NCBI RefSeq assembly: GCF_000482245.1 | Contig: NZ_AWNH01000112.1 | Coordinates: forward strand, 124,001 to 188,000 | DNA: 64,000 nucleotides | Reading direction: 5' to 3' | Source: Leptolyngbya sp. Heron Island J | Lineage (GTDB): Bacteria > Cyanobacteriota > Cyanobacteriia > Phormidesmidales > Phormidesmidaceae | Part shown: positions 1 to 64,000 of the stretch, one piece after another | Position numbering within the stretch: position 1 is the first letter of the stretch | Layout: every line of letters starts with the position of its first letter | The notes under the pieces: model-generated | Seen by the model: the letters and a program-made list of their open reading frames with translations, nothing else | Databases searched by the model: none | What the model was told of the DNA's origin: nothing | Program-made: the position numbers and the translations under genes

Positions 1-367
1 GCCACCAGGCATCGACGGCACCAGGCACCGTCATGGCGGCAACAGCCCCCCTTTGCGGTAGTTCTGCGCCATTTAGAAGAGTATTGGCGTCTAGATAGGT
101 CGCGGAACGGCCGGAACCATTCAGTCCATGGACCTGTTGCGTGGACGCATCATAGATTAACCACAGTCCGTCTCCCCCCAGACCGTTCATATGGGGATAG
201 GTGACCGATAGCGCCGCACATACGGCGATCGCAGCATCAACTGCATTACCGCCCTGTTGCAGGACCTGGTGGCCAGCCTTAGAGGCTGGGGTGTGCGGTG
301 ATACCACCATGCCGTGCAACGAACGAGCCCGGTCCACCGCAATCGGCTCTTGGGCGGGGTTAATCAT
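1..367 (-). CDS. ggt: Gamma-glutamyltransferase, N-terminal part (runs off window)
   Basis: This partial gene encodes the first 122 residues of a gamma-glutamyltranspeptidase-type Ntn hydrolase, a family that cleaves or transfers the gamma-glutamyl group of glutathione and related peptides and matures by self-cleavage. Reading the minus strand from the ATG at 367 gives family landmarks: an early GGNAVDAAIA segment near residue 39 and a GLGGDGLWLIYD segment near residue 60, followed by NGSGRSA in the substrate-arginine region. The catalytic threonine lies in the missing C-terminal half, so activity cannot be judged. The start codon lies 12 nt after the stop of the response-regulator gene, so the two are probably cotranscribed. 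The family call is firm; substrate preference is unknown. Confidence 0.85.
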   Translation of the reverse strand, partial: MINPAQEPIAVDRARSLHGMVVSPHTPASKAGHQVLQQGGNAVDAAIAVCAALSVTYPHMNGLGGDGLWLIYDASTQQVHGLNGSGRSATYLDANTLLNGAELPQRGAVAAMTVPGAVDAWW

Positions 368-379
368 GATGGCTGGGGT

Positions 380-1144
380 TTATCCCAATCGATAGCCGAA
401 GCCGCGGACGGTCTTTAAATACTTAGGCTTGCTGGGGTCTTCTTCGAGTTTTTCACGCAGCCAGCGAATATGGACATCCACCGTTTTGTTATCCCCCATA
501 AAGTCATAGCCCCAGACGCGATCAATTATTTGATCCCGGGACCAGACCCGACGTGGCCGCCCCATAAATAGCTCTAAAATCTTGAATTCTTTGGGAGACA
601 GATTTAATTCCACATCGTTGAGAAAAGCGCGGCACTCATTTGGATGTAGAGTCAGCCCCTCAAACCTCAGGGCAGAACTGTCCTCTGACTTTGACCTGGA
701 CTGATAACGACGTAGCAGAGCACGGCAGCGGGCGATCAACTCGCGCATGCCAAAGGGTTTGGATAAATAGTCGTCGGCTCCAACTTCTAAGCCCACTACC
801 CGATCCATTTCGGTGCCCTTAGCACTCAGGATCAAAATGGGAACATCTAATCCCCGATGTCGCACTAACCGGCATAGATCCAGACCGTTCATGCCAGGCA
901 GCATCAGGTCCAGAATCACCAGGTTAATATCTGGAATGGCATCCTTACTACCATCTGCTGATCCGAGTAATTTCTCTAAGGCGGTTGGTCCATCGGCCGC
1001 CACCACAAGTTCAAAGCCTTCTTCAGCTAAGGCCAGGGCTACCGTCTCGCGAATGAGTTCTTCATCTTCAACGACTAATACCTTACCTAAACCTACCCGT
1101 AGCGAAGACTGAACAGAAGCTAGCCCGCTAGAAACCATGGCCAT
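380..1144 (-). CDS. OmpR/PhoB-family DNA-binding response regulator
   Basis: This is a two-component response regulator of 254 aa. After a 20-residue leader comes a receiver domain (about residues 21-140) with the acidic pair E26/D27, phospho-acceptor D79 in VILDLMLPG, S107 in the switch position and K129 in YLSKPFG. A winged-helix effector domain (about 160-254) ends in the typical TVRGFGYRLG. All residues needed for phosphorylation and DNA binding are present. No histidine kinase lies beside it, which is common in cyanobacteria. The sequence looks closer to the PhoB/SphR type than to RpaA or RpaB, but I cannot assign the orthologue. M1 at 1144 and M3 at 1138 are both possible starts. It probably shares a transcript with the downstream ggt gene. 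Confidence 0.9.
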   Translation of the reverse strand: MAMVSSGLASVQSSLRVGLGKVLVVEDEELIRETVALALAEEGFELVVAADGPTALEKLLGSADGSKDAIPDINLVILDLMLPGMNGLDLCRLVRHRGLDVPILILSAKGTEMDRVVGLEVGADDYLSKPFGMRELIARCRALLRRYQSRSKSEDSSALRFEGLTLHPNECRAFLNDVELNLSPKEFKILELFMGRPRRVWSRDQIIDRVWGYDFMGDNKTVDVHIRWLREKLEEDPSKPKYLKTVRGFGYRLG

Positions 1145-1462
1145 ACAATGTCGCCTTAATTACCTCATGGTTGGATTCTATCAGGGATATTGCAACGGAG
1201 AACTTTGTTTAAACAGATCATTTTCCGTAAATTCAACTACATAATTTGCCTCGGTGGGCAAATTCCATGGGCCAATACCCGACATCTCACCCCTCAACAA
1301 ATGGCTAAAAACAGACCTGAGGAGTTAACTAAATTTTTATCTTCTCAAAACTTTCGTAATATTTCTGTTGTCAGTATGGGGCAGTATCCTGACAAATTTT
1401 CATGACAAAGTTGGGTGAGCTGATGACTGGAGCCTGTCTTGAAGGGTCAGCGGCATCCCTGT
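1145..1462. other. Intergenic spacer between response regulator and malQ
   Basis: This spacer of 318 bp lies upstream of the response-regulator gene and downstream of malQ, both on the minus strand. It should hold the promoter of the response regulator. A 71-codon open frame beginning with TTG at 1190 on the plus strand has no recognisable domain or ribosome-binding site and is not taken as a gene. No convincing hairpin or operator was seen. Confidence 0.4.
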
Positions 1463-2965
1463 CTAAGGCCATTGATGGGTAGCCCGACCGTATAGCTCTG
1501 TGAGCATCGTGAACTGTTGGCAAAGAGTGGGGTTGAGCATGTTCGCATCAAACCGCCACTCCCAGTTGCCCTCGGCTAATCCAGGGGTATTCATACGGGC
1601 TTCGGCCCCTAGCCCTAGCAGATCCTGTAGGGGAATAATGGCCAGGGTCGCCACTGAGGATAGTGCCAGTCGAATCATGGCCCAATGGACGGACTCTAGG
1701 TTAAAACCACCCACAAAGGTGACTAGCCGTTGTTTTTCGTAGTCATTGGCGGTGTTGCTATACCAGCCAACGGTGGTGTCGTTATCGTGGGTGCCGGTGT
1801 AAATGACAAAGTTGCGATCGCAATTAAACGGCAAATACGGATTGCGATGGTCTGAACCAAAGGCAAACTGCAGGATCTTCATGCCTGGAAACTCAAATCG
1901 GTCCCGCAGCGCCTCCACTTCGGGGGTAATGATACCCAGGTCTTCTGCTAAGAATGGCAGCTTACCCAGCACGGCTTCTACCCGTTCAAATAGCGCGACT
2001 CCCGGTGCCTCAATCCAGTGACCATTCATGGCCGTTTCCTCACCTTCAGACACGGCCCAGTAGGATTCAAATCCACGGAAATGATCAATCCGAATTTGAT
2101 CCACATAGGCCAACGAGGTTTTAATCCGTTTGATCCACCAATCAAACTGGGTTTCTTCCAACACCTCCCAGTTATAGGTCGGATTACCCCAAAGCTGACC
2201 CGTTTCACTAAAGTAATCCGGTGGTACTCCCGCCATCTCAGACGGCATCAGCGTCTCTGGATCGATCATAAAATTCTCAGGAAAGGCCCAGACATCGGCA
2301 CTATCGTGGGCAACATAGATGGGCATATCGCCAATAATCTGAATATGGCGCTCATTGGCATAGGCTTTCAGTGCAAACCACTGACGACAAAATTCAAACT
2401 GTAAAAACTTTTGCAAAAAGATAGCATCGGCCAGCTTATCCCGCCACATGGTTAGTGCTTCTGGCTGTCGTTTAGCAATGGCCGGGTCCCACTCACTCCA
2501 GCTTAGCCCGTCGTTAGCCTCTTTCAGGGCCATAAACAAACTGTAGTCTTCTAGCCAGAATGCCTGGGTCTGACAAAAATCTTGAAACTCTTCAGATTTA
2601 TCGGCTTGAAACCTCTCAGCCGCCTGCTTTAAACGCCCTAACTTGTAAGGAATTACCTGGTCATACCGTACCCGTTCGGTGGAAAAATCAGGCACCTCCG
2701 CCAGATCGGCCTTATCCAATAGACCTTGCTCCGCCAACTCATCCAAACTAATCAGCAGCGGATTGCCCGCCATTGCCGAGTAGCACATATAAGGAGAGTT
2801 GCCATGGCCCGTTGGCCCTAGCGGTAGAATTTGCCAAAGCTGTTGTTTTGTTTTTGCTAAAAAATCGACAAATCCATAGGCTGCCTGACCCAAATCTCCA
2901 ATGCCATAACGCCCCGGTAGCGATGTGGGGTGAAGCAAGATACCGCTAGCTCTAGTAAATGACAT
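1463..2965 (-). CDS. malQ: 4-alpha-glucanotransferase (GH77 amylomaltase)
   Basis: Amylomaltase (500 aa, full family length) transfers alpha-1,4-glucan segments between maltodextrins, releasing glucose; in cyanobacteria it works in the cytoplasm on the short oligosaccharides left by glycogen debranching. The N-terminus SGILLHPTSLPG and the following GIGDLG are diagnostic for GH77. The catalytic residues are all visible: the nucleophile Asp in RIDHFRGF, the acid/base Glu in FLAEDLG, and the third Asp in GTHDNDTTVGW. The gene starts with ATG at 2965 and stands alone, with the NUDIX gene divergent on the other side. No sign of damage. Assignment is secure. Confidence 0.96.
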   Translation of the reverse strand: MSFTRASGILLHPTSLPGRYGIGDLGQAAYGFVDFLAKTKQQLWQILPLGPTGHGNSPYMCYSAMAGNPLLISLDELAEQGLLDKADLAEVPDFSTERVRYDQVIPYKLGRLKQAAERFQADKSEEFQDFCQTQAFWLEDYSLFMALKEANDGLSWSEWDPAIAKRQPEALTMWRDKLADAIFLQKFLQFEFCRQWFALKAYANERHIQIIGDMPIYVAHDSADVWAFPENFMIDPETLMPSEMAGVPPDYFSETGQLWGNPTYNWEVLEETQFDWWIKRIKTSLAYVDQIRIDHFRGFESYWAVSEGEETAMNGHWIEAPGVALFERVEAVLGKLPFLAEDLGIITPEVEALRDRFEFPGMKILQFAFGSDHRNPYLPFNCDRNFVIYTGTHDNDTTVGWYSNTANDYEKQRLVTFVGGFNLESVHWAMIRLALSSVATLAIIPLQDLLGLGAEARMNTPGLAEGNWEWRFDANMLNPTLCQQFTMLTELYGRATHQWP

Positions 2966-3086
2966 GGCAGGGGGTGAGAAATAGGGATGAACGTTAGCTT
3001 TGGCAATGTCTTAGCTTTGAGCCAAGCCAATAGACTCTAGCATGGTTACTCGATGCAATGCTGTCCTAAACATCCCTAGTTCCCTT

Positions 3087-3515
3087 ATGACTTATCGCAA
3101 TCCCGCTCCCACGGTTGACATCATTATTGAGCTGGTCGATCGACCCCATCGGCCCATTATTTTGATTGAGCGGTTAAATCCCCCACTGGGTTGGGCGATT
3201 CCTGGCGGTTTTGTTGACTACGGTGAGTCGGTAGAAGCTGCCGCTAGACGTGAGGCCAAAGAAGAGATTGGCCTCACGATCCATCTATTGGAACAGTTTT
3301 ATGTGTATTCAGACCCTGGCCGGGATGAACGTAAGCACACTATTAGCATCGTCTTTTTAGCGACGGCTGTGGGGGAGCCCACGGCTGGGGATGATGCGAA
3401 AAATTACCAGGTCTTTAATCTATGGGAAGTTCCCGATAATCTTTGCTTTGACCATGACAAAATTTTGCAAGATTACTGGCACTATCGTCACTATGGGAAA
3501 CGGCCACAAATCTAG
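3087..3515 (+). CDS. NUDIX hydrolase
   Basis: This small protein (142 aa) is a NUDIX hydrolase, which splits nucleoside diphosphates linked to another moiety, using magnesium. A perfect NUDIX box begins at GGFVDYGE and runs through REAKEEIGL (about residues 40-63), giving the Gx5Ex7REUxEExGU pattern. ADP-ribose or a related dinucleotide is a likely substrate by family resemblance, but specificity cannot be read from the box. The reading frame is open 45 nt further upstream, yet the ATG at 3087 ([11 protein letters not shown]) begins where homologous proteins begin, so it is preferred. The gene is divergent from malQ and monocistronic as far as seen. Confidence 0.9.
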
Positions 3516-3707
3516 TCAGAAGCTATGCAAAAAATGCAAGACTTGATAGCAATATCGCCAAGTCAATTCATCAGCTGAGCTGGAATCTTACATAGAGCCC
3601 AGCGCACTAACTATAGTATCTTAGCCGTTAAGCCCTAGTGGAGTCAGAGAAGGGATCGAAGTGGCTCTGTCAACTTGCTGCTGTTTAATTTTTATGATCA
3701 TCAGACA

Positions 3708-4913
3708 ATGCGCTCCCGGACAGATATTTTGGCTATCTTCTCGACATTTATTCAGTTTTCGGGCGATCGGTTTGATACCTGGGTATCTGATCCAAAATTG
3801 GCCAGGACCATGCAGCAACAGCTGCTCCAAAATCGTGAAGCTGACCGGTCAGAAAAATTTTGGGCACTCCACTGGTTTCGGTTACGGTGGCAACATCCTC
3901 AAGCATCTGGTCATCTGTGGGCCTATTTGCAGGAGCCTTGCTATTGGGCTGCAGACCGGGTAACTCGCCGTTTTCCCATGGTGCAATGTTCGCTGGCGGA
4001 TGGATTCCAGATTGCGATCGCTAAAGTAGACCGTATTCTTAATGGTTATAACCCAGATTATGGTAGTGACCTCAAAGCCTATGCCAGCACTGCTTTTGGT
4101 AACTGTCTCCGAGATCAGCTACGGCAGCGTCAAGAAATCAACATCAGTAGTGATTGGGGGCTATTGCGCCGACTGAGTCAAACCCAGTTAAGCAGTGCCT
4201 TGCTGGCGGCCGGATTTATTAACCTGGAGCCACACATTCTCATGTGGCAATGTTTTAACGCTATTTGCATCCCTGAACCAGGACGACTAGCAAGGGGATT
4301 GCCGGCCCCCAGTGAAGCGCAACTGGAGGCCATTGCCAATCGCTATAATCAACTACGTCGCTACCGACAATCTGACCTTAAAACTTTAGGCATAGGTACA
4401 GATATTGATACCAATCAGCTCCAAGAGGCGTTAGCCCAGTTAGCTGCCACAGCGAGAGCCTACCTAAACCCGACGATTACCTCGCTCAACCAACCCCAAT
4501 ATGATGACTCGGGTGAAGAACAACTCGATACTTTACCTGCCGATGATACCCCGATGACACAGCTGCTCGCGACTGAGGCTTATCATGAACAACAGCAGCG
4601 GCTCCAGCAAATTGGCACTATATTGAAGCGTGAGCTGATAGCACTAGATACTCCTAGTCAAATACTATTAGAGTTCTACTATCAACAAAAACTCACCCAA
4701 AGTGATATTGCTAATCAGCTAAATATCAAACAATATCAGGTGTCACGCAAACTTAGCCGGATTCGGCGGCGGTTGCTGCTCAGTGTTATCCACTGGGCGC
4801 AACAAACTTTGCATATCTCTACCAAAGCTGCCGTACTTGCTAATGTTAGTGACTTAATTCACGAGTGGTTGCAGCATTACTATTCGCCAGACCCTTCGGA
4901 GGTATCGGAATGA
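3708..4913 (+). CDS. Sigma-70-like RNA polymerase sigma factor
   Basis: A 401-aa protein with a degenerate sigma-70 layout. A region-2-like segment around residues 105-135 (DLKAYASTAFGNCLRDQLRQR) is followed by a long variable middle. A C-terminal region-4 helix-turn-helix near residues 330-370 reads LTQSDIANQLNIKQYQVSRK followed by SRIRRRL. It would direct RNA polymerase to a special promoter set, which is unknown. The open frame begins with TTG at 3675, but ATG at 3708 is a better start. Its stop codon TGA overlaps the ATG of the next gene (ATGA at 4910-4913), so translation of the pair is coupled. Sigma-like genes coupled to DUF1822 genes recur in cyanobacteria, so the partner may control its activity; that is inference. 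Confidence 0.8.
   Translation: MRSRTDILAIFSTFIQFSGDRFDTWVSDPKLARTMQQQLLQNREADRSEKFWALHWFRLRWQHPQASGHLWAYLQEPCYWAADRVTRRFPMVQCSLADGFQIAIAKVDRILNGYNPDYGSDLKAYASTAFGNCLRDQLRQRQEINISSDWGLLRRLSQTQLSSALLAAGFINLEPHILMWQCFNAICIPEPGRLARGLPAPSEAQLEAIANRYNQLRRYRQSDLKTLGIGTDIDTNQLQEALAQLAATARAYLNPTITSLNQPQYDDSGEEQLDTLPADDTPMTQLLATEAYHEQQQRLQQIGTILKRELIALDTPSQILLEFYYQQKLTQSDIANQLNIKQYQVSRKLSRIRRRLLLSVIHWAQQTLHISTKAAVLANVSDLIHEWLQHYYSPDPSEVSE
4898..4903 (+). promoter_or_regulatory. Shine-Dalgarno GGAGGT deciding the DUF1822 start
   Basis: A GGAGGT sequence inside the end of the sigma-like gene lies 6 nt before the ATG at 4910. It supports that ATG rather than the upstream in-frame start at 4865, and supports reinitiation or coupled translation across the ATGA overlap. 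Confidence 0.75.
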
Positions 4914-6046
4914 GCGTTTTCTTTGATAACCCTGTACAGCCTGTTCTGGCTATGTCAGTTGACCTGGACCAGTGGCAACGCCTTACGCCGATATCAGATC
5001 CAGCTGCTCGCTGGCGGATTTATCTGCATCAATTAGCACTGCGTGCGGTGATGGCCTGGTTTCAAGAAGAATTTACTCAAGCCGTTCATCCGTGGCCCCA
5101 TGCAGCTCCCTTTGAAATTTGGCACGTTGTTGATGGCTTAGCCCTATCGCTGGGAGAGAAACGCATTGTAGTCATGCTGTCAGAGGCCATGGATGCCGTA
5201 GAATTAAAAGTCCCTCAAGAATGGGTTGATCTCCCAGGACTATCCGCTGACTACTACATTGCTGCCTATGTCGATGTTGATCAACAGCGGCTGGCGCTGT
5301 GGGGCTACACCACTTATCATCAGCTCAAATCCCAGGGTAGCTATGATGTTAGTGAACAGGTTTACTATCTCAAAGACATTGATTTAGTGCAGGATTTTTC
5401 TGCCTTTTGGGTTGCCCAACAAATAGAACAGCCACCTGCTAGCCACCCACAGGAGCTGTCTGATTTACCCATGGTCCAGGCTGAAAATCTAATCCGAAGC
5501 CTGGCCTACTCTCATGAGCCAAGGCTAGCATTTCCGTTTAGCCAATGGGGAGCCCTTTTTAGTCAGGAACACTGGCGACAGCAGCTGTATCAACAGCGAC
5601 AGGGGGGCAATACCCCTGTCAGCATAGAAGATTGGTTGGAACAGATCTTTGAACAAGGCTGGCAAACCCTGGAGTCATTGCTTCCCGAATCACCCACCGT
5701 AAGATTTCGGTCAGCTGCAGGTGGAACGGCTGTGCTGACCTGTGGCAAAAAGATCTTTCTAAATTCAGCTCCCGATGATCTGTTGCTAATGTTTAGTGTG
5801 GACATTGAAGCCAACAAACGCCGCAATATTCGGATTCAGCTTTATCCCTCTGGCGACACAATTCTGCCCAGCAATGTCATGCTGGCGTTGGAGATGTCGG
5901 AAACAGGACAGTTACTGAAATCTGTCAAAGCTGGGGAACATGATGACTATATCCAGATTCCTCCATTTCGCTGTTCAGCAGGTCAACGTCTGAGAGTCCA
6001 TATTCAACTGGCTGAAAGCACCTGCCAGGAGGATTTTATTAGCTAA
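4910..6046 (+). CDS. DUF1822 family protein
   Basis: A 378-aa protein recognised as DUF1822, a cyanobacterial family of unknown function that typically follows a sigma-like gene. It shows no signal peptide or membrane segment. The N-terminal half is rich in W, Y and Q (for example DLDQWQRLTPISDPAARWR). The C-terminal part looks beta-rich and contains a stretch resembling the start of a DUF1822 beta-sandwich (NIRIQLYPSGDTILPSNVML). The gene overlaps the sigma-like gene by 4 nt and has its own strong ribosome-binding site. The context suggests a partner or effector of that sigma factor, for instance an anti-sigma or sensor subunit, but the sequence does not show which. Confidence 0.75.
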   Translation: MSVFFDNPVQPVLAMSVDLDQWQRLTPISDPAARWRIYLHQLALRAVMAWFQEEFTQAVHPWPHAAPFEIWHVVDGLALSLGEKRIVVMLSEAMDAVELKVPQEWVDLPGLSADYYIAAYVDVDQQRLALWGYTTYHQLKSQGSYDVSEQVYYLKDIDLVQDFSAFWVAQQIEQPPASHPQELSDLPMVQAENLIRSLAYSHEPRLAFPFSQWGALFSQEHWRQQLYQQRQGGNTPVSIEDWLEQIFEQGWQTLESLLPESPTVRFRSAAGGTAVLTCGKKIFLNSAPDDLLLMFSVDIEANKRRNIRIQLYPSGDTILPSNVMLALEMSETGQLLKSVKAGEHDDYIQIPPFRCSAGQRLRVHIQLAESTCQEDFIS

Positions 6047-6214
6047 CAAGTTGTAGCTTCTCTATGGAAAATGAACAAAGCCCACGGAGTGATTCATAAA
6101 GAGCTTTGGGTTTTACAGGTTGATGGAACAGCAAAACTGCGAGAAGACATCTTTGAAGCTCAGGGATAAGCGACATCGACCAGTCGTTAAGACAGTTTCA
6201 TCTATTTCCCGCGG

Positions 6215-7336
6215 CTATCCAAGCACAAAGTGAATGTAGGGCGCATACAGATCGGGTTCTAATAGAAAAGAATCATGCCCTTTATCGGAATGGACTGTGA
6301 TGTGCTTTACATTCATCTGGGCCGCTTCTAGCGCTTTGACAATTATTTTTTGTTCCTCTGGATAAAAACACACATCCGAATCTACGCTAAAAATGAGATA
6401 TTGCTGGTGAGCACAGTCCTTAAATAGATCAGGTTGCTGGGCATTTAAGCTAAACCGTTGCCACATATCCATAATGCGTAAATAGCTGTTGGCATCAAAT
6501 CGTTCTGCAAATTTTTTGCCTTGATAAAACATATAGGATTCAATTGGGTTGGAGAGTTCGTAAAATTTCCCAATGGGTTGATTGACCGTGATTTCTTGTC
6601 GGGCTCGTTTTTCCATCACGGTGAGTGAAACGAATGTTTTGTGGGAAATAATTCGAGCTAACAACAAACCTTCTTTAGGAGGATCGCTGTCATAATAATC
6701 GCCTCCCTGAAACTTGGGATCGTTACGAATTGCCAGAATCTGTTCAAAATTATGCACGCGATGCAGTACAGTTGTCGCCAAACCAGTGGCAATGGGCAAA
6801 ACGTTTTTCACACGATGGGGACACCGGGTTGCTAGTAGTATTGATAGCATGCCGCCTAGAGAGCTACCAATGGCCGCATGTAAGCATTGAATGCCTAAAG
6901 CATCTAATAACAGTAGCTGGCTACGAATGACGTCCCAGGCGCTTACCTGGGGGAAATGGCTGCCATAGGGTTTGCCAGTTTGTGGATTGGTTGATCGAGG
7001 CCCTGTGGAACCGTAGCATCCCCCTAAATAATTGGCACAGATGACAAAATAACGTTGTGTGTCTAGCGCTTTACCTGGGCCAATAAAAGCATCCCACCAA
7101 CCCAGAACACATTCATCTGTCCAGAGGTGGGTAATCCCTGGTATCGATTGGTTAATCCCTGCTGCGTGCTGACTACCGGTCAGAGCATGAAAAACCAGAA
7201 TGGCATTGCTGGCATCAGCATTGAGGGTGCCATAGGTTTCATAGGCGAGGGTGATTTCGTCAAACGACTCGCCTGAATCGAGGGGGAAGGGTTCATTCAG
7301 GTGAAAAAACTGGGTCTTGACTGAGCCAATACTCAT
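6215..7336 (-). CDS. metX: Homoserine O-acetyltransferase
   Basis: MetX (373 aa) acetylates L-homoserine with acetyl-CoA, the first committed step of methionine synthesis by direct sulfhydrylation. It has the alpha/beta-hydrolase fold: nucleophile Ser in GSSLGGML, the acid Asp in FSVDSDVCFYP, and the His in HSDKGHDSFLL. The NYLGG and GPRSTNP segments are also typical of the family. ATG at 7336 is preferred to the TTG two codons upstream. The partner metY lies upstream on the same strand, so the two consecutive pathway enzymes are adjacent, separated by 367 nt containing a hairpin. Succinyl-CoA specificity cannot be excluded from sequence alone, but the neighbouring acetylhomoserine enzyme makes acetyl more likely. 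Confidence 0.93.
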   Translation of the reverse strand: MSIGSVKTQFFHLNEPFPLDSGESFDEITLAYETYGTLNADASNAILVFHALTGSQHAAGINQSIPGITHLWTDECVLGWWDAFIGPGKALDTQRYFVICANYLGGCYGSTGPRSTNPQTGKPYGSHFPQVSAWDVIRSQLLLLDALGIQCLHAAIGSSLGGMLSILLATRCPHRVKNVLPIATGLATTVLHRVHNFEQILAIRNDPKFQGGDYYDSDPPKEGLLLARIISHKTFVSLTVMEKRARQEITVNQPIGKFYELSNPIESYMFYQGKKFAERFDANSYLRIMDMWQRFSLNAQQPDLFKDCAHQQYLIFSVDSDVCFYPEEQKIIVKALEAAQMNVKHITVHSDKGHDSFLLEPDLYAPYIHFVLG

Positions 7337-7599
7337 TAGCAAAGAATTGAGAAAGGGATATGGAAGAGGGTAAACAGACAGTTGAGGATGCTTAGGGATC
7401 AGGATTTTATCAGATCCAAAAATGTTGTCTGCAGAGGCGTTCTATGGAACACCTGTACGGCAAAAGATAGGACCTCATTAAATCCTCATTTTTTAGCTTA
7501 GAGACCCTAGGAATCAAACCTGAGAATGTGTTCATTAGATTGAAGAATCTCGCAGTCTCTCTGGGCTAGAGACAAAAAGAAAGGAAATTACCTCAAAGG

Positions 7600-7625
7600 C
7601 CCTCAGACTGGCGGGATGCTGAGGG
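7600..7625 (-). promoter_or_regulatory. Hairpin in metY-metX spacer, possible attenuator or structured leader
   Basis: On the minus strand, in the 367-nt spacer between metY and metX, a perfect 7-bp stem (CCCTCAG pairing with CTGAGGG) closes a 12-nt C-rich loop. It is flanked by further GC-rich complementary pieces (GCCTCGGG upstream, GGCC then CTTTGAGG downstream). It lies about 80 nt after the metY stop and 264 nt before the metX start. No uridine run follows, so it is not a classical terminator. I do not recognise a SAM, SAH or cobalamin riboswitch consensus. It could be a processing site, an attenuator, or an uncharacterised leader. Confidence 0.35.
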
Positions 7626-7703
7626 ACGCACCCGAGGCAGAGAGGAAACCGATAGAGCCAGTCCCCCTCCCTCCTTATGTCTGTCCAACAAGTTTGGCCA
7701 TCG

Positions 7704-8996
7704 TCACTCTGCAATAGCAGTCAACGCTTGCTTGAGGTCATTGATAATATCATCGATGTCCTCAATGCCAATGGCGAGACGGATAAGCTCAGGTGCAATA
7801 CCCGAACTTTGTAGATCAGCTTCTGAAAGCTGGGAGTGTGTAGTGGACGATGGGTGAATCGCTAAACTTTTGGCATCCCCAACATTGGCTAGATGAGAGA
7901 ATAATGCAAGCTGTTCAATAAACTGTTTACCGGCTTCGGCACCGCCCTTGATGCCAAATACTACCATGGCTCCAAAACCATTTTTTAGATAGCGCTGAGC
8001 TGTAGAGTAGGCTTTATCGGTTTCTAGACCAGGATAGCGCACCCATTCTACTGCTGGATGCTGTTGTAGAAATTCAGCAACAGCTATGGCATTTTCACAG
8101 TGGCGCTGCATTCTCAGGTGCAGGGTTTCAATGCCCTGGAGAAACATCCAGGCATTGTCTGGTGAAATACAGGCTCCTAAATTCCGTAAGGGAACCAGCC
8201 GCATCCGTAGGGTGTAGGCGATGGGGGCTAAGGGACCCAGGTCATGGGCATAACGCAGGCCGTGGTAGCTGGCATCTGGCTCACTCATCAGGGGAAACTT
8301 ACCGGAAGTCCAGTCAAATTTGCCGGAATCGACCATGATGCCACCAATGCCGGTGCCATGCCCTCCTAACCATTTGGTTAGAGAATGGATAACAATATCA
8401 GCGCCATGTTCTATGGGACGAATCAGATAGGGGGTGGTAAAGGTGCTGTCGACAATCAGGGGCAGTCCTTGGCCATGGGCGATGGCTGCGATCGCATCTA
8501 AATCCGACACTTCCAACCCTGGATTACTTACCGTTTCACAAAATACCAGCTTAGTGTTTTCAGTAATTGCCGGACGAAAGTTCTCTGGATTGCGCGGATC
8601 AACAAAGTTCACGGTAATGCCAAACTGCGGCAAAATATCCTTGAACATGGTGTAGGTGCCGCCATACAGCGTATTAGCAGAGACAATTTCATCCCCTGCC
8701 TGACAAATATTGATAATGCTATAGAAAATAGCGCTAGTTCCCGAAGCCACGGCCAGGGCGGCAGCCCCTCCTTCCATAGCCGCCACCCGCTTTTCTAAAA
8801 CGTCTTGGGTAGGATTCATCAACCGCGTATAGATGTTACCCAGCTCTTTAAGGGCAAACAAATTAGCGGCATGTTCCGTATCCCGAAACGTATAGGCGCT
8901 GGTGCGATAGATGGGCACAGCGCGAGCCATTGTAGTGGGATCGGTTTCTTGCCCTGCATGCAAACATTTTGTCCCCAAGCCGTATTCTGCACTCAT
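7704..8996 (-). CDS. metY: O-acetylhomoserine sulfhydrylase (PLP-dependent)
   Basis: MetY (430 aa, usual length) joins O-acetylhomoserine with sulfide to give homocysteine, using pyridoxal phosphate. Signs are the N-terminal GLGTKCLHAGQ, the YTRLMNPTQDVLEKR segment, the cofactor-phosphate region ASGTSAIF, and the Schiff-base lysine in HSLTKWLGGHGTG. The C-terminal SLAIHPSSTTHSQL motif is typical of the Cys/Met-metabolism family. It begins at ATG 8996 and lies upstream of metX on the same strand, so the enzymes of two successive steps are encoded together. Divergent from it is the adenylate cyclase gene, with about 215 nt between the starts for two promoters. Confidence 0.95.
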   Translation of the reverse strand: MSAEYGLGTKCLHAGQETDPTTMARAVPIYRTSAYTFRDTEHAANLFALKELGNIYTRLMNPTQDVLEKRVAAMEGGAAALAVASGTSAIFYSIINICQAGDEIVSANTLYGGTYTMFKDILPQFGITVNFVDPRNPENFRPAITENTKLVFCETVSNPGLEVSDLDAIAAIAHGQGLPLIVDSTFTTPYLIRPIEHGADIVIHSLTKWLGGHGTGIGGIMVDSGKFDWTSGKFPLMSEPDASYHGLRYAHDLGPLAPIAYTLRMRLVPLRNLGACISPDNAWMFLQGIETLHLRMQRHCENAIAVAEFLQQHPAVEWVRYPGLETDKAYSTAQRYLKNGFGAMVVFGIKGGAEAGKQFIEQLALFSHLANVGDAKSLAIHPSSTTHSQLSEADLQSSGIAPELIRLAIGIEDIDDIINDLKQALTAIAE

Positions 8997-9211
8997 AAAA
9001 AACTCTCTTCACAGTAATAAATAGCCTTGAAATTCTAGCTTAGCCAGGTTTGATTAACCGATGTTGTATAGGTATTCTTTATCTCTCCAGTCCCTACTTC
9101 CCACTGTTCCATCAATTTTGGGTACCCTGGCCTTACCCATTTACAATTTTTCCAGGGGACTATTGGGGTAATTGCCCTGGTGCTGCATGAATCTATGACA
9201 TCTACCGAGCT

Positions 9212-11446
9212 ATGGCAAACGAGCATCAATGGCATACCAGTTATTGGGTGCGGGTTGGCAGTCTGGCAATATGTTTCTTTGTCACTGCCCAACTGTCTAC
9301 CACCGTTCTCAATCTAGAAGCTGCGGCTTCCCCCTTATGGCCACCTGCTGGGATTGCCCTGGCTGCCCTTTTGATCAATGGTCAGAATCTTTGGGTTGGT
9401 GTAGCCCTCGGGGCGTTTTGGGCCTCATTAGCCGACCAGGTACCTTGGGAACTGTCCCTGGTATTATGCTTTGGCAGCGCCCTGCAGGCCCTGGTGGGCA
9501 GTTACTTTTTTCGTCGCCGCTGGCAGCATAGTTTGCAACTCTATAGCTGGCGGCTAGATGATCTGCTGGCATTTGTAGGGCTGGGGGTAATGGTGACACC
9601 CTTGATCAATGCCGTTTACAGCACGCTCATTGGCTATGGGTTTGGGGTTTTAACCCGAGCTCAGCTAGGACAAAATGCCCTCGTCATATGGCTTGGGGAT
9701 GGCATGGGCATTTTGGTACTTACGCCCCTGTTATTAGCGATCGCAGCGGGACGGCAACGAAAAATACCATGGCGTATCAGTTCATACTGGGAGCTAGGGC
9801 TTTGCCTCGGCATGCTAGTGGCGATTAGTGCCATGGTGTTTGGGGCCCAAACGGATAGTGCGATCGCAAAATACCCCCTAGAATATCTACCCTTCCCCTT
9901 TGTTGTTTGGGCGGCTCTACGGTTAGGGCTGCACGGCACAACCCTGGCTAGTTTTCTAGTGTCTGTGATTGCTGTAACAGGTGCGGTCCACCGAGGTGGC
10001 CCATTTATCACTAAGGCCGAGGGCAATCTGAGCGAAGCTATGTTGTTGCTACAAGCCTATGCCGCAGTCATTAGCATAACTGCGTTAGTCTTATCGGTAG
10101 TCGTTACAGAACGCCAGCAAAGTAACGCTAAATTAGCCCGTAGTGAAGCAAGTTTAGTCAAGGCCCAACGTATTGCTCAGCTAGGTAACTGGGACTGGAG
10201 TCTCGGGGTGAATGAGAAAGCTATTAAACCGATCAAACCAGGCGAAAAAAATCTCTTGTCAGAAAATAAATCCCTGGTTTGGTCCGATGAGTTATACAGT
10301 CTCTTGGGGTATCCAATTGGTTCGGTGCCGCCTAGTCAGTCCCTATTTCTAGAGCGAGTGCATCCGGCGGATCAGCAGCGGGTGGGGTTGGCCTGGAACG
10401 TAGCTTTAAATCACCAAAAACCCTATCGTCTTGACTATCGTCTGCTCCTACCTGATGGCACAGAGCGCACCGTAAATGAACATGTCCACATTGAACCAAA
10501 TCACATTACTGGCACGGTTCAGGATATTACTGAGCGCAAACAGACAGAGGCGGCTTTACGGGAGACAGAAGCACTGCGAGCCACCATGTATCGCTATCTG
10601 AGTCAAGACCTGGCTGAACAGCTGCTAGATAGCAAAAACACTCGCCTAGGTGGAGCGCGACAGTTTGTTTCGATTCTGTTTGCGGATATTCGTAGCTACA
10701 CTACGTTGACAGAACAACTTCCTCCTGAAGAGGTCGTGGTGTTGTTAAATCGCTACTTTGAAACAATGGTAGATGTTATCTTTGCTCATCGGGGGACCTT
10801 AGATAAGTTTATTGGTGATGCCATTATGGCCGTGTTTGGCTCGCCCATTCCTCAAGCAGATCATGCTCAGAGGGCTGTGACAACGGCTCTCGGTATGCAA
10901 CAACAACTCGCTCATTTTAATCAGCAACAAACAAATCAGGGGCTGCCCACTGTTCAAATTGGTATTGGCATTAATTCTGATGATGTGATTACAGGAAATA
11001 TTGGCTCTAGTAAGCGGATGGAGTTTACCGCCATTGGCGATGGTGTAAATCTCACCTCTCGTATTGAAAGTGCTACTAAGTATTATGGCTGCCCAATTAT
11101 TATCAGTGAGAATACCTATGCCCTATGCAAAGAGACTGTTTGGGTAAGGGAGCTGGATTATGTATGTGTGCGGGGCAAACGGCGGCCAGTACATTTATAT
11201 GAGGTTTTGGGAATGCGATCGCATCCTCTCAGCGGTTCTCAGCAAGAGAAAATTGCCCTCTATAAAAAAGGTCGAACTCTTTATCAACAGCAAAACTTCA
11301 ATCTAGCCATTGAAATCTTTATGGAGCTTTTGCGCCAAGATCCTACAGATCAAGCTACGCGGCTGTATTTAGAACGTTGTCAACAGCTTCAGAAAAAACC
11401 TCCCAAGCATGATTGGGATGGCTCCTGGCAGCTACAGGAAAAATAG
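9212..11446 (+). CDS. MASE1-PAS class III adenylate cyclase
   Basis: This 744-aa membrane sensor enzyme probably makes cAMP. About residues 1-300 form a hydrophobic MASE1-type domain with several membrane segments (ASPLWPPAGIALA is typical). A PAS domain follows (about 310-445, ending DITERKQTEAAL), then a class III cyclase domain (about 475-655). A C-terminal TPR-like tail reads KGRTLYQQQNFNLAIEIFMELL. Metal-binding Asp residues are D492 (FADIRSY) and D536 (DKFIGDAIM). The purine-selecting pair is K532 and T606 (MEFTAIGD); a Lys-Thr pair is known from cyanobacterial CyaB-type adenylate cyclases, and guanylate cyclases have Glu/Cys instead. The input ligand is unknown. A cyclic-nucleotide-binding protein is encoded at 17.5-18.1 kb, though no direct link is shown. 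Confidence 0.88.
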   Translation: MANEHQWHTSYWVRVGSLAICFFVTAQLSTTVLNLEAAASPLWPPAGIALAALLINGQNLWVGVALGAFWASLADQVPWELSLVLCFGSALQALVGSYFFRRRWQHSLQLYSWRLDDLLAFVGLGVMVTPLINAVYSTLIGYGFGVLTRAQLGQNALVIWLGDGMGILVLTPLLLAIAAGRQRKIPWRISSYWELGLCLGMLVAISAMVFGAQTDSAIAKYPLEYLPFPFVVWAALRLGLHGTTLASFLVSVIAVTGAVHRGGPFITKAEGNLSEAMLLLQAYAAVISITALVLSVVVTERQQSNAKLARSEASLVKAQRIAQLGNWDWSLGVNEKAIKPIKPGEKNLLSENKSLVWSDELYSLLGYPIGSVPPSQSLFLERVHPADQQRVGLAWNVALNHQKPYRLDYRLLLPDGTERTVNEHVHIEPNHITGTVQDITERKQTEAALRETEALRATMYRYLSQDLAEQLLDSKNTRLGGARQFVSILFADIRSYTTLTEQLPPEEVVVLLNRYFETMVDVIFAHRGTLDKFIGDAIMAVFGSPIPQADHAQRAVTTALGMQQQLAHFNQQQTNQGLPTVQIGIGINSDDVITGNIGSSKRMEFTAIGDGVNLTSRIESATKYYGCPIIISENTYALCKETVWVRELDYVCVRGKRRPVHLYEVLGMRSHPLSGSQQEKIALYKKGRTLYQQQNFNLAIEIFMELLRQDPTDQATRLYLERCQQLQKKPPKHDWDGSWQLQEK

Positions 11447-11625
11447 GCTGGCTATTCAACCTTAGCTAGTGGAAGCTGCCATCATAAAAAGGCTAAAAAT
11501 CCTCAATCCCTGAGTACATTAAATATTACTGCTACGATAATATAGACGTACTTTTGCCACAAGGCATCTACGATTATTCATTAGCTATAGCTATAATTTT
11601 TAAAGCAAATTCAGAGGTTAGATTA

Positions 11626-11865
11626 ATGTTTACCTTATGGATTGTTTTAGCACTATTAACAGCATTAGGACTCATGATGCTTGTGAGTGCTAGCCTATTA
11701 CAAAAATCCCTGGCCCACGAAGGGCTATGTCCGGTATGTGGCGGTTCAGGTGGTCCCTGTAAACACTGTAATGGTTTTGGCATCATTGTTGACGCTAGTA
11801 AAAGTCAGTCATCAATGGCTCAGAATGACGATGAATCTAAAAAGGCCCAAAAAAGCCTGAGGTAA
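11626..11865 (+). CDS. Small membrane protein with CxxC zinc-finger-like motif
   Basis: A 79-aa protein with one N-terminal membrane segment (about residues 3-24, LWIVLALLTALGLMMLVSA) followed by a DnaJ-like cysteine motif (CPVCGGSGGPCKHCNGFG, about 36-53) and a polar tail. The two CxxC pairs suggest a zinc site or a disulphide/chaperone-like role at the membrane, as in the zinc fingers of DnaJ or BSD2, but function is unknown. The start is set at ATG 11626 because AGAGG lies about 9 nt upstream and the preceding residues of the longer frame are not protein-like. It lies alone, about 180 nt after the cyclase gene. Confidence 0.75.
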   Translation: MFTLWIVLALLTALGLMMLVSASLLQKSLAHEGLCPVCGGSGGPCKHCNGFGIIVDASKSQSSMAQNDDESKKAQKSLR

Positions 11866-12377
11866 TTATTCTCAAACTAAAACCACCCTTGAGGTAGGAC
11901 CAATTCTTGTCCTTCTTATGGTGAATGCCAACTGGTTATGTTTCGAATTTATAAGCGTCACATAGCTTTTATCTGGATTATTTAAAGTTTTCTGTAGTAT
12001 TAAAGCAATTATTACAACTGAGTTGTTTTACCCTCTGATATTAGGTTCAAGTTTTGGAAAAATCTGCGTGCCAGCTGTAGCCAGAGCCTACAGTTATTAG
12101 CGTGCTATTAATCACTACGAACACTGTATAAAATATAGGCCATTGCTGATCCGAACTATGATTTTCGCTCAAAGATATTGTTGTATGGCGTTTCTAATCA
12201 ATCGGTTCATCTTATAAATCAGCAACGGCAAATATAGTCAAGATAGTTGAATGCGTTTAGCAGAGGAAGCCATGTCTTAGTTTCGCAGTCTCCTTGAGTC
12301 TCTTTTTATACTGCCAGAGTCATTAAAGAGCGATATGTTGGCCCTGAATTGGATACAGCGTGGGCAGACAACATTAA
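11866..12377 (+). other. AT-rich spacer before the GH9 pseudogene
   Basis: About 510 bp without a credible gene. It is AT-rich and contains a short imperfect hairpin (AGGAC pairing with GTCCT near 11896-11913) that could end transcription of the small zinc-finger gene. The last 70 bp, translated in one frame, give a protein-like stretch (ERYVGPELDTAWADNIN) that may be more of the decayed GH9 gene in a shifted frame. Nothing else is supported. Confidence 0.35.
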
Positions 12378-13588
12378 CAATTTGTTGCTGCTGACGGTAC
12401 CACAATTACCCCCACCAATGTTTATCGCAAGAACAAAATTGACGATATGGCCCATACAAGATTGACGATATGGCCCATACAAGTGTGTGTGAGTTTGAGT
12501 GGCCAATGGATCACTTTGTTTACATTGAGCTACCAAAAGATTGAACTGATAGGTCTCTCCTACAGTTAAATTTTTCCGGTGATGTTTTAGAGGATACTGA
12601 GTTTGTCCATGAACCTGAAACAACTCGTAGCGAAGCGGTTCATGTCTCCCATCTTGGCTTTGACCCTGACGACTCTGCAAAAGTTACTTTTCTCTCCACA
12701 TGGATGGGTAATGGTGGCGGCCTTGACTATACATCTGATAAAACTTTCTGGTTAATTGATGTCACCACCGGTGAGAAAGTCTCTGCAGGACAAACCACCT
12801 TGTCAAAATTGACAGATGAACCAGAAGATTTCTTGGGCAGAAATTATAGCCAGACTGATGTCTTAATGATGGATTTCAGTGACTTTAATGTTCCTGGTCA
12901 GTATGCGGTTTATGTTGACGGTGTAGGCACATCCGATGAGTTTGAAATCGGAGAGAATACCTGGCGGGATGCATTCTACATGTCTGCCCGAGGGATGTAC
13001 CACCAACGGAGTGGTATTGAGCTAGATCAGCCCTATACTCACTACGAGCGTCCCCGGCCCTGCCATCCTGAAGATGGTGTTGGCATTTATCAATCCACCG
13101 TGGCCCTGATGGATACCAGTATGGGCCTCAATGGTGATTTGGGTGTCTTTGAGGCGTTACAAGCTACGCGTACCGATGAAATTGTACCCGATGGATGGGG
13201 CGGTTGGATGGATGCTGGGGATTGGGATCGTCGTATTCAGCACTTGGATGTCTCTCGTTCCTTTTTAGAACTAGTCGAACTTCATGGAGATTACTTTGAA
13301 GCGGTCAATCTAGATATTCCTGAATCCAACAATGGGTTACCCGATATTTTGGATGAGGCCCTGTGGGGACTGGATGTTTTCCGGAGACTGCAAACCGAGG
13401 ATGGAGGCATTCCCGGTGGTATTGAATCTGCTGGGCATCCGATCTGGCTAGCAACTGCAGAACTGTATTGTCTCACTGGGGAACAACAGTGGCACGATCT
13501 GTTCTTAGCCACAACGGTCTACATAGACCCTATAGGGAATGGCGATGGTCATTTTGCTACATTCCCTAACATGGCTTATTTAAGCTAG
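12378..13588 (+). pseudogene. Decayed glycoside hydrolase family 9 (cellulase) gene
   Basis: The remnant carries a cellulase N-terminal Ig-like domain (SEAVHVSHLGFDP through GTSDEFEI) and the first part of a GH9 catalytic domain, including the conserved GWMDAGDWDRR segment. GH9 enzymes are mainly endoglucanases. Three lesions are visible. An exact 23-bp tandem duplication (12438-12460 repeated at 12461-12483) shifts the frame. An in-frame TGA stands at 12542-12544. The sequence stops at 13586-13588, well before the C-terminal catalytic Glu. Removing one repeat copy restores the frame up to the TGA and through to the intact open frame that begins at the ATG at 12704 (294 codons). There is no usable start codon upstream in that frame. 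The 3' end overlaps the end of the convergent peptidase gene by 9 nt, suggesting a deletion junction. Confidence 0.85.
12438..12483 (+). repeat. Exact 23-bp tandem duplication inside GH9 remnant
   Basis: The 23-nt unit starting ATTGACGATATGG and ending CATACAAG occurs twice back to back with no mismatch. Because 23 is not a multiple of three, it shifts the reading frame of the GH9 gene. The perfect identity of the copies suggests a recent event. Confidence 0.95.
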
Positions 13589-14509
13589 CTTACATAGGGA
13601 TTCACCACCATGCTCGATCCAGCCGTAGATCAGACCAGATGTAGAATGGCCGACAGCGCATTTGCCATTACGGTCAATAACAATAACTCCCCCCAGGCCT
13701 TGAACTTTCTTGACTAAATAATCAATTCCAGCCAGGGCAGCTGCCTGAGCGTCCATATTTTGAAAATAAACAAAATCTGCAATCATCTTGCACAACACTG
13801 TGCGTTGAAATTGTTCTCCATACCCCGTTGCAGAGACGGCGCAGGTTTCATTATCGGCAAAGACACCGGCTCCAACAATAGGACTGTCACCTACTCGGCC
13901 CCAGCGTTTATTGACAATCCCTCCGGTAGATGTGGCGGCGGCAAGATTGCCAGCACAATCGCGCGCAACAGCTCCAATCGTACCTAGCTTTTGACTCGGT
14001 TTTGCTGCCTCATGATCTAGCATCATCCTACCGACTTTTTGTGCCTCACGCCATTGACGAATGCGAGAATCGACAACAAAGTAGTCATTGGACATACGGG
14101 GTAGGCCGCAAAATTTAGCAAACTCGCGGGCACCTTTGCCAATCAACATGACATGCTCACTTTTCTCCAATACCTTACGAGCCAAAAGTGTTGGATTTTT
14201 AATTGCAGTGAGCCCAGCGACAGCGCCCGCTTGAAAAGTTTGTCCGTCCATAATGGCGGCGTCCATTTCTACTTCACCGTATTCATTCAGCACAGACCCG
14301 CGACCAGCGTTGTAAAGTGGGTCGTCCTCAAGTTGAATGGCACAGTGTTCTACTGCATCCAAGGCACTGCCACCGGCAGACAAGATATCGCGCCCACCTT
14401 CTAAAATGCCGTGGATACTCTTTACAAAATCAGTTTCATTCCCCTCACGCTTAATCTGCTCCAAAGCTCCAGCGCCGCCATGGATAATGAGAGAGAAATC
14501 TTCTGACAT
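13580..14509 (-). CDS. iaaA: Isoaspartyl peptidase / L-asparaginase (plant type)
   Basis: This 309-aa protein is an Ntn hydrolase that removes isoaspartyl residues from dipeptides and hydrolyses asparagine. The precursor self-cleaves before the catalytic threonine, which is the Thr in KLGTIGAVARD (about residue 175). Other family marks are IHGGAG at the N-terminus, LYNAGRGSVLN, EMDAAIMDG, and the substrate-binding GRVGDSPIVGAG followed by SATGYGE. All are intact. The start is ATG 14509. The gene ends convergent with, and overlapping by 9 nt, the truncated GH9 remnant, so its terminator region has been replaced by foreign or deleted sequence. Confidence 0.93.
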   Translation of the reverse strand: MSEDFSLIIHGGAGALEQIKREGNETDFVKSIHGILEGGRDILSAGGSALDAVEHCAIQLEDDPLYNAGRGSVLNEYGEVEMDAAIMDGQTFQAGAVAGLTAIKNPTLLARKVLEKSEHVMLIGKGAREFAKFCGLPRMSNDYFVVDSRIRQWREAQKVGRMMLDHEAAKPSQKLGTIGAVARDCAGNLAAATSTGGIVNKRWGRVGDSPIVGAGVFADNETCAVSATGYGEQFQRTVLCKMIADFVYFQNMDAQAAALAGIDYLVKKVQGLGGVIVIDRNGKCAVGHSTSGLIYGWIEHGGESLCKLA

Positions 14510-14647
14510 GACTTAATAAAATTTAAGATGACCTAGAACCCATTATTATCAAATGCACGCAGTCAGCTGCACCTATAATTTGGTCACTTTTGCTACAGAA
14601 GTATCGCATAATGTAGTGGCCAAAGTCAGCAAATCTGATAACTAATT

Positions 14648-14944
14648 ATGAATTCGCTTCAAGACTTAGGAATAAGTGGTTTTCCTACCTGGGAATATTC
14701 CACTTTAGAGCAGGACATAGCTGAGTTAGAAAGCTTGCGAATTAGAACGGAGCTGATGCTTGCATTACAGCGGTACATTGAACAAAGGCAATGGACCTTG
14801 GATGAAGCGGCTCACGCCTTCCGTCAGTCTTCACCTCGCATGCAAAACTTGATCAATGGTGAAATTAGTCGATTTTCAGTAGAGGATCTCATTCAATTAC
14901 TCAGTAGGGCAGGGTTGACTGTGCATATGTCAGTCCAATCGTAG
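14648..14944 (+). CDS. HTH protein resembling HigA2/COG5606 antitoxins
   Basis: A 98-aa protein whose residues about 40-95 form a XRE-like helix-turn-helix (WTLDEAAHAFRQSSPRMQNL followed by INGEISRFSVEDLIQLL). The N-terminal part resembles the HigA2/COG5606 group of antitoxins. No HigB-like toxin lies on either side: the iaaA gene is divergent upstream and over 600 nt of noncoding sequence follows. It may be an orphan antitoxin or a small autoregulator. A terminator hairpin follows 62 nt after the stop. Confidence 0.7.
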   Translation: MNSLQDLGISGFPTWEYSTLEQDIAELESLRIRTELMLALQRYIEQRQWTLDEAAHAFRQSSPRMQNLINGEISRFSVEDLIQLLSRAGLTVHMSVQS

Positions 14945-15589
14945 TCTGTTGTCTGAAAGCAGCTTTTAATTTTTCTCAGTCTTGACTCACTCAAATTTGT
15001 GACAGGGGCAAGATATCGTATCAGGGATATGTCTTGCCTTTTTACATTTTTCTAGCTTTTGCCTTAAAAACTACAGCAGTTATCTCAGGTTGATCTGCTA
15101 GTAGAGCCCATGATTCTTACTCACAATGCTTTTATGAAAAAGTATCTATCAGAACGAACATAGATATTTTTTGTCAGCCAAGTGGAGTAATACCTTACAT
15201 TTTTACGAATTTCTTGTCATGGAAGCATGATATTTCCGTTTTTTGTGTCAGGTGAGACTTGCAAAGGACTCAGTTCTTACCTGTAAGCGTCTAATTGGTT
15301 GAATAACCCCTGCTCTAGAACACTTTTTCGTTTGTGGATGTGGTGATTAATATCTAGTTAGTTGTTGATAGAAGCAGCTAATTAGTAAAAGAGGTATCAA
15401 TATCTCCAATTAATTTAATATTTCGGTATTGCACCCATGTAGCTGCATATTTCATGCTGTTTCGTGGTTGGAGATCGGTGTCTCTTAATTAAGTTGTCTC
15501 TCTAGAATGCTTAGGAAAGTGCGTAAGCGGATAATCGCAATTGTTTTAGCTAATTGTTTAGGTTCACTATTACTCTAAAAAAATTGAAA
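14945..15589 (+). other. Long noncoding spacer before the ATP-grasp gene
   Basis: About 645 bp with no credible coding frame. It is AT-rich. The first 100 bp hold a terminator for the HTH gene. The rest should include the promoter of the ATP-grasp gene, but no clear -35/-10 pair or known operator stands out. A regulatory RNA here cannot be excluded. Confidence 0.4.
15007..15043 (+). terminator. Rho-independent terminator after HTH gene
   Basis: GGCAAGA (15007-15013) pairs with TCTTGCC (15032-15038), with additional TAT/ATA pairing across a bulge, followed directly by TTTTT. It ends the transcript of the HTH gene. Confidence 0.7.
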
Positions 15590-16708
15590 ATGAAGATCTT
15601 TAACCATGACATTATGATGAGTACCCTTGATACGAGTGGGGGGATTCATCTCTTTTCAGGTAGGGCTGTGGGACTCAGTTCTCCAGGGGATAAAGTTCAA
15701 CTGCACCCAGACTTGGCTCTAGATTGGCCATGTTTGAGAGAACACTATGCTCGTATCGGTTTAGCTCATAGTCACGATATTATTTGGCAGATTGATTTTA
15801 CGGAGTTAGCGCAACAATCTCCTGATGAGGTATCAGTTTATTTCTTTGGTCATGCGTTTGAGCATGACCAAAGCTGCGCAAGGGTTTTACAGCAGTTAGA
15901 TAGCGCTTGGTACAAAGTTGTTCAGTATATGAATTCTAAAAACAACTTTGTGAAATTAGCTCATGAGCTGGGGGTCTCTGTTCCGTTAACTGAGTGCTTT
16001 AGTAATCGTGCTGAACTGGGAAATCTTGAGGCATTTCCCTATCCCTGTTATGTCAAACTCGCTGTTTCAGACCACGGTGTGGGTATTTTTCGATGTGAAA
16101 ATTCTGCGGAACTCCTAGAGGCTATAGAGCAGTTTCCGAAGGATAAGCCCTTCCAAGTACAGGCAGAGATACAGGCATCGGCATTTCTTAATCTTCAGTA
16201 TCGAGTTACGTCTCAAGGGTTAGAGCGGGCTTTAGTGTCTGAACAAATTTTGGATGGCTGTGTCCATGGTGGTAATCGCTATCCGACATCACATCAACCA
16301 TGGCATGTGGTAGAACCGATGGCTCAGTGGATGTATGCGGCTGGGATGAAAGGAACCTTTGGGTTTGATGTTGCTGTGGTAGAGACTCCAGCGGGTGTCG
16401 TATATCTGGCGATTGAGTGTAATCCACGGTATAACGGTTCTTCATATCCGACGGGAATTGCGGAGCGACTAGGAGTGCCTGGGTGGTGTAGCGAAACGTT
16501 GCATACGGACTGCCGACAACTGGCGGATTTAAATCTGGAGGGACTTGAATTTGATCCAGTGACTAAAACAGGTGTTGTATTAGTCAACTGGGGAACTGTT
16601 CAAGCGGGTGCGGTAACTGTTTTGCTGGCGGGTTCTCCGGAGCAACAAGCTGATTTGAGCAGTCGTCTAAACCAACAGTGGAGTCGTCAAACGGTCACTG
16701 TCGGATAA
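15590..16708 (+). CDS. Orphan ATP-grasp domain protein
   Basis: A 372-aa protein with an ATP-grasp fold, the ATP-dependent carboxylate-amine/thiol ligase superfamily. The central part (about 110-210) carries the ATP-binding subdomain (FPYPCYVKLAVSDHGVGIF, with the lysine that contacts ATP). The C-terminal part has the acidic/Asn metal site in LAIECNPRYNGSSYPTG. The N-terminal 100 residues form a pre-ATP-grasp-like domain with no close resemblance to a known enzyme. Neighbours do not belong to a peptide or natural-product cluster, and the gene lies alone with a long upstream spacer, so substrate and product are unknown. ATG at 15590 is chosen; ATG at 15614 is possible. Confidence 0.75.
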   Translation: MKIFNHDIMMSTLDTSGGIHLFSGRAVGLSSPGDKVQLHPDLALDWPCLREHYARIGLAHSHDIIWQIDFTELAQQSPDEVSVYFFGHAFEHDQSCARVLQQLDSAWYKVVQYMNSKNNFVKLAHELGVSVPLTECFSNRAELGNLEAFPYPCYVKLAVSDHGVGIFRCENSAELLEAIEQFPKDKPFQVQAEIQASAFLNLQYRVTSQGLERALVSEQILDGCVHGGNRYPTSHQPWHVVEPMAQWMYAAGMKGTFGFDVAVVETPAGVVYLAIECNPRYNGSSYPTGIAERLGVPGWCSETLHTDCRQLADLNLEGLEFDPVTKTGVVLVNWGTVQAGAVTVLLAGSPEQQADLSSRLNQQWSRQTVTVG

Positions 16709-16750
16709 GCTGCTAAACGCTAGTGCTCCAATTCCAAGGAATGGGTGTCT

Positions 16751-16780
16751 CATGGGGAAATATCTCCTTTAGACCCCATG
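16751..16780. terminator. Hairpin between convergent genes
   Basis: CATGGGG (16751-16757) pairs with CCCCATG (16774-16780) in the 88-bp space between the convergent ATP-grasp and VTT genes, followed by TCTTT on the plus strand. It probably acts as a bidirectional terminator. Confidence 0.5.
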
Positions 16781-16796
16781 TCTTTGGGGCTATTGG

Positions 16797-17438
16797 TTAA
16801 GCAATAGGTTGTTTGCGCTGGAGGAAACCTGTTAACAACGCCAGGGCAAAAGCTCCTAACATTGCAAATGCTAGGAGCAGTTTGCCACCAGCGAGTAGAC
16901 CGGCTCCCAAGGCGACGATCGGTGGATTGGAGATGAGTATGCTGAGTGCAAGCGCTGGTATAAAACACAGCCAGGATGCCTGGGTGAGACCAATGGCGTA
17001 AGCAACAAAATCAAAAAAGCCTGTCATTAAAAAGGCAGTCATCAAGAAAAAGTTGCGTTCTAGATGTTTTTGACTGAGGGTGTCAACGCGGGTAATAAAT
17101 TTCTCACCGACTAACCGTTTAACAAAGCTACGTCCAAACTGTCGTGACAGAAAAAAGCTGAGACTACAGGAGCACAGGTCGGCAATACAAATAACCAGCA
17201 GTCCCTGGGAGAATCCGAGTAGTCCCCCCGCAAGTATGGAGTAGGCGGTGCCGGGTAGGGCAGGGATAATGACGCTGGTGAAGCGTAGAAAAAATAAGAC
17301 TAGTGGTGCCCAAACCCCCAGGTTTTCAACGTTGGCGTGAAGCTGGCTGATCCCGTAGCGCTGAATGACCCAGATAATTAGAATGGTTGCGATCGCAATC
17401 CCTACCAAGCGTAGCCACTTACCATATTTAGAATTCAT
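16797..17438 (-). CDS. VTT (TVP38/TMEM64, DedA-like) membrane protein
   Basis: A 213-aa integral membrane protein of the TVP38/TMEM64 family, related to DedA and VTT scramblases. It has an N-terminal membrane segment (about 9-27), the re-entrant core with the typical PALPGTAYSILAGGLLGF segment near residues 58-76, and further hydrophobic helices to residue 205. The family moves or flips lipids, with roles in membrane homeostasis; the substrate here is unknown. It lies 64 nt downstream of the cyclic-nucleotide-binding gene on the same strand and may be cotranscribed. Confidence 0.85.
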   Translation of the reverse strand: MNSKYGKWLRLVGIAIATILIIWVIQRYGISQLHANVENLGVWAPLVLFFLRFTSVIIPALPGTAYSILAGGLLGFSQGLLVICIADLCSCSLSFFLSRQFGRSFVKRLVGEKFITRVDTLSQKHLERNFFLMTAFLMTGFFDFVAYAIGLTQASWLCFIPALALSILISNPPIVALGAGLLAGGKLLLAFAMLGAFALALLTGFLQRKQPIA

Positions 17439-17502
17439 GCTTCAACGCCTGACTCTCAAGTTTCTATCGTAATTTGGTACAGCAAATTAACCCATAACCC
17501 CA

Positions 17503-18093
17503 TCAATAGGGCCACGGGCTTTCATAACGAGTGATTGTTTCCTGAGGCTTGGAAGAGCGCCGTCCTGCTACACGAGCGCTTGTAGCAGGACGACTCGTCT
17601 GAGTGCTGGGCAATTCTTGCAAAGCATCCTGCAAGATCGGTGAGACTTTTGTGGTCTGGTTGCTAGGCTGTCGATTACGCTCTTTATTAATTTCACGAAT
17701 GCGGCGCGACAGCAATTTAATAATATTGACCGCGATGCCAGGGGTTTCATCAATGGCCTCATACAGCTGCTGCTGAGTCAGGACCAGACAATCACAGGCG
17801 CTGATGGTGGTGACCGAAGCTGACCGGGGTTCGGCATCAAACAAGGACATCTCACCAAAACAGGTTCCCTTATCCAGAGTCGTCAGGTCTTGCGATCGCA
17901 AATGTACCCTGACTTGTCCCGATACCACGATATAGAGTGAGTTTCCCTCTTCCCCCTCCCGAAAAATCCGATGGTTTGCCGGAAACGATAGCTCATCCAT
18001 AATCGACGCTAGCCGCACCAAAAAGTCGTCCCGCAGCTCTGTAAAGATGGGAACAGCCCGTACGAACAATAAACGATCAACGCTGGTGAGCAT
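17503..18093 (-). CDS. Cyclic-nucleotide-binding domain protein without DNA-binding domain
   Basis: A 196-aa protein with one cNMP-binding domain (about residues 5-130). Its phosphate-binding cassette reads FGEMSLFDAEPRSASV, with the Glu and Arg that contact the cyclic nucleotide. Unlike Crp/Fnr regulators it has no C-terminal helix-turn-helix; the last 60 residues are Ser/Thr/Arg-rich and probably disordered. It lies 192 nt downstream of the ATP/ADP-carrier-like gene on the same strand. It may make transport or another neighbour respond to cAMP, since an adenylate cyclase is encoded 6 kb away; that connection is inference. Confidence 0.88.
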   Translation of the reverse strand: MLTSVDRLLFVRAVPIFTELRDDFLVRLASIMDELSFPANHRIFREGEEGNSLYIVVSGQVRVHLRSQDLTTLDKGTCFGEMSLFDAEPRSASVTTISACDCLVLTQQQLYEAIDETPGIAVNIIKLLSRRIREINKERNRQPSNQTTKVSPILQDALQELPSTQTSRPATSARVAGRRSSKPQETITRYESPWPY

Positions 18094-18285
18094 AGTGAGC
18101 CTGGTTTAGAGCAATAGTAATCGTCATTCATTCACCACACAGTGCCAGAGGCCCCCTGGAAACAGCCCCTATCATCTGGTTATGGCAGTTTACCCCCCTG
18201 CTGAAGCCGATGCAATCTTCCTCAGTACATCCACAGAGGAAATTACTAAATCTATATCAAACATACCCACCCTGGGGCGATTGCT

Positions 18286-21243
18286 TTATTTCGCTATCAC
18301 ATGCTTAGCCATCATTCTGTCTACCTGAGCTGCCACCAGGGGATCGGGATCTTTTTCCATACCAGATAAGACCCGTCCTAAAATCCGTGGTGAGGCCATA
18401 TCCAGGTAGCTTAAAACAGCCTCTCGTACAAATCCCACTGGGTGACGTAGGGATGCCATCACATGGTCACCTTTGATGCCCCAATGTTCAGTACGGGCGA
18501 CATGAAAGCAGCAGGCTAATGCCCAATCTGATAGAAAATGTCTGAGCTCAATTAGACAACCTAAGCGTTGTTGCGGAGGCATGGGTTGATAAGCAATCAA
18601 CGGCTTTAGCGCCGTGAGAATAGCCGCCTCGCTGGGCTGATCAAATAAGGTCAGAATCGCTCGTTTAGCTGGGATATCTAAAGTGTTGTCTAAAATCTCT
18701 AATCCCCTAGCTCGACTCGCAGCTGAGCCACCTAAACTCAGTTCCGCCGCTTGAATGGTAGACGACGGATAGAGAAATCGCATCAGCAACAGTATCCGGG
18801 CCATGGCGTCGGTTTTCATATCTTGTATAGCTCGACGCAGCCAATCAAAGACTTCCCCTGGAGCCTTATCGGGTGAGCAATCAATCAGACCGCTGTAGAG
18901 CTGACCAATGAACTTTAATTCCTGGTTGAGCAGGGTTTCCACGCCCTGGCGACCCAGGCTATCAAGGGCCAGGTCAATGTCGGATGAACGACGCAGATTT
19001 TGTTCATCTGAGAGTTTTAATAAGATGCGTAAGATCCAACGACGGGGAGTGCCCCAGGCTGTCATCAGGTTAGCCGCCATCAAATTCAAGGCATTGAGGG
19101 TGCCGATGCGGCCCATCACTGTCCAGCACTGGTGCCGTAGGGTATCAGGCTGATAGGGATCGTTCGCCAGTTTAGTCAGCCTGGGCAGGGCATCGTCCCC
19201 CAGATTTACCAGGGCCTGCATGGCTGCTTCGCGGGTGGACTTATAGGTGAGGGCCTTGAGTAAGGATGGATAGTGTTCTTCTAACTGGGTAGCTGCGATC
19301 GCGCCTAACATTGACCGCCGTACCCTTAGCGAATCGTCCTGCAACAGCTTTGGCACATGCAGCCGTAACCCCTGCATATACTCAGCTTCACCGAGCGCAC
19401 GACAGCCCATCACCCGTTCTCTTTCTTCCCGATGGGTAAGCATCTGCCGCAAAATATACGTCGCCCGTGCCCGTTCTTCAAGGCTGCCATGTTTGAGCAT
19501 GATCGAGGCTGCAGTGCCCCGCACCACTGGATCAACACTACGTTTGAGATAAGGTTTGAGCTTGCTCACATCTGCATTTTCCTGGGTACGCCAGACATAG
19601 CGCAGTGCCAAGGCCAAAATTGACGGCTCTTGGGCTGGAAAAATTAGGGCATCCACATAGTCGGTAAAGGTGGAGTCTGTATAGACCAGCATGGTTTCCA
19701 AACTTTGCTGCTGCAAACTGGGGGAGAGTTCACTCAACATTGGTGCGAGCACTTCACTAATGCTGCGGGGCTCAATTTGGGTCAATAGCTCGATTAGGGA
19801 GCGTTTGTCGGCTTCGGGACCGGGTTTATCTAAAGCCTCAATAATGGCCTGCTTTAACACCCGTAAACTGGCATCGGAAAAGCTTAACAGCCCCCGCTCA
19901 GCTGTTAGTACCAGCAGGTTGAGGTATTGCGATCGCAACAAAAAGATACTCCCCAACCACAGCAAAGACAGCCCCAGGGTGATTACCAAAAAGATGCTGT
20001 TCTTGGGTATCCAGCTAATGCGATCCGCCAAAGCCATAATCAGCAAAATGCCCACACCGACTACGCCAATTGCCAGGGATTCTGCTACGCCTACCAGGGA
20101 CTGTACCCTGGCCCGGCGCTGGGCCGGCACCGGCTGAAATAAGACCGGGCGGGCACTAGCAACAACGGTATAGCGCAGCCATTCATCAATAAACTTAAGG
20201 ACGACCAGCCCGATAAACAACCCATTTACATTCATCAAAGCAGGCACCAGACTGACCCCCAGACAGAGGCTGCTTAAGACCCCCAAAAGAGAGGGCAACA
20301 GACCGGCTGTAACAAATAATCCCAAGCGCTCAATCAGACGACTGGAGGTAAATAGCTGGGTGATGAGCTCTATCAATCCCAATACCCCGGTAAAGATGCC
20401 GAGGAACCTAGCCATGTCGTCAACGCTAAAATTCCGAATTGTCAGCTGATGGAGATATTGGTATTCCACCAGGTACAGCAACATCTGGGCAATGATAAAG
20501 AAGCTTAGTAACAGCAACACGTAGCGCCGAATCAGCTTACGCAGCCGTCTGGCGGAAAAGTTGGCATTGGAAACTTCAACCGTACGTCGCTTTGAATCGG
20601 GAAAAGCATGTTCGTAGGTGCTGCTGATATAAAACAACACTCCCGTGGCCACCAACATGATGCCCAGCACCAGGTAGATAACATTTTGAACATCTAAAAA
20701 ACTAAGCAGGGCAAATAAGGTAAACCCGCTCAGGACATCAGCCACCAGGTTACCGCTGCTCACCAACGGGAAGGTGCGTTTAAGTTCACGGATGTTAAAT
20801 AGCTGGTTGGCTAGTACCGACAAATTCAGTTCATTCAGGTTGGTAATCGCCTCCATCCACAGCCGCATGGCAAAAATCGTTAGCGGTGCCCATAGGGCCA
20901 CACTCAGCCCAATCCGAAACAGAAAAATAGGCAGGGTCATCAGCAAAGCAATGAGCACAATCACCTGACGCAGCGGCATCAGCCGCTGAAGCCAGGAATA
21001 AATGCTGCCCAAACTCACACCCACTAGGGCAGTAAATAGATAAATTAGCGGTAGTCTGTCTGCGCCATACTGATTGAGAAACAACGCGGCTGAACTCACC
21101 TCAAGCCACATGATGCCCATGGACATGAGGGTATAAAAAACAAACAGTAACAGCGTTCGATGACCTTCACCTGTACGCAGGTTAAGTACCTTGAAGATAT
21201 TTTGGACCCAGGGAGCCTGAGTGTAGGAAGGGGTTGACTGCAT
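18286..21243 (-). CDS. ATP/ADP-carrier-like (NTT/Npt) membrane protein fused to HEAT repeats
   Basis: A large protein (985 aa). Residues about 30-440 form a twelve-helix membrane domain resembling the Npt1/Tlc nucleotide carriers and MFS proteins. Residues about 450-980 form a cytoplasmic solenoid of HEAT-like repeats, for example VRGTAASIMLKHG, VRRSMLGAIAATQ and REAVLSYLDM. In cyanobacteria such proteins are widespread but uncharacterised, and nucleotide transport is not shown. ATG at 21243 is preferred to the TTG two codons upstream. The pseudo-caspase gene lies 156 nt upstream and the cyclic-nucleotide-binding protein 192 nt downstream, all on the same strand, which suggests one functional unit. 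Confidence 0.8.
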   Translation of the reverse strand: MQSTPSYTQAPWVQNIFKVLNLRTGEGHRTLLLFVFYTLMSMGIMWLEVSSAALFLNQYGADRLPLIYLFTALVGVSLGSIYSWLQRLMPLRQVIVLIALLMTLPIFLFRIGLSVALWAPLTIFAMRLWMEAITNLNELNLSVLANQLFNIRELKRTFPLVSSGNLVADVLSGFTLFALLSFLDVQNVIYLVLGIMLVATGVLFYISSTYEHAFPDSKRRTVEVSNANFSARRLRKLIRRYVLLLLSFFIIAQMLLYLVEYQYLHQLTIRNFSVDDMARFLGIFTGVLGLIELITQLFTSSRLIERLGLFVTAGLLPSLLGVLSSLCLGVSLVPALMNVNGLFIGLVVLKFIDEWLRYTVVASARPVLFQPVPAQRRARVQSLVGVAESLAIGVVGVGILLIMALADRISWIPKNSIFLVITLGLSLLWLGSIFLLRSQYLNLLVLTAERGLLSFSDASLRVLKQAIIEALDKPGPEADKRSLIELLTQIEPRSISEVLAPMLSELSPSLQQQSLETMLVYTDSTFTDYVDALIFPAQEPSILALALRYVWRTQENADVSKLKPYLKRSVDPVVRGTAASIMLKHGSLEERARATYILRQMLTHREERERVMGCRALGEAEYMQGLRLHVPKLLQDDSLRVRRSMLGAIAATQLEEHYPSLLKALTYKSTREAAMQALVNLGDDALPRLTKLANDPYQPDTLRHQCWTVMGRIGTLNALNLMAANLMTAWGTPRRWILRILLKLSDEQNLRRSSDIDLALDSLGRQGVETLLNQELKFIGQLYSGLIDCSPDKAPGEVFDWLRRAIQDMKTDAMARILLLMRFLYPSSTIQAAELSLGGSAASRARGLEILDNTLDIPAKRAILTLFDQPSEAAILTALKPLIAYQPMPPQQRLGCLIELRHFLSDWALACCFHVARTEHWGIKGDHVMASLRHPVGFVREAVLSYLDMASPRILGRVLSGMEKDPDPLVAAQVDRMMAKHVIAK

Positions 21244-21399
21244 GGGCAAATAGGGCCGCTAACATTAAGCCGCTGACGATCATGCCAAAGACGCTACCGG
21301 ATTATCTGCTAATCGGCAATAGTCAATCGGCGCAACTAACGTGCCTAGTTTGCCCATGGGGCGTGCTAGTTAAAAAACTGGTTTAGAGTAGCGCTTGGT

Positions 21400-22620
21400 T
21401 TAGCGATAGTGGGAGCCATCGATGCTGCCGTTGGGGTTTAAGGCGCTGGCCGGTAGCTGGGGCTGATCAACCGGGGGTAACCATTGGGGTAATGCTTGCA
21501 GATGGTCGTGGGTGGGGTTGATCAGTTGGGTCTCAATGGCAGACACGTCTTCGTAGCTAAGCGAGAGTTCACTCTGGAGGTGGCGCAACCACTTTTTTAA
21601 TGACGTTCCCAGGGGAGTTTCTAGCTCCAGGGCTGCGGTGAGGGCATGGCGGTAGCGATCGCAATTCTGCTGATGGTCCGCATAGGGAGCCAGCACCTCG
21701 GCTTCAATTACCTGACTTTCGTGGGGAGTAATACCCAACTGAAACCGCAAAAAATCTAAGACATTACGCTCATGGGGCAGAATCTGGCCCCGATGGCGAT
21801 GGGCATAGTTCTCAACGGTGCGACGATATTCGCGCGCGGGGGAGTAGGGCGGCACCCGTAGCAGGAGATCTGCCTCCGAATTGTCAGTGTGTTGCCCAAA
21901 GCGAGCAATCGGAAAAATGTCTCGATCCGTTGCAGCCAATGCTTGAGCCATGTAAGCCTGCAGGTCATTCACCGAAATTTCCCCATCGGCATCAATGTCG
22001 GCTAGCCCGGTCGTTAGTCCTTCAATCAAACATTGGGTATAAAGTGACAGCTCCACGTCGGTCATGGGCCAGGGCTGGGTGTGACTGCCCAGGGCGGTAA
22101 ACAGGGCGCAGTTACAGTCCGCCAGCTGGGCCACCGCCAGGCGATTTTTGGGCTCCGCTTCCATAGTCATGTCTGCTGCTATGGGTGCCCTGTCCAACTG
22201 TGGCAATGCTCCCCACATGCAGTCTAGAACCATGACTCGACTCAGCCCCTGTTGGATGGAAGGCAGCGCCTGGCGAATATAGTCACTGGAAATAGCGGTA
22301 GTGGTAATGGCATCCAGACGTGTGTCGTTTGCAGGCAGATAAAATGTCCCAGTCCGAGCATCAATCACACCGCAGCCAGTGTAATAAATCAGACATAGCT
22401 CATGGTGACGACACCGATAGGTCGTCAGGGCAATGGCATGGCGCATTTGCCGCAGGTTGGGGTTGATTAGAGTGGTGACTTGATCCTCACGCAGGGCATC
22501 GACTTCAGTCAGTAGAGCATGTTTGAGGGCGGCAATGTTTGCGATCGCAGGTGATTGCTCAGCATAAGCCTCGGCCAGTTCCCCCACACTCACCCCAATT
22601 AACAATATGTGCTTGCCCAT
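21400..22620 (-). CDS. Caspase-like (peptidase C14) protein with both catalytic residues replaced
   Basis: A 406-aa protein with a caspase p20-like domain (about residues 1-220). The usual His motif (Y-F/Y-S-G-H-G) reads YYTGCG, with Cys83 where His is expected. The usual D-C-C-H-S-G motif reads LDCMWGA, with Met135 in place of the nucleophilic Cys. It is therefore very probably inactive as a protease. Cyanobacterial pseudo-orthocaspases are known, but a Cys/Met pair is unusual. An EF-hand-like loop (D208 to D219, DIDADGEISVND) follows, as in active cyanobacterial homologues, so calcium binding may survive. The C-terminal 170 residues match nothing recognised. It leads a four-gene co-directional cluster. 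Confidence 0.8.
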   Translation of the reverse strand: MGKHILLIGVSVGELAEAYAEQSPAIANIAALKHALLTEVDALREDQVTTLINPNLRQMRHAIALTTYRCRHHELCLIYYTGCGVIDARTGTFYLPANDTRLDAITTTAISSDYIRQALPSIQQGLSRVMVLDCMWGALPQLDRAPIAADMTMEAEPKNRLAVAQLADCNCALFTALGSHTQPWPMTDVELSLYTQCLIEGLTTGLADIDADGEISVNDLQAYMAQALAATDRDIFPIARFGQHTDNSEADLLLRVPPYSPAREYRRTVENYAHRHRGQILPHERNVLDFLRFQLGITPHESQVIEAEVLAPYADHQQNCDRYRHALTAALELETPLGTSLKKWLRHLQSELSLSYEDVSAIETQLINPTHDHLQALPQWLPPVDQPQLPASALNPNGSIDGSHYR

Positions 22621-22910
22621 GGCTCTGTGCTGCTTCCCAAAGGAGTGGATGAACGCTTTAGTAATCTGTTATTAGTTGTTTAACTGCTTGTATAAAAAAT
22701 TCTTCGCCCAGGCTAACTTTCGGGATGGTATTGGTGAGTCCTCCCGCTTCTGGTCGTAAATGGTTTAGATTGCCTCAGTAGGGTATGGATGTCGGCTCAA
22801 ATAAAGCACCTGCCAACGACTTCGATTGGCAGTCAGGGTTCTATGCAAATAGTTATGGCAGAGGCCAGTTTTCTAGATAGAATAATGGGCCATCCATCAC
22901 TGTTCCTCCC

Positions 22911-23447
22911 ATGAAACATACCCTTTCTGTTTTGGTAGAAGACGAAGCAGGTGTCCTTTCTCGAATTGCTGGATTGTTTGCCCGTCGTGGCTTTAACATC
23001 GAGAGCTTGGCCGTTGGTCCGGCTGAGCAGACGGGGGTTTCTCGGATCACGATGGTGGTGCCTGGTGATGACAGCGTGATTGAACAGTTGACCAAACAGC
23101 TTTACAAGCTAATCAACGTACTAAAGGTCAATGACATCACTGAGAAACCCTGTGTTGAGCGTGAGCTGATGTTGCTTAAAGTTAATGCCAACAGCAACAC
23201 CCGGTCAGAGATCATTAACTTTGCCCAAATTTTCCGAGCCCGAGTGGTAGATGTTTCCGATGATTCGCTCACCATCGAAGTGGTGGGCGATCCCGGAAAA
23301 ATGGTGGCGATTGTTCAGGTCTTAGACCGCTTTGGAGTGCGTGAAATTGCTCGCACTGGCAAAATTGCCCTCACCCGTGAATCGGGGGTGAATACCGAGT
23401 ATTTGAAGGCAAAAGCCCCAGCCAGTATCGTACTCGGTCAGGTTTAA
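22911..23447 (+). CDS. ilvH: Acetolactate synthase small (regulatory) subunit
   Basis: This 178-aa subunit binds the catalytic acetolactate synthase subunit and makes it sensitive to valine feedback in branched-chain amino-acid synthesis. An N-terminal ACT domain begins at once ([20 protein letters not shown], about 1-75) with the conserved [15 protein letters not shown] second domain follows (about 80-165), ending with [15 protein letters not shown]. Length and motifs are complete. The catalytic subunit gene is not in the window, which is usual in cyanobacteria. ATG at 22911 has no competitor. Confidence 0.95.
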
Positions 23448-23465
23448 TTTTCTTCACAACTCAAC

Positions 23466-24680
23466 TCAACCCTGGGCTAACAGCGTTTTGGCCAAAATTT
23501 TAGCAATGCGCTGTCCGGCCCCCGGCGGTCCCATGCGATACAGTCCATTTTTATAAATGGTTGCCTGACGTTCGGGGTCATTCATCAGGGTGGTCAGGGC
23601 CTGATAAATCTGATGGGGCTGATGTACCAGCGTTACCGATGGGCCAAGATGCCGGGCCTGGGCCTGGGCAAAACTGACGGTGAATTGGGGGCCGTTGCCC
23701 GGTAGACTCAACACGGGTTTACCCAAGCCCACAAACTGCTCAGTGGCAGTTCCGGCGGTTGCGATCGCAACACTAGCTCGATGCGCATACTCCGCAAACG
23801 AGCCCTGATCAATGAGCAACCGATGCCCCTGTTTTTGATACTGCTGCTGTCCCTCTGCCTTCACCTGCCAGCCGTAGCGGCTTAATTCCGTTGTGAGTTT
23901 TTCCAGCTCTAGCCCCGGAGCCGCCGCCGTCAGAAACGTGACCAGTGTATGGCTATGGTCAACAATGTCATCAGCCCCCTGCAACAGCCTGTGCCAGTTT
24001 TCATAGGCTTCTGGCGCGCGCGACCCTGGCAATAGAAGCACCGTCAACGCTTGTGGCTTTAACAGGTGGCTGGTGGGGATCGAAAACCCATCCATCATCG
24101 GGTTACCCGCATCATAGGCATCCACGGACCAGCGCCGCAGTCGGTGCGTTGTTATGCCATCACGGGGAAACACACAGACGCTGCGTTTCATTAACCAGCG
24201 TTCCCAAGGCATATAAACACAGGTCCGCTGAAAATCCACCACGTCCAACAGGGTGGATCGTTCAAAGCATTGACCCTGTTCGTCCCGCACATAGTATTCA
24301 GATTTAGCCGTCCCCACAAATCCATAGGCACGACGGCTTAACCAGCCAAACAATAAGGGCACAATATCCCCTACCGCCAGGACCACATCGTCTGCCCCTA
24401 ACCATTGCTTCATCGCCTGTAGCTGAGCAATAGTCAGCTGTAGCAGTCCCCCCTGCAAATCACGCGCCAGCTGCTGACCATCCATGTAGATAAATCCACC
24501 GGACGGCATTTGCTTGGTCGGTCCAATAATCTCAATACCCAGTTTTTGGTACTGTCGCCCCTCACCCACAATCGGTAAAGCCGCCATTTGCAAAGTTGGC
24601 AATATGCCTTGGAGGGCCTGCAAAACTTTGATGGCAATCAAATCCTCACCATGGCCATTGCTGATACAAAGCAGTCTCAT
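23466..24680 (-). CDS. Lipid-A-disaccharide-synthase-related glycosyltransferase
   Basis: A 404-aa protein of the group often annotated lipid-A-disaccharide synthase-related, present in cyanobacteria and distinct from true LpxB. The N-terminus CISNGHGEDLIAIKVL and the central VLLLPGSRAPEAYEN, followed by the C-terminal nucleotide-sugar site VAIATAGTATEQFVGLGKPV, fit a GT-B fold. Substrate and product are unknown. It is convergent with ilvH, with 18 nt between their ends. Confidence 0.8.
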   Translation of the reverse strand: MRLLCISNGHGEDLIAIKVLQALQGILPTLQMAALPIVGEGRQYQKLGIEIIGPTKQMPSGGFIYMDGQQLARDLQGGLLQLTIAQLQAMKQWLGADDVVLAVGDIVPLLFGWLSRRAYGFVGTAKSEYYVRDEQGQCFERSTLLDVVDFQRTCVYMPWERWLMKRSVCVFPRDGITTHRLRRWSVDAYDAGNPMMDGFSIPTSHLLKPQALTVLLLPGSRAPEAYENWHRLLQGADDIVDHSHTLVTFLTAAAPGLELEKLTTELSRYGWQVKAEGQQQYQKQGHRLLIDQGSFAEYAHRASVAIATAGTATEQFVGLGKPVLSLPGNGPQFTVSFAQAQARHLGPSVTLVHQPHQIYQALTTLMNDPERQATIYKNGLYRMGPPGAGQRIAKILAKTLLAQG

Positions 24681-24802
24681 TACAGGAACCTACTCTGACT
24701 CAAGCAATTGCATCCTTGAGAAAACTTGTCAAAAATAAACATCTACTTCGGCACGTAGTAGGGATAATAGAAATGAGAATGTTAAAATAATATTAAAATT
24801 AC

Positions 24803-25012
24803 ATGTCTCCTTTTCTGCTTCGTCAACTGTGGTCCGTGATTGAGGCTGCCCATAGCAGCCACATCCTCAGCCTAGACGATCAGGGACTTGCTAGCTGGGT
24901 AGTCGAGCAACTGTGTTATCAGTCTCCGTTAGATACAGTTGAACTCACTCAGGTTAATCGCTACATTCGCACCAAACTCCCTTTAATTCGGGACATTGCC
25001 CAAAGCAAATAA
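24803..25012 (+). CDS. Small conserved hypothetical protein
   Basis: A 69-aa soluble, mainly helical protein beginning MSPFLLRQLWSVIEAAHSS. It resembles short conserved proteins of cyanobacteria but carries no domain I can name. The gene has its own AT-rich upstream region, lies divergent from the LpxB-related gene, and starts at ATG 24803. A function is not proposed. Confidence 0.6.
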   Translation: MSPFLLRQLWSVIEAAHSSHILSLDDQGLASWVVEQLCYQSPLDTVELTQVNRYIRTKLPLIRDIAQSK

Positions 25013-25150
25013 CGTCAGCTTGCGGGTTGATCGAGTCAATGTCCAGAAATCTACTGTTGACAATCTGTCTCAAGTACCGTCTTTAATGATTTCAATCGAG
25101 TCAGTAGTATTAGTCAAGCGCGTCTTAAAATTTACCTAAGCTGCAAGGTG

Positions 25151-25164
25151 GTATTCTCTGATAC
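25151..25164 (+). promoter_or_regulatory. GTA-N8-TAC match upstream of natF (weak NtcA candidate)
   Basis: GTA, eight bases, TAC: a full NtcA-type palindrome 243 nt before the natF start. No TAN3T box lies 22 nt downstream, and about 15 such matches are expected by chance in 64 kb, so this may be fortuitous. A nitrogen-controlled importer would make it sensible. Confidence 0.25.
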
Positions 25165-25251
25165 AAAGGGCAGCTATCTCAGCAAAATCAATTCCTAGGA
25201 GCCACATATTCTTGCCATAATTGCCGCGTATTATACGTATTAATTCCTGGC

Positions 25252-25276
25252 AGACGATAACATATCGTCTTAGAAT
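25252..25276 (+). promoter_or_regulatory. Palindromic operator-like site and -10 box upstream of natF
   Basis: AGACGATA and TATCGTCT form a perfect 8-bp inverted repeat around 3 nt (25252-25270), abutting TAGAAT (25271-25276), a 5/6 match to the -10 consensus. A regulator bound there would cover the -35 area. Further downstream, ACCGTC-GTTT-GACGGT (25317-25332) forms a second short hairpin in the leader. The identity of a regulator is unknown. Confidence 0.4.
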
Positions 25277-25406
25277 GCATAAAAATTTCAGCCTAGGATA
25301 TCCAGCTGTGGTTTGAACCGTCGTTTGACGGTCTAACCGTAGGGTGTGTTCTTGGTTTTACAGCTGAGCTGTCTTGATCTATCTCAATGGAGTGTGTGAG
25401 GTAACT

Positions 25407-26501
25407 ATGGCAAAAAGGGGTCTTTCATTAGCAGCGTTTCTGGCTGTTGCTCTGCCACTGGCTGCGTGCGGTGGTGCTCAAGATGCGGTTGATACGGCTA
25501 CTGATGCTGCTGGTGATGCGGTTGATACAGTTACCAGCGCTGTTAGCGGGGGTGGTCGTTTAGAAACCGTTCTTAGTCGCGGCACCCTAAACTGCGGTGT
25601 TGACGGTGGTATTCCTGGATTTAGCTTTGTTGACGAGAGTGGTACCTACTCTGGTCTTGATGTAGATGTCTGTAGAGCGGTAGCAGCAGCGTTATTTGAC
25701 GATCCTGACGCAGTTGAGTATCGCCGGTTAGACTCCACTGAGCGATTTGAGGCCCTCAAGGGTGGCGAGGTGGATATGCTTTCCCGTAACACCACGTGGA
25801 CCATTAGCCGTGACACCTCTGTTGGTATGGAGTTTGCTCCAACCACGTTCTACGATGGCCAGGGTATGCTGGTGCGGGCTGATAGCGGAGTTGAGACCTT
25901 AGAGGATATGGAAGGTCTATCCATCTGTGTTGAGACTGGTACAACAACTGAGTTGAACTTGACTGACCAGTTCCGTCAGCGCGGCGTTAGCTTTGAGCCC
26001 GTTGTCTTCCAGGATGCAGATGCTGGTTATGCAGCTTATGACGAAGGTCGTTGCGAAGGCTTTACCTCTGATAAATCTCAGCTAATTGCTCGCCGCAGCA
26101 CCCTAAGCGAGCCCGAAGCCCATGTGCTTCTGGACGTCACCATGTCTAAGGAGCCCTTGGGACCGGTTACCATCAACAACGACTCTGCCTGGTTTGATAC
26201 TGTTAAGTGGGTAACCTACGGTCTAATTCAGGCTGAAGAGTTTGGGCTCACTGCAGAGAACGTTGAAGAGGCTGTCAACAGTGAAGATCCCAATGTCCTA
26301 CGCTTTGTTGGTGCTGAGGGCACGCTAGGCACGGATATGGGGCTGCCCAATGACTTTATGCTACGTGCCATTAAGCACGTGGGTAACTATGGCGAGGTGT
26401 TTGAGCGCAACCTGGGTAAAGAGTCTCAGTTTGAACTCGATCGCGGTCAGAATGCGCTTTGGACCGATGGTGGTTTGATGTACGCACCTCCTTTCCGCTA
26501 A
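25407..26501 (+). CDS. natF: Amino-acid ABC transporter substrate-binding lipoprotein
   Basis: A 364-aa periplasmic binding protein of the general L-amino-acid (AapJ/BztA) family. A lipoprotein signal peptide (residues 1-18) ends in the lipobox LAAC, so it is anchored to the outer face of the plasma membrane. The mature protein starts with a low-complexity DAVDTATDAAGD linker and then the SBP_bac_3 fold (RGTLNCGVDGGIPGFS, then the conserved DVDVCRAVAAALF). It heads natG-natH-bgtA, the gene order of the cyanobacterial N-II amino-acid permease, which takes up acidic and neutral polar amino acids. The start is ATG 25407, with GAGG 5 nt upstream. A terminator hairpin after it probably makes it more abundant than the permeases. 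Confidence 0.9.
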   Translation: MAKRGLSLAAFLAVALPLAACGGAQDAVDTATDAAGDAVDTVTSAVSGGGRLETVLSRGTLNCGVDGGIPGFSFVDESGTYSGLDVDVCRAVAAALFDDPDAVEYRRLDSTERFEALKGGEVDMLSRNTTWTISRDTSVGMEFAPTTFYDGQGMLVRADSGVETLEDMEGLSICVETGTTTELNLTDQFRQRGVSFEPVVFQDADAGYAAYDEGRCEGFTSDKSQLIARRSTLSEPEAHVLLDVTMSKEPLGPVTINNDSAWFDTVKWVTYGLIQAEEFGLTAENVEEAVNSEDPNVLRFVGAEGTLGTDMGLPNDFMLRAIKHVGNYGEVFERNLGKESQFELDRGQNALWTDGGLMYAPPFR

Positions 26502-26567
26502 AGCTAACTGTGCTTAAAAATATCCATTGTTGATGGTGTTGATTGACGTACACCATTGACTGATTTG

Positions 26568-26593
26568 AAGGGACCTATCAGGTCCCTTTTTTT
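26568..26593 (+). terminator. Strong hairpin terminator between natF and natG
   Basis: AAGGGACC and GGTCCCTT form a perfect 8-bp stem with loop TATCA, followed by an unbroken T run to 26593. It lies 66 nt after the natF stop and 240 nt before natG. It is expected to end many transcripts after the binding-protein gene. A weaker hairpin (TGGTGT/ACACCA, 26534-26555) precedes it. Confidence 0.85.
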
Positions 26594-26829
26594 CAATGAA
26601 ATGGGTTTGACGTGGGTTCACGGTAGCCCATCGTACTGCGGCGCTGAGAGAATTACATTACGTTTACTAACAGTTTCTACAGCCTGGACTAAAAAGGCTA
26701 GAATCTCCGATCGTCATCCTTCTATGATAATTAGACTAATCTGTCTATGTTTTTTCTAGCAGGACTCTACGTTTACGCTTAAATGTGGTTCAAATCTGCT
26801 GGTGTTAAGCTTCTAAATCTTCCTGTGTT

Positions 26830-28278
26830 ATGGCCAGTCGAAGTAACAGTCCGATTTCTGGTATTCAATCCCTGCTGCGGGACGAGCGCTTTTGGAAAAT
26901 CGCTTTCCAGGGGCTGATTCTGTTGTTCGTAGTCAATTTGCTCTGGCATTTCTCAGCTACGCTCAATGACAATATGCTGAACAGAGGGACTCAGTTTGGC
27001 TTTGGTTTCCTCGGGAATCCAGCTGGTTTTGCCATTGGTGAAAGCCTGTTAGATTATCGGGCTCAAGATGCTTATAGCAAGGCGATTCAGGCAGGCATCG
27101 TCAATTCCCTGCGAGTGATGATCGTAGGGGTGATCCTGGCCACTAGCGTGGGGATTACAGCCGGGGTGGCCAGTTTCTCGGATAATTGGCTGCTGTATAA
27201 GCTGAGTCGCGCCTATGTGGGGCTGGTACGTAACGTCCCGCTTTTGCTACAGTTATTTTTCTGGTATTTGGCCGTTTTCTTTAGCTTTCCTGCACCCAGG
27301 AGCCCGTTTGTCTTTCCCAACAGCGACGCTAGCTGGTTGATTCTAAGTAAGAAGGGCATTTATCTCCCAGGGCCTTCCTTTACGCCGGCCACATGGAACG
27401 GGCTGATCTTGTTAGCAGTGTCGCTATTGTTGATTGGGTTGTTTATTCGCTCCATTAATGTCATTCGAAGTGGCCAATATCGGGGTGGTCTGGGGGCACT
27501 GCTGAATTATGGGGTGAGCATTGCCTTGATTCCTGTGCTATTGATTGCTGAGTTTTTCTTACTCTTTAATTGGAGTACAGAGGCAGGAATTTACTTTAAA
27601 GGGGCCTTGCCGGCTCTGATTTCCAACCCTCAGGGATTGTGGGTAATTGTGCTGTTGGTATTGCTGTTGCCACTCGTGTTGCTAAGCCGCTGGCGGACGC
27701 AGCTGATTGTGGAACAGGGGCAGTCTGGTAAGCCGCAGCTGCTTGCGATCGCAGCCCTCATCCTATTCGGCATCCTTATTGTTCTATTTGCTCTAGGTTG
27801 GGAAGCCCCCGTTGCCGGTATGAACGATGAAGGTGCTTTTACCGGTGGTGTTACTGGTGGCCTCAGACTCTCATTAGAATATGCTGCCATTGTGACCGGC
27901 CTGACCTTTTACACCGGAGCCTTTATTGCAGAAATTGTGCGAGCAGGGATTCAATCTGTTTCTCAGGGACAGTGGGAAGCCGCCCGCTCTTTAGGGCTAT
28001 CTTCGGGATTGGCCATGCGCATGGTGGTATTCCCCCAGGCACTGCGAGTGATTATTCCACCACTCAACAGTGAATTTATGAACCTGGCTAAAAACTCCAG
28101 TTTAGCCTTGGCCATCGGCTATCCCGATCTGTACTCAATTGCCAACACCACCTTTAACCAGACCGGTCGACCTGTGGAAGTATTTCTACTGATGATGGCC
28201 ACTTACTTAGTCATCAACCTCTTGATTTCAGTGAACATGAACCAACTCAACAGTGCTGTGCAGTTTAAGGAGCGGTAG
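26830..28278 (+). CDS. natG: Amino-acid ABC transporter permease (AapQ/NatG type)
   Basis: A 482-aa membrane subunit of the amino-acid importer. It has about eight hydrophobic segments and two separated parts of the HisM-type permease fold: the first near residues 90-160 (NSLRVMIVGVILATSVGITA, then GLVRNVPLLLQLFFWY) and the second near 355-475. The EAA loop reads QWEAARSLGLSSGLAMRMVV followed by FPQALRVIIPP, the contact site for the ATPase. The long middle part is typical of AapQ/BztB proteins. The gene starts at ATG 26830 and is followed after 5 nt by natH. Confidence 0.9.
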   Translation: MASRSNSPISGIQSLLRDERFWKIAFQGLILLFVVNLLWHFSATLNDNMLNRGTQFGFGFLGNPAGFAIGESLLDYRAQDAYSKAIQAGIVNSLRVMIVGVILATSVGITAGVASFSDNWLLYKLSRAYVGLVRNVPLLLQLFFWYLAVFFSFPAPRSPFVFPNSDASWLILSKKGIYLPGPSFTPATWNGLILLAVSLLLIGLFIRSINVIRSGQYRGGLGALLNYGVSIALIPVLLIAEFFLLFNWSTEAGIYFKGALPALISNPQGLWVIVLLVLLLPLVLLSRWRTQLIVEQGQSGKPQLLAIAALILFGILIVLFALGWEAPVAGMNDEGAFTGGVTGGLRLSLEYAAIVTGLTFYTGAFIAEIVRAGIQSVSQGQWEAARSLGLSSGLAMRMVVFPQALRVIIPPLNSEFMNLAKNSSLALAIGYPDLYSIANTTFNQTGRPVEVFLLMMATYLVINLLISVNMNQLNSAVQFKER

Positions 28279-28283
28279 AGGCG

Positions 28284-29882
28284 ATGACAACAACATCTCC
28301 CCAGTCACCTTTAGTAGTCGAGGAGTCAAGCCCGCCACCTATCGCCCAGGCTGGGCCTGTTGCCTGGTTACGTAAACATCTATTTAACACTTGGTACAAC
28401 GCCCTGCTAACAGTTGTCCTGGGCAGTATCTTATTAGCCGCCGTTTGGGGTATGCTCAACTGGGCATTTCGCCTGGCTGAGTGGGCCGTCGTGCCCAATA
28501 ACTTAGCCCTATTTATGTCAGGGCTCTATCCATCGGAGCGATACTACCGCATTTGGACCATCTTAGGGGTCAATGTAGCCATGGGTGGAATCACCTGGGG
28601 GCTGCTGGTCCGCAATCAGGCAACGCTATTTGGTCGCAATGTCCTGATCACAGTAGCGGCCCTCTGTGCCGGAGCCATTATCTTTCCCCTAACCCGCGCG
28701 TCATCGCCGGTTTTGATTGGCCTCTTAGCGTTAGTTCTAGCCTGTGCCTGGGTGGGCAAACTCTTAGGAAAGCGCCAGCTTCAGCTTAGCCAATTTTTGT
28801 CGGCAGGTTGGTTTTTAGTCTATGCCATTTCGCTATTGATTCTGGCTGGCGGCGATCTGCGCAACAGTCTGATCTTCTTAGTAGCGGCCCTGGCGCTGAG
28901 CATCTGGCTGGCATCCGTCGTTCTAAAGTTGTTAGCCAACTTCTCAGTTGTCGATACCGTCAGTCATAACTTCTTCGGAATCTGGTTAATGCGGGTTCTA
29001 TGGTTTGCTGGCAGTATTGCTCTGTTCTTACCGATTTTTGGCTTTCTAAATATTCCACTGTTTCTCAAAGTCTTCACCTACATCGTCTACATTGCCTTTG
29101 TATCTCTGTTGGTGCCGATTTTGGCAGAACGTCGGACGCTAACTACGTTTGTGCTGGTGGCAGTTGCGTTTGGCCTCACCTTTTTTGTCCTCACCGTTAT
29201 CCCTGACACAGTCGGCGGCTTTTTTGGACTGCCGCCCATTGGCACTAACAACTGGGGAGGTCTAACTCTGACGCTGTTTCTGGCCATTACCGGTATCGCT
29301 CTATGCTTTCCGATTGGTGTATTGATGGCCCTGGGTCGCCGCAGCAATTTACCGATTATCAAGGGATTATCAGTAGCCTATATCGAACTGATTCGCGGGG
29401 TACCCCTGATTTCCATTTTGTTTATGGGTCAGGTAATGATTCCGTTGTTTTTACCTGAAGGTGTCCGCCCCGATAACATTGTTCGAGCTATTGTCGGTCT
29501 GACCCTATTTAGTTCAGCCTATTTGGCAGAGAATGTCCGCGCCGGGTTACAGGCCATTCCCCGTGGTCAGTTTGAAGCAGCGGCATCCTTGGGGCTTAAT
29601 AATCCGCTGACCCTGGCTCTGATTGTGCTACCCCAGGCCCTAAAAACTGCAATTCCGGCAATTGTAGGCCAGTTTATCAGTCTCTTCCAGGACACGACAT
29701 TATTAGGAATTGTCGGTCTAGTTGAGCTATTAGGAATCAGCAATAGTATTTTGGCCAACCCTAATTATTTAGGCGATTATGCTGAAGCGTATCTCTTTAT
29801 TGCCCTACTCTATTGGTTCTTCTGCTACGCCATGTCCCTGGGCAGTCGCCGGATTGAGCAAGCCTTAAATACGGAACGGTAG
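28284..29882 (+). CDS. natH: Amino-acid ABC transporter permease (AapM/NatH type)
   Basis: A 532-aa second permease subunit, longer than most AapM proteins because of extra N-terminal hydrophobic segments. The transport core is C-terminal (about 320-530), with SVAYIELIRGVPLISILFMG and the EAA loop GQFEAAASLGLNNPLTLALI followed by VLPQALKTAIPAI. It forms the heterodimeric channel with natG. It starts 5 nt after the natG stop and precedes bgtA by 90 nt. Confidence 0.9.
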   Translation: MTTTSPQSPLVVEESSPPPIAQAGPVAWLRKHLFNTWYNALLTVVLGSILLAAVWGMLNWAFRLAEWAVVPNNLALFMSGLYPSERYYRIWTILGVNVAMGGITWGLLVRNQATLFGRNVLITVAALCAGAIIFPLTRASSPVLIGLLALVLACAWVGKLLGKRQLQLSQFLSAGWFLVYAISLLILAGGDLRNSLIFLVAALALSIWLASVVLKLLANFSVVDTVSHNFFGIWLMRVLWFAGSIALFLPIFGFLNIPLFLKVFTYIVYIAFVSLLVPILAERRTLTTFVLVAVAFGLTFFVLTVIPDTVGGFFGLPPIGTNNWGGLTLTLFLAITGIALCFPIGVLMALGRRSNLPIIKGLSVAYIELIRGVPLISILFMGQVMIPLFLPEGVRPDNIVRAIVGLTLFSSAYLAENVRAGLQAIPRGQFEAAASLGLNNPLTLALIVLPQALKTAIPAIVGQFISLFQDTTLLGIVGLVELLGISNSILANPNYLGDYAEAYLFIALLYWFFCYAMSLGSRRIEQALNTER

Positions 29883-29972
29883 TGATGTTAAATCCCGTGT
29901 CAAGCCTGATAACGACACGGGTTCTGAATGCCACAATTGTTTTGGGGTTTCCCCACTATTAGGAACTGTACA

Positions 29973-30773
29973 ATGACCCAAACCGATGATTTGCCCATGA
30001 CCAGCGATGCTAACGGTCACAGTAATGGAAACGTTGACAACGAAGCTGTAATTGTCGCCAGTGATGTCGAAAAGTGGTATGACAATGGCTTTAATGTGCT
30101 TAAGGGCGTCAGCCTCAATGTTTACAAAGGTGAAGTAGTGGTGGTAATGGGGCCGTCGGGCTCGGGGAAATCCACTTTTATCAGAACCTTTAATGCGTTA
30201 GAGCCATACCAAAAAGGCAGTATTGTCATTGACGGTATTGAGATTTCCCACGACCTTAAAAATATCGAAGAGATTCGCCGGGAAGTGGGCATGGTGTTTC
30301 AGCAGTTTAATCTGTTTCCTCACCTGACAGTTTTGCAAAATGTTACCCTGGCTCCGATTTGGGTGCGTAAGCAAAAGAAGCGGGAAGCAGAAGAAATTGC
30401 CATGCAGCTGCTGGAGCGGGTGGGAATTCTGGAGCAAGCAAATAAGTTTCCGGGGCAGCTATCTGGTGGTCAGCAACAGCGGGTTGCTATTGCCCGCTCC
30501 CTGGCCATGCAGCCCAAGATCATGCTATTCGACGAGCCTACATCTGCCCTTGACCCTGAAATGGTGCGGGAGGTGCTGGACGTTATGCGCGGTCTGGCCG
30601 ACTCGGGTATGACTATGGTGTGTGTGACTCACGAGGTGGGGTTTGCCCGTGAGGTGGCTGACCGGGTGGTGCTAATGGATGGCGGTGTGCTGGTGGAAGA
30701 GAATACGCCAGATGAGTTCTTTAATAATCCTAAGGAAGAGCGCTCTCAAAAGTTCTTGTCTCAGATTTTGTAA
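29973..30773 (+). CDS. bgtA: Amino-acid ABC transporter ATP-binding protein
   Basis: A 266-aa ATPase that energises the natF-natG-natH importer. Walker A is GPSGSGKST, the signature is [15 protein letters not shown], Walker B is [13 protein letters not shown], and the switch His lies in [13 protein letters not shown]. The N-terminal 25 residues are polar and variable. The open frame extends 15 codons further upstream, but the ATG at 29973 has AGGAA a suitable distance upstream and is preferred. A terminator hairpin follows. In Anabaena the BgtA ATPase is shared by two importers, which may also hold here. Confidence 0.93.
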
Positions 30774-30801
30774 GCAGACGAGTAAATTAGATGTTGTGAA
30801 C

Positions 30802-30829
30802 AAAAGGATGCGTTGCGGCGCATCCTTTT
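30802..30829 (+). terminator. Terminator after bgtA
   Basis: AAAAGGATGCG (30802-30812) and CGCATCCTTTT (30819-30829) form a perfect 11-bp stem with a 6-nt loop, 29 nt after the bgtA stop. The T-rich right arm serves as the tail of the signal. It closes the importer operon and marks the boundary with the accessory island. Confidence 0.8.
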
Positions 30830-30940
30830 GAGTATTTAGAGTTCTGCGGCTCATTAATATACCCGATTAATCCGGTCTCGACTTCTTCAACCTTCTAGCT
30901 TTGAGAGTTGAGCGAAGTCGAAACTCGCTCTACGGGTATT

Positions 30941-31444
30941 TCATTTTCGAGTCAGTTCCTTAAGTCCGTTTTCTATCAACCAATCATCAATCAGTTGATA
31001 AATAGCCGTAATTTCAATTTCTGGTCGCCCCTGTTCATGCATCCATTCTTCAAACGGATTTTCTCCCGTACGAACACGATCAACAAAATTCTCAAACTGC
31101 AGTTCTGAAAGCCCAAAAGTTGTTAACAAGCTATCCTGATTGACCCTGATTGTTCCAATGGCCATTAAACTAAGCAACTGATCACGATTTTTCTGGGTCA
31201 GTGTCTCAAGTTCTTGGTTAATTGCTACTGTACGTTCTGGTGAAAACCGACGCATTTTCATTTGCTCGTTTAGTCGCATCTTCACTCGACTAATGCCACC
31301 AATCGATAACCAGCTTCTCATGTCATCCATGGCACTACTGCCAATGCGATAATCTTTTTTCGCTAACGCATCTAATGCCAGCTCAAAATTACGCTTCAAA
31401 ACGTCTTGCCAGTTATCATGCTCTAAATATTCAATCAGTGACAC
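30941..31444 (-). CDS. Hypothetical protein
   Basis: A 167-aa soluble protein, mostly helical and charged, without a domain I recognise. A central motif region reads FGLSELQFENFVDRVRTGEN, which may pair as a helix-turn-helix-like segment, and the C-terminal 30 residues are rich in I, D and W. It begins with GTG at 31444, supported by AAAGGG about 8 nt upstream. It lies at the edge of the accessory island, downstream of the STAND gene on the same strand, but 460 nt away, so a functional link is only possible. Confidence 0.6.
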   Translation of the reverse strand: MSLIEYLEHDNWQDVLKRNFELALDALAKKDYRIGSSAMDDMRSWLSIGGISRVKMRLNEQMKMRRFSPERTVAINQELETLTQKNRDQLLSLMAIGTIRVNQDSLLTTFGLSELQFENFVDRVRTGENPFEEWMHEQGRPEIEITAIYQLIDDWLIENGLKELTRK

Positions 31445-31903
31445 GTTATTTACCCTTTACCTAACATGGGTTGTTTCTATCGTAACTGCTGTGTAAAGGA
31501 TAAGGTACTGGGTGCTGTAGTGCGAACTGACGACCATAAGGCCATATGCTTTATCAACTCTGACCATTTGCCCTTAACCTCGATAAGGTAAGGTCATGCG
31601 ACACCAGAGGTTAGATCATGTCCCAAACTACTGATTAGCGAGGCGGTGGACGACTATCGATCTACAGTCACCATCTGAGAGCAGAGAGGGTCCTAGTATT
31701 CTCATCAATGCAAAAGGCATTAACATAGGATGTTCTGCTAGCGTAGCGTAACGCACCCAATCAAAGAATTTTGGCTGTATGCATCACTCTGATCGGGAGC
31801 TGTTGGAGATAATGATGCGTCACGACGAACCCTACAGGCTACTTGTCTGGGGATAAACCTGAATAGTCTCAGACCTGAGCATCTCCTTGATTCAGAAGCC
31901 AAT
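31445..31903. other. Spacer with repeat-like sequence downstream of the STAND gene
   Basis: About 460 bp without a gene. Near 31738-31757 it holds GCTAGCGTAGCGTAACGCAC, which resembles a short extragenic repeat seen in filamentous cyanobacteria, with internal complementarity (GCGT/ACGC). The rest is unremarkable. It could be remnant sequence from assembly of the accessory island. Confidence 0.4.
31738..31757 (+). repeat. Possible extragenic repeat element
   Basis: A 20-bp stretch built from GCGTAGCGTAACGC, partly palindromic. From memory similar sequences recur between genes in filamentous cyanobacteria. Only one copy was noticed here, so the call rests on recall and not on repetition within the window. 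Confidence 0.3.
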
Positions 31904-32974
31904 CTAAAAGATACTCCGCCGTTTTACGGTAAACTCCGTGTTTGCTATGAGTTGTGTAATGTCTAGTTCAGGCATATCTTCATACCCTTTCAATGCACTA
32001 AGATCTTTGCGTGAACCTTGGTACTCGATAGCAGAAGTAAGCAACTTAAAGGCTTTCAATGATTTTTTATCTTCGAACCAAGCAAGTATAGTCGAAAGAA
32101 TTTCGCTCCACGAGACATCAGTTTTTAAGATTCCATCAATCCAAGTATCAAGCCATATGAGACGATCCTCTGCAATCATTTCGTCTAATGAGAATCTTGC
32201 CTGATTTGGGTCCCATTTGAAATGTGTATGTGATGGTTTGAGGAAGCTATCAAACAGTTCTCGACGAACTTCAAACCATCCTCGTTCATTACATTCTTCC
32301 CAGAAGTCATGAATGGATACTGATGATAGAAGGTGAACGTAGGGAGCGAGGGAACGTAGTTGAGTTTCACTTTTCACACCTGGATGCCCAGATATTTTTA
32401 CACCAAAGCAAAAACTTAAACGCTGAAGCATTTTGCCTGGCTCTGGACATTCTTTAATAGAAGCATCTGCCAATTCTAGAAGCTTTGGCGTCGAGAAATA
32501 AAGTGCTGTGCTGACGTACTTCTCGCTAAAGCGAAGATGATCCCAGTGTTTAAGGAGAATTTGCTCTGCATCATTCACTTCCATTCGTGAAATGAGATCA
32601 TGAATAATCCAATCTGGTTCAATAGATTCAAACCATAACTGCTGCGCCAAATTACTTCGCTTTTCTAGCGTTTTATCTAAAGCTTCTGAAAGCTCTGATG
32701 TCCAGATATAACGTCCATATTGCCACCAAAGACTTTTCTCATCATTAGTTATCTTTTCGAGTAATGCGGGAATAGCCTGCAAATCACCGCGAATTAGTCG
32801 CTGCTGCAGAATACTATCTGTAAGTGCATCCGACGACTCTATACATCGCAAAACCTCCGAATCTTCTGGGGCTTGCGTCGCAGACCAAAATTTAAATGCT
32901 GTTTCCCGTAGATGTGAATTATTAGCTGCATTCTGCCAAATTGAAACTAGAAGCTCACGACATTCCTCAGACAT
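31904..32974 (-). CDS. C-terminal helical-repeat part of the interrupted STAND protein
   Basis: This frame continues, in the same reading frame, the 872-codon STAND gene that ends with TAG at 33002-33004. After that codon the frame stays open for 365 codons. The first ATG lies at 32974 (about 356 aa) with a GGGG run shortly upstream, and a TTG is available at 32986. The protein is made of helical repeats (for example LVSIWQNAANNSHLRETAFK and AIPALLEKIT) with no catalytic motif, as expected for the sensor half of a STAND NTPase. It may be expressed as a separate subunit, but simple nonsense mutation of one 1238-codon gene explains it better. Confidence 0.7.
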   Translation of the reverse strand: MSEECRELLVSIWQNAANNSHLRETAFKFWSATQAPEDSEVLRCIESSDALTDSILQQRLIRGDLQAIPALLEKITNDEKSLWWQYGRYIWTSELSEALDKTLEKRSNLAQQLWFESIEPDWIIHDLISRMEVNDAEQILLKHWDHLRFSEKYVSTALYFSTPKLLELADASIKECPEPGKMLQRLSFCFGVKISGHPGVKSETQLRSLAPYVHLLSSVSIHDFWEECNERGWFEVRRELFDSFLKPSHTHFKWDPNQARFSLDEMIAEDRLIWLDTWIDGILKTDVSWSEILSTILAWFEDKKSLKAFKLLTSAIEYQGSRKDLSALKGYEDMPELDITQLIANTEFTVKRRSIF

Positions 32975-33001
32975 TGGACGCCCCAATTCTTGAGCACGTT
33001 T

Positions 33002-35620
33002 CTAGTCGTTTCCTACCTGCATAAGAAAGAGTGAACCAGTTCCCTCTATTTGTCCATGTATTTCTGCGAACTCATTCACTACAAAATTAACTGCTTTTGG
33101 ATGGTCCATGCCATGAAGCATATAGGTTATCGGCGATTTTAAGTCCTCTTCTGAGCCACGCTGAATAAAGTAGTCGAGAGCTGAATAAGGTGGCCATTTG
33201 CGAAAGGCCCACCGAACTTCGTAAGCAGCAAGACTATCACGAGACGATGGGATGCCTGTTTTTTCAGATTGATCAGATAACGATGCCCAAGCATCGCATA
33301 TGGGCTTCAGGAATCTCACCGGATCATCTGCGCAACATTCCGCAAAAGCCCACAGGTATGCATCTAGATGATTGAGTCGATCATTATCAGTATTCCAACA
33401 GGCTTCAATAGCTATTGCCAAGCTTGGGTCAGCAAAATGACCAGATAGTCGTAAGGCACCTATCCTAGTCTGAGACGGTAGTGTTGTTCCTTGAAGGATT
33501 TTGGATAAAGCCTCGGTCAGTAAATGTCCATATTTACTTTTTGCATGTTCAATTTGGTTATCACGCCAAGGGTAATCACAGCCAGGATCAAAAACTGAAC
33601 AAAAATATATTCCACCTGAAATATCACCGTTGCGCAACAGTGCAACAGCAGCATTTAGAGGATTATCTTGATAGAGCTTTCTAGCAAGCTGAGAGACTCC
33701 TGGCGCATCTGTTTCGGACAGCATCGCTAAAGCTTCTAGCCTCAGAGAAAGATTAGATGGCTTTTTCGTTGTTGGCTCCACAAGCCAATTATTGATTGCT
33801 TTGAGGATTGTATTTCGATTAGGATGTTTTGCCTCACCTATGATGCGAAACGCATGGAATAGTGCAAGTGGGTTGGAAGACTTAACGCGCTCAATGAAGG
33901 AAAAACTAATAGTCTCTCTAGTAATAGCTGCTCCTATGACTTCTGCAAAGTAAGGTTCAGATAATACCTCTTCTTGTAGTAGTCCTCGACTTTCAAGATC
34001 AGCAACCGCATCAGCAAGCAGCCAGTCGCGTACACGGTCATGTCGGAAGACGAGCCGCTGATTGTCAGAAGAACCTATTGATCGAATGAATTTACCACGA
34101 TCTACAAGTTGGCTAAGCAATTGTAAGTTTTGACCTTGTAGTCCTTCCCAAGTAGTAACTTCGTTTGAAACAAGGTCTAGCTTACGTCTTGATAGCATTT
34201 CACTACCAAGCGCACGAATTGCTTGACGATAGCTAGCTGCAAAATAACCTGGACTTGTTTGTCGAATATCACTAAGGCAATCCTCAAAGAATTGTTCAAT
34301 AATATGATTTGCATCAGGTGTCTTGTCCCGATTATGTAGCGCTATTAAAAGTGGATCATTGCCCAATGCATGTGCAATTGACCCAGCTTCCAAAAGGCTA
34401 ATGTCTTGATTAGCTAAATGAGACCGCTTTAAAACAGCTTCTATTCCCTCACTTTCTGTAAAACCATCAGCAATCAAAGTTAGCGGCTGAATATTCTCCC
34501 GTATTTGCGTAGGTAAAGATGCAAATATCTCTCGCCATAGAGGACATAGGACACGCCAATAGGATGATTTTTTCTGGTTGTCCTCTGAAGATATCTGACT
34601 CCAGCTAGCTAGTTTCTCCAGCAAAATTTGAGCTTTACCTGATCGATTGATATCCTCAACAATCAGCCACAAGGGTTGCTCGGACGAGCAGAACGAGGAG
34701 GGGGTTGGACTTATTACAGCTAAAGATGGATGTAACTGGCGGAGTTCTTCCATAACCGCTTGTTCAAGTGTCGATGCTGAAGCAACAGTTTCATGAGATA
34801 GAACAAGTCCAAAATTACCGCTTTCGACATGAGCCATAAGTTGACGAAAGCAAGCAACTGATTTGCCTAAACCCGATCCTGCTACCAGAAAGGTCATGTC
34901 GCGATTCAACGCACTTGATAACAGACTGTCAAGCTGACGCGGAATCCATGCGTTTGGATTGTCAAGTAGCCTCTTTTGCTGAATGTCCAAACTCTCTTTC
35001 GAAAGCTTGTGAAGCAATTCGGAGGATAGTTGCTCCTGTTCAATATTCAGAAATGATCGGCGAATCCATTGGCCAGTAGGCTGATTATCAAGGAAATGAA
35101 CCAGCCTTGACCTTGGCCAAGGATCAATCTCTATCCCGTAATTACGTCCTAATGCTTGTACATCGCGAATCAGTTCCTGACTGGGTTCTGAATTTGTTGT
35201 GAGAACTAATGTCACAACTAAATCAGGAGTCCGTATTCGTTCCTTAGCGACGATCTTTGCTGTCTTGATAAGATCTCCAGCAGTTACAGATGAGTTTTTC
35301 CCTTTGCGGGATTTGACTTTAGATGGGTCAAGTAGCCACTTCTTTCGTAAAGCTTGATCGATGCTTTTAAGGTCTTTAGCATCTTTAGAGTAATGTGTAG
35401 TATGGTGGACGGCGATCATGTGAGGCGGATTTGCACCTTGAACAAAACAAATCCCATCTACGGATGACTTAACCGTTTGACCTGCAACATTGACTCCTGG
35501 ATGGGCTAAAGAGGCATATCGTTCTGGATTAGCCTCTCGTAAAATGGATGTTACTAGACGCTCAAACAGTCCAGCGTCAGTTATGTTTGCTAGTACTTGT
35601 GCAGTCGTTTCTGCGCTCAT
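33002..35620 (-). CDS. Nuclease-like/STAND NTPase/helical-repeat protein, Avs-like, cut short by in-frame TAG
   Basis: This 872-aa protein has the layout of antiviral STAND proteins. Residues 1-190 form a restriction-endonuclease-like domain (FERLVTSILREA, then VDGI at 54-57, then AVHHTTH at 70-76). A P-loop NTPase follows, with Walker A AGSGLGKS (247-254) and Walker B LWLIVEDIN (317-325). A winged-helix segment reads FRHDRVRDWLLADAV (525-539), and HEAT-like repeats run from about 545 on. In the Avs families the repeats sense a phage protein and the NTPase oligomerises to fire the effector. Here the expected E-x-K of a PD-(D/E)xK nuclease is not evident, so activity is uncertain. The start is ATG 35620. 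A single TAG splits it from 365 further in-frame codons. By eye it is AT-richer than its neighbours. Confidence 0.8.
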   Translation of the reverse strand: MSAETTAQVLANITDAGLFERLVTSILREANPERYASLAHPGVNVAGQTVKSSVDGICFVQGANPPHMIAVHHTTHYSKDAKDLKSIDQALRKKWLLDPSKVKSRKGKNSSVTAGDLIKTAKIVAKERIRTPDLVVTLVLTTNSEPSQELIRDVQALGRNYGIEIDPWPRSRLVHFLDNQPTGQWIRRSFLNIEQEQLSSELLHKLSKESLDIQQKRLLDNPNAWIPRQLDSLLSSALNRDMTFLVAGSGLGKSVACFRQLMAHVESGNFGLVLSHETVASASTLEQAVMEELRQLHPSLAVISPTPSSFCSSEQPLWLIVEDINRSGKAQILLEKLASWSQISSEDNQKKSSYWRVLCPLWREIFASLPTQIRENIQPLTLIADGFTESEGIEAVLKRSHLANQDISLLEAGSIAHALGNDPLLIALHNRDKTPDANHIIEQFFEDCLSDIRQTSPGYFAASYRQAIRALGSEMLSRRKLDLVSNEVTTWEGLQGQNLQLLSQLVDRGKFIRSIGSSDNQRLVFRHDRVRDWLLADAVADLESRGLLQEEVLSEPYFAEVIGAAITRETISFSFIERVKSSNPLALFHAFRIIGEAKHPNRNTILKAINNWLVEPTTKKPSNLSLRLEALAMLSETDAPGVSQLARKLYQDNPLNAAVALLRNGDISGGIYFCSVFDPGCDYPWRDNQIEHAKSKYGHLLTEALSKILQGTTLPSQTRIGALRLSGHFADPSLAIAIEACWNTDNDRLNHLDAYLWAFAECCADDPVRFLKPICDAWASLSDQSEKTGIPSSRDSLAAYEVRWAFRKWPPYSALDYFIQRGSEEDLKSPITYMLHGMDHPKAVNFVVNEFAEIHGQIEGTGSLFLMQVGND

Positions 35621-35658
35621 GCATGTAACTTAGCTTAAAGAAGAGTAAATGTGTCAAA

Positions 35659-35698
35659 ACCGTAACCATCATGATATTTTCCCTATGATGGTCACGGT
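35659..35698 (-). terminator. 14-bp inverted repeat between toxin-antitoxin remnant and STAND gene
   Basis: ACCGTAACCATCAT (35659-35672) and ATGATGGTCACGGT (35685-35698) pair with one mismatch around a 12-nt loop. On the minus strand it lies just after the toxin remnant and is followed by TTTTGACA. It can therefore terminate the toxin-antitoxin transcript. The TTGACA (35652-35657) is a perfect -35 hexamer for the STAND gene, although the -10 at 17-nt spacing (GCTAAG) is poor. Confidence 0.6.
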
Positions 35699-35756
35699 CA
35701 GCATTTTTCCTGTTTTAGGAAGGCAGTTAGCGCATGCGCCTCATCATAGTGACCTA

Positions 35757-36142
35757 CTACCAAAGTGTTTGGCAATCATATTGACCAAAAGCCTGATCTT
35801 TTGACACCAGCGTTGCAAACTCAACCCGACTTTGAGCAATGAGAAGCCGATCAAACGGATCTTTATGATGCCAGGGCAACTGGTCAAGCTCAATAATATG
35901 GTCAAGAGTAATAGGAAGAATGCCACTCTATTCTGGCTTTCTTGCCGTTGAACAACATCCAGCAACGGCTGTCTCAGCTCAAGTTTGCCTAAATGCGCTT
36001 TAATCTGAATTTCCCAAATGCTAACCAGGCTTAGCAAAACCGAATGCTCTGGGGTTCTTAGCAACTCCAACGTACTCGTAGGAATTTGGCTCGATTGACT
36101 ATCCCACCAAATAAACGTGTGGGTATCCAGCAAAAGCTTCAT
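35757..36142 (-). pseudogene. VapC-like PIN-domain toxin, frameshifted
   Basis: The gene starts at ATG 36142 with a PIN-domain N-terminus (MKLLLDTHTFIWW, carrying the first catalytic Asp) and stays readable to about residue 75. A one-base loss near 35920 then changes frame. The continuation in the shifted frame is clearly the PIN C-terminus: ILPITLDHIIELDQLPWHHK, then DPFDRLLIAQS with the second acidic cluster, then LVSKDQAFGQY, ending in TAG at 35757. Unshifted, translation runs into an unrelated tail ending at 35744. PIN toxins cut RNA, and this one should be inactive. The start overlaps the antitoxin stop by 4 nt. Confidence 0.85.
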
Positions 36143-36354
36143 CCTTCGCCTAGCCAAAAGCTATCGGGCAAAGGCTCATCAAAATCATCTGAAACCAGAA
36201 ATGCCCCTGGATGTAAATCTGGCTGGCGTTGTTTTGGAGCTTGGATTTCAGGCTGCATCTTAGCCTCGACCCACTGCAACAAACGAGTCGCTAGATGAAA
36301 CTGCTCCTGCCAACTTAAGCGTTGAGCCTCTTGCATTAGTTCTTGCAGCGTCAT
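36139..36354 (-). CDS. VapB-like antitoxin (DUF2281 type)
   Basis: A 71-aa protein with a helical N-terminus (MTLQELMQEAQRLSWQEQFH) and a C-terminal toxin-binding tail ending LPDSFWLGEG, a form seen in antitoxins paired with PIN toxins. It would neutralise the PIN protein encoded immediately downstream and repress their common promoter. Its stop overlaps the toxin ATG (ATGA), so the pair is translationally coupled. Since the toxin is frameshifted, the antitoxin is now probably without a target in this locus. Confidence 0.75.
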   Translation of the reverse strand: MTLQELMQEAQRLSWQEQFHLATRLLQWVEAKMQPEIQAPKQRQPDLHPGAFLVSDDFDEPLPDSFWLGEG

Positions 36355-36763
36355 CTTAAAGCTCCCTTCAACAGCTTACTTCCTAGGATACCTAAACTAT
36401 TCTGGTGCGGACAGCTTCAAACATCCAAACAACTCACAAAATGAGTACTTAAGCCTCCCTTTTGTCTTTTCTAGAGATCGCACCCCCCCACCTTTCAGCC
36501 CAACCCCAATACCCGCTTGACGAAACCCCAAAACCCGTTCTACAGTTACCCAATGCTGTTTTTACAGCAGACCACTAGAACCTAATAACTTGGCACCATC
36601 GGCAGGTGTTACGACCACCTAACCGATGGCTACCCACAGATTCGCAAGCAATCTATGGGATTGGGTTATTATGCCCTACCCTCTGCGATTTGCCATGACT
36701 TTTTGTGGGGGGCTAGGGAATTAGGTTCTGGCTTTCCTTCCACTTCAATGGAGAACCAGACCT
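36355..36763. other. Noncoding stretch between the antitoxin gene and a small ORF
   Basis: About 410 bp. It should hold the antitoxin promoter near its right of 36355. A C-rich, gene-poor segment follows (near 36480-36540), and a short hairpin (TGCTGT/ACAGCA, 36554-36569). No transposase remnant was recognised. It appears to be the junction between the island and the core chromosome. Confidence 0.35.
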
Positions 36764-36994
36764 ATGTTTCAAGACCCAACCTCCGGCGCAGCCGCGCCAA
36801 TCAATCAGCCTGCACTGCCAGACTACGAATCCGGACGGCATATGCTGTTCGGCAGCCTTAGCTATATCCAGGCCGTGATCAAACTACTGCATAAACTCAA
36901 CTATGCAGAACCCAACGACTGGAGCCGTCCATTACCCACCGGCCAGCCCAACGAGGTGATGGCGATTCTGACCAACCGAGTCCGAGTCGATTAG
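36764..36994 (+). CDS. Small conserved cyanobacterial protein
   Basis: A 76-aa protein beginning MFQDPTSGAAAPINQP with a helical C-terminal part (SYIQAVIKLLHKLNYAEPND, then WSRP and EVMAILTNRV). The latter segment resembles short hypothetical proteins found in many cyanobacteria, often scattered among mobile or variable genes. No catalytic motif. The ATG at 36764 lies after a pyrimidine-rich leader without a clear ribosome-binding site. Function unknown. Confidence 0.5.
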   Translation: MFQDPTSGAAAPINQPALPDYESGRHMLFGSLSYIQAVIKLLHKLNYAEPNDWSRPLPTGQPNEVMAILTNRVRVD

Positions 36995-37241
36995 GCTATT
37001 TCAAGTCTGGGAGCGCTGATCGGTTGAGAGAATAATCAAAATTAAGTTACCGTCAGCCTATGCTATCAGTAGATAAATCCATGAGTTCGTTCTTAAAAAT
37101 ATGAGTCAGCTGGCAACTCTGTTTGAGTCACATAGCTTCAGTGAACTTGGTCGAGATGTAATTGTTATTCATCAATAGTCGTAGAGAACAACAACTTCGT
37201 AAAGCATTGCCCTCCAATTTCTTCAGGATTCTTTGTTTGGT

Positions 37242-39479
37242 TTAAACCGTCATCTCCAATGACTTGACCGCCAGTTTCTGAGCTGATTCAAACCGTGACT
37301 TAACCGTGGCCTCACTAGTCGCCTGAGGAGCCGCAATCGGGGTTAGCTGTACCGCACAGGCCTTGAGTTCAGGCTCCAAAGAAATCGGACACACTTCTGG
37401 ATGGGTCAAGGCGTTGACTTCCATGTTGTCTCCCCACAAAAAGCCCCAGTGCATGGGCATAAAGACGGTGCCACGGGTAATGTTTTGGGTGACTAATACC
37501 TTCAGCTGAGCAAAGCCCCGTTGCGATCGCACCTCTACCCATTCCCCCGACTGAATTTCCAAGAGTTGCGCATCCCGAGGATTCACCTCCAGCAACGGCT
37601 CTGGATACCGCTTAGTAATCCGCGCAATCCGACCCGTGCGACTTTGAGTATGCCAGTGGCCATACAAACGACCCGTGGTCATGACAAAGGGATAGTCCTC
37701 ATTGGGCGGTTCCGCCAGTCCTTTGACATGAAACGCACAGAACCGAGCTTTTTTATTGGGAGTGGCAAACTGATAGTCCGTATACAGGCGTTTGTCGTGT
37801 TTACCATGGGCGATCGCATCGGGTTCGCCCGTCGGACAAGGCCATTGAATCGGTCCTTGGGCCAATCGCTGATGACTTAAACCAGTGGAATCGCACAGCC
37901 GTCCTGCGGTCAGCGAAACAAATTCGTCATAAACCTCAGCTGAGGTGCGCTGGGTAAATTGTTTTTCAAACCCGAGCCGACGCCCCACTTCGGCAAAAAT
38001 TTCCCAATCAGCTTTGGCTTCACCCACCGGATTGCGAAAGGCTGGGCAGTAGGTAACAACCCGCTCAGAATTGGTCATCACCCCAGCTTTTTCTCCCCAC
38101 TGGGTAGCGGGTAAAACCACATGGGCAAAGGCCGCTGTCTCTGTTGGGTAATACGCATCCTGACAAATGGTAAAGGGAGAGTTTCTCAGGGCAGCCTGGG
38201 TGCGTTTAATATCCGGCATACTAACGGCTGGATTCGTAGCGGCTACCCAAAAGACGCCCAGATCTCCATGCTCAAGGGCCAACATCATATCCCAAGCAGC
38301 CAGGCCAGGTGTTGGAGAAATACTCCCCTCTGGCACCTGCCAAACTTTTTCCACGGCCTGTCGATGGTCTGGGTTTTTGACTAGTCGATAGCCCGGCAAA
38401 ATATGGGCGAGTCCCCCCGCTTCACGACCACCCATGGCGTTTGGCTGTCCAGTTAAGGAAAACGGTCCTGCTCCCGGTTTGCCAATGTTGCCGGTCATCA
38501 AATGTAAGTTAATGATGGTGCGGCACTTGGCGGTGCCTTCGCTAGATTGGTTGATCCCCATGGACCATAGAGAGAGAACTCGTTGGGCTTTGCCCCACCA
38601 TGCAGCGGCCTTGGTCAGCTCGCTGAGGGTGATCCCGCAAATCTCAGTCACGCGCTCTGGTGGATAGTTTTTTACTATCTGGGCATAGTCGCTAAAGCCA
38701 TCGGTACAGGAGTCAATAAAGCCGGGATCAATCCAGCTATGTTTGAGTAATAGGTGAGCAATGCCGTTCAGTAGGGCGATATCGGTACCGGGTTTAATCG
38801 CCAGATGCAAATCCGCTGCCTTGGCTGTATCGGTGTGGCGCGGATCGACCACAATCATTTTTACCTTACGGTTCTTTTTGTGATACTTTTTAAGCCGATT
38901 AAATACAATGGGATGACAGTCTGCTGTATTGGTACCAATTAAAAAGGCGCAGTCGGTTTGTTCTAAGTCGTCATAACAACAAGGAGGGCCGTCTGAGCCA
39001 AAACTTTGGATATAGCCTGCCACCGCTGATGACATACAGAGTCGAGAGTTGGCATCAAAGTTGTTGGTGCCTAAACAGCCCTTCAACAGCTTTTGGGCAG
39101 TGTAGTAATCTTCGGTTTGAAACTGGCCAGACCCATACATGGCAATAGCTTCAGGGCCTCTCTCTGCCAAGGCTTTGCGAATTTCATAGGTGATGCGATT
39201 TAAGACCTGATCCCAAGAAACGCGCTGGAGTGGCTGATCGAGAGATTCTCGCATCATGGGGTAAAGTAACCGCCCTTTGTCTAAGGAGTCGCCGATAGTA
39301 CCGCCCTTGATGCAGACCTGACCTTTGCTGGATGGATGGTTGCGATCGCCCCGCGCCTGCCACACTGGATTGCCCTGCTCATCACGGTTGACCGGACGAT
39401 TAGGCTGGGCAGGAGGCAGCACTTCAAGGCCACATCCAACACCACAGTAAGGGCAAAGCGTTTTTGCTGCATCGGCCAT
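37242..39479 (-). CDS. narB: Ferredoxin-dependent assimilatory nitrate reductase
   Basis: NarB (745 aa) reduces nitrate to nitrite with electrons from reduced ferredoxin, using a molybdenum bis-MGD cofactor and one 4Fe-4S cluster, in the cytoplasm. The cluster motif is at the start: CPYCGVGCG and the later GQVCIKGG. The molybdopterin region includes SRLCMSSAV, with the Mo-ligand Cys, and [18 protein letters not shown]. The C-terminal cofactor domain contains [16 protein letters not shown]. It lies 389 nt downstream of nrtP on the same strand and is probably expressed with it under NtcA/NtcB control. The protein looks intact. Confidence 0.95.
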
Positions 39480-39868
39480 AGATTACATCCTCCATCCACG
39501 AAAAATCTGTCTTATCAAGTTCAAAAAATCAGATTGCTTTGATGAAATACCTCAATTGACCTTGCCGTACGTCAATATTGATGCTCTAAAGCAATGGAGC
39601 GATCTTGGCTAAAGAGCATTTTCTGTACATAGCTAACAGTACAAAGGCATTCCATAAAATGACTCAATACCAACAGTAAACTTTATAAATTGTCTCTTTT
39701 AGACAGAAAAGGGGAGCGATAACCGCCCCCCAATCTGTTGAGTTGACATCGCTGTCGTTGCTAGTTGAAGTGTTATAAATACTCGTCAGCCTGTGGATCG
39801 ACGATAGTTTATAGGACAACAACTAGCCATGAAACCATGTATCCGCCCAAGCGAATCGGTCAACAACT
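39480..39868 (-). other. nrtP-narB spacer
   Basis: A 389-bp noncoding spacer between two nitrate genes on the minus strand. No GTA-N8-TAC site was found in it, so narB probably depends on transcription from the nrtP promoter. An AT-rich tract near 39610-39700 could hold a weak internal promoter. Confidence 0.4.
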
Positions 39869-41419
39869 TTAGCTAACGTAGGACCCATCAGCCGGTACAG
39901 ACATTTCCTCACCCTCATGGGCTTCAGCAAAGGAACCCTTGGGCTCTTCCAGGATGAAGAAGCATAGGAAGGCAACAATGATAGCGGCAACACCTAAGGT
40001 TTGGAAGAAGATGATGTTACCAATATCGCCTTCGGGTACCAGACTATACAGAGTCAAGTAAGCAACCGCACCGACGTTACCGTATGCGCCCACATTACCG
40101 GCAATTTGGCCTGTTACACGACGCTTTACCAGGGGCACAATGGCAAATGTGGACCCTTCACCAGCTTGTACAAAGAAGGAGCACATCATGGTCATGATCA
40201 CGGCGAGACCAACCATGAATGCACCGCCACCGCCAAGAGCATCACGAATACTGGGGATGCTGCTCATGACAAGATAGCCAATACCCATGAAAAGGGTTAA
40301 AACCCCCATAGTTGTCTTACGACTACCCAGCCTATCGGAAATCAAACCACCGCTAGGACGAGCAAATAGGTTCATGAACGCGTAACTTGCTGCCAACATA
40401 CCAGCCAGGGCTTTGCTCAAACCAAATGTGCCTTCAAAGAAGGTAGGTAACATGGATACTACTGCAAGCTCAGAACCAAAGTTCACAATGTAAGTCAGCT
40501 CAAGAATGGCAACTTGCTTGAACTTATAGCGGTCCTCAGCAGGATAACGCTTGGCACCAGAGAGTAGGTCCTTGTTCACTGCCCAGCAGTTGTAAGCCTG
40601 GAAAAGATACAGCGCAACCAGTCCAGCAATTACAAGACCAAAAGTAGTCTCGTTTAGAAAACCAACCTTCTTAAGACGCCAGGATAGAACAACAAGGATT
40701 CCTGTCAGAGGTAGATTCATCAGCAATAGACCCCAGAAGTCTCTGACGGTGGTAACTTCCATGCCGCGAGTACTGGGAGGACGCTGGTAAACTTTGCCTG
40801 GAGGAGTATCTTGAACGCTGAAGTAATACAGGCAACCGTAGAGGGCCGCAATAATACCCGTTGCTGCGATCACGATGCGCCAGTTGAGTAAGGGCCCATC
40901 AGAGACCTGGAAAGAACCTGGGAAGAAGTTCAGGGCAGTCGCTAAGCCTACTAGGGTGAATGCAGAGAATGCAGAACCAAAGTTCCCCCAACCGCCGTAG
41001 ATACCTTCAGCCAGACCAATCTCTTTGGGAGGGAACCACTCTGCAGTCATGCGAATACCGATAACAAAACCAGCACCCACAATACCCATGAGCAGTCGGC
41101 CAATTACCAACTGGTTGAAGCTTTGGGCAGAGGCGAAAATAATACAGGGGATCGCTGCATACATGAGCAACAGCGAGTAGGTTAGCCGAGGACCGTATTT
41201 ATCCAACAGCATTCCGATAATTACACGGGCTGGTACTGTAAGGGCCACATTACAGATAGCAATGGTACGAATTTGACCTACCTCTAGACCAAAGTCTTCT
41301 CTAATCGCTGTTGCTAAAGGTGCAAGGTTAAACCAAACAACAAACGATAAGAAGAAGGCGAACCAGGTCATATGGAGTATTTTGTAGCGTCCCCTAAAGG
41401 ACCACATCTCTCCGAGCAT
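39869..41419 (-). CDS. nrtP: Nitrate/nitrite MFS permease
   Basis: NrtP (516 aa) is the major-facilitator nitrate/nitrite importer used by some cyanobacteria, particularly marine and filamentous ones, instead of the NrtABCD ABC system. It has about twelve membrane helices and the two NNP-family glycine-rich signatures (the first reading GGWGNFGSAFSAF, about 150-162; the second AGNVGAYGNVGAVAYL, near 450). A long internal loop (about 220-280) is typical. It starts at ATG 41419, about 280 nt after an NtcA-type promoter. It brings nitrate to NarB, encoded next. Confidence 0.93.
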   Translation of the reverse strand: MLGEMWSFRGRYKILHMTWFAFFLSFVVWFNLAPLATAIREDFGLEVGQIRTIAICNVALTVPARVIIGMLLDKYGPRLTYSLLLMYAAIPCIIFASAQSFNQLVIGRLLMGIVGAGFVIGIRMTAEWFPPKEIGLAEGIYGGWGNFGSAFSAFTLVGLATALNFFPGSFQVSDGPLLNWRIVIAATGIIAALYGCLYYFSVQDTPPGKVYQRPPSTRGMEVTTVRDFWGLLLMNLPLTGILVVLSWRLKKVGFLNETTFGLVIAGLVALYLFQAYNCWAVNKDLLSGAKRYPAEDRYKFKQVAILELTYIVNFGSELAVVSMLPTFFEGTFGLSKALAGMLAASYAFMNLFARPSGGLISDRLGSRKTTMGVLTLFMGIGYLVMSSIPSIRDALGGGGAFMVGLAVIMTMMCSFFVQAGEGSTFAIVPLVKRRVTGQIAGNVGAYGNVGAVAYLTLYSLVPEGDIGNIIFFQTLGVAAIIVAFLCFFILEEPKGSFAEAHEGEEMSVPADGSYVS

Positions 41420-41699
41420 CAGTGTTATTCTCCTGGACAGACAAACATTTCACTTACTTTCTAAAAACCTGCCTACAAGCAGATTTTGTACTGCTGCTTT
41501 TGTAGAACAAAATCGTCGATGCTATGGAATCCTGAAAGGACAACAGACAACGCGACGCAACAGATTAGTGGTAAAACTTCTGATTTCACCAATTAACTAA
41601 GCCTAAAAAACAAAAATCATCAACAAAAGAGATGTCTGTGAAATTTGTCTCACTGATGCTAGTTGACTGGATGAATTCGAGCCAAATCACCATAGCGTT

Positions 41700-41741
41700 A
41701 CATTATCGGTGAGCAATAAGGAAAAATGTGCTTTGTGCTAC
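41700..41741 (-). promoter_or_regulatory. NtcA-type promoter of nrtP
   Basis: On the minus strand an NtcA-like site GTAGCACAAAGCAC (41741-41728; consensus GTA-N8-TAC, one mismatch, CAC for TAC) is followed after exactly 22 nt by TAATGT (41705-41700), which fits the TAN3T -10 box. This is the standard geometry of NtcA-activated promoters. Transcription would begin near 41693, giving a leader of about 275 nt. Confidence 0.7.
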
Positions 41742-42080
41742 CGTTAATGCTGCGTAATTCTTTTTTTGCATCTGATTGTTTATTTTTTGCATTAAAACGT
41801 CTGAAAGCTGCTTAAAAGCTATAGCGATGGTCGAAACGTGACGCCGGAATCATGGGGGCAATGTCTGCAGTAGCCAGGTTTCAAGGTTCTAACTTGTCCT
41901 GATTAATCCTTCTACCTGCGACATTGATACGCTGAATGACTGTGCGATCGCTGCTGAGGGTCTTCTCATTCACACTAAAAAGCTCAACCTCCACTGAGAG
42001 AAAGTCGAGCTTTGAAGAACTTTGGTTAAGGTGACAATTGCTAATACAACAGTCGATGTGTGTAGCTAACTACCATCGGG
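41742..42080 (-). other. Upstream region between nrtP promoter and small gene
   Basis: Noncoding sequence of about 340 bp upstream of the nrtP promoter and downstream of the 65-aa gene. It contains two TGCAT words 17 nt apart (near 41767-41791) but no exact TGCA-N5-TGCA. Nothing else is identified. Confidence 0.35.
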
Positions 42081-42278
42081 CTATTGGCCCAACTCAGACC
42101 ATAGGGTGGCCTGATGGGGAGTAACAGTAGTCACAGCGGCATCGGTAGCAGGTTGAGCTAGATAAACTCGCACAGCCGTATAACCAACTACAAACATGGA
42201 AAACGCCGCTAGCGTAGCCGCTAAGGTTCTATCTAAGCTAGAAACCTGAGTAGACACTGCACGGGTCTGGGAAGCCAT
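42081..42278 (-). CDS. Small single-pass membrane protein in nitrate locus
   Basis: A 65-aa protein with a polar N-terminus, one hydrophobic segment (TLAATLAAFSMFVVGYTAV, about residues 18-36) and a polar, Thr-rich C-terminus. It is unrelated, as far as I can see, to the soluble NirA inhibitor NirP1. A full NtcA-type palindrome lies 51-64 nt before its ATG. Placed between nrtP and nirA, it may tune nitrate uptake or reduction, but the sequence does not show how. Confidence 0.55.
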   Translation of the reverse strand: MASQTRAVSTQVSSLDRTLAATLAAFSMFVVGYTAVRVYLAQPATDAAVTTVTPHQATLWSELGQ

Positions 42279-42328
42279 AAGAGTAACCCTGAATTATTAC
42301 ATCAGCTCAAGCATCCCATAGTTATTCT

Positions 42329-42342
42329 GTAGCAAATACTAC
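42329..42342 (-). promoter_or_regulatory. GTA-N8-TAC site upstream of the 65-aa gene
   Basis: A perfect NtcA-type palindrome in the 90-bp space between the 54-aa and 65-aa genes. No TAN3T box lies 22 nt downstream (the hexamer there is GCTGAT). If functional, it may repress, or activate with an unusual -10. Confidence 0.45.
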
Positions 42343-42368
42343 TGTTTACGAAATTTAGCCTTTTGCAT

Positions 42369-42533
42369 CTAATTTTTAAATGAATAGCTCACTTTTTCAG
42401 TGGCAACAAATGGCTTTACTAGCTGCTCAGCTAACGACATAGGTAAACCTACCTGGTGGGACATAATGCCGTGGGCCACACCTGCTGTCAAACCTAAAAA
42501 GGCGGGTAGAACTAGGGATCTCAGGTTGTTCAT
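42369..42533 (-). CDS. 54-aa membrane protein between nirA and nrtP
   Basis: A 54-residue frame starting at ATG 42533 and ending at TAG 42369-42371. It has a hydrophobic N-terminal segment (LVLPAFLGLTAGVAHGIMSH, about residues 7-26) and an amphipathic tail ending FKN. The clean hydrophobic/polar division and the position in the gap between two nitrate genes argue for a real gene. An imperfect NtcA-like site and a TGCA-N5-TGCA motif lie upstream. No ribosome-binding site is evident. Its segment resembles short proteins found beside nitrate genes in other cyanobacteria, from memory only. Confidence 0.5.
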   Translation of the reverse strand: MNNLRSLVLPAFLGLTAGVAHGIMSHQVGLPMSLAEQLVKPFVATEKVSYSFKN

Positions 42534-42642
42534 CTAATATAAAGTGCTGCTAGTCACAACAATAATGCCCATGGTATCTGGGGCAGTTCTGTAACATTTC
42601 TCACTGGATTAACGATTTCATCGTTTTTTTGCATGGCTTAAA

Positions 42643-42655
42643 TGCATGACCTGCA
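42643..42655. promoter_or_regulatory. TGCA-N5-TGCA motif (NtcB-like site) downstream of nirA
   Basis: TGCATGACCTGCA is an exact match to the inverted repeat reported for NtcB-controlled promoters (recalled, not checked). It lies 110 nt before the 54-aa gene, where it could control that gene. About one match is expected by chance in 64 kb. Confidence 0.45.
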
Positions 42656-42690
42656 TTATTGACGAATCGCTGGTCGAGTTGTTTCCTAAT

Positions 42691-42726
42691 AACAATCCTC
42701 GACAGTTAAGGCTGTCGAGGATTGTT
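42691..42726 (-). terminator. nirA terminator (15-bp perfect stem)
   Basis: AACAATCCTCGACAG and CTGTCGAGGATTGTT form an unbroken 15-bp stem with a 6-nt loop, 31 nt downstream of the nirA stop. The run of U after it is weak, but stem strength makes it the likely end of the nirA transcript in either direction. Confidence 0.8.
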
Positions 42727-42757
42727 AACTATGCATTGATTAAAAGACTAGGACAGT

Positions 42758-44623
42758 CTAAGCATCAAGAACAACTCGTCCTTCTGGGTGAGCAATGCAG
42801 GTTAACACCGTACCTTTCTCATCCGTTTCTAGAGCCGCTGGGTCGCCTTCATACCGTACTTTGCCTTCCAGTAGGGGTAGCTTGCATGACCCACAGGAGC
42901 CGGACTGACAGCTGCTTTCAACATCTATTCCTACGGTTTCAGCAATCGATAATAGGGGCTGACTGTCATCACAGTTAATCTCTTTGTCGGCCTTGGCAAA
43001 AACAACAACTGCAGGTTTCTTAGTTTTAGTGGGCTCAGCTGGAGCTGCTGTTGGCGTTGCTTCTTCAATGACCACACCAGGTTTGAGCGTGGCTCCAAAG
43101 TTCTCCATCAGCAGCGTTCGCACTACGCCTGGAAGTTCATCACAGGGGACCTTCTGCATAACGCGTTCGCCTAGGTGAGCATCTTTGCCCACGGTGCCTC
43201 CCATGTAGATATCCACAGCGGGCACCATTTTGCCATTTTTACGGGTCTTAGTGCCCATCATGCCAATCTGTGCGACCTGGGGTTGACCACAGGAATTGGG
43301 GCAGCCTGTCCAGTGCATGCGTACGGGCTCTGGTATGTCTAGTTCTGCATCTAGACGGCGAGCCAGGGCCAGGGATGGCATTTTAGTTTCCACCAGGGCA
43401 AAGTTACAAAATTTGGCACCTGTGCAAGAGACTAAAGAGCGCACTAGGGGAGACGGTTGAATCGGAAATGTTTGAACAATTGGTTCTGCTAAAAAGACAG
43501 CCAGACGATTATCAGGCACATTCGTGATAATGACGTTTTGTTCAACAGTTAAGCGTAGATCGCCGTTGCCGTAGACTTCAGCTACCCGTGCCAAATCAAA
43601 CATGTGATCTGCCTGTAACCGACCAACGGGAATGTGTAAACCAATGTAGTTCAGTCCCTCTTGCTTTTGTTGAAATACGCCAACATGATCTTTCTTATTG
43701 GAATCTAAAGCGTCTTCAGGTGCAGCTAGAGTTAGAGACTTTCCAACACTTTTTTCTACTTCGGTACGAAATTTTTCTAGACCCCATGCATCAATTAGCC
43801 ACATTAACCGTGTTTTTTGGCGATTGCCACGGGAACCATTATCCCGATAGACCGTTAAGATGGCGCGACACAGTTCTACAACGTCTTCTTTTTCGGCTGG
43901 AACCCAGACGTCAAGAGGAATGGCAGCTGCACAGCGAGTGGATGAAAAGAATCCCCCGACCAGCACATTAAAACCAAGGTTGCCATCTTTATAGGCTGGC
44001 ACAAAGGCGATATCGTTAATTTCGGCGTGAACCGAATTGTCAGTGCTGCCTTCGAGCGCAATATTGAACTTCCGGGGCAGGTTTGTAAAGTCATAATTAC
44101 CCTGACCGCTATTGGTAATCATGTCTTGGACTGCTTGCACCAGTTCGCGGGTGTCGATTAATTCGTTGGCATCAATGCCAGCAATCGGGGAGCCTGTGAT
44201 GTTGCGGACATTGTCCATCCCCGACTGCATTGAAGTCAGACCGACGGCATGCATCTTAGAGAAAATATCCGGAATATCTTCTAAATGAACGCCGCGCAGT
44301 TGCAAGTTTTGGCGAGTAGTGATGTCAGCACTGCCATCGTCTCCATAACGTTGGACGATTTCGGCGAGCACTCGCATCTGCTTAGAAGAGATGAGACCGT
44401 GGGGCATGCGCAAACGCAGCATAAACTTCCCTGGTGTCACTGGTCGGAAGAAAATGCCTAACCACTTGAGTCGCTGGGTTAAATCAGTTTCATCGACAGC
44501 TTCCCAACCCATTTCGGCAAACTTTTTCAGTTCGTCCTTAACTGCCAGGCCATCCTTTTCAGCTTTATATTTTTCAAATTTATTGAGTTTTACTTTTTTC
44601 TCAGTAGCGGATGCGGTTACCAC
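42758..44623 (-). CDS. nirA: Ferredoxin-nitrite reductase with fused C-terminal 2Fe-2S ferredoxin
   Basis: NirA (621 aa) reduces nitrite to ammonium with six electrons, using siroheme coupled to a 4Fe-4S cluster. The cluster ligands are visible in SCTGAKFCNFAL and HWTGCPNSCGQ. The enzyme body ends near residue 510. A linker rich in Ala, Pro and Thr follows, then a plant-type 2Fe-2S ferredoxin domain (about 540-621) with CQSGSCGSCK and the fourth Cys in TVLTCIAHPEG. Such a fusion was reported for Plectonema/Leptolyngbya-type cyanobacteria and would deliver electrons in cis. The start is GTG 44623, supported by GGGAG 7 nt upstream and an in-frame stop just before. It has its own NtcA promoter and terminator. 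Confidence 0.95.
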   Translation of the reverse strand: MVTASATEKKVKLNKFEKYKAEKDGLAVKDELKKFAEMGWEAVDETDLTQRLKWLGIFFRPVTPGKFMLRLRMPHGLISSKQMRVLAEIVQRYGDDGSADITTRQNLQLRGVHLEDIPDIFSKMHAVGLTSMQSGMDNVRNITGSPIAGIDANELIDTRELVQAVQDMITNSGQGNYDFTNLPRKFNIALEGSTDNSVHAEINDIAFVPAYKDGNLGFNVLVGGFFSSTRCAAAIPLDVWVPAEKEDVVELCRAILTVYRDNGSRGNRQKTRLMWLIDAWGLEKFRTEVEKSVGKSLTLAAPEDALDSNKKDHVGVFQQKQEGLNYIGLHIPVGRLQADHMFDLARVAEVYGNGDLRLTVEQNVIITNVPDNRLAVFLAEPIVQTFPIQPSPLVRSLVSCTGAKFCNFALVETKMPSLALARRLDAELDIPEPVRMHWTGCPNSCGQPQVAQIGMMGTKTRKNGKMVPAVDIYMGGTVGKDAHLGERVMQKVPCDELPGVVRTLLMENFGATLKPGVVIEEATPTAAPAEPTKTKKPAVVVFAKADKEINCDDSQPLLSIAETVGIDVESSCQSGSCGSCKLPLLEGKVRYEGDPAALETDEKGTVLTCIAHPEGRVVLDA

Positions 44624-44831
44624 AGCAGCACTCCCAACCTAATTAACAGAAAACACCGCTGGCATAGTTGCCAAGGGTGCTACCTTCGGCAGTTCATAGG
44701 TCTAGCTGAAGCAAAAAAAACGGGAGCAAAAGACCAAGATCCCTAAGAACCTATGGCTCTGCCCCGCTAGACACACTTATAAGGAACCGCTTCAGGAGTT
44801 CATTTAGCTCGCTTGCTATCGAGTTGAATTA

Positions 44832-44873
44832 AGAATATTGAGAAATTCTCTATTTTTTTGTATATAAAATTAC
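44832..44873 (-). promoter_or_regulatory. NtcA-activated promoter of nirA
   Basis: GTAATTTTATATAC on the minus strand (44873-44860) is a perfect GTA-N8-TAC NtcA box. Exactly 22 nt later stands TATTCT (44837-44832), a TAN3T -10 box. Transcription should begin near 44825, leaving a leader of about 200 nt before the GTG start. Confidence 0.88.
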
Positions 44874-45097
44874 TTTTTGATAGAGGTGTTGCATTTTTTA
44901 CATAGGTACAATGCATGATTTTTGGGATGCTGACTTAATCGTCAATCATTAGACTCGCAACGGGTTAGGGCTGTGGGACGTTGTTGAGTCATTTCATTTA
45001 TTAGTCGTTGATTCGCTAGGTGAAGAGGTCTGTGAAGACTCCTGGTTGTATAGCTTGACACCATGATTGTGGGTTTCATGTGATTTTTTATTTTTCA

Positions 45098-45110
45098 TGC
45101 AATAGTTGCA
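45098..45110. promoter_or_regulatory. TGCA-N5-TGCA motif in the nirA/HEAT divergent region
   Basis: TGCAATAGTTGCA, an exact inverted repeat of the type described for NtcB binding, stands in the 572-bp divergent region, 86 nt before the HEAT gene start. Its position suits nitrite-responsive control of one or both genes. Confidence 0.5.
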
Positions 45111-45195
45111 TTTTAAGTATTGAACTACGCATGTACTTTGACCACAATCAACCATTTTCACGAAATAATGGACGAGATGTCTGTGGAGAGGGTAT

Positions 45196-46491
45196 ATGCC
45201 ACCATCAAGGGGTCTGAGTGGAGTGGAGCCCTCAAAAGACTTAAGGCAAAATAGTTCGGATCACTGGCGGTGGTTCAAACAGGGGGATTTTGCTCAGAAG
45301 TGGAATAGTTCAAAATTTATTGTTAAAGAGGGCAACGGTGCGATCGCACCGTTGCTGGAAATGCTCAACGACCCCACTGCAGATGCCGAAACCCATTGGT
45401 TTACCATTCGAGCGTTGGGCCATTTCCCCGAAGACCCGAAAGTCGTGGCTGCCCTGGCTGCACAGATCAGCGATACCTCACGCTATCTCAATCGCACTCG
45501 CGAACAAGCTGCTGAGTTAAGTGCCTTTGCCATTGAAACGCTAGCCGCCATGGGGCCGTGGGCCATTGAAGTTTTAAGTCAGCTGCTCCAGAATCCGCAG
45601 CAACGCTTGCTAGCTGCAAAAGCGCTGAATCAGGTGCGCTCCAGTGGTGTGATTCCCGCGTTGATTAGTGTTGCCAAGGATGACGATGCCATGGTTCGCT
45701 ACTATGCCATCGATGCCCTGGGCAGTTTTCATTGTGCGACGGTGACCTCGATTTTGTTGACCGCCCTTAGTGATTTGTCGGCGGCAGTGCGTAAAGCGGC
45801 AGTGATGGCTTTAGGGCGACGACCCGATCTACAGGCGTACCATCAGCTGGCTCAAAAAATTCGACCGCTACTTTGGGATGTTGATGTGGCGGTTAGCTGC
45901 CAGGCGGCGTTGGCCCTAGGACGCTTAGGGGCTGAGGAGATGATCGAGGATCTACAGCAGGTGCTGCTGTCTGACCATACGCCCATGGCTTTACGCATTG
46001 ATACGGTGCGAGCCCTGGAATGGTGTTGCGATCGCTCAGACGCTAATCATCAGTCAGTCCATAGGGCCTTTGCGGTTTTAACCCAGGGTCTGAACTATTT
46101 TAGTGAGGCTTTCGATCGCTCCACCAGTGCCCATGCCCAGACATTGACCTCCCCAGAAAAAATCAAAATACAAATTGCGATTGTGCGAGTCTTAGGGGAG
46201 CTGCGGCACCCTTTAATCAGCCAAAAGACCACGACCAGTCTGACCGCCCACCTCCAACATCAGACTCCGGTGGCTGTACTCCAGGCAATTATTATGGCCC
46301 TAGCAGGTTTAGAACAACCACAGATATTTAACGATCTTTTGCCACTGCTCACTCATCCAGCCGATGTGATTCCGCTGCACACGATTGCTGCCCTTAAACA
46401 ATTAGATCCTGACAATAGTTGGCAGCGAGCCAGTGATTACTTAAGTCATTTGCCCGATCAACCAACAACAGATGTGCTTAGTCTTTGGTAA
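45196..46491 (+). CDS. HEAT-repeat protein in the position of nirB
   Basis: A 431-aa all-helical protein made of HEAT-like repeats (for example VRYYAIDALGSF, VRKAAVMALGRR and VSCQAALALGRLG) after a 40-residue N-terminal part. It resembles PBS-lyase/HEAT scaffolds. It lies divergent from nirA and upstream of ntcB, the place of nirB in Synechococcus elongatus, where nirB supports full nitrite-reductase activity. Orthology is inferred from position only. GGAGAGGG lies a few nt before the ATG at 45196. Confidence 0.75.
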   Translation: MPPSRGLSGVEPSKDLRQNSSDHWRWFKQGDFAQKWNSSKFIVKEGNGAIAPLLEMLNDPTADAETHWFTIRALGHFPEDPKVVAALAAQISDTSRYLNRTREQAAELSAFAIETLAAMGPWAIEVLSQLLQNPQQRLLAAKALNQVRSSGVIPALISVAKDDDAMVRYYAIDALGSFHCATVTSILLTALSDLSAAVRKAAVMALGRRPDLQAYHQLAQKIRPLLWDVDVAVSCQAALALGRLGAEEMIEDLQQVLLSDHTPMALRIDTVRALEWCCDRSDANHQSVHRAFAVLTQGLNYFSEAFDRSTSAHAQTLTSPEKIKIQIAIVRVLGELRHPLISQKTTTSLTAHLQHQTPVAVLQAIIMALAGLEQPQIFNDLLPLLTHPADVIPLHTIAALKQLDPDNSWQRASDYLSHLPDQPTTDVLSLW

Positions 46492-46764
46492 AAGCAGTTG
46501 GCCTCAAACCAGAGGTCACTGTGCAAAAGTGTTTAAATTAAGAGAACATTAAGATGTAACATAAACCCCTATACGGCCCGTCTTACAAAAAAGATTTTCT
46601 AAAAGTCAAAGCCATATTTTTAATCATTTTTTAATTGTTATTTTGTTCAAAAAATAAAGTCAACCCGGTCAGCAACAAATGATTTCATTCCCTTTGCTGA
46701 CGTCATTTTCTCGACTACTTTTTAAGATTTTTTAATAATAGTTTGCTTAGTTGGCCTACAGCCG
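46492..46764 (+). other. Spacer upstream of the ntcB promoter
   Basis: AT-rich noncoding sequence between the HEAT gene and the ntcB promoter. No strong hairpin was found. The ntcB promoter begins at 46765. Confidence 0.35.
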
Positions 46765-46806
46765 GTAGCCAGACGTACCACATCGGATAGTGAGGCTCTC
46801 TAGAGT
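46765..46806 (+). promoter_or_regulatory. NtcA-activated promoter of ntcB
   Basis: GTAGCCAGACGTAC (46765-46778) is a perfect NtcA box, followed after 22 nt by TAGAGT (46801-46806), which fits the TAN3T -10 box. Transcription should begin near 46813, about 66 nt before the ntcB ATG. The regulator of nitrate genes is thus itself under nitrogen control. Confidence 0.85.
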
Positions 46807-46878
46807 GTTAGATAAGCAGTTTCGCCAACAGGCGTTTCATGTTTTTACGTCCCAGCCTCCGTCAACCTCTATCAACCT

Positions 46879-47811
46879 ATGCGCATAGAGCAGCTCCAAG
46901 CATTCTTAGCCATTGCCGAAACAGGTAGTTTTCAGGCAGCTGCCCGGCGGTGCGGCATTACTCAATCGACCGTCAGTCGACAAATTCGTGGTCTGGAAGA
47001 CGATTTGGGTATGCCCCTATTTCATCGTACGGCCCAGGCTAAACTCACCATCGGCGGAGAGCGACTGCTACCGAGAGCACGTCGGATTTGTCAGGAGTGG
47101 AAACAGGCCACGAGCGAAATTACCGATTTATTAGAAGGTCGGCAGCCAGAACTCTGTGTCGCTGGTATTCAATCGGTGTGTTCTCACTTTTTGCCCCCCA
47201 TCATTACCCAGTTTTGCCAGCGCTATCCAAATGTGCAACTGCGGGTCACTGCCCTGGGGAGCGATCGCTCCTTGAAGGTGTTGCGCGATGGTCTGGTTGA
47301 TATTGCCATTGTCATGCATAACCCGATGCTGACCAATTCCCAAGAAATGGCCGTTACTCCTCTATATGAGGATCATGTGGAAGTGTTGATGGCGGCTGAT
47401 CATCCATTGGCTAGTTACAGCCCTGCCCCTTGGTCAGAAATTGCTCGCTATCCCCACGTCGTCTTTAAAGATGGCTATGGCATGCAGCGATTAGTTCAAT
47501 CTCAGGTTCCTGAAACAGAGTTAAAAATGGCGTTAGAGCTTAACACTCTCGACGCTTTTCGTGGTGTTGTTCGTCAGGGCAAAATGATCGCCCTATTGCC
47601 CCAATCTGCTCTAGCTGAGAGTCGTCGCGATCCGGGGTTGGCTGTCCGTAGTACAGCGGCACCTGTCCTCACTCGTAAGGTAGTGATGGTGACGACTCAA
47701 GATCGTTTACGTTTGCCCCCCGTACGACAATTTTGCGATATGGTGCAGCGTTTAGCCGATGAAAGTTTTAATCAGTTAAGTGATTTACCCAGTCTAATGG
47801 CCTTAAATTAG
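46879..47811 (+). CDS. ntcB: LysR-family nitrate-assimilation activator NtcB
   Basis: NtcB (310 aa) is a LysR-type activator that responds to nitrite and raises transcription of nitrate-assimilation genes together with NtcA. The N-terminal helix-turn-helix spans about residues 1-60 (MRIEQLQAFLAIAETGSFQA, then RCGITQSTVSRQI). The C-terminal co-inducer domain reads from about 90 to 290. Length, sequence and its place beside nirA and nirB-like genes make the assignment strong. It starts at ATG 46879 under an NtcA promoter, and the TrpD-like gene follows after 57 nt. Confidence 0.92.
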   Translation: MRIEQLQAFLAIAETGSFQAAARRCGITQSTVSRQIRGLEDDLGMPLFHRTAQAKLTIGGERLLPRARRICQEWKQATSEITDLLEGRQPELCVAGIQSVCSHFLPPIITQFCQRYPNVQLRVTALGSDRSLKVLRDGLVDIAIVMHNPMLTNSQEMAVTPLYEDHVEVLMAADHPLASYSPAPWSEIARYPHVVFKDGYGMQRLVQSQVPETELKMALELNTLDAFRGVVRQGKMIALLPQSALAESRRDPGLAVRSTAAPVLTRKVVMVTTQDRLRLPPVRQFCDMVQRLADESFNQLSDLPSLMALN

Positions 47812-47868
47812 ATATCCCATCAAGCTCAGGCTGTTCTGAAGCTCTAATTCCATCCTCTTAGTCTGATC

Positions 47869-48942
47869 ATGAGCGACGTTTTTCGAGACCTGTTAAAAAA
47901 GGTGGGTAGTGGTACCCATACATCGAAGGATCTCAGCCGGGAAGAATCGGCTCTAGCAACCCGTATGATGCTTGAGCAAACGGCGACACCTGCCCAAATT
48001 GGGGCCTTTATGATTGCTCAACGGGTCAAGCGGCCAACTATTCCAGAGCTGGCTGGCATGTTAGATTGCTATGACCAAATGGGGGGAAAGTTAACGGCAC
48101 CCCAGGCGGATTATGCCACTATGGTGCTGAATAATCCCTACGATGGTCGGAAGCGAAATGCCCCTGTTACCCCTATTACCGCACTGATTTTGGCGACGGC
48201 GGGGGTACCTGTTATTTTGCATGGCGGCGAACGCATGCCGACTAAAATGGGGCTGCCCCTGGTGGATATTTGGGAAAATTTGGGGGTCAAGTGGCGACCG
48301 CTTACTCTGGCACAAGCTCAGCAGGTGTTTGAATTGACCTATATGGGGTTTGTTTATTTACCCCAACACTTTCCTGCCGCCCATCGCTTGGTGCCATATC
48401 GAGAACAGATTGGTAAACGCCCGACGCTCGCTACCGTTGAGCTGATGTGGGCTCCCTGTGACGGTATCAAACACGTCGTGAGTAGTTTTGTTCACCCACC
48501 TACAGAAGATCGGACCAAAGAAACCTATCAGCTGCGCCACACTACAGAATTTACAACGGTTAAGGGGTTAGAAGGCAGCTGTGATTTGCCCCGTGGTCGC
48601 ACGGCCATTATCGGTATGGGTAGCCTCAAGGTGGATGGACCTGTCTTTGAACGCTTGTTGCTACACCCTAGAGACTATGGGTTTGAAGGTGCAGATCCTG
48701 CCCTGGAAGAGGATTTTGGCCAGGTGCTTGAGCAGACAGTTCATGGAGAATCGGTGGAGCTAACTCGTTCTGTGATCTGGAATGGGGGGGTCTATCTTTG
48801 GCGTTCAGGGGTAGTACCTACCCTGTCTGATGGGTTTCAGCAGGCTCAAACTCTGTTGGAAACGGGGCAGGTGCATGCAAAGCGTGAACAGATTAAAGGT
48901 GCGATCGCAACTGTTCTGGGCCATCAGCTTTCCACGGTTTAA
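47869..48942 (+). CDS. TrpD2-like glycosyl/phosphoribosyltransferase family protein
   Basis: A 357-aa protein of the anthranilate phosphoribosyltransferase family that is not the true TrpD. The N-terminal helical domain (EESALATRMMLEQTATPAQI) and the central GVPVILHGGERMPTKMGLP are recognisable. But the KHGNR motif of TrpD is replaced by LHGGER, and the loop typical of anthranilate binding is absent, so the substrate is probably different. Such proteins are recurrent neighbours of ntcB in cyanobacteria. It lies 57 nt after ntcB on the same strand, suggesting a link to nitrogen assimilation, but no role is known to me. Confidence 0.8.
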   Translation: MSDVFRDLLKKVGSGTHTSKDLSREESALATRMMLEQTATPAQIGAFMIAQRVKRPTIPELAGMLDCYDQMGGKLTAPQADYATMVLNNPYDGRKRNAPVTPITALILATAGVPVILHGGERMPTKMGLPLVDIWENLGVKWRPLTLAQAQQVFELTYMGFVYLPQHFPAAHRLVPYREQIGKRPTLATVELMWAPCDGIKHVVSSFVHPPTEDRTKETYQLRHTTEFTTVKGLEGSCDLPRGRTAIIGMGSLKVDGPVFERLLLHPRDYGFEGADPALEEDFGQVLEQTVHGESVELTRSVIWNGGVYLWRSGVVPTLSDGFQQAQTLLETGQVHAKREQIKGAIATVLGHQLSTV

Positions 48943-48979
48943 GCATTAGTCCCGTCACCGGTACAGATCTTTGCTTGCT

Positions 48980-49714
48980 TTAGCGAGCAGTCAGTTCTTC
49001 CGCTAGCATTTCGCTATAAATGCGAGGTAGGTGGCTGGACATTGTGTTTGTCTCAATGCCATACCCCAAACTAGTCCAGGTACCGGATAAAAGTTCTAAC
49101 ACCTGATTGATTTCCCCATTTTGTAACTGCTGGCTAATATCGGTTCCCCAGGCTTGCGGATCAGATAGCCAACGATAGACTACAGTATCCTGTGCTTCAG
49201 GCGAAAAATCATAGTTTTGCCAAAACTCAAACCAGCCGTTGGGAGAGGGATGATATTTTTGAGCCTTTGCCTGCCAGGTAGTCGTCAAAAACTGATAGCG
49301 ACCAGCCGCTGTTGTACAGTCCCCAACATTGGGTCCGGTTTCTATCGGCACACAAATATCAGGATGTTGGTTCAGTTTGCCCAAGGTCTGCCCCCCATAG
49401 AGCAGATGATAAGGCCGGTCCATGTTGGATTCACTGGCTGAAATTGTGCGCATCAACGCACGAATGTATGGATCACCTCCTGCCATCGCCAGGGGTAAAG
49501 GGGAATCCACCCAGTTTGCTGACCCCGGACGTAATAATCTAGAGGGGTTTAACCATAGTTTGGGCAGATAGGACCGGGTAGGGGATGACCAGTGAAACAG
49601 CACTCCAATCACCCCTACAAACATCAAAATTGTAATTAGCAACGGACCATAGTCCGACCGTTGCTGAGGAGGCGGTTCTTGATTAAGAGAATTAGCGGGG
49701 GGGCGAGAAGACAA
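48980..49714 (-). CDS. Membrane-anchored GH104 (lambda-endolysin-like) muramidase
   Basis: A 244-aa protein with a proline-rich N-terminus, one membrane anchor (about residues 24-42, PLLITILMFVGVIGVLFHW) and a peptidoglycan-degrading domain (about 80-240) like the lytic transglycosylase of phage lambda. The catalytic Glu is in RTISASESN; TTAAGRYQFL, DFSPEAQDTV and SGTWTSLGYG match the family. Anchoring suggests wall remodelling rather than lysis. It starts with TTG at 49714, supported by AGGAAGGA upstream; no usable ATG precedes the anchor. Confidence 0.85.
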   Translation of the reverse strand: MSSRPPANSLNQEPPPQQRSDYGPLLITILMFVGVIGVLFHWSSPTRSYLPKLWLNPSRLLRPGSANWVDSPLPLAMAGGDPYIRALMRTISASESNMDRPYHLLYGGQTLGKLNQHPDICVPIETGPNVGDCTTAAGRYQFLTTTWQAKAQKYHPSPNGWFEFWQNYDFSPEAQDTVVYRWLSDPQAWGTDISQQLQNGEINQVLELLSGTWTSLGYGIETNTMSSHLPRIYSEMLAEELTAR

Positions 49715-49997
49715 CTTTTAGGGTCCTTCCTAGACAGGTAAACAATGAGCGGAGATGCATGACTACGAAATACACGCCCGTAGTCCCTAATTTCCCGTAA
49801 TTGCGATCGCGATGCTTAAATCCTATGAATATCCAGACGGAGAGGATGAGCACAGCGGTAAGGTTGACCTTGGACATAGCCCAACATTGACCGAAAAATC
49901 AACCCTACCAAAATACACCCCATATTGCAGTCATAATATTGCACTTACATTTTCTCGTAAGTGTTCAGTATATCGAACGGCAGCTGAGTATGATTTG

Positions 49998-50048
49998 GGT
50001 CAATAGACCCATGTCTGCAAGCCAGTACAGGCATGGGTCTAATTGACC
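49998..50048. repeat. Long inverted repeat (16 bp with one bulge)
   Basis: GGTCAAT+AGACCCATG (49998-50013) pairs with CATGGGTCT+ATTGACC (50032-50048), with a single A bulged at 50041 and an 18-nt loop. It lies directly beside the terminator at 50057. It may be part of a double terminator or a small structured RNA. Confidence 0.6.
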
Positions 50049-50056
50049 ACATAGCA

Positions 50057-50086
50057 AAAGAGAGCTGCCATCAGACAGCTCTCTTT
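50057..50086 (-). terminator. Terminator after the 180-aa gene
   Basis: AAAGAGAGCTG and CAGCTCTCTTT form a perfect 11-bp stem with an 8-nt loop, about 84 nt after the stop of the minus-strand gene at 50170. On the minus strand the right arm ends in CTTTT. Confidence 0.7.
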
Positions 50087-50169
50087 CATAAAAGAATCAG
50101 CATATATGGGTAAGGGCAACACCAAACAAATAGAGGCAATGCAGTGCCCAAAGAACTATTTGCAATAGA

Positions 50170-50712
50170 TTAGGCGGCAGCTCGCTCTAGAGATTGCTGT
50201 GATGCTGTTACTGATGCCACGGCCTTTTCAACAGTAGGCCGATATCTGGCATACCAATCATCACTACCGGGTGCAGGCAACGTTTGTAGCTGTGTCAGTG
50301 CCTGATCAACCTGGTGAATGTAATGTTGTTGTTCTCTTAGAACACTGCTGCCATTAAGTTCATATGAACTATCGTTGACATCTGCCTGGGGTAAGGAAAG
50401 CAGCCAATTGTGAACTCGTCGAATGCTGGTTTTAGCATCAGTAATGCCGTGAACAAATGGTGTAAATGTAGGCGCACCATGGGATTGATCGTCACTCAAC
50501 CACTGGGCTGTTTCCAGGCTAGGCAAACTGAGTAGTAGCTGATGTAAGGATCTCAGCTCGGCCAAATAATTACTCCAGGTTCCTACTTCTTGGGGGGAAC
50601 GACGCTGAGCATACTCTAAATCGTATACATGAGATTTCACTGCTGCTAAGGCATCACTAACAGCGTAGCGAACTGCTCGATCAAGCGGTAATCTCCAAGG
50701 GGACGTTGCCAT
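50170..50712 (-). CDS. Hypothetical helical protein
   Basis: A 180-aa soluble protein, mostly amphipathic helix, beginning MATSPWRLPLDRAVRYAVSD and ending in an alanine-rich helix. No signal peptide, membrane segment or known motif. It lies alone, with a terminator behind it and a 343-bp spacer before it. Function unknown. Confidence 0.6.
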   Translation of the reverse strand: MATSPWRLPLDRAVRYAVSDALAAVKSHVYDLEYAQRRSPQEVGTWSNYLAELRSLHQLLLSLPSLETAQWLSDDQSHGAPTFTPFVHGITDAKTSIRRVHNWLLSLPQADVNDSSYELNGSSVLREQQHYIHQVDQALTQLQTLPAPGSDDWYARYRPTVEKAVASVTASQQSLERAAA

Positions 50713-51055
50713 AACTTAAGCCTCTAAATAAGTTTGTTATTTGCCACATTGATATGAAACCGACCGCCCCTAACCCAAGCTAGGAGCAGTCGTAGGAATA
50801 AAGTTTTTTCAAACTCGAGCGTGCTGGTCTAGTTCTACAGAAGATGAGTACTTGTTAGGACCAAACCGAAATGAATACTCAACGTACTTTCAGAGTACCC
50901 ATATCAGCACTAATCTCTCCACTCAACCAGGTTGTAGAAAGACCCATAGCAAAAAGCCCACGCTTGCTCTCATTGTAGCCACTAGTTGTTCTGCAAAAAA
51001 AAAGAAAATCCTGAGAAAATATTAAGAAATAACACTAATAACCATTGAGTTGAGT
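50713..51055 (-). other. Spacer between ygfZ and the 180-aa gene
   Basis: About 343 bp without a gene, including an A-rich run (near 50995-51003). It must hold the promoter of the 180-aa gene on its left. No known motif was found. Confidence 0.35.
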
Positions 51056-52033
51056 TTATGTTGCCGGAGACGGGCTATTTGCTAAATAGCCACGAGATAA
51101 AAATGGCAGCTCAACAGTGTTGGCCATCGTCCCGTTGGCATCAAGGGTTAGCCCTGCACCACCAGCTTTAGTACGCAAGTATCCTAAGGCCCAAATGCCG
51201 TCATCGGCAGTAGCTACGCTGGTGAGTTTACCCACTGGAGTCCCATCTAACGTGAGAGAAACTCCTGGTTCTACTAGCTTGTCTAGTTTGAAGCCCCAAA
51301 GTTGTTTTTTGACTCCCTGGTAGGTGTTAAGCCGAGCAATGGTTTCCTGGCCAATGTAGCAACCCTTTTCAAAGGAAACAGTGTGCCAGAGTCCGGCTTC
51401 TAGGGGGTTATCCTTGTCGGTCAGCTCTAGTCCGGGCATGGGACGACCCTGTCGAATTCGCAGCACTTCCCAGTCTTGGGGAGATAGGCAAGGAACTTGA
51501 TGCTCGGTTAGCCAGTTTTGTAGGCTGGTGGCGCTTTCTTTGGGGCCGATCAGGGTGTAGCCGGGGATGGCCAACCCTGTTTCCCTAGCGATTTGAATGT
51601 CAGTATTTGTAACAGACCAGCTGGCACGGATATGACTGTAGGCATTACTCTCGGGTTGTGGCAAGCCAAGGTCAGTTAATAGCCGCTCGGTGTCTGGGCC
51701 AAGGAGAGTAATAGCACAGGTGGTATCAGTTTGATCGCTGAGGGTGACTTTATCGGCGAAAAAGATGTAGCGGTCCATCCAGGCAATCAGCTCGGGGGCC
51801 ATTCCTGGCGAGACCATTAACAGCACGCTGTCATCATCCACATAGGCACTGGCTAAATCGAGAGTACGCGCTGTAGAGCTGACAAAAACGGTTTCACGGC
51901 CCTGGCCTGACTTCAATTGCTCAAACGCATTAGTGGTTTGGTTATGAAGAAAGCGGAGTCGATCGGCTCCAGTCAGCTGGATGCGCCCCCAGTGGGAGCG
52001 ATCAATAAATGCATTGGTAGAGACTTCGACCAT
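51056..52033 (-). CDS. ygfZ: Folate-binding Fe-S assembly protein YgfZ
   Basis: YgfZ (325 aa) is a GcvT-like folate-binding protein that helps maintain and assemble certain iron-sulphur clusters. The diagnostic motif KGCYIGQE lies at about residues 221-228, with the conserved Cys. The N-terminal DRSHWGRIQLTGADRLRFLH is typical. The protein is of normal length and intact. It starts at ATG 52033, with the ABC ATPase gene upstream on the same strand. Confidence 0.92.
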   Translation of the reverse strand: MVEVSTNAFIDRSHWGRIQLTGADRLRFLHNQTTNAFEQLKSGQGRETVFVSSTARTLDLASAYVDDDSVLLMVSPGMAPELIAWMDRYIFFADKVTLSDQTDTTCAITLLGPDTERLLTDLGLPQPESNAYSHIRASWSVTNTDIQIARETGLAIPGYTLIGPKESATSLQNWLTEHQVPCLSPQDWEVLRIRQGRPMPGLELTDKDNPLEAGLWHTVSFEKGCYIGQETIARLNTYQGVKKQLWGFKLDKLVEPGVSLTLDGTPVGKLTSVATADDGIWALGYLRTKAGGAGLTLDANGTMANTVELPFLSRGYLANSPSPAT

Positions 52034-52120
52034 AGTAGATTCTGAGTCAGTACACAGAGGAATCTTTTACTTTAAATCTATTTGGCTCTAGTTGCTCTCT
52101 ACCGATAGGAAAATTTGGTC

Positions 52121-53107
52121 TTAATTTGGGTTTGGATTAGTCCGTCGCTGATGGATCTGCTGAATAAAAAAATCTTCCAGGGACAGCCGGCGTAAATCCA
52201 GGGTGATGAGCCGACCATTCATTAGGTTGATGCTGGCCATAAAGTCACTGGGGCTACCGTGGAGATAGCCTTGCCAATAGCCACCTTCAAAGGTGAGATT
52301 TTGTAGCCATTTTTTCAGGACATCAAGACTCCCACCTTGACCTTTAACAAAATAGGCATCGGGAGAGCCCAGCAGCTCATGCAGGCTGCCCTGACAGATG
52401 AGTGCACCCTGGTCGAGAATGGCAATGCGATCGCAAATTACCTCCACATCCGCCAGAATATGGCTATTGAAAAAGATGGTTTTACCCTGGTCCTTGAGCG
52501 ATAAAATCACCTCCCGCACCTGGTAGCGTCCAGTGGGGTCTAAGCCCGACATCGGCTCATCCAAAAAAATAATATCTGGATCGTTAATCAATGCCTGGGC
52601 CATGCCAATGCGCTGCAGCATGCCCTTAGAATACTGTCGCAACTGCTTTTTGATAGCGGTCTGACGAGACAGCCCCACTATATCCAAAAGCTCAGGAATA
52701 CGCTCCTTATATATAGACGCTGGAATATTAAATAAACCGGCAGAATACGTCAGAAACTCCCAGCCTGTCAGGTAATCATAAAAGTAAGGATTTTCCGGCA
52801 AGTAGCCAATTTGCTGTTTGATAGTTTGATCACCAGCGGGCCGATTTAGCAATTGGGCGTTGCCTGAAGACGGTCGAATAATTCCCAATAGCAGCTTAAG
52901 TAAGGTCGTTTTACCAGCCCCGTTGGGGCCAAGTAACCCAAATGTCTCACCCTGGTACACTTCCAAAGAGCAGGGCTGTAAAGAGACTACCTGCTGATTT
53001 AGCCAGAAACCCGTACGGTAGGACTTACTAAGTTCTTGAATTTTAACGATAACCGGACGATGCACGATGGCAGCCGGGTTAGCATCAGTGGGAAAAACGG
53101 TATCCAT
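52121..53107 (-). CDS. ABC transporter ATP-binding protein
   Basis: A 328-aa ABC ATPase of the drug/multisubstrate exporter group. Walker A is GPNGAGKTTLL, the signature reads YSKGMLQRIGMAQAL, and Walker B reads IIFLDEPMSGLDP. A C-terminal extension of about 80 residues follows. The partner permease is not adjacent, so the substrate cannot be named; membership of ABC-2-type exporters is likely. Confidence 0.9.
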   Translation of the reverse strand: MDTVFPTDANPAAIVHRPVIVKIQELSKSYRTGFWLNQQVVSLQPCSLEVYQGETFGLLGPNGAGKTTLLKLLLGIIRPSSGNAQLLNRPAGDQTIKQQIGYLPENPYFYDYLTGWEFLTYSAGLFNIPASIYKERIPELLDIVGLSRQTAIKKQLRQYSKGMLQRIGMAQALINDPDIIFLDEPMSGLDPTGRYQVREVILSLKDQGKTIFFNSHILADVEVICDRIAILDQGALICQGSLHELLGSPDAYFVKGQGGSLDVLKKWLQNLTFEGGYWQGYLHGSPSDFMASINLMNGRLITLDLRRLSLEDFFIQQIHQRRTNPNPN

Positions 53108-53278
53108 TAACTCACAAAATACGACCCTGAATAGGGCACTGCACGCGTATGGTCTAGTCGGTATAGTGGAAAAGGCGCATTTAGTCAGTGATTTCTCAAT
53201 ACCCTAAGACCTTAGGGTATCAGAGCGTTGGAACTGCCCCGTCATACTATGTCAAAACGTTAGAGTAACGCGTTTAAT

Positions 53279-53440
53279 ATGGATCGTTCAAAAATTGTTG
53301 CGATTATCACTGGTGCAATTTCACTAGTTCTAGCCATTGCCTATTTGCTACTGGTGCAGCTTCTAGATTTTCGTGGCGAAATGGTGCCTGCCCCCATCGG
53401 TAGTTTGGGGCAGGTCCTAGCAACCCTAGGAATGAGTTAA
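53279..53440 (+). CDS. 53-aa single-pass membrane protein
   Basis: A 53-residue frame from ATG 53279 to TAA 53438-53440. It starts MDRSKIVAII, has one hydrophobic segment (about residues 6-30, ending LLLVQLLDF) and a short soluble tail MVPAPIGSLG. I recall a family of short conserved cyanobacterial proteins with this form (xRSKIxxIxTGAI..AYLLLVQLLDFRGEM), so it is very probably a real gene. Function unknown. Confidence 0.7.
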   Translation: MDRSKIVAIITGAISLVLAIAYLLLVQLLDFRGEMVPAPIGSLGQVLATLGMS

Positions 53441-53570
53441 TGGGAATTGTGAGTGCTTACAGCAGGTAACGATTTGGTTAGGAGATTAGAACCATAAAAT
53501 TTCGTGACTTCGAGCATTTGCCTTATTCTTCCCTCTTTGCTCATGGTTTTGCACCCCTTCCCAACCGTAG

Positions 53571-54524
53571 TTAAGGGGCATCCTTGATCCAGGCAGACAA
53601 ATCACGTTGAAGCAAATCCTGTAGCTTGAGCACATCTTCGCGATAGTACTGCTGTAGTAACAAGATGTCTTCTTCTGTAAACTGTGCTTTGCTTTTGTTT
53701 TGGGAATTCAAAGCAATCAGGCGCTCCCGCAGTTGATGTCTCAGCTCCGAGGGCACAATTTTCATCATGCTGGTAGCCACAGTACGGATAGGATTTTTGG
53801 TTTTTAAGAGGCGATTAAGCGTTTGATTTTTGGGGACTTTGGCAGTTTGCGCTTGCTTCGATGTGTTGGCGACAAAGTCAGGGTCCACACCGATGGACTG
53901 ATACATGGCTCGCATAAACCCTTGGGAGTCTTTGCGCAGATCGTCATGGAGAAAGACATCCACCTGGCTGCGGCCAAACACCTCAATAAAGTACCGCAGT
54001 TGTTCGTAATACTTGCCCTTTAACAATACGTAGGACGAATTACCACGACTCCGAACTTGCTCAGCCAGGGGCGTTTGCTTGCCGATCGCATCCCGCATGT
54101 TCATCAAATAGTCAGAACAAGCTCGCTGTACCGGATTACGGAGGACGGCAATCAGCTTAGCGTCCGGTAGACGACGTTGGACTTGCTCAGCGGCTGATCG
54201 ATAGTGAAACATATAGTTGGGAGATGCCTCACCCAGGGCAATCTGACTGTCCGTCGCTTGGTCAAATAGTGCCTGATACTGCTCCCAAGTAACAATGCCA
54301 TTTTTTTTACGACGCTGAATGTCAGCCGGTTCTTGCTCCCAATCACGTTCAAAAAAACCTGTTTCTTTAACAGGACTCATATAAACCTGGGGGTGCTGTT
54401 TCAGGTAGTTATAGATGGATGTAGTGCCTGCTTTTTGAACACCGATAATTAAAAATGTCGGTGTTCGCTTGGCGGTTATCGCCTGAACGGCATTGGAAGC
54501 ACGCTGAGCATTATTAGCAGTCAT
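53571..54524 (-). CDS. Sulfotransferase (heparan-sulfate type)
   Basis: A 317-aa PAPS-dependent sulfotransferase. The 5'-phosphosulfate loop is PTFLIIGVQKAGTTSIYNYL near residues 24-43, and the 3'-phosphate site is visible in AVLRNPVQRACSDYLMN. It resembles the bacterial relatives of heparan-sulfate N-sulfotransferases and probably adds sulphate to an exopolysaccharide or lipid. ATG at 54524 is preferred to the TTG at 54602, because the extra 26 residues are poorly protein-like. Confidence 0.85.
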   Translation of the reverse strand: MTANNAQRASNAVQAITAKRTPTFLIIGVQKAGTTSIYNYLKQHPQVYMSPVKETGFFERDWEQEPADIQRRKKNGIVTWEQYQALFDQATDSQIALGEASPNYMFHYRSAAEQVQRRLPDAKLIAVLRNPVQRACSDYLMNMRDAIGKQTPLAEQVRSRGNSSYVLLKGKYYEQLRYFIEVFGRSQVDVFLHDDLRKDSQGFMRAMYQSIGVDPDFVANTSKQAQTAKVPKNQTLNRLLKTKNPIRTVATSMMKIVPSELRHQLRERLIALNSQNKSKAQFTEEDILLLQQYYREDVLKLQDLLQRDLSAWIKDAP

Positions 54525-54698
54525 CGTAGATTGAAGCTGATTGGAGGTTAGCGAACTGATGTCCTTACGATGCCATGGTATTTCTACAGAATCGAGGTCC
54601 AATCTGTGGGGACATTTTCTACATCATAATTTGATATAGAGTCAGGTTACGGAGAGGTTTATTTGTCATAAATTCATAAACCTCGTCTCAGGTTTAAC

Positions 54699-56135
54699 CT
54701 AGGGATACCGTGCGATGACCTGGTGAACAAACTGCTGGACGATTTGGTCGCGACGATTGAGCTGGTAGTGTTTTTCTACGACTGCCTGCATGCCGCCATC
54801 TCCCCAGTCTTGTTGATTCTCAAAATAGTCCATAAAGCTTTTGCCAGCGATGCGGGTGAGATAGGCGGCGCTAACCCCCTGTAGCAGTTTGCCAGCGACG
54901 GCAGTGGCCAGGTTAGCTTGTAGGCCAACGGTTAAAAGTTTGAGAGCTCCTTTGACTAGCCCCAGGCTGCCCATGGTTTTGGCTAACGAAATTGCCAGGG
55001 TGCGGGCATCTTCAATGCTGACGGCAATGCCGTAAACCTGGCCTAACTCGACTACCATCTGGGTGTTGACAGCGGCGGTGGCTAACATATCCACTACTGG
55101 TAGGGGCGTCGCTGCCAGGACTCCGGCACCAATCCACTGATAGCGATCGATAATGACTTCGGCCTGCTGCTGACGTTGTTGGCCAATCAGCTGTCTGGCT
55201 TCGAGGCTAAGCCGCTGAGACTGTAACAAAATGTTGTTGGCAATCAGGTCGCGACCCTCGGCTCGCAGAATAGCCAGGATACGGTCAATTAGGGGTTGGA
55301 TATCGGGGGTGGGATAGTCCCTGGGGTGAGCTGCGATCGCAACCACATCCTTCACTGACATCTGCCTTTCCACACGCTGCCGCAGGCGCTCCATAAGTAG
55401 TTGCACCTCATCATCGGCATACAGGTCACTTTTGTTCAAAACTAAGAGAGTCCGCTTGCCAATTGCCAGCAGCTGCATCAAAATCTCATATTGGGCTCGA
55501 TGCAAATCGTTATCAACGACATACAAGATCAAATCTGCCTGGGTCGCCCGTTCTCGACTAGTCTGATCTGCAGTACTTGCATCCAGTAATCCCGGACTAT
55601 CGCTGAGAATAATTTCCCCTTCAATGGCCGGAATTGCAACTCGGTAGTCTTGCTGTTGAGTTGTTGTCCCCTTCGTAACGGCTGTTTCCCCCGCCATTTC
55701 CCCCATTAAGGCATTGGCTAATGAGGTTTTACCAACAGAGCCACTGCCGACAATCACCATCTGTAGCCGCTGCTGTTCAAAGGCATGGGTTACGTTTTTT
55801 GCCCGTTCGAGCAGGGCTTGTCGCGCGACTTCATCTTGAATTTGACTCAGTTGCTGGTCGAGGCTTTGTAGCTGAGTGACAGCCGCTTCATCCGTGGTTT
55901 TTGGCGGTGGTGGTGGCGCAGCGCGGTGACGCGGTCGTAAAAACAGCCAGCCGTAATAAGCCACTACTCCCAGTGCTGCTAATAGAACTAGCACTGTCAA
56001 TGTAGTGATTGCTTGAGCGACCCATGGATGCAGGGTAGACAGACCGACATAGAGTGTCCCTAACGTGCTGATCAGCCATAGCAGCAAACCAAGAAAAATC
56101 AAAACGCTAATAGCAATGATGAGGGGGCGCTTCAT
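54699..56135 (-). CDS. Membrane-associated GTPase with DUF697 domain
   Basis: A 478-aa protein with two N-terminal membrane segments (about residues 5-28 and 38-68), a GTPase domain with G1 GSGSVGKTSL, G3 DSPG and G4 NKSD, and a C-terminal DUF697 domain containing a hydrophobic YQWIGAGVLAATPLPVVDML stretch. It resembles the cyanobacterial proteins related to Era/YcjF. Such GTPases associate with membranes, and the role is undefined. Confidence 0.85.
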   Translation of the reverse strand: MKRPLIIAISVLIFLGLLLWLISTLGTLYVGLSTLHPWVAQAITTLTVLVLLAALGVVAYYGWLFLRPRHRAAPPPPPKTTDEAAVTQLQSLDQQLSQIQDEVARQALLERAKNVTHAFEQQRLQMVIVGSGSVGKTSLANALMGEMAGETAVTKGTTTQQQDYRVAIPAIEGEIILSDSPGLLDASTADQTSRERATQADLILYVVDNDLHRAQYEILMQLLAIGKRTLLVLNKSDLYADDEVQLLMERLRQRVERQMSVKDVVAIAAHPRDYPTPDIQPLIDRILAILRAEGRDLIANNILLQSQRLSLEARQLIGQQRQQQAEVIIDRYQWIGAGVLAATPLPVVDMLATAAVNTQMVVELGQVYGIAVSIEDARTLAISLAKTMGSLGLVKGALKLLTVGLQANLATAVAGKLLQGVSAAYLTRIAGKSFMDYFENQQDWGDGGMQAVVEKHYQLNRRDQIVQQFVHQVIARYP

Positions 56136-56311
56136 ATACAGTGCTCACTATGGTGGGTGGTGGGTAATATCACTGACGCAATACCAGACATATCGCTGAT
56201 ATTCATAAAATGAAGCTGCCAATTTTACCCCTGAGCTAGCCTAGCGTCCTAATATACACAAGGTGGATAAGTGCTGCCAATTGTTGCTAGTCAAGGACAA
56301 CTTCAATTCCC

Positions 56312-56824
56312 ATGGGCATATTTGATCAAGTAATGGGGGCCATTCAGGACCCTAATCGTGAAGCCAGCATCGGTCAGCTTGGCCAAATTGTATCGATGGC
56401 GCAGCAGGTTGCTCAGGCGAGTAATGCTAACAGTTCGACCACTCAGCAAGCCGCCTCAGTGGTCGGTGGCTTTGTCCAATCTGCTCTGCGAGAAAAACAA
56501 CAAACCCAGGGGATGGATGCTGTGCTGGATCTGGTTCAGCAGGGGACTAACGATGGTGCGGGTGTCTTACCCAAATTGTTTAGTCCCGAACAGCAAAGTG
56601 CGATCGCAACTACAGTTGCTGAAAAAACGGGTCTCAATGCCGATCAAGTGATAGCAATGCTACCCATGGTTATTCCTATCGTCATGAAGTTTCTCAATCA
56701 GGGTGCTGCCAAAACCGGGACCCAGGCCCAGGGCAACCCATTAGTCAGTGCTTTTCTCGATAGCGATGGCGACGGTGACGTCGACATGGGCGATATGTTA
56801 AAGATGGCTGGGCGGTTTATGTAA
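56312..56824 (+). CDS. DUF937-like protein with EF-hand/dockerin-type loop
   Basis: A 170-aa protein with a Gln- and Ala-rich N-terminal half (VSMAQQVAQASNANSS), a helical core (AVLDLVQQGTNDGAGVLP) and a C-terminal calcium-type loop DSDGDGDVDMGDML near residues 151-164. The overall shape is that of DUF937/YidB proteins. It is likely to bind calcium at that loop. Function unknown. Confidence 0.75.
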   Translation: MGIFDQVMGAIQDPNREASIGQLGQIVSMAQQVAQASNANSSTTQQAASVVGGFVQSALREKQQTQGMDAVLDLVQQGTNDGAGVLPKLFSPEQQSAIATTVAEKTGLNADQVIAMLPMVIPIVMKFLNQGAAKTGTQAQGNPLVSAFLDSDGDGDVDMGDMLKMAGRFM

Positions 56825-56934
56825 GCCAATACAAAAATGGCGGTTAAGATCGAAAAACCCGTTTCACTGCAACCGCCGTCTCCATCTCACCTGTATAGTT
56901 CTCCTAAAAGAAATCCATTTTCTGGAGCATGTAC

Positions 56935-57387
56935 ATGGGTGGCAATAAAAAAGGCAAGCGTTGGGACTGGCTCAGTGCTGAAAATTTTCTGCATGGTATA
57001 GACAGTATAGAAACCATTGTCTCAAAGCTACTGTCCATTGCCATGCTGGTGGTGATCTTTGTGATCATGGTGGACTTGATGCGGTTCCTGGCAGTAGCGC
57101 TATTGGATCCCAGCCCCGCAGGTTTTTTCAAAAGTACCCTGAGCGAAATTTTTGGGTTATTTTTAAGTGTCCTGATCGCATTAGAGATTTTAGAAAACAT
57201 CACCGCCTATCTAAAAAAGCATGTAGTGCAGGTGGAATTAGTCATCGTCACCTCCCTGACTGCGGTGGCTCGTAAGATTATTATTCTGGATCTCGAAAAA
57301 GTAACCGGCGTCAGCCTAATTGGATTGGCAGTGGCAATTTTGGCTTTATCTATCAGCTATTGGATTGTTCGTAACATCCATAGCTAG
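56935..57387 (+). CDS. PsiE-family phosphate-starvation membrane protein
   Basis: A 150-aa integral membrane protein with about four hydrophobic segments, matching PsiE of enterobacteria. A short polar N-terminus MGGNKKGKRW precedes the first. ATG at 56935 is preferred to 56929 because GGAG lies 7 nt before it and only 1 nt before the other. The function of PsiE is not known. The gene is convergent with the iron-ADH gene, 18 nt away. Confidence 0.85.
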   Translation: MGGNKKGKRWDWLSAENFLHGIDSIETIVSKLLSIAMLVVIFVIMVDLMRFLAVALLDPSPAGFFKSTLSEIFGLFLSVLIALEILENITAYLKKHVVQVELVIVTSLTAVARKIIILDLEKVTGVSLIGLAVAILALSISYWIVRNIHS

Positions 57388-57405
57388 GCAGCAGGTCGCC
57401 AAAAT

Positions 57406-58590
57406 CTAGAGACGCGATTGCAGCAGCTGTGTAATCTCAATTTCGGTGAGTTGAACTGGATTATTCCGATTACGAGTCTTGGTAACTATCCGCTCCAAAT
57501 CCGATGTCTGGACACCATAGTCTCCTAGCCTTGGTAACTCCAGTGACTGTGTCCATTTCCATAAAATTTGACAAAGTACTTCGCCATAGTAGGCTGGGTC
57601 TTTGCCTGGTTCACCCTCCAGAAATTCACCTAACTTGGCCATTTTTATCACGGCTGGGTTTTGGGGGTCTCTTGCGATTAGAGCTTGCCAATTTGCCTCG
57701 GCTGCTGCTGCTAGAAGCGTACCGCAAACAACACCATGGGGAATTAAGAAAAAGCCACCCAGTGGTGAGGCTAGTCCATGGACAATTCCCAACCCTGCAT
57801 TGGCTAAACAGATGCCTGAAAGCAATGAGCCATAGGCCATCGCTTCACGTACTGTCAGATTGCCTGCCCCTTCACCACAAGCTGCTAGCAGATTTGGGCC
57901 AATTGCCGTCAGCCCACTCCAAGCCAGGGCATCCGTCATGGGGCTAGCCGTCGGAGAGAGATACGGTTCGAGCAGTTGCGTAAAGGCATCTAGACCGCAA
58001 GCTGCCGTAATGGATGGCGGACAAGTCGTCAGCAGCTCGCTATCAACAATCACCCCATCAGGGATGAGATTTTCATGGCGGATGGATTTTTTGAAACCCT
58101 GGGGGCCAACCTCACTAATAACAGCATTTTTAGTAACTTCACTGCCGGTACCAGATGTGGTGGGAACTGCCAGATAAGGAACTTTGGTCCCACTATGGGA
58201 AATACCTTTGCCCACACCTTCAAGGTGATCCATGATGGAATTGCGATGGGGCAGCATCGCAGAAATCGCCTTACCCGCATCAACCACGCTGCCGCCACCG
58301 ATGCCCACTACACCCTGAATTCCTTCATCTTTATAGGTTTTACAGGTGTTATCAATAAAGGTAGGCGTAGGTTCACCCGTGCAATTGATAATCTCATAGG
58401 TCAGCCCGTACTGCTGGAGACTCGCTTCAATGTGTGCCAGCTTGCCAGTTTTTTGTAAAGACTGGCCACCGATGACGAGCAACAGACGGCAGAGGGCTCG
58501 GTCTTGGAGCCATGAGGGAATCATCTGGCGTTTTCCAGCCCCGAAGTAAATTGGTGGTACTTTGGCAAAGCTAAAGTCTGCAAACACCAT
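57406..58590 (-). CDS. Iron-containing alcohol dehydrogenase
   Basis: A 394-aa group III (iron-type) dehydrogenase. Signs are the cofactor turn GGGSVVDAGKAIS (about residues 93-105), the metal-site Asp in DAFTQLLEP and the metal His residues in HGLASPLGGFFLIPHG. Enzymes of this type oxidise or reduce various alcohols and aldehydes. ATG 58590 is chosen with GGAGGGAAGG just before it. Gene LsrG-like lies 19 nt upstream on the same strand, so they form an operon. Substrate unknown; a link to small phosphorylated or hydroxy-ketone compounds is inferred from that neighbour. Confidence 0.88.
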   Translation of the reverse strand: MVFADFSFAKVPPIYFGAGKRQMIPSWLQDRALCRLLLVIGGQSLQKTGKLAHIEASLQQYGLTYEIINCTGEPTPTFIDNTCKTYKDEGIQGVVGIGGGSVVDAGKAISAMLPHRNSIMDHLEGVGKGISHSGTKVPYLAVPTTSGTGSEVTKNAVISEVGPQGFKKSIRHENLIPDGVIVDSELLTTCPPSITAACGLDAFTQLLEPYLSPTASPMTDALAWSGLTAIGPNLLAACGEGAGNLTVREAMAYGSLLSGICLANAGLGIVHGLASPLGGFFLIPHGVVCGTLLAAAAEANWQALIARDPQNPAVIKMAKLGEFLEGEPGKDPAYYGEVLCQILWKWTQSLELPRLGDYGVQTSDLERIVTKTRNRNNPVQLTEIEITQLLQSRL

Positions 58591-58609
58591 AGCCCTTCCC
58601 TCCACTTGC

Positions 58610-58900
58610 CTAAGGAGCAATCACGTTATAAGGCTTACCCTGCCGAGGCTGAGCCATCCAAGGCGCAACGACTTCACGCCAGGTTAGATAGTGCTCGGTC
58701 TGCTTATGGGCAGCTGCATCGTCATTAGTTTCGTAGGCCTCGTACAGCATAAACTGGGTCGGATCATCTGGGTCCTGTAGAAAATCAAATCTGATGTTGG
58801 CTGGCTCTTGCACAGAACCCAGATGGTTGGCCTTTGTTGCCGCAATAAAGTCATCCACATGTTCTGCTTTTACCAACACATGAACGCAGGTTACAACCAT
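58610..58900 (-). CDS. Antibiotic biosynthesis monooxygenase-like (LsrG/YgiN) protein
   Basis: A 96-aa ferredoxin-like-fold protein of the ABM family. The N-terminus VVTCVHVLVKAEHVDDFIAA, then FMLYEAYETNDDAAAHKQTE and HYLTWREVVAPWM, match LsrG-like proteins, which isomerise the phosphorylated autoinducer-2 breakdown product. Here the partner is an iron alcohol dehydrogenase, so the pair may process a related small carbonyl compound. No evidence for quorum-sensing genes in the window. ATG 58900. Confidence 0.8.
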   Translation of the reverse strand: MVVTCVHVLVKAEHVDDFIAATKANHLGSVQEPANIRFDFLQDPDDPTQFMLYEAYETNDDAAAHKQTEHYLTWREVVAPWMAQPRQGKPYNVIAP

Positions 58901-59093
58901 GGCATCTCCTTGCAGGTCATCGTAATGTATACCGCTATTTAGCGTATCGATTTCCTTTGATAGCAGTAACCTGATGCAACAAAAGTTGCAAAAACTTACC
59001 TGGGTCAGATGCGGAGCCTAAACCTTTATAACGGTTATGTGGCTGTTCCAAGACCGACGATAGGATCAGCAAACACCTTCATCGCTAGTTTCT

Positions 59094-59441
59094 ATGGCTT
59101 CCCAACTCACCCTTAATCTGGTTCAAGGTTCGGTTCAGTTAAATTTTTCCGTTACAGCGGCTCAGCAGCTAAAGACCACCCTGGCTGAGCTAGTCCAAAC
59201 CCTTAAGACCACAGCTGCTGCTACGGTTGGAGCCGGTAGACCTAAACCTATTAAGCCAGTGGAGTATCGCCACACAGGGGATGTATTCCTAGAGATTTTT
59301 TGCAATCCTAATATCTGGCCTAGCCCATTTGCAGCCAAGCTGCTAATTACGGTACGCGATGACCGCATGCGACTGACTACCGAGGCAGAATTAACGCGGA
59401 TTATTGAGGATGTAAATCTGTATTTAGAGCAGTATCAATAG
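59094..59441 (+). CDS. Conserved hypothetical protein
   Basis: A 115-aa protein with an N-terminal beta-rich part (LTLNLVQGSVQLNFSVTAAQ), an Ala/Thr-rich linker and a C-terminal region VFLEIFCNPNIWPSPFAA then LLITVRDDRMRLTTEAELTR. I recall such cyanobacterial hypotheticals but no function. It is convergent with secA and the two share a hairpin between their ends. Confidence 0.6.
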   Translation: MASQLTLNLVQGSVQLNFSVTAAQQLKTTLAELVQTLKTTAAATVGAGRPKPIKPVEYRHTGDVFLEIFCNPNIWPSPFAAKLLITVRDDRMRLTTEAELTRIIEDVNLYLEQYQ

Positions 59442-59454
59442 TCCCAACAAGGCG

Positions 59455-59491
59455 GAGGGTAGGCAGCATCTGTTAGGCAGCACCTACCCTC
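59455..59491. terminator. Hairpin between convergent genes (secA end)
   Basis: GAGGGTAGG (59455-59463) pairs perfectly with CCTACCCTC (59483-59491). It stands between the convergent hypothetical gene and secA and probably ends transcription from both. Confidence 0.6.
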
Positions 59492-59498
59492 ACCGTTG

Positions 59499-62306
59499 CT
59501 AAACGACTTCTACATCAATTGGCCCATCGGCTGCAGCTGCCTGCGGTGCTGGCTGTGGCTGGAATTGGAACATGGTGTACACCACATTACGACGAATGCC
59601 GGTCATCATATCCAAAAAGACTTCGTAGCCTTCACTCTTATACTCAATCAGCGGATCTTTCTGCCCATAGCCCCGTAAACCAACCGTTTCACGTAGGGCA
59701 TCCATCTGTTGCAGGTGCTCGCGCCAGAGGGTATCTATCTGCTGCAGAATAAAGAACCGTTCTGCCTCACGCATGAGCCCTGGCTTGATCTTATCTACCT
59801 GAGATTCCTTGATGTCGTAAGCAATATGGACCTGCTCTCGGAGGAAGGTTTTGATTTCTCCCATGGATAGGTTCTCTAATTGGTCGGCGGTCAGATCCTC
59901 AAGCAGATAGATGAACTCTTTAACCTTGCCAACAATATTCTCCAGATCCCATTCTTCTGAAGGCAGCTCAGGATTAATATACGCTTCGACGATATCGTCC
60001 ATGGTCTGCTCGCCGTAGCCAATTACCAGCTCCTTAAGTTTGTCCCCTTCCAGTACACGACGACGTTCAGCATAGATGGCACGACGCTGGTTGTTCATCA
60101 CCTCGTCGTATTCAAATACCTGTTTACGAATGTCGTAGTAATAGGTTTCTACCTTCTTCTGTGCGCCCTCTAAAGAGCGAGTGAGCATTCCCGACTCGAT
60201 GGGCATGTCTTCTTCAACTCGGAAGGCATTCATTAAGGACGCAACTCGGTCGCCACCAAAGATCCGGAGTAGGTTATCTTCTAAACTCAGGAAAAACTTG
60301 GTTGACCCTGGGTCACCCTGACGACCGGCACGACCACGCAGCTGATTATCTACTCGGCGCGACTCATGACGCTCGGTGCCGATTACGTGTAATCCCCCTA
60401 GCTCAATTACCTTGTCGTGTTCAGCATCGGTAAAGGCTTCGTACTCAGCCAAAATTTGCTTGTAGATATCCCGCAATTTTTGAATAGCGGGGTCGTCGGT
60501 GGGAGCTTTTTCTGCCGCAGTGGCAATTTTGTCCTCAGCCGCCAGCTCTGACAGACTTTGAGGTCCATAAGTCTTAACCGCAAAAGCCACAGCTTCTTTC
60601 AATGCTTTTTCGGTCTCTGTAGATAGTTCTGTGGGGAAAATTTCAGGGGATGCCTTCCACGTTTTTTGCTTTTTGCCATTGCTTTGGAAGCCCTTTGCTG
60701 AGCTTTTACCACCCGTAGCGGCCACTCTAGCCACCCCGAATCCCTGTTCATCATCGGGGCGTACGATTTTCGGCATCAAGTACTCTCGTATCTTTAAGCG
60801 AGACATGTAGTCGGCGTTACCACCAAGAATGATGTCTGTGCCTCGCCCTGCCATGTTGGTGGCAATGGTAACCGCGCCGCTACGACCTGCTTGGGCAACA
60901 ATCTCTGACTCCCGTTCGACGTTTTCGGGTTTAGCGTTGAGCAGGTTATGTTCTACATTTAGCTGTTGTAATAATCCTGACAACAGCTCTGACTTCTCTA
61001 CACTCGTAGTTCCTACTAAAACTGGACGTCCAGTTTCATGCATCTCAGCACATTCCTGGGCGATGGCCTGCCACTTCGCCGGTTCAGTCTTATAAACTAC
61101 GTCTGACTTGTCTCCGCGGGCAATGGGACGATTGGTAGGAATAATCGTGACTTCGATGTCGTAAATTTTTTCGAATTCAGCTTCTTCAGTTTTAGCCGTA
61201 CCGGTCATCCCCGAGAGCTTGTCATAGAGCAAAAAGAAGTTTTGATAGGTAATCGACGCCAGAGTCTGGGTTTCTGGCTGGATTGCTACCCGTTCCTTAG
61301 CTTCAATGGCCTGGTGTAAACCATCGCTCCAACGACGACCGGGCATGACTCGACCCGTGAATTCATCGACAATTACAACTTCATCATTACGAACAATGTA
61401 GTTGACGTCTTTTACAAACAGTTCTTTGGCTTTGACTGCATTAAAGACAAAGTGAGCCCAGGGATCTTTGGGATCAAACAGATCGTTGACCTGTAAAAGG
61501 TTCTCGGCCTTTTCAAAGCCTTCGTCAGTCAAAAGAACATTACGGGCTTTTTCGTCGACCTCGTAGTCAACCTCTGTTTGCAGCTGACGAGCTAAATCTG
61601 CGGCGCGCTCATATTTTTCCTGAGGGCGATCTACCTGACCCGAGATAATCAGCGGTGTACGCGCTTCATCGACAAGAATGGAATCGACTTCGTCAATGAT
61701 GCAATAGTTAAACGGACGCTGCACTACTTCCTCAATAGATGAGGCCATGTTGTCTCTGAGGTAGTCAAAGCCAAACTCGCTGTTGGTGCCGTAGGTAATA
61801 TCGCAGGCATAGTTTTTCCGCCGTTCAGCTGGACTCATGCCTTGCTGAATTAAGCCCACCGATAGCCCTAAGAAGCGATGCACCTGCCCCATCCATTCGG
61901 CGTCACGACGAGCCAGATAGTCGTTCACTGTAACGACGTGTACCCCTTGGCCTGATAGAGCATTAAGGTAAGCAGGCAGGGTGGAAACCAGGGTTTTGCC
62001 CTCACCAGTTTTCATTTCGGCAATCTGGCCGTCGTGGAGAACCATGCCGCCGATTAGCTGGACGTCATAATGACGCATGCCAAGTACCCGAGTACCCGCT
62101 TCACGCACGACAGCAAATGCTTCGGTGAGTAAATCGTCCAGGTCTTCGTCCTCTTCAAGGCGCTGCTTAAATTCAGCAGTTTTACCCCGCAGTTCGTCGT
62201 CAGAGAGAGCCTTGATTTCCTCTTCAAGGAGAGCAATCTCTTTAACATCAGGTTGATAGCGCTTGAGCTTGCGAGCGTTGGGATCGCCTAAAAGTCGTTT
62301 CAGCAT
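59499..62306 (-). CDS. secA: Preprotein translocase ATPase SecA
   Basis: SecA (935 aa) drives post-translational export of proteins through SecYEG and is essential. NBD1 has the P-loop GEGKTLVS and the DEAD-like DEVDSIL. The preprotein-binding domain, NBD2 (with [10 protein letters not shown]), and the helical wing and scaffold domains follow in order. The C-terminal zinc-binding tail seen in other bacteria is absent, as usual in cyanobacteria and chloroplasts. Starts at ATG 62306; the gene stands alone. A 400-bp spacer precedes it. Confidence 0.97.
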
Positions 62307-62710
62307 GTCTGGGCAGTAAACGGCGGGTGTGGGTACTATACCCCGATACTTATCTTATCTAGATATCCTAAGCCTAGAAACCCCATTCTTATGGACGGTT
62401 TACCTCACTCGAAACGAATGTCGGATGTGTGGTTGAGTTGGGGGATGGTGAGCTTAATTGCGATCGCTATTTCAGCAGAGAGTTTGATCCTACACACTGG
62501 GTCGGGGAATTCAAGGCTCTAACCCTAAACGAAGTGATCAATCCAGAAAAATATTGTAATTTAAATTGTATTTTCTGATACCAACTATCAAGGACTTTGA
62601 TGGACGTTCTGTAGCAGCCCAGGTATTGTAGGCTCAGCCCAGCGTTTGCATTCAGATTTGTCCCAACCGGCTCACTGAATAGGTGGCGTCATCTTTTTGC
62701 TTTAACCCTA
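62307..62710. other. Divergent spacer between secA and GNAT gene
   Basis: About 404 bp holding the promoters of the divergent secA and GNAT genes, and one HIP1 site. The string AGAGTTTGATCCT near 62477 resembles the start of 16S rRNA genes but no rRNA follows. No clear operators seen. Confidence 0.4.
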
Positions 62711-63178
62711 ATGAATCTTCAGTCTGTTCAGTTTCGCTACACTAAGACGTTAGCGCCAAAGGATTTAGAACAGCTCGGAAACCTGTTTGATCAGTCTGCT
62801 TTTTGGGCAGCTGGACGACAGCTTAACGATTTAGCTAAAGCCATTAGCGGTAGCTGCCCAGTAGTGACTGCGTGGCATGGGGATACCCTGATCGGCTTTG
62901 CTCGAGCCACATCAGATGGTGTTTATCGAGCCACTATCTGGGATGTCGTTATCCATGATGACTATCAAGGGGCGGGCTTAGGGCGCAAGTTGGTGGAAAC
63001 AGTTTTAGGCCATCCCCATATGAGTAGCGTGGAACGCACATATCTTATGACCACCAACCAGAAGCAGTTTTATGAGCGGGTTGGCTTCGTGGAAAATACC
63101 ACAACTACTATGATGCTGATTAATCAACCGCTTGATAGCAGCTGTCTGTTGCGACAGGTTGAAGAAGTGATTCAGTAG
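62711..63178 (+). CDS. GNAT-family N-acetyltransferase
   Basis: A 155-aa acetyltransferase using acetyl-CoA. Motif A reads VVIHDDYQGAGLGRKLVETV (about residues 82-101), with the Q-x-x-G-x-G pyrophosphate-binding loop, and the C-terminal QKQFYERVGFVEN is typical. The substrate is not known. The gene is divergent from secA and convergent with the following hypothetical. Confidence 0.88.
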   Translation: MNLQSVQFRYTKTLAPKDLEQLGNLFDQSAFWAAGRQLNDLAKAISGSCPVVTAWHGDTLIGFARATSDGVYRATIWDVVIHDDYQGAGLGRKLVETVLGHPHMSSVERTYLMTTNQKQFYERVGFVENTTTTMMLINQPLDSSCLLRQVEEVIQ

Positions 63179-63187
63179 CTGTTGTTG

Positions 63188-63442
63188 CTAAACAGTGCCT
63201 TCCTCAGCCTCTATCTTTTCTCGGCTTTCATCCCAGTAAGCACTGTAGGTCCATTCTTCCTTTGGCCCTTTATCCACCAGCTTCCATCGATAAATAGCCT
63301 TATCTGGGTTCACACCTACTTCGAGTAACTTAGCGCCCATATAATACTCTGTCTGCTTCTTTGTCCGTGCTTTAAGAAATGCGGACTGACTTTTGGAAAT
63401 TAGCTTAGTGATATGAGCTTGAGTGGGTCTTTTTCTGGCCAT
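63188..63442 (-). CDS. Small conserved hypothetical protein
   Basis: An 84-aa basic protein beginning MARKRPTQAHITKL and ending in an acidic EKIEAEEGTV. An ATG 12 codons upstream (63478) also fits the frame, but MARKRP is more conserved-looking, so 63442 is preferred. No domain recognised. Confidence 0.55.
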   Translation of the reverse strand: MARKRPTQAHITKLISKSQSAFLKARTKKQTEYYMGAKLLEVGVNPDKAIYRWKLVDKGPKEEWTYSAYWDESREKIEAEEGTV

Positions 63443-63496
63443 TGGTGAAATACAATCTGCGTTTTGAAAAAGGGACATCAGCCAAGTAGCTAACGA

Positions 63497-64000
63497 TTAG
63501 TAATTGGCTGGTGGCTGAGGGGGGGTGCCGGGATAAGGCTCAGCATCACCGTCCGCCGGAGGAGTAGGACGAAAATCTGTGTAGCTGCCTTCATTTTTGG
63601 GCTCTGATGGCCGGGGGCGAACATTAAGGGGGGGCCTTTCATTGCGAGTTGCGCTATCTCTAGGCGGCTGTGGCAGGCCTCCCAAACTATGACCTGCACC
63701 ATTACCAGTGGGTGCTGGTGTATCTAAAGGTGGTCTTGGCGGCGGGGATTGAGGCGGGCGCTGTGGACGATTAGGTGATGCAGAGGAGTTGCTGCCGTAT
63801 TGAGAACCAGCCGGATAAGGGCTATCGGGGCGATTGCCTGGACGTGGTTCTGAACGCCCTCGCTCATTGGGATAACGGTCAAACTGTTCATCGCGCCCAG
63901 ACTGACCTGGCTGCAAACGTGCAGGTGGGCGACGATCCTCATAGGGAGCAGGGGGACGGGGTTCTAGAGGGCGCGGTTCATAGCGCTCTCCGTAACTATC
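63497..64000 (-). CDS. C-terminal part of a proline-rich protein (runs off window)
   Basis: Reading in from the right edge, 167 codons stay open to a stop at 63497-63499. The protein is rich in Pro, Arg, Gly, Asn and Ser, with repeated PRPP, RPPQSPPPRPP and PPADGD patterns, and no hydrophobic segment. Its composition fits a disordered linker or wall-associated C-terminus of a larger protein, possibly a cell-division or envelope factor. The N-terminal part lies outside the window, so no function is assigned. Confidence 0.6.
   Translation of the reverse strand, partial: DSYGERYEPRPLEPRPPAPYEDRRPPARLQPGQSGRDEQFDRYPNERGRSEPRPGNRPDSPYPAGSQYGSNSSASPNRPQRPPQSPPPRPPLDTPAPTGNGAGHSLGGLPQPPRDSATRNERPPLNVRPRPSEPKNEGSYTDFRPTPPADGDAEPYPGTPPQPPANY

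Follow-up and report, generated by a model that had tools for sequence, protein, structure and literature searches.

A clade of cyanobacterial orthocaspases with a substituted catalytic dyad on a retained caspase scaffold

Human FLIP(L) and trypanosome MCA4 are caspase-fold proteins without a working dyad, the pseudo-caspase FLIP(L) either activating or blocking caspase-8. Both are eukaryotic and have other adaptor domains, and they offer a functional analogy only to the bacterial protein described here, which likewise combines a caspase fold with a non-working dyad. The closest described systems are the YS and YN pseudo-orthocaspases of cyanobacteria (Klemencic et al. 2019, PMC6426788), which have a caspase fold, are presumed inactive and have both dyad residues replaced; the accessible sections of that survey describe both S1-type Asp residues as highly conserved in the pseudo-variants. 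SyOC of Synechocystis, a pseudo-orthocaspase with a Tyr-Gly dyad according to the same sections (PMC6426788), affects tolerance to H2O2 (accessible text of PMC7889975), so pseudo-orthocaspases can matter to the cell. The protein studied here shares with the YS/YN types the fold and the double substitution and is distinguished from them by a Cys-Met pair, the loss of one S1-type Asp, a helical tail and an EF-type loop.

The window, a stretch of 64,000 nucleotides from the genome of Leptolyngbya sp. Heron Island J (G000), carries the pseudo-orthocaspase gene on the minus strand (21400..22620; all features of the protein given below lie on this strand), an open reading frame of 406 amino acid residues with its ATG at 22620. 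Cys83 (22372..22374), in the motif YYTGCG, occupies the column of the catalytic His and Met135 (22216..22218), in the motif LDCMWGA, that of the catalytic Cys, which makes the protein a pseudo-orthocaspase in the sense that at least one dyad residue is substituted. The two columns were concordant in three alignments, namely a MAFFT alignment with 33 relatives, an hmmalign alignment of 102 rows and a MAFFT alignment with caspases of viral contigs, and misalignment of the dyad is thereby ruled out. The initial annotation had read the dyad as lost in these two motifs of this reading frame, the coordinates of which stand as given, and all three alignments bear the loss out. Another His-Cys pair, which would offer an alternative site, is not conserved through the clade in the alignment, and sequencing error is excluded because G016 and G040 carry the Cys-Met pair as well. 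The pair had also been thought unlike the common Tyr/Ser pseudo-variants. It differs from both the Tyr-Ser and the Tyr-Asn type; Cys-Met is indeed missing from the dyad lists in the accessible text of PMC8283722 and PMC7475262, supplementary tables aside, which include Cys-Asn, Cys-Ser and Cys-Tyr, although absence from print is not claimed. On the aligned sequences the dyad of the window protein is lost, and we strongly infer that proteolysis has been lost with it. What was kept makes a non-proteolytic scaffold or regulator its most likely role, and the reading preferred here, with a probability of roughly 0.65, is that of a catalytically dead orthocaspase that works as a non-proteolytic, calcium-responsive scaffold for binding.

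Matches at 1e-5 were found in 43 of the 57 genomes of the family. The clade itself, as delimited with a profile of ten of its members, is present in 12 of the 63 genomes searched of the order. Scores there run from 321 to 673 bits, whereas no place beyond them exceeds 254. The 12 are seven of the eight genomes of the window's genus together with G005, G014, G022, G019 and G010. The query shares 62% identity with records from Leptolyngbya sp. PCC 7375 and Adonisia turfae. Across the phylum, 30 of 386 genomes match the near profile at 1e-40, and of the loci from outside the family that were fetched and aligned (15 of the 45 matched places yielded no locus), only L108 (Tyr-Gly) and L111 (Arg-Gly) depart from His-Cys. 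Searches for mobile relatives gave three plasmid records, the best at 29% identity, and no relative among the viral contigs searched with the clade profile. A His-Cys caspase that has an EF-type loop is encoded on one IMG/VR contig (L123); in the best segment it shares 38% identity with one of the orthocaspases in the window's genome.

None of the clade members in the 12 genomes has a His-Cys dyad. The pairs found were Cys-Met (G000, G040, G016), Tyr-Leu (G002, G029), Cys-Leu (G024, G034), Cys-Cys (G005), Leu-Arg (G014, G022) and Ala-Ser (G019), while the frame-split member in G010 has Ser and Gly at the dyad positions on its two pieces. By column, position 83 is Cys in six, Tyr in two, Leu in two and Ala in one of 11 clade rows, and position 135 is Leu in four, Met in three, Arg in two and Cys, Ser and Gly in one each of 12, against 54 His and 54 Cys, respectively, in the comparison set. 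That set, from which duplicates and rows below 240 bits were excluded and L108, L111 and L032 (Tyr-Cys) set aside, is His/Cys by construction, and the informative part is therefore the clade rows. Several scaffold positions are constant in the clade: Gly82 and Gly84 are conserved in 11/11 rows and Tyr194 and Thr195 in 12/12, and its hallmark, Trp136 (22213..22215), occurs in 12/12 clade rows and 0/54 His-Cys rows. Gly170, invariant in the 54 His-Cys rows, is replaced in the clade by Asn (10) or Tyr (2).

One of the two S1-type Asp residues has also changed. Asn28 (22537..22539) replaces the first, the AxxN of the clade aligning with the CxxD of Arabidopsis metacaspase-4 in a profile search of the PDB (E 0.0044); the query sequence by itself found no caspase match there. 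From the same Cys-x-x-Asp spacing, this Asp would equal Asp95 of trypanosome MCA2, named together with Cys92 in the accessible text of PMC6426788 and PMC4357240. Residue 28 is Asn in ten clade rows and Thr in one, as against Asp in 47 and Gly in six of 53 His-Cys rows, whereas the second, Asp133 (22222..22224), is kept in 12/12 clade rows and 54/54 His-Cys rows. The window protein thus has one of the two conserved Asp residues, and since six His-Cys rows also lack the first, having Gly there, possession of both defines neither the family nor activity. Six relatives (L024, L031, L033, L037, L040 and L049) keep His-Cys, have Gly for Asp28 and have lost the Asp residues of the EF-type loop; L040 sits in the window's genome.

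A tree of 69 rows unites all 12 clade rows on one branch with support 100/99, which the long-branched L108 joins at 95/95. L108 (also L120, from G283), a pseudo-orthocaspase of Tyr-Gly type, shares the clade's Trp and has C-terminal WD40 repeats. In a second tree, which includes YN but no confirmed YS rows, a branch with SH-aLRT 98 separates ten clade rows from seven Tyr-Asn rows, and the window protein does not group with the YN pseudo-orthocaspases. End branches also differ, reaching up to 0.06 for the nearly frozen Tyr-Asn rows of the genus and 0.14-0.46 for the clade's genus rows. The window's genome has one of these Tyr-Asn proteins as well (contig C36; L003, L121), nearly invariant across the genus. 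The clade adds a new lineage and a new variant to the pseudo-orthocaspases and, by its position in the trees, arose beside the His-Cys orthocaspases and apart from the Tyr-Asn pseudo-orthocaspases of the same genomes; most simply, the dyad would have been lost once in its ancestry. The drift of the dyad columns, the 100/99 branch beside His-Cys rows and the separation from the Tyr-Asn type all argue for a dead protein kept as a scaffold.

The initial annotation had proposed that the fold and an EF-hand-like loop remain, and both are recovered. A structure model built from 13 rows had a mean pLDDT of 67.8 and a pTM of 0.58 (a first model from 3 rows was poor, pLDDT 38.6). Its residues 1-256 (21853..22620) form the caspase-haemoglobinase (p20) fold; Foldseek matched the model to MALT1 (E 6.9e-7), and VIA-align gave MALT1 the best Z (21.4, 198 residues, 2.5 Å), followed by caspases and metacaspases. 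Because the rows supplied were caspases, the model supports the fold and not the function. The EF-hand-type loop spans D208-D219 (DIDADGEISVND, 21964..21999), with all six loop positions intact in 8/8 near rows. If Asn and Ser are admitted, the loop pattern fits 10/12 clade rows and 44/54 His-Cys rows; the loop is worn in G014, G022 and G010, and the Pfam EF-hand model is weak on the query (E 0.21). The predicted fold, the conserved scaffold residues and the loop in 8/8 near rows favour a calcium-responsive scaffold.

The sequence comparison shows that one S1-type Asp was lost along with the dyad, the positions of which drifted afterwards. Fold, helical tail and second S1-type Asp were retained, and so was the EF-type loop, apart from its wear in a few members. 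The peptide-sized cleft of the caspase fold, lined by the hydrophobic Met135 and Trp136, could then serve as a binding site, the EF-type loop as a Ca2+ sensor and the tail as a tie to a binding partner, for which a His-Cys orthocaspase with the same tail is one possibility.

Cysteines are more frequent in the near rows than in the His-Cys rows. With the catalytic column excluded, eight near rows have a mean of 7.25 Cys (range 4-9) as against 2.2 (0-5) in the 54 His-Cys rows. C70 and C76 are fixed in 8/8 near rows; C70 occurs in 2/54 His-Cys rows, and Cys is not among the commonest residues of the latter at column 76. The genus branch may thus have gained Cys 70, 76, 83, 169, 171 and 320 as a redox switch or metal site that took the place of the protease. 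This is unlikely, as the near rows have one common history, G005 lacks C169 and C171, column 83 is Tyr in two near rows, and the query ranks fourth in Cys content among the 31 ORFs of the window, for which reason the enrichment is a lead only. A composite, in which the caspase fold, having lost the dyad and one S1-type Asp, has become a calcium- and thiol-responsive signalling part with C70/C76/C83/C169/C171 as metal or redox site, the EF-loop as input and the tail as output, is quite improbable. Several Cys and His residues that the near rows retain (C70, C76, C134, H61 and H347) would be the candidates if the protein were still an enzyme by means of another residue. This we regard as extremely unlikely, since no His-Cys pair runs through the clade and C134, beside the true nucleophile, is also common in the His-Cys relatives (41/54).

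A pseudo-orthocaspase would be expected to have no separate metacaspase p10 domain; in the window protein the region after residue 256 is helical and Tic110-like. Residues 256-370 (21511..21855) align with His-Cys orthocaspases and GUN4-bearing proteins, and a profile of the tail matches the Tic110 structure 4bm5 (E 1.8e-7); Pfam Tic110 is weak on it, with E values no higher than 0.5 in 7/18 members and a lowest value of 1.3e-4. The tail is also found in frames of 537-552 residues with a GUN4 domain and without a caspase match (L044, L045). In the window's genome the only other copies are in two His-Cys orthocaspases, L004 and L040, both of which match Peptidase_C14 and FGE-sulfatase. They resemble the window protein in placing this helical domain after a caspase domain and differ from it in retaining the dyad and carrying the extra FGE domain.

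This restricted distribution raises the possibility that the tail brings the pseudo-orthocaspase together with the two His-Cys orthocaspase-FGE proteins, which it would then activate or block, much as FLIP(L) does with caspase-8. Related bacterial systems are described as having adaptor domains in common and effector copies that are inactive (accessible text of PMC7159879). Further tail proteins besides that of the pseudo-gene, with His-Cys paralogues of the same tail, occur in G000, G002, G024 and G029 (4/7 gene-carrying genus genomes). The other three, G016, G034 and G040, have no second tail protein at E<=0.001, and two of them are more than 90% complete, which weighs against a fixed partnership with a tail-sharing active paralogue; nor is any His-Cys orthocaspase among the identified neighbouring genes. 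Regulation of the paralogues is accordingly a tentative and rather doubtful alternative. Of the regulator or binding-partner role suggested in the initial annotation, the tail in common with two His-Cys paralogues is in its favour, and the three sister genomes that hold the gene without a tail partner count against it.

At the locus the gene order is ilvN, the window gene, a 987-residue HEAT-repeat protein, a cNMP-binding protein and a VTT protein. The HEAT-repeat neighbour (18286-21249) has an N-terminal part without a family match. The order is conserved in G002, G029, G016, G034 and G024, and partly on the short contig of G040; it is not conserved in G005, G014, G022, G019, G010 and G283, so that an operon partner was rejected. 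Nine neighbouring proteins scanned in G005, G014, G010 and G019 include methionine synthase, STAND-type NTPases, a VTT protein, DUF2808, a decarboxylase, a transketolase, a transposase and the like. The clade member of G014 adjoins a gene for a VTT-domain protein (L051:4886-5737). In the window the VTT protein lies three genes off, and the search used does not identify the two as one gene. Promoter and terminator patterns at the locus were no commoner than in shuffles.

The window gene evolves faster than its surroundings, with 54-67% identity across the genus against 74-94% for five adjacent genes (16797-24680). This could mean weak constraint and counts against a scaffold function, as do the Cys (without His) in the nucleophile column of G005, the worn loop in three genomes and the split frame in G010 (L022, L117), a possible pseudogene or assembly error. 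A decaying gene without function, to which the fast evolution and the split relative would point, is nevertheless very unlikely: the open frame is full-length in 11/12 clade genomes, the gene is present in 7/8 genus genomes, the clade-specific Trp is in 12/12, and dN/dS is below 1 in a close pair. That one pair, with 20 base and 7 residue differences, gives a dN of 0.0075-0.0087, a dS of 0.032-0.047 and a dN/dS of about 0.16-0.27, which is little data. Presence in 7/8 genus genomes, the kept gene order and the low dN/dS thus support a dead orthocaspase retained as a scaffold.

Family models detect the clade poorly. The best family match is NCBIfam NF047832, the EACC1-associated type caspase, which aligns with residues 5-230 (7e-20) at 71.4 bits, under its cut-off of 140; four related clade rows, at 74-95 bits, also fall short, whereas L004 and L040 pass. 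Pfam PF00656 (Peptidase_C14) does not match the query in either a protein scan or a search of its own genome, where the model finds eight other places. In the 11 other clade genomes it detects the clade member in two (G019, 6.9e-6; G022, 2.5e-5) and at 0.01 misses it in nine, so that 10/12 members are missed overall in genome searches; the G014 protein scanned alone scores 21.0 bits against a cut-off of 21.4. Membership in a defence system was rejected, as PADLOC assigned no family to the query, though its caspase model matches both His-Cys paralogues of the window's genome.

A large survey of bacterial caspases was built, according to its accessible text, on a PF00656-derived (C14) model (PMC6426788), and since that model misses 10/12 clade members, dead caspases of this type are probably under-counted in surveys based on it. 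In the clade, nature has provided a series of at least six different residue pairs at the drifting catalytic positions, all on one retained scaffold. Together with the tail-sharing His-Cys paralogues in four of the seven genus genomes, this series makes the role of dead bacterial caspases testable.

Follow-up and report, generated by a model that had tools for sequence, protein, structure and literature searches.

The window, a stretch of 64,000 nucleotides from Leptolyngbya sp. Heron Island J, carries on its minus strand, in this order, nirA (ferredoxin-nitrite reductase; 42758..44623), two very short genes that we call s54 (42369..42533) and s65 (42081..42278), nrtP (a NarK-type MFS nitrate permease with a TIGR00886 match; 39869..41419) and narB (assimilatory nitrate reductase; 37242..39479). 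Beyond nirA, the plus strand holds a HEAT-repeat gene, a LysR-type gene that is ntcB by position (46879..47811) and a TrpD-like gene. In the nirA product, a 2Fe-2S ferredoxin domain is fused to the C terminus of the nitrite reductase. The earlier note, made from the letters of the window, had placed two tiny genes of 54 and 65 codons, with one hydrophobic segment each, between nrtP and nirA; both the coordinates and the hydropathy agree with this. Five other genomes in the genus repeat the gene order (in one, the contig stops within nrtP); a sixth is represented by a short fragment in which s54 adjoins nirA. Named organisms with relatives of the window gene are Leptolyngbya sp. PCC 7375, L. 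cf. ectocarpi and Adonisia turfae.

The s65 product has one transmembrane (TM) segment (residues 18-36; 42171..42227, minus strand), placed by hydropathy, alignment and AF2, with a conserved F-V-V-G-Y...R core at the segment end. It closes with a C-terminal P-H-Q-A-T-L-W-S-E-L-G motif (herein the LW motif; residues 54-64; 42087..42119, minus strand), in which W60 is invariant and G64 nearly so. An AF2 model from the family alignment predicts, with moderate confidence (mean pLDDT 66), one long helix (residues 3-41) and a short C-terminal helical turn. The s54 product begins with a glycine-rich TM segment with a GLxAGxxHG core (residues 6-24 by hydropathy; 42462..42518, minus strand), followed by a short helix (LPMSLxEQL); its AF2 model, also from the family alignment, predicts a TM helix (residues 3-27) and a second helix (mean pLDDT 75). 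Neither window copy contains a Cys. The topology of the two proteins is not settled by their charges: many members lean toward an N-in orientation and the Prochlorococcus-like s65 proteins toward C-in.

Both genes are preceded by putative regulatory sites. A perfect NtcA site (GTAN8TAC), GTAGTATTTGCTAC, begins 64 bp before the s65 ATG (42329..42342, minus strand), where the earlier note had reported a perfect palindrome. An imperfect NtcA site, GTGAGAAATGTTAC, begins 71 bp before the s54 ATG (42591..42604, minus strand), and an NtcB-like motif, TGCAN5TGCA, begins 122 bp before it (42643..42655, minus strand). These two elements had likewise been described, and their positions are kept in the genus: the five members that were examined have a similar NtcA site at -70 to -72, and the NtcB-like motif stands at -121 to -124 throughout (exact in four of six, one mismatch in two). 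The s54 NtcA site is perfect in many other genera. At 44 of 56 related loci, GTAN8TAC lies 40-85 bp before the s65 ATG, compared with 0.8% of random windows from the same loci (binomial test uncorrected for relatedness). Of 39 pairs, 33 have a perfect NtcA site between s54 and s65 and 21 have one in the 250 bp preceding s54, and the NtcA sites of the pair are present even at loci far from any nitrate gene. Counts of NtcA and NtcB-like motifs across the 64-kb window are each just mildly above chance; the sites therefore count as evidence because their position is conserved, not because of the number of motifs in the window. GTAN8TAC is the palindrome of NtcA-activated promoters (PMC9430850), and here it occupies a fixed short upstream distance that is conserved in relatives. 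On this pattern, s54 and s65 carry putative NtcA-type promoters. A further exact TGCAN5TGCA is found at 45098-45110, between nirA and the divergent HEAT-repeat gene.

Reading of the sequence between nirA and s54 also reveals a 16-bp perfect inverted repeat with a 6-base loop (42690..42727; arms 42690-42705 and 42712-42727), which is possibly the end of the nirA transcript and which a terminator scan left unreported because it has no T run. Together with the NtcA-like and NtcB-like motifs, the repeat suggests that s54 may have its own promoter.

In the genus, s65 shows a dN of 0.05-0.13 against a dS of ~0.9-2.5 (one near-identical pair left out); for the four closest copies, the protein is ~90% identical and the DNA 77-83% (dN 0.05-0.07, dS 0.9-1.8). 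The s54 gene evolves faster than s65 in the genus comparisons, with a dN of 0.13-0.27 and a dS ranging from ~0.8 to saturated, and saturated in most comparisons. Both are real genes under purifying selection, kept as an adjacent pair. The conservation in related genomes on which the earlier note had staked its reading is borne out by homologue search and synteny, and homologues of both are present in many genera.

For s65, occurrence was counted in 388 genomes of the class with a profile to which picocyanobacterial and g12 sequences had been added (E<1e-8); NrtP was scored as present at E<=1e-60. The s65 gene occurs in 69 of the 388 genomes, all 69 of which have NrtP, a permease present in 152 genomes overall (Fisher p 5e-34, uncorrected for relatedness). 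The problem of relatedness is reduced because controls within one family and within one genus agree: in the picocyanobacterial family, s65 is found in 29/33 genomes with NrtP and 0/88 without it, and in genus g12 in 11/12 and 0/13, respectively. NarB is kept in all six g12 genomes checked that lack NrtP, none of which has s65, and a nitrite-reductase-like frame adjoins narB at the four such loci where the frame was shown. Since these genomes retain NarB, s65 tracks NrtP, not nitrate reduction. The distance between s65 and nrtP is at most 5 kb in most of the 69 genomes (0.2-5 kb), in several unrelated arrangements; several genera carry the pair well away from nrtP.

On a tree of 88 NrtP proteins, s65 is limited to one large part, where it is clustered by descent with several gains or losses, and it is absent from a separate NrtP clade of 15. 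Four complete genomes (G009, G016, G017 and G024) lack s65 despite an NrtP 82-84% identical to that of the window, as do four NrtP-bearing picocyanobacteria. Because some close relatives with NrtP are without the pair, s65 is not obligate for NrtP. Across the near relatives G007, G009, G016, G017 and G024, where NrtP is 72-84% identical, s65 was either lost or never present. We also considered a link of s65 to the nitrite channel NitM/FNT and rejected it, as FNT channels do not follow s65 in the 80 NrtP-bearing genomes tested; a channel is present in only 10 of them, and most of those with s65 are without one.

A profile search for s54 gives strong E-values in 31 of the 388 genomes, of which 30 have NrtP and 28 have s65. 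The three with s54 and no s65 are G001 (70% complete, with the match at a contig end), G031 and G299. In most genomes s54 and s65 are adjacent on the same strand; exceptions are G386, where they lie on different contigs, and the second copy in G217, which is divergent and upstream of nirA. G217 (L131:6549-7203; contigs C68 and C176) has two copies each of s54, s65 and nrtP. Outside the genus of the window, the pair stands apart from nitrate genes in g2, g4, g5, g6, g13, g24 and others. At four g13 loci (L049, L053, L055 and L056), s54 lies downstream of apparent ABC-type and HlyD-like genes, identified by reading their sequences, in a constant non-nitrate neighborhood, and s65 accompanies it at three.

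In Prochlorococcus-like and marine-Synechococcus-like genomes of one family (genus labels inferred), s65 lies inside the nitrate cluster, here too usually within 5 kb of nrtP and often with an s54-like neighbor. This neighbor, an ORF of the form MRLAxxLGxxxGxTHGxxVSE directly before s65, occurs at four Prochlorococcus-like and several Synechococcus-like loci and scores weakly against the s54 profile; the grounds for its putative homology to s54 are its position, the gene order and the G-x-x-HG core. In many picocyanobacterial s65 proteins the tail motif, SEATLWxxLG, is present twice. We looked for viral carriage of the picocyanobacterial form and found none. Other families have weaker s65 relatives next to nrtP (L177, L189, L198 and L207-L211), and almost every one of these has a perfect NtcA site 58-76 bp ahead of its start; at L177 the NtcA sites are further upstream, and at L207 there is only a relaxed site. 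No s54-like ORF was seen beside these distant relatives or beside the g12 copies of s65.

Comparison with known families places the pair in none of them. No Pfam or NCBIfam family matches s54 or s65, a Pfam scan of 16 s54 and 14 s65 members returns no match even at E<=10, and solved structures yield no convincing match. The look of the s54 helix had prompted us to consider a CbtA/CbtB cobalt-transporter remnant, which was rejected for lack of a Pfam match. Small NrtS TM proteins form a nitrate transporter, and s54 and s65 resemble them as very small membrane proteins linked to cyanobacterial nitrate uptake. Neither reaches the cut-off of the NrtS family (NF038050), and the only NrtS of the genome lies elsewhere (G000:C8:148377-148541, L255; 96.9 bits), alongside NrtP.

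The closest parallel in kind is NAR2 (NRT3) of plants and green algae, the membrane-anchored partner of NRT2 (PMC4620153). Like NAR2, the two proteins are small, tied to an NRT2/NrtP-type MFS permease (in 69/69 genomes with s65), putatively co-regulated with it and dispensable for some transporter members (PMC4620153), and hydropathy and the AF2 helices predict that each is anchored by a single TM segment. They differ from it in having no sequence match in the Pfam scans, in being much shorter, without a large extracellular domain, and in being two proteins rather than one. NirP1 is likewise a small NtcA-controlled protein of nitrate assimilation, but it comprises 81 aa with a predicted beta-fold and conserved Cys and Trp, is repressed by NtcA and binds nitrite reductase (PMC10907346). 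The earlier note had judged the two proteins to look different from NirP1, rightly so: both are predicted to be helical and single-TM, and the window copies are free of Cys. PirN, another small protein of nitrate-grown cyanobacteria, carries DUF1830 (PMC13205821), which the Pfam scans do not find in s54 or s65. SynWH7803_RSS12335 is a small nitrogen-induced ORF of the marine Synechococcus nitrate cluster, but its place is between nirA and nitM and it is reported to resemble a portion of nitrite reductase (PMC9430850), whereas the s65 relatives are found beyond narB, ~3 kb from nrtP. The open-access papers that we searched do not mention the pair; most subscription journals lay outside that search, so earlier notice is possible. 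Small membrane helpers of transporters are known; the s54/s65 family and its link to NrtP appear to be undescribed.

The earlier note had proposed that the two proteins tune transport or reductase activity at the membrane. Transport is the likelier target because s65 is found only in genomes with NrtP; a reductase role is unsupported, given the six g12 genomes with NarB and neither NrtP nor s65 and a pair that, outside the genus of the window, is often far from nirA and narB. With somewhat more confidence than doubt, we propose that s54 and s65 are accessory subunits or regulators of NrtP, NAR2-like in action and not homologous to NAR2. An accessory or regulatory subunit is the simplest reading because the genes appear to share the nitrate-uptake switch, s65 occurs only with NrtP and the products are too small for catalysis. 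NtcA, in the genus of the window probably with NtcB, would switch on nitrate use and with it the making of both proteins; the s54 helix, rich in glycine, and the s65 helix would pack against NrtP, the s65 LW motif would bind either NrtP itself or one of its regulators, and NrtP would thereby be assembled, stabilized or gated. That the two proteins touch NrtP, whether they activate or restrain it, and how they divide the work between them are matters of inference. The ABC nitrate transporter, NrtABCD, is stopped by PII via its NrtC and NrtD subunits (PMC6603209); NrtP lacks both, which would make a restraining role attractive. Counter to a role at NrtP stand the NrtP-bearing genomes without s65, the genera in which the pair is remote from nrtP and the distant s65 relatives with no recognizable s54 beside them; the LW tail of s65 could also bind something else.

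Other explanations have to be weighed against this proposal. The LW tail resembles a docking motif, many picocyanobacteria carry it in duplicate, and the genes are located in the nitrate cluster, so that s65 might instead tether NarB, NirA, ferredoxin or PII to the inner side of the membrane near NrtP, allowing reduction on the spot or coupling to nitrogen status. We regard this as unlikely: the g12 genomes that keep NarB without NrtP do so without s65, and the charge pattern disfavors a cytoplasmic tail in many s65 proteins, although it favors one in those of the Prochlorococcus-like genomes. It is similarly doubtful that the two proteins form a small oligomeric channel or exporter of their own, for example for nitrite or another anion, working beside NrtP without contact in the manner of NrtS. 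Two tiny membrane proteins retained together, one with a glycine-rich helix, would suit such a channel, and the scarcity of FNT channels among NrtP-bearing genomes makes a second nitrite path conceivable. However, there is no similarity to NrtS, of which the genome has a true copy elsewhere; each protein has one TM segment, and conservation in s65 extends to a soluble tail motif, which a pore would not usually have; and s65 relatives stand beside nrtP in several families without a visible s54 partner.

The association with NrtP could also be indirect, the pair belonging merely to the NtcA regulon and serving a shared trait, for example life in a saline habitat or adjustment of the membrane to nitrogen stress. 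Stand-alone pair loci in several genera are consistent with this, as is the standing of NrtP as the typical transporter of marine cyanobacteria (PMC9430850). We consider it improbable in view of the absence of any s65 genome without NrtP among the 388, the match of presence and absence within one family and one genus, and the recurrent placement beside nrtP. That the ORFs are spurious or non-coding would accord with their short length and lack of a family match, but this explanation has next to no credibility and is already refuted by a dN far below dS, by conserved NtcA-site positions and by matching promoters across many families.

Marine cyanobacteria take up nitrate with high affinity mainly through NrtP (PMC9430850), which has no NrtC or NrtD through which PII could control it after translation. 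Extending the proposed role at NrtP, we suggest tentatively, and with rather less than even confidence, that the NrtP of cyanobacteria, marine Synechococcus and nitrate-using Prochlorococcus among them, may be a multi-subunit transporter. Its micro-subunits s54 and s65 would have an origin separate from that of plant NAR2 and would govern either assembly or ammonium/carbon-dependent gating. If so, a micro-protein pair inherited with NrtP in the ocean picocyanobacteria would supply a missing piece of marine nitrate uptake and a bacterial counterpart of the NRT2-NAR2 system of plants.

A second, unrelated small membrane protein adjoins nrtP in NrtP-bearing genomes without s65 (L204, L205, L206, L213, L219 and L228). 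It has a TM segment followed by a tail ending in LERIWQ or similar, is preceded at L204 by an NtcA site 93 bp upstream, and is possibly a functional substitute for s65.
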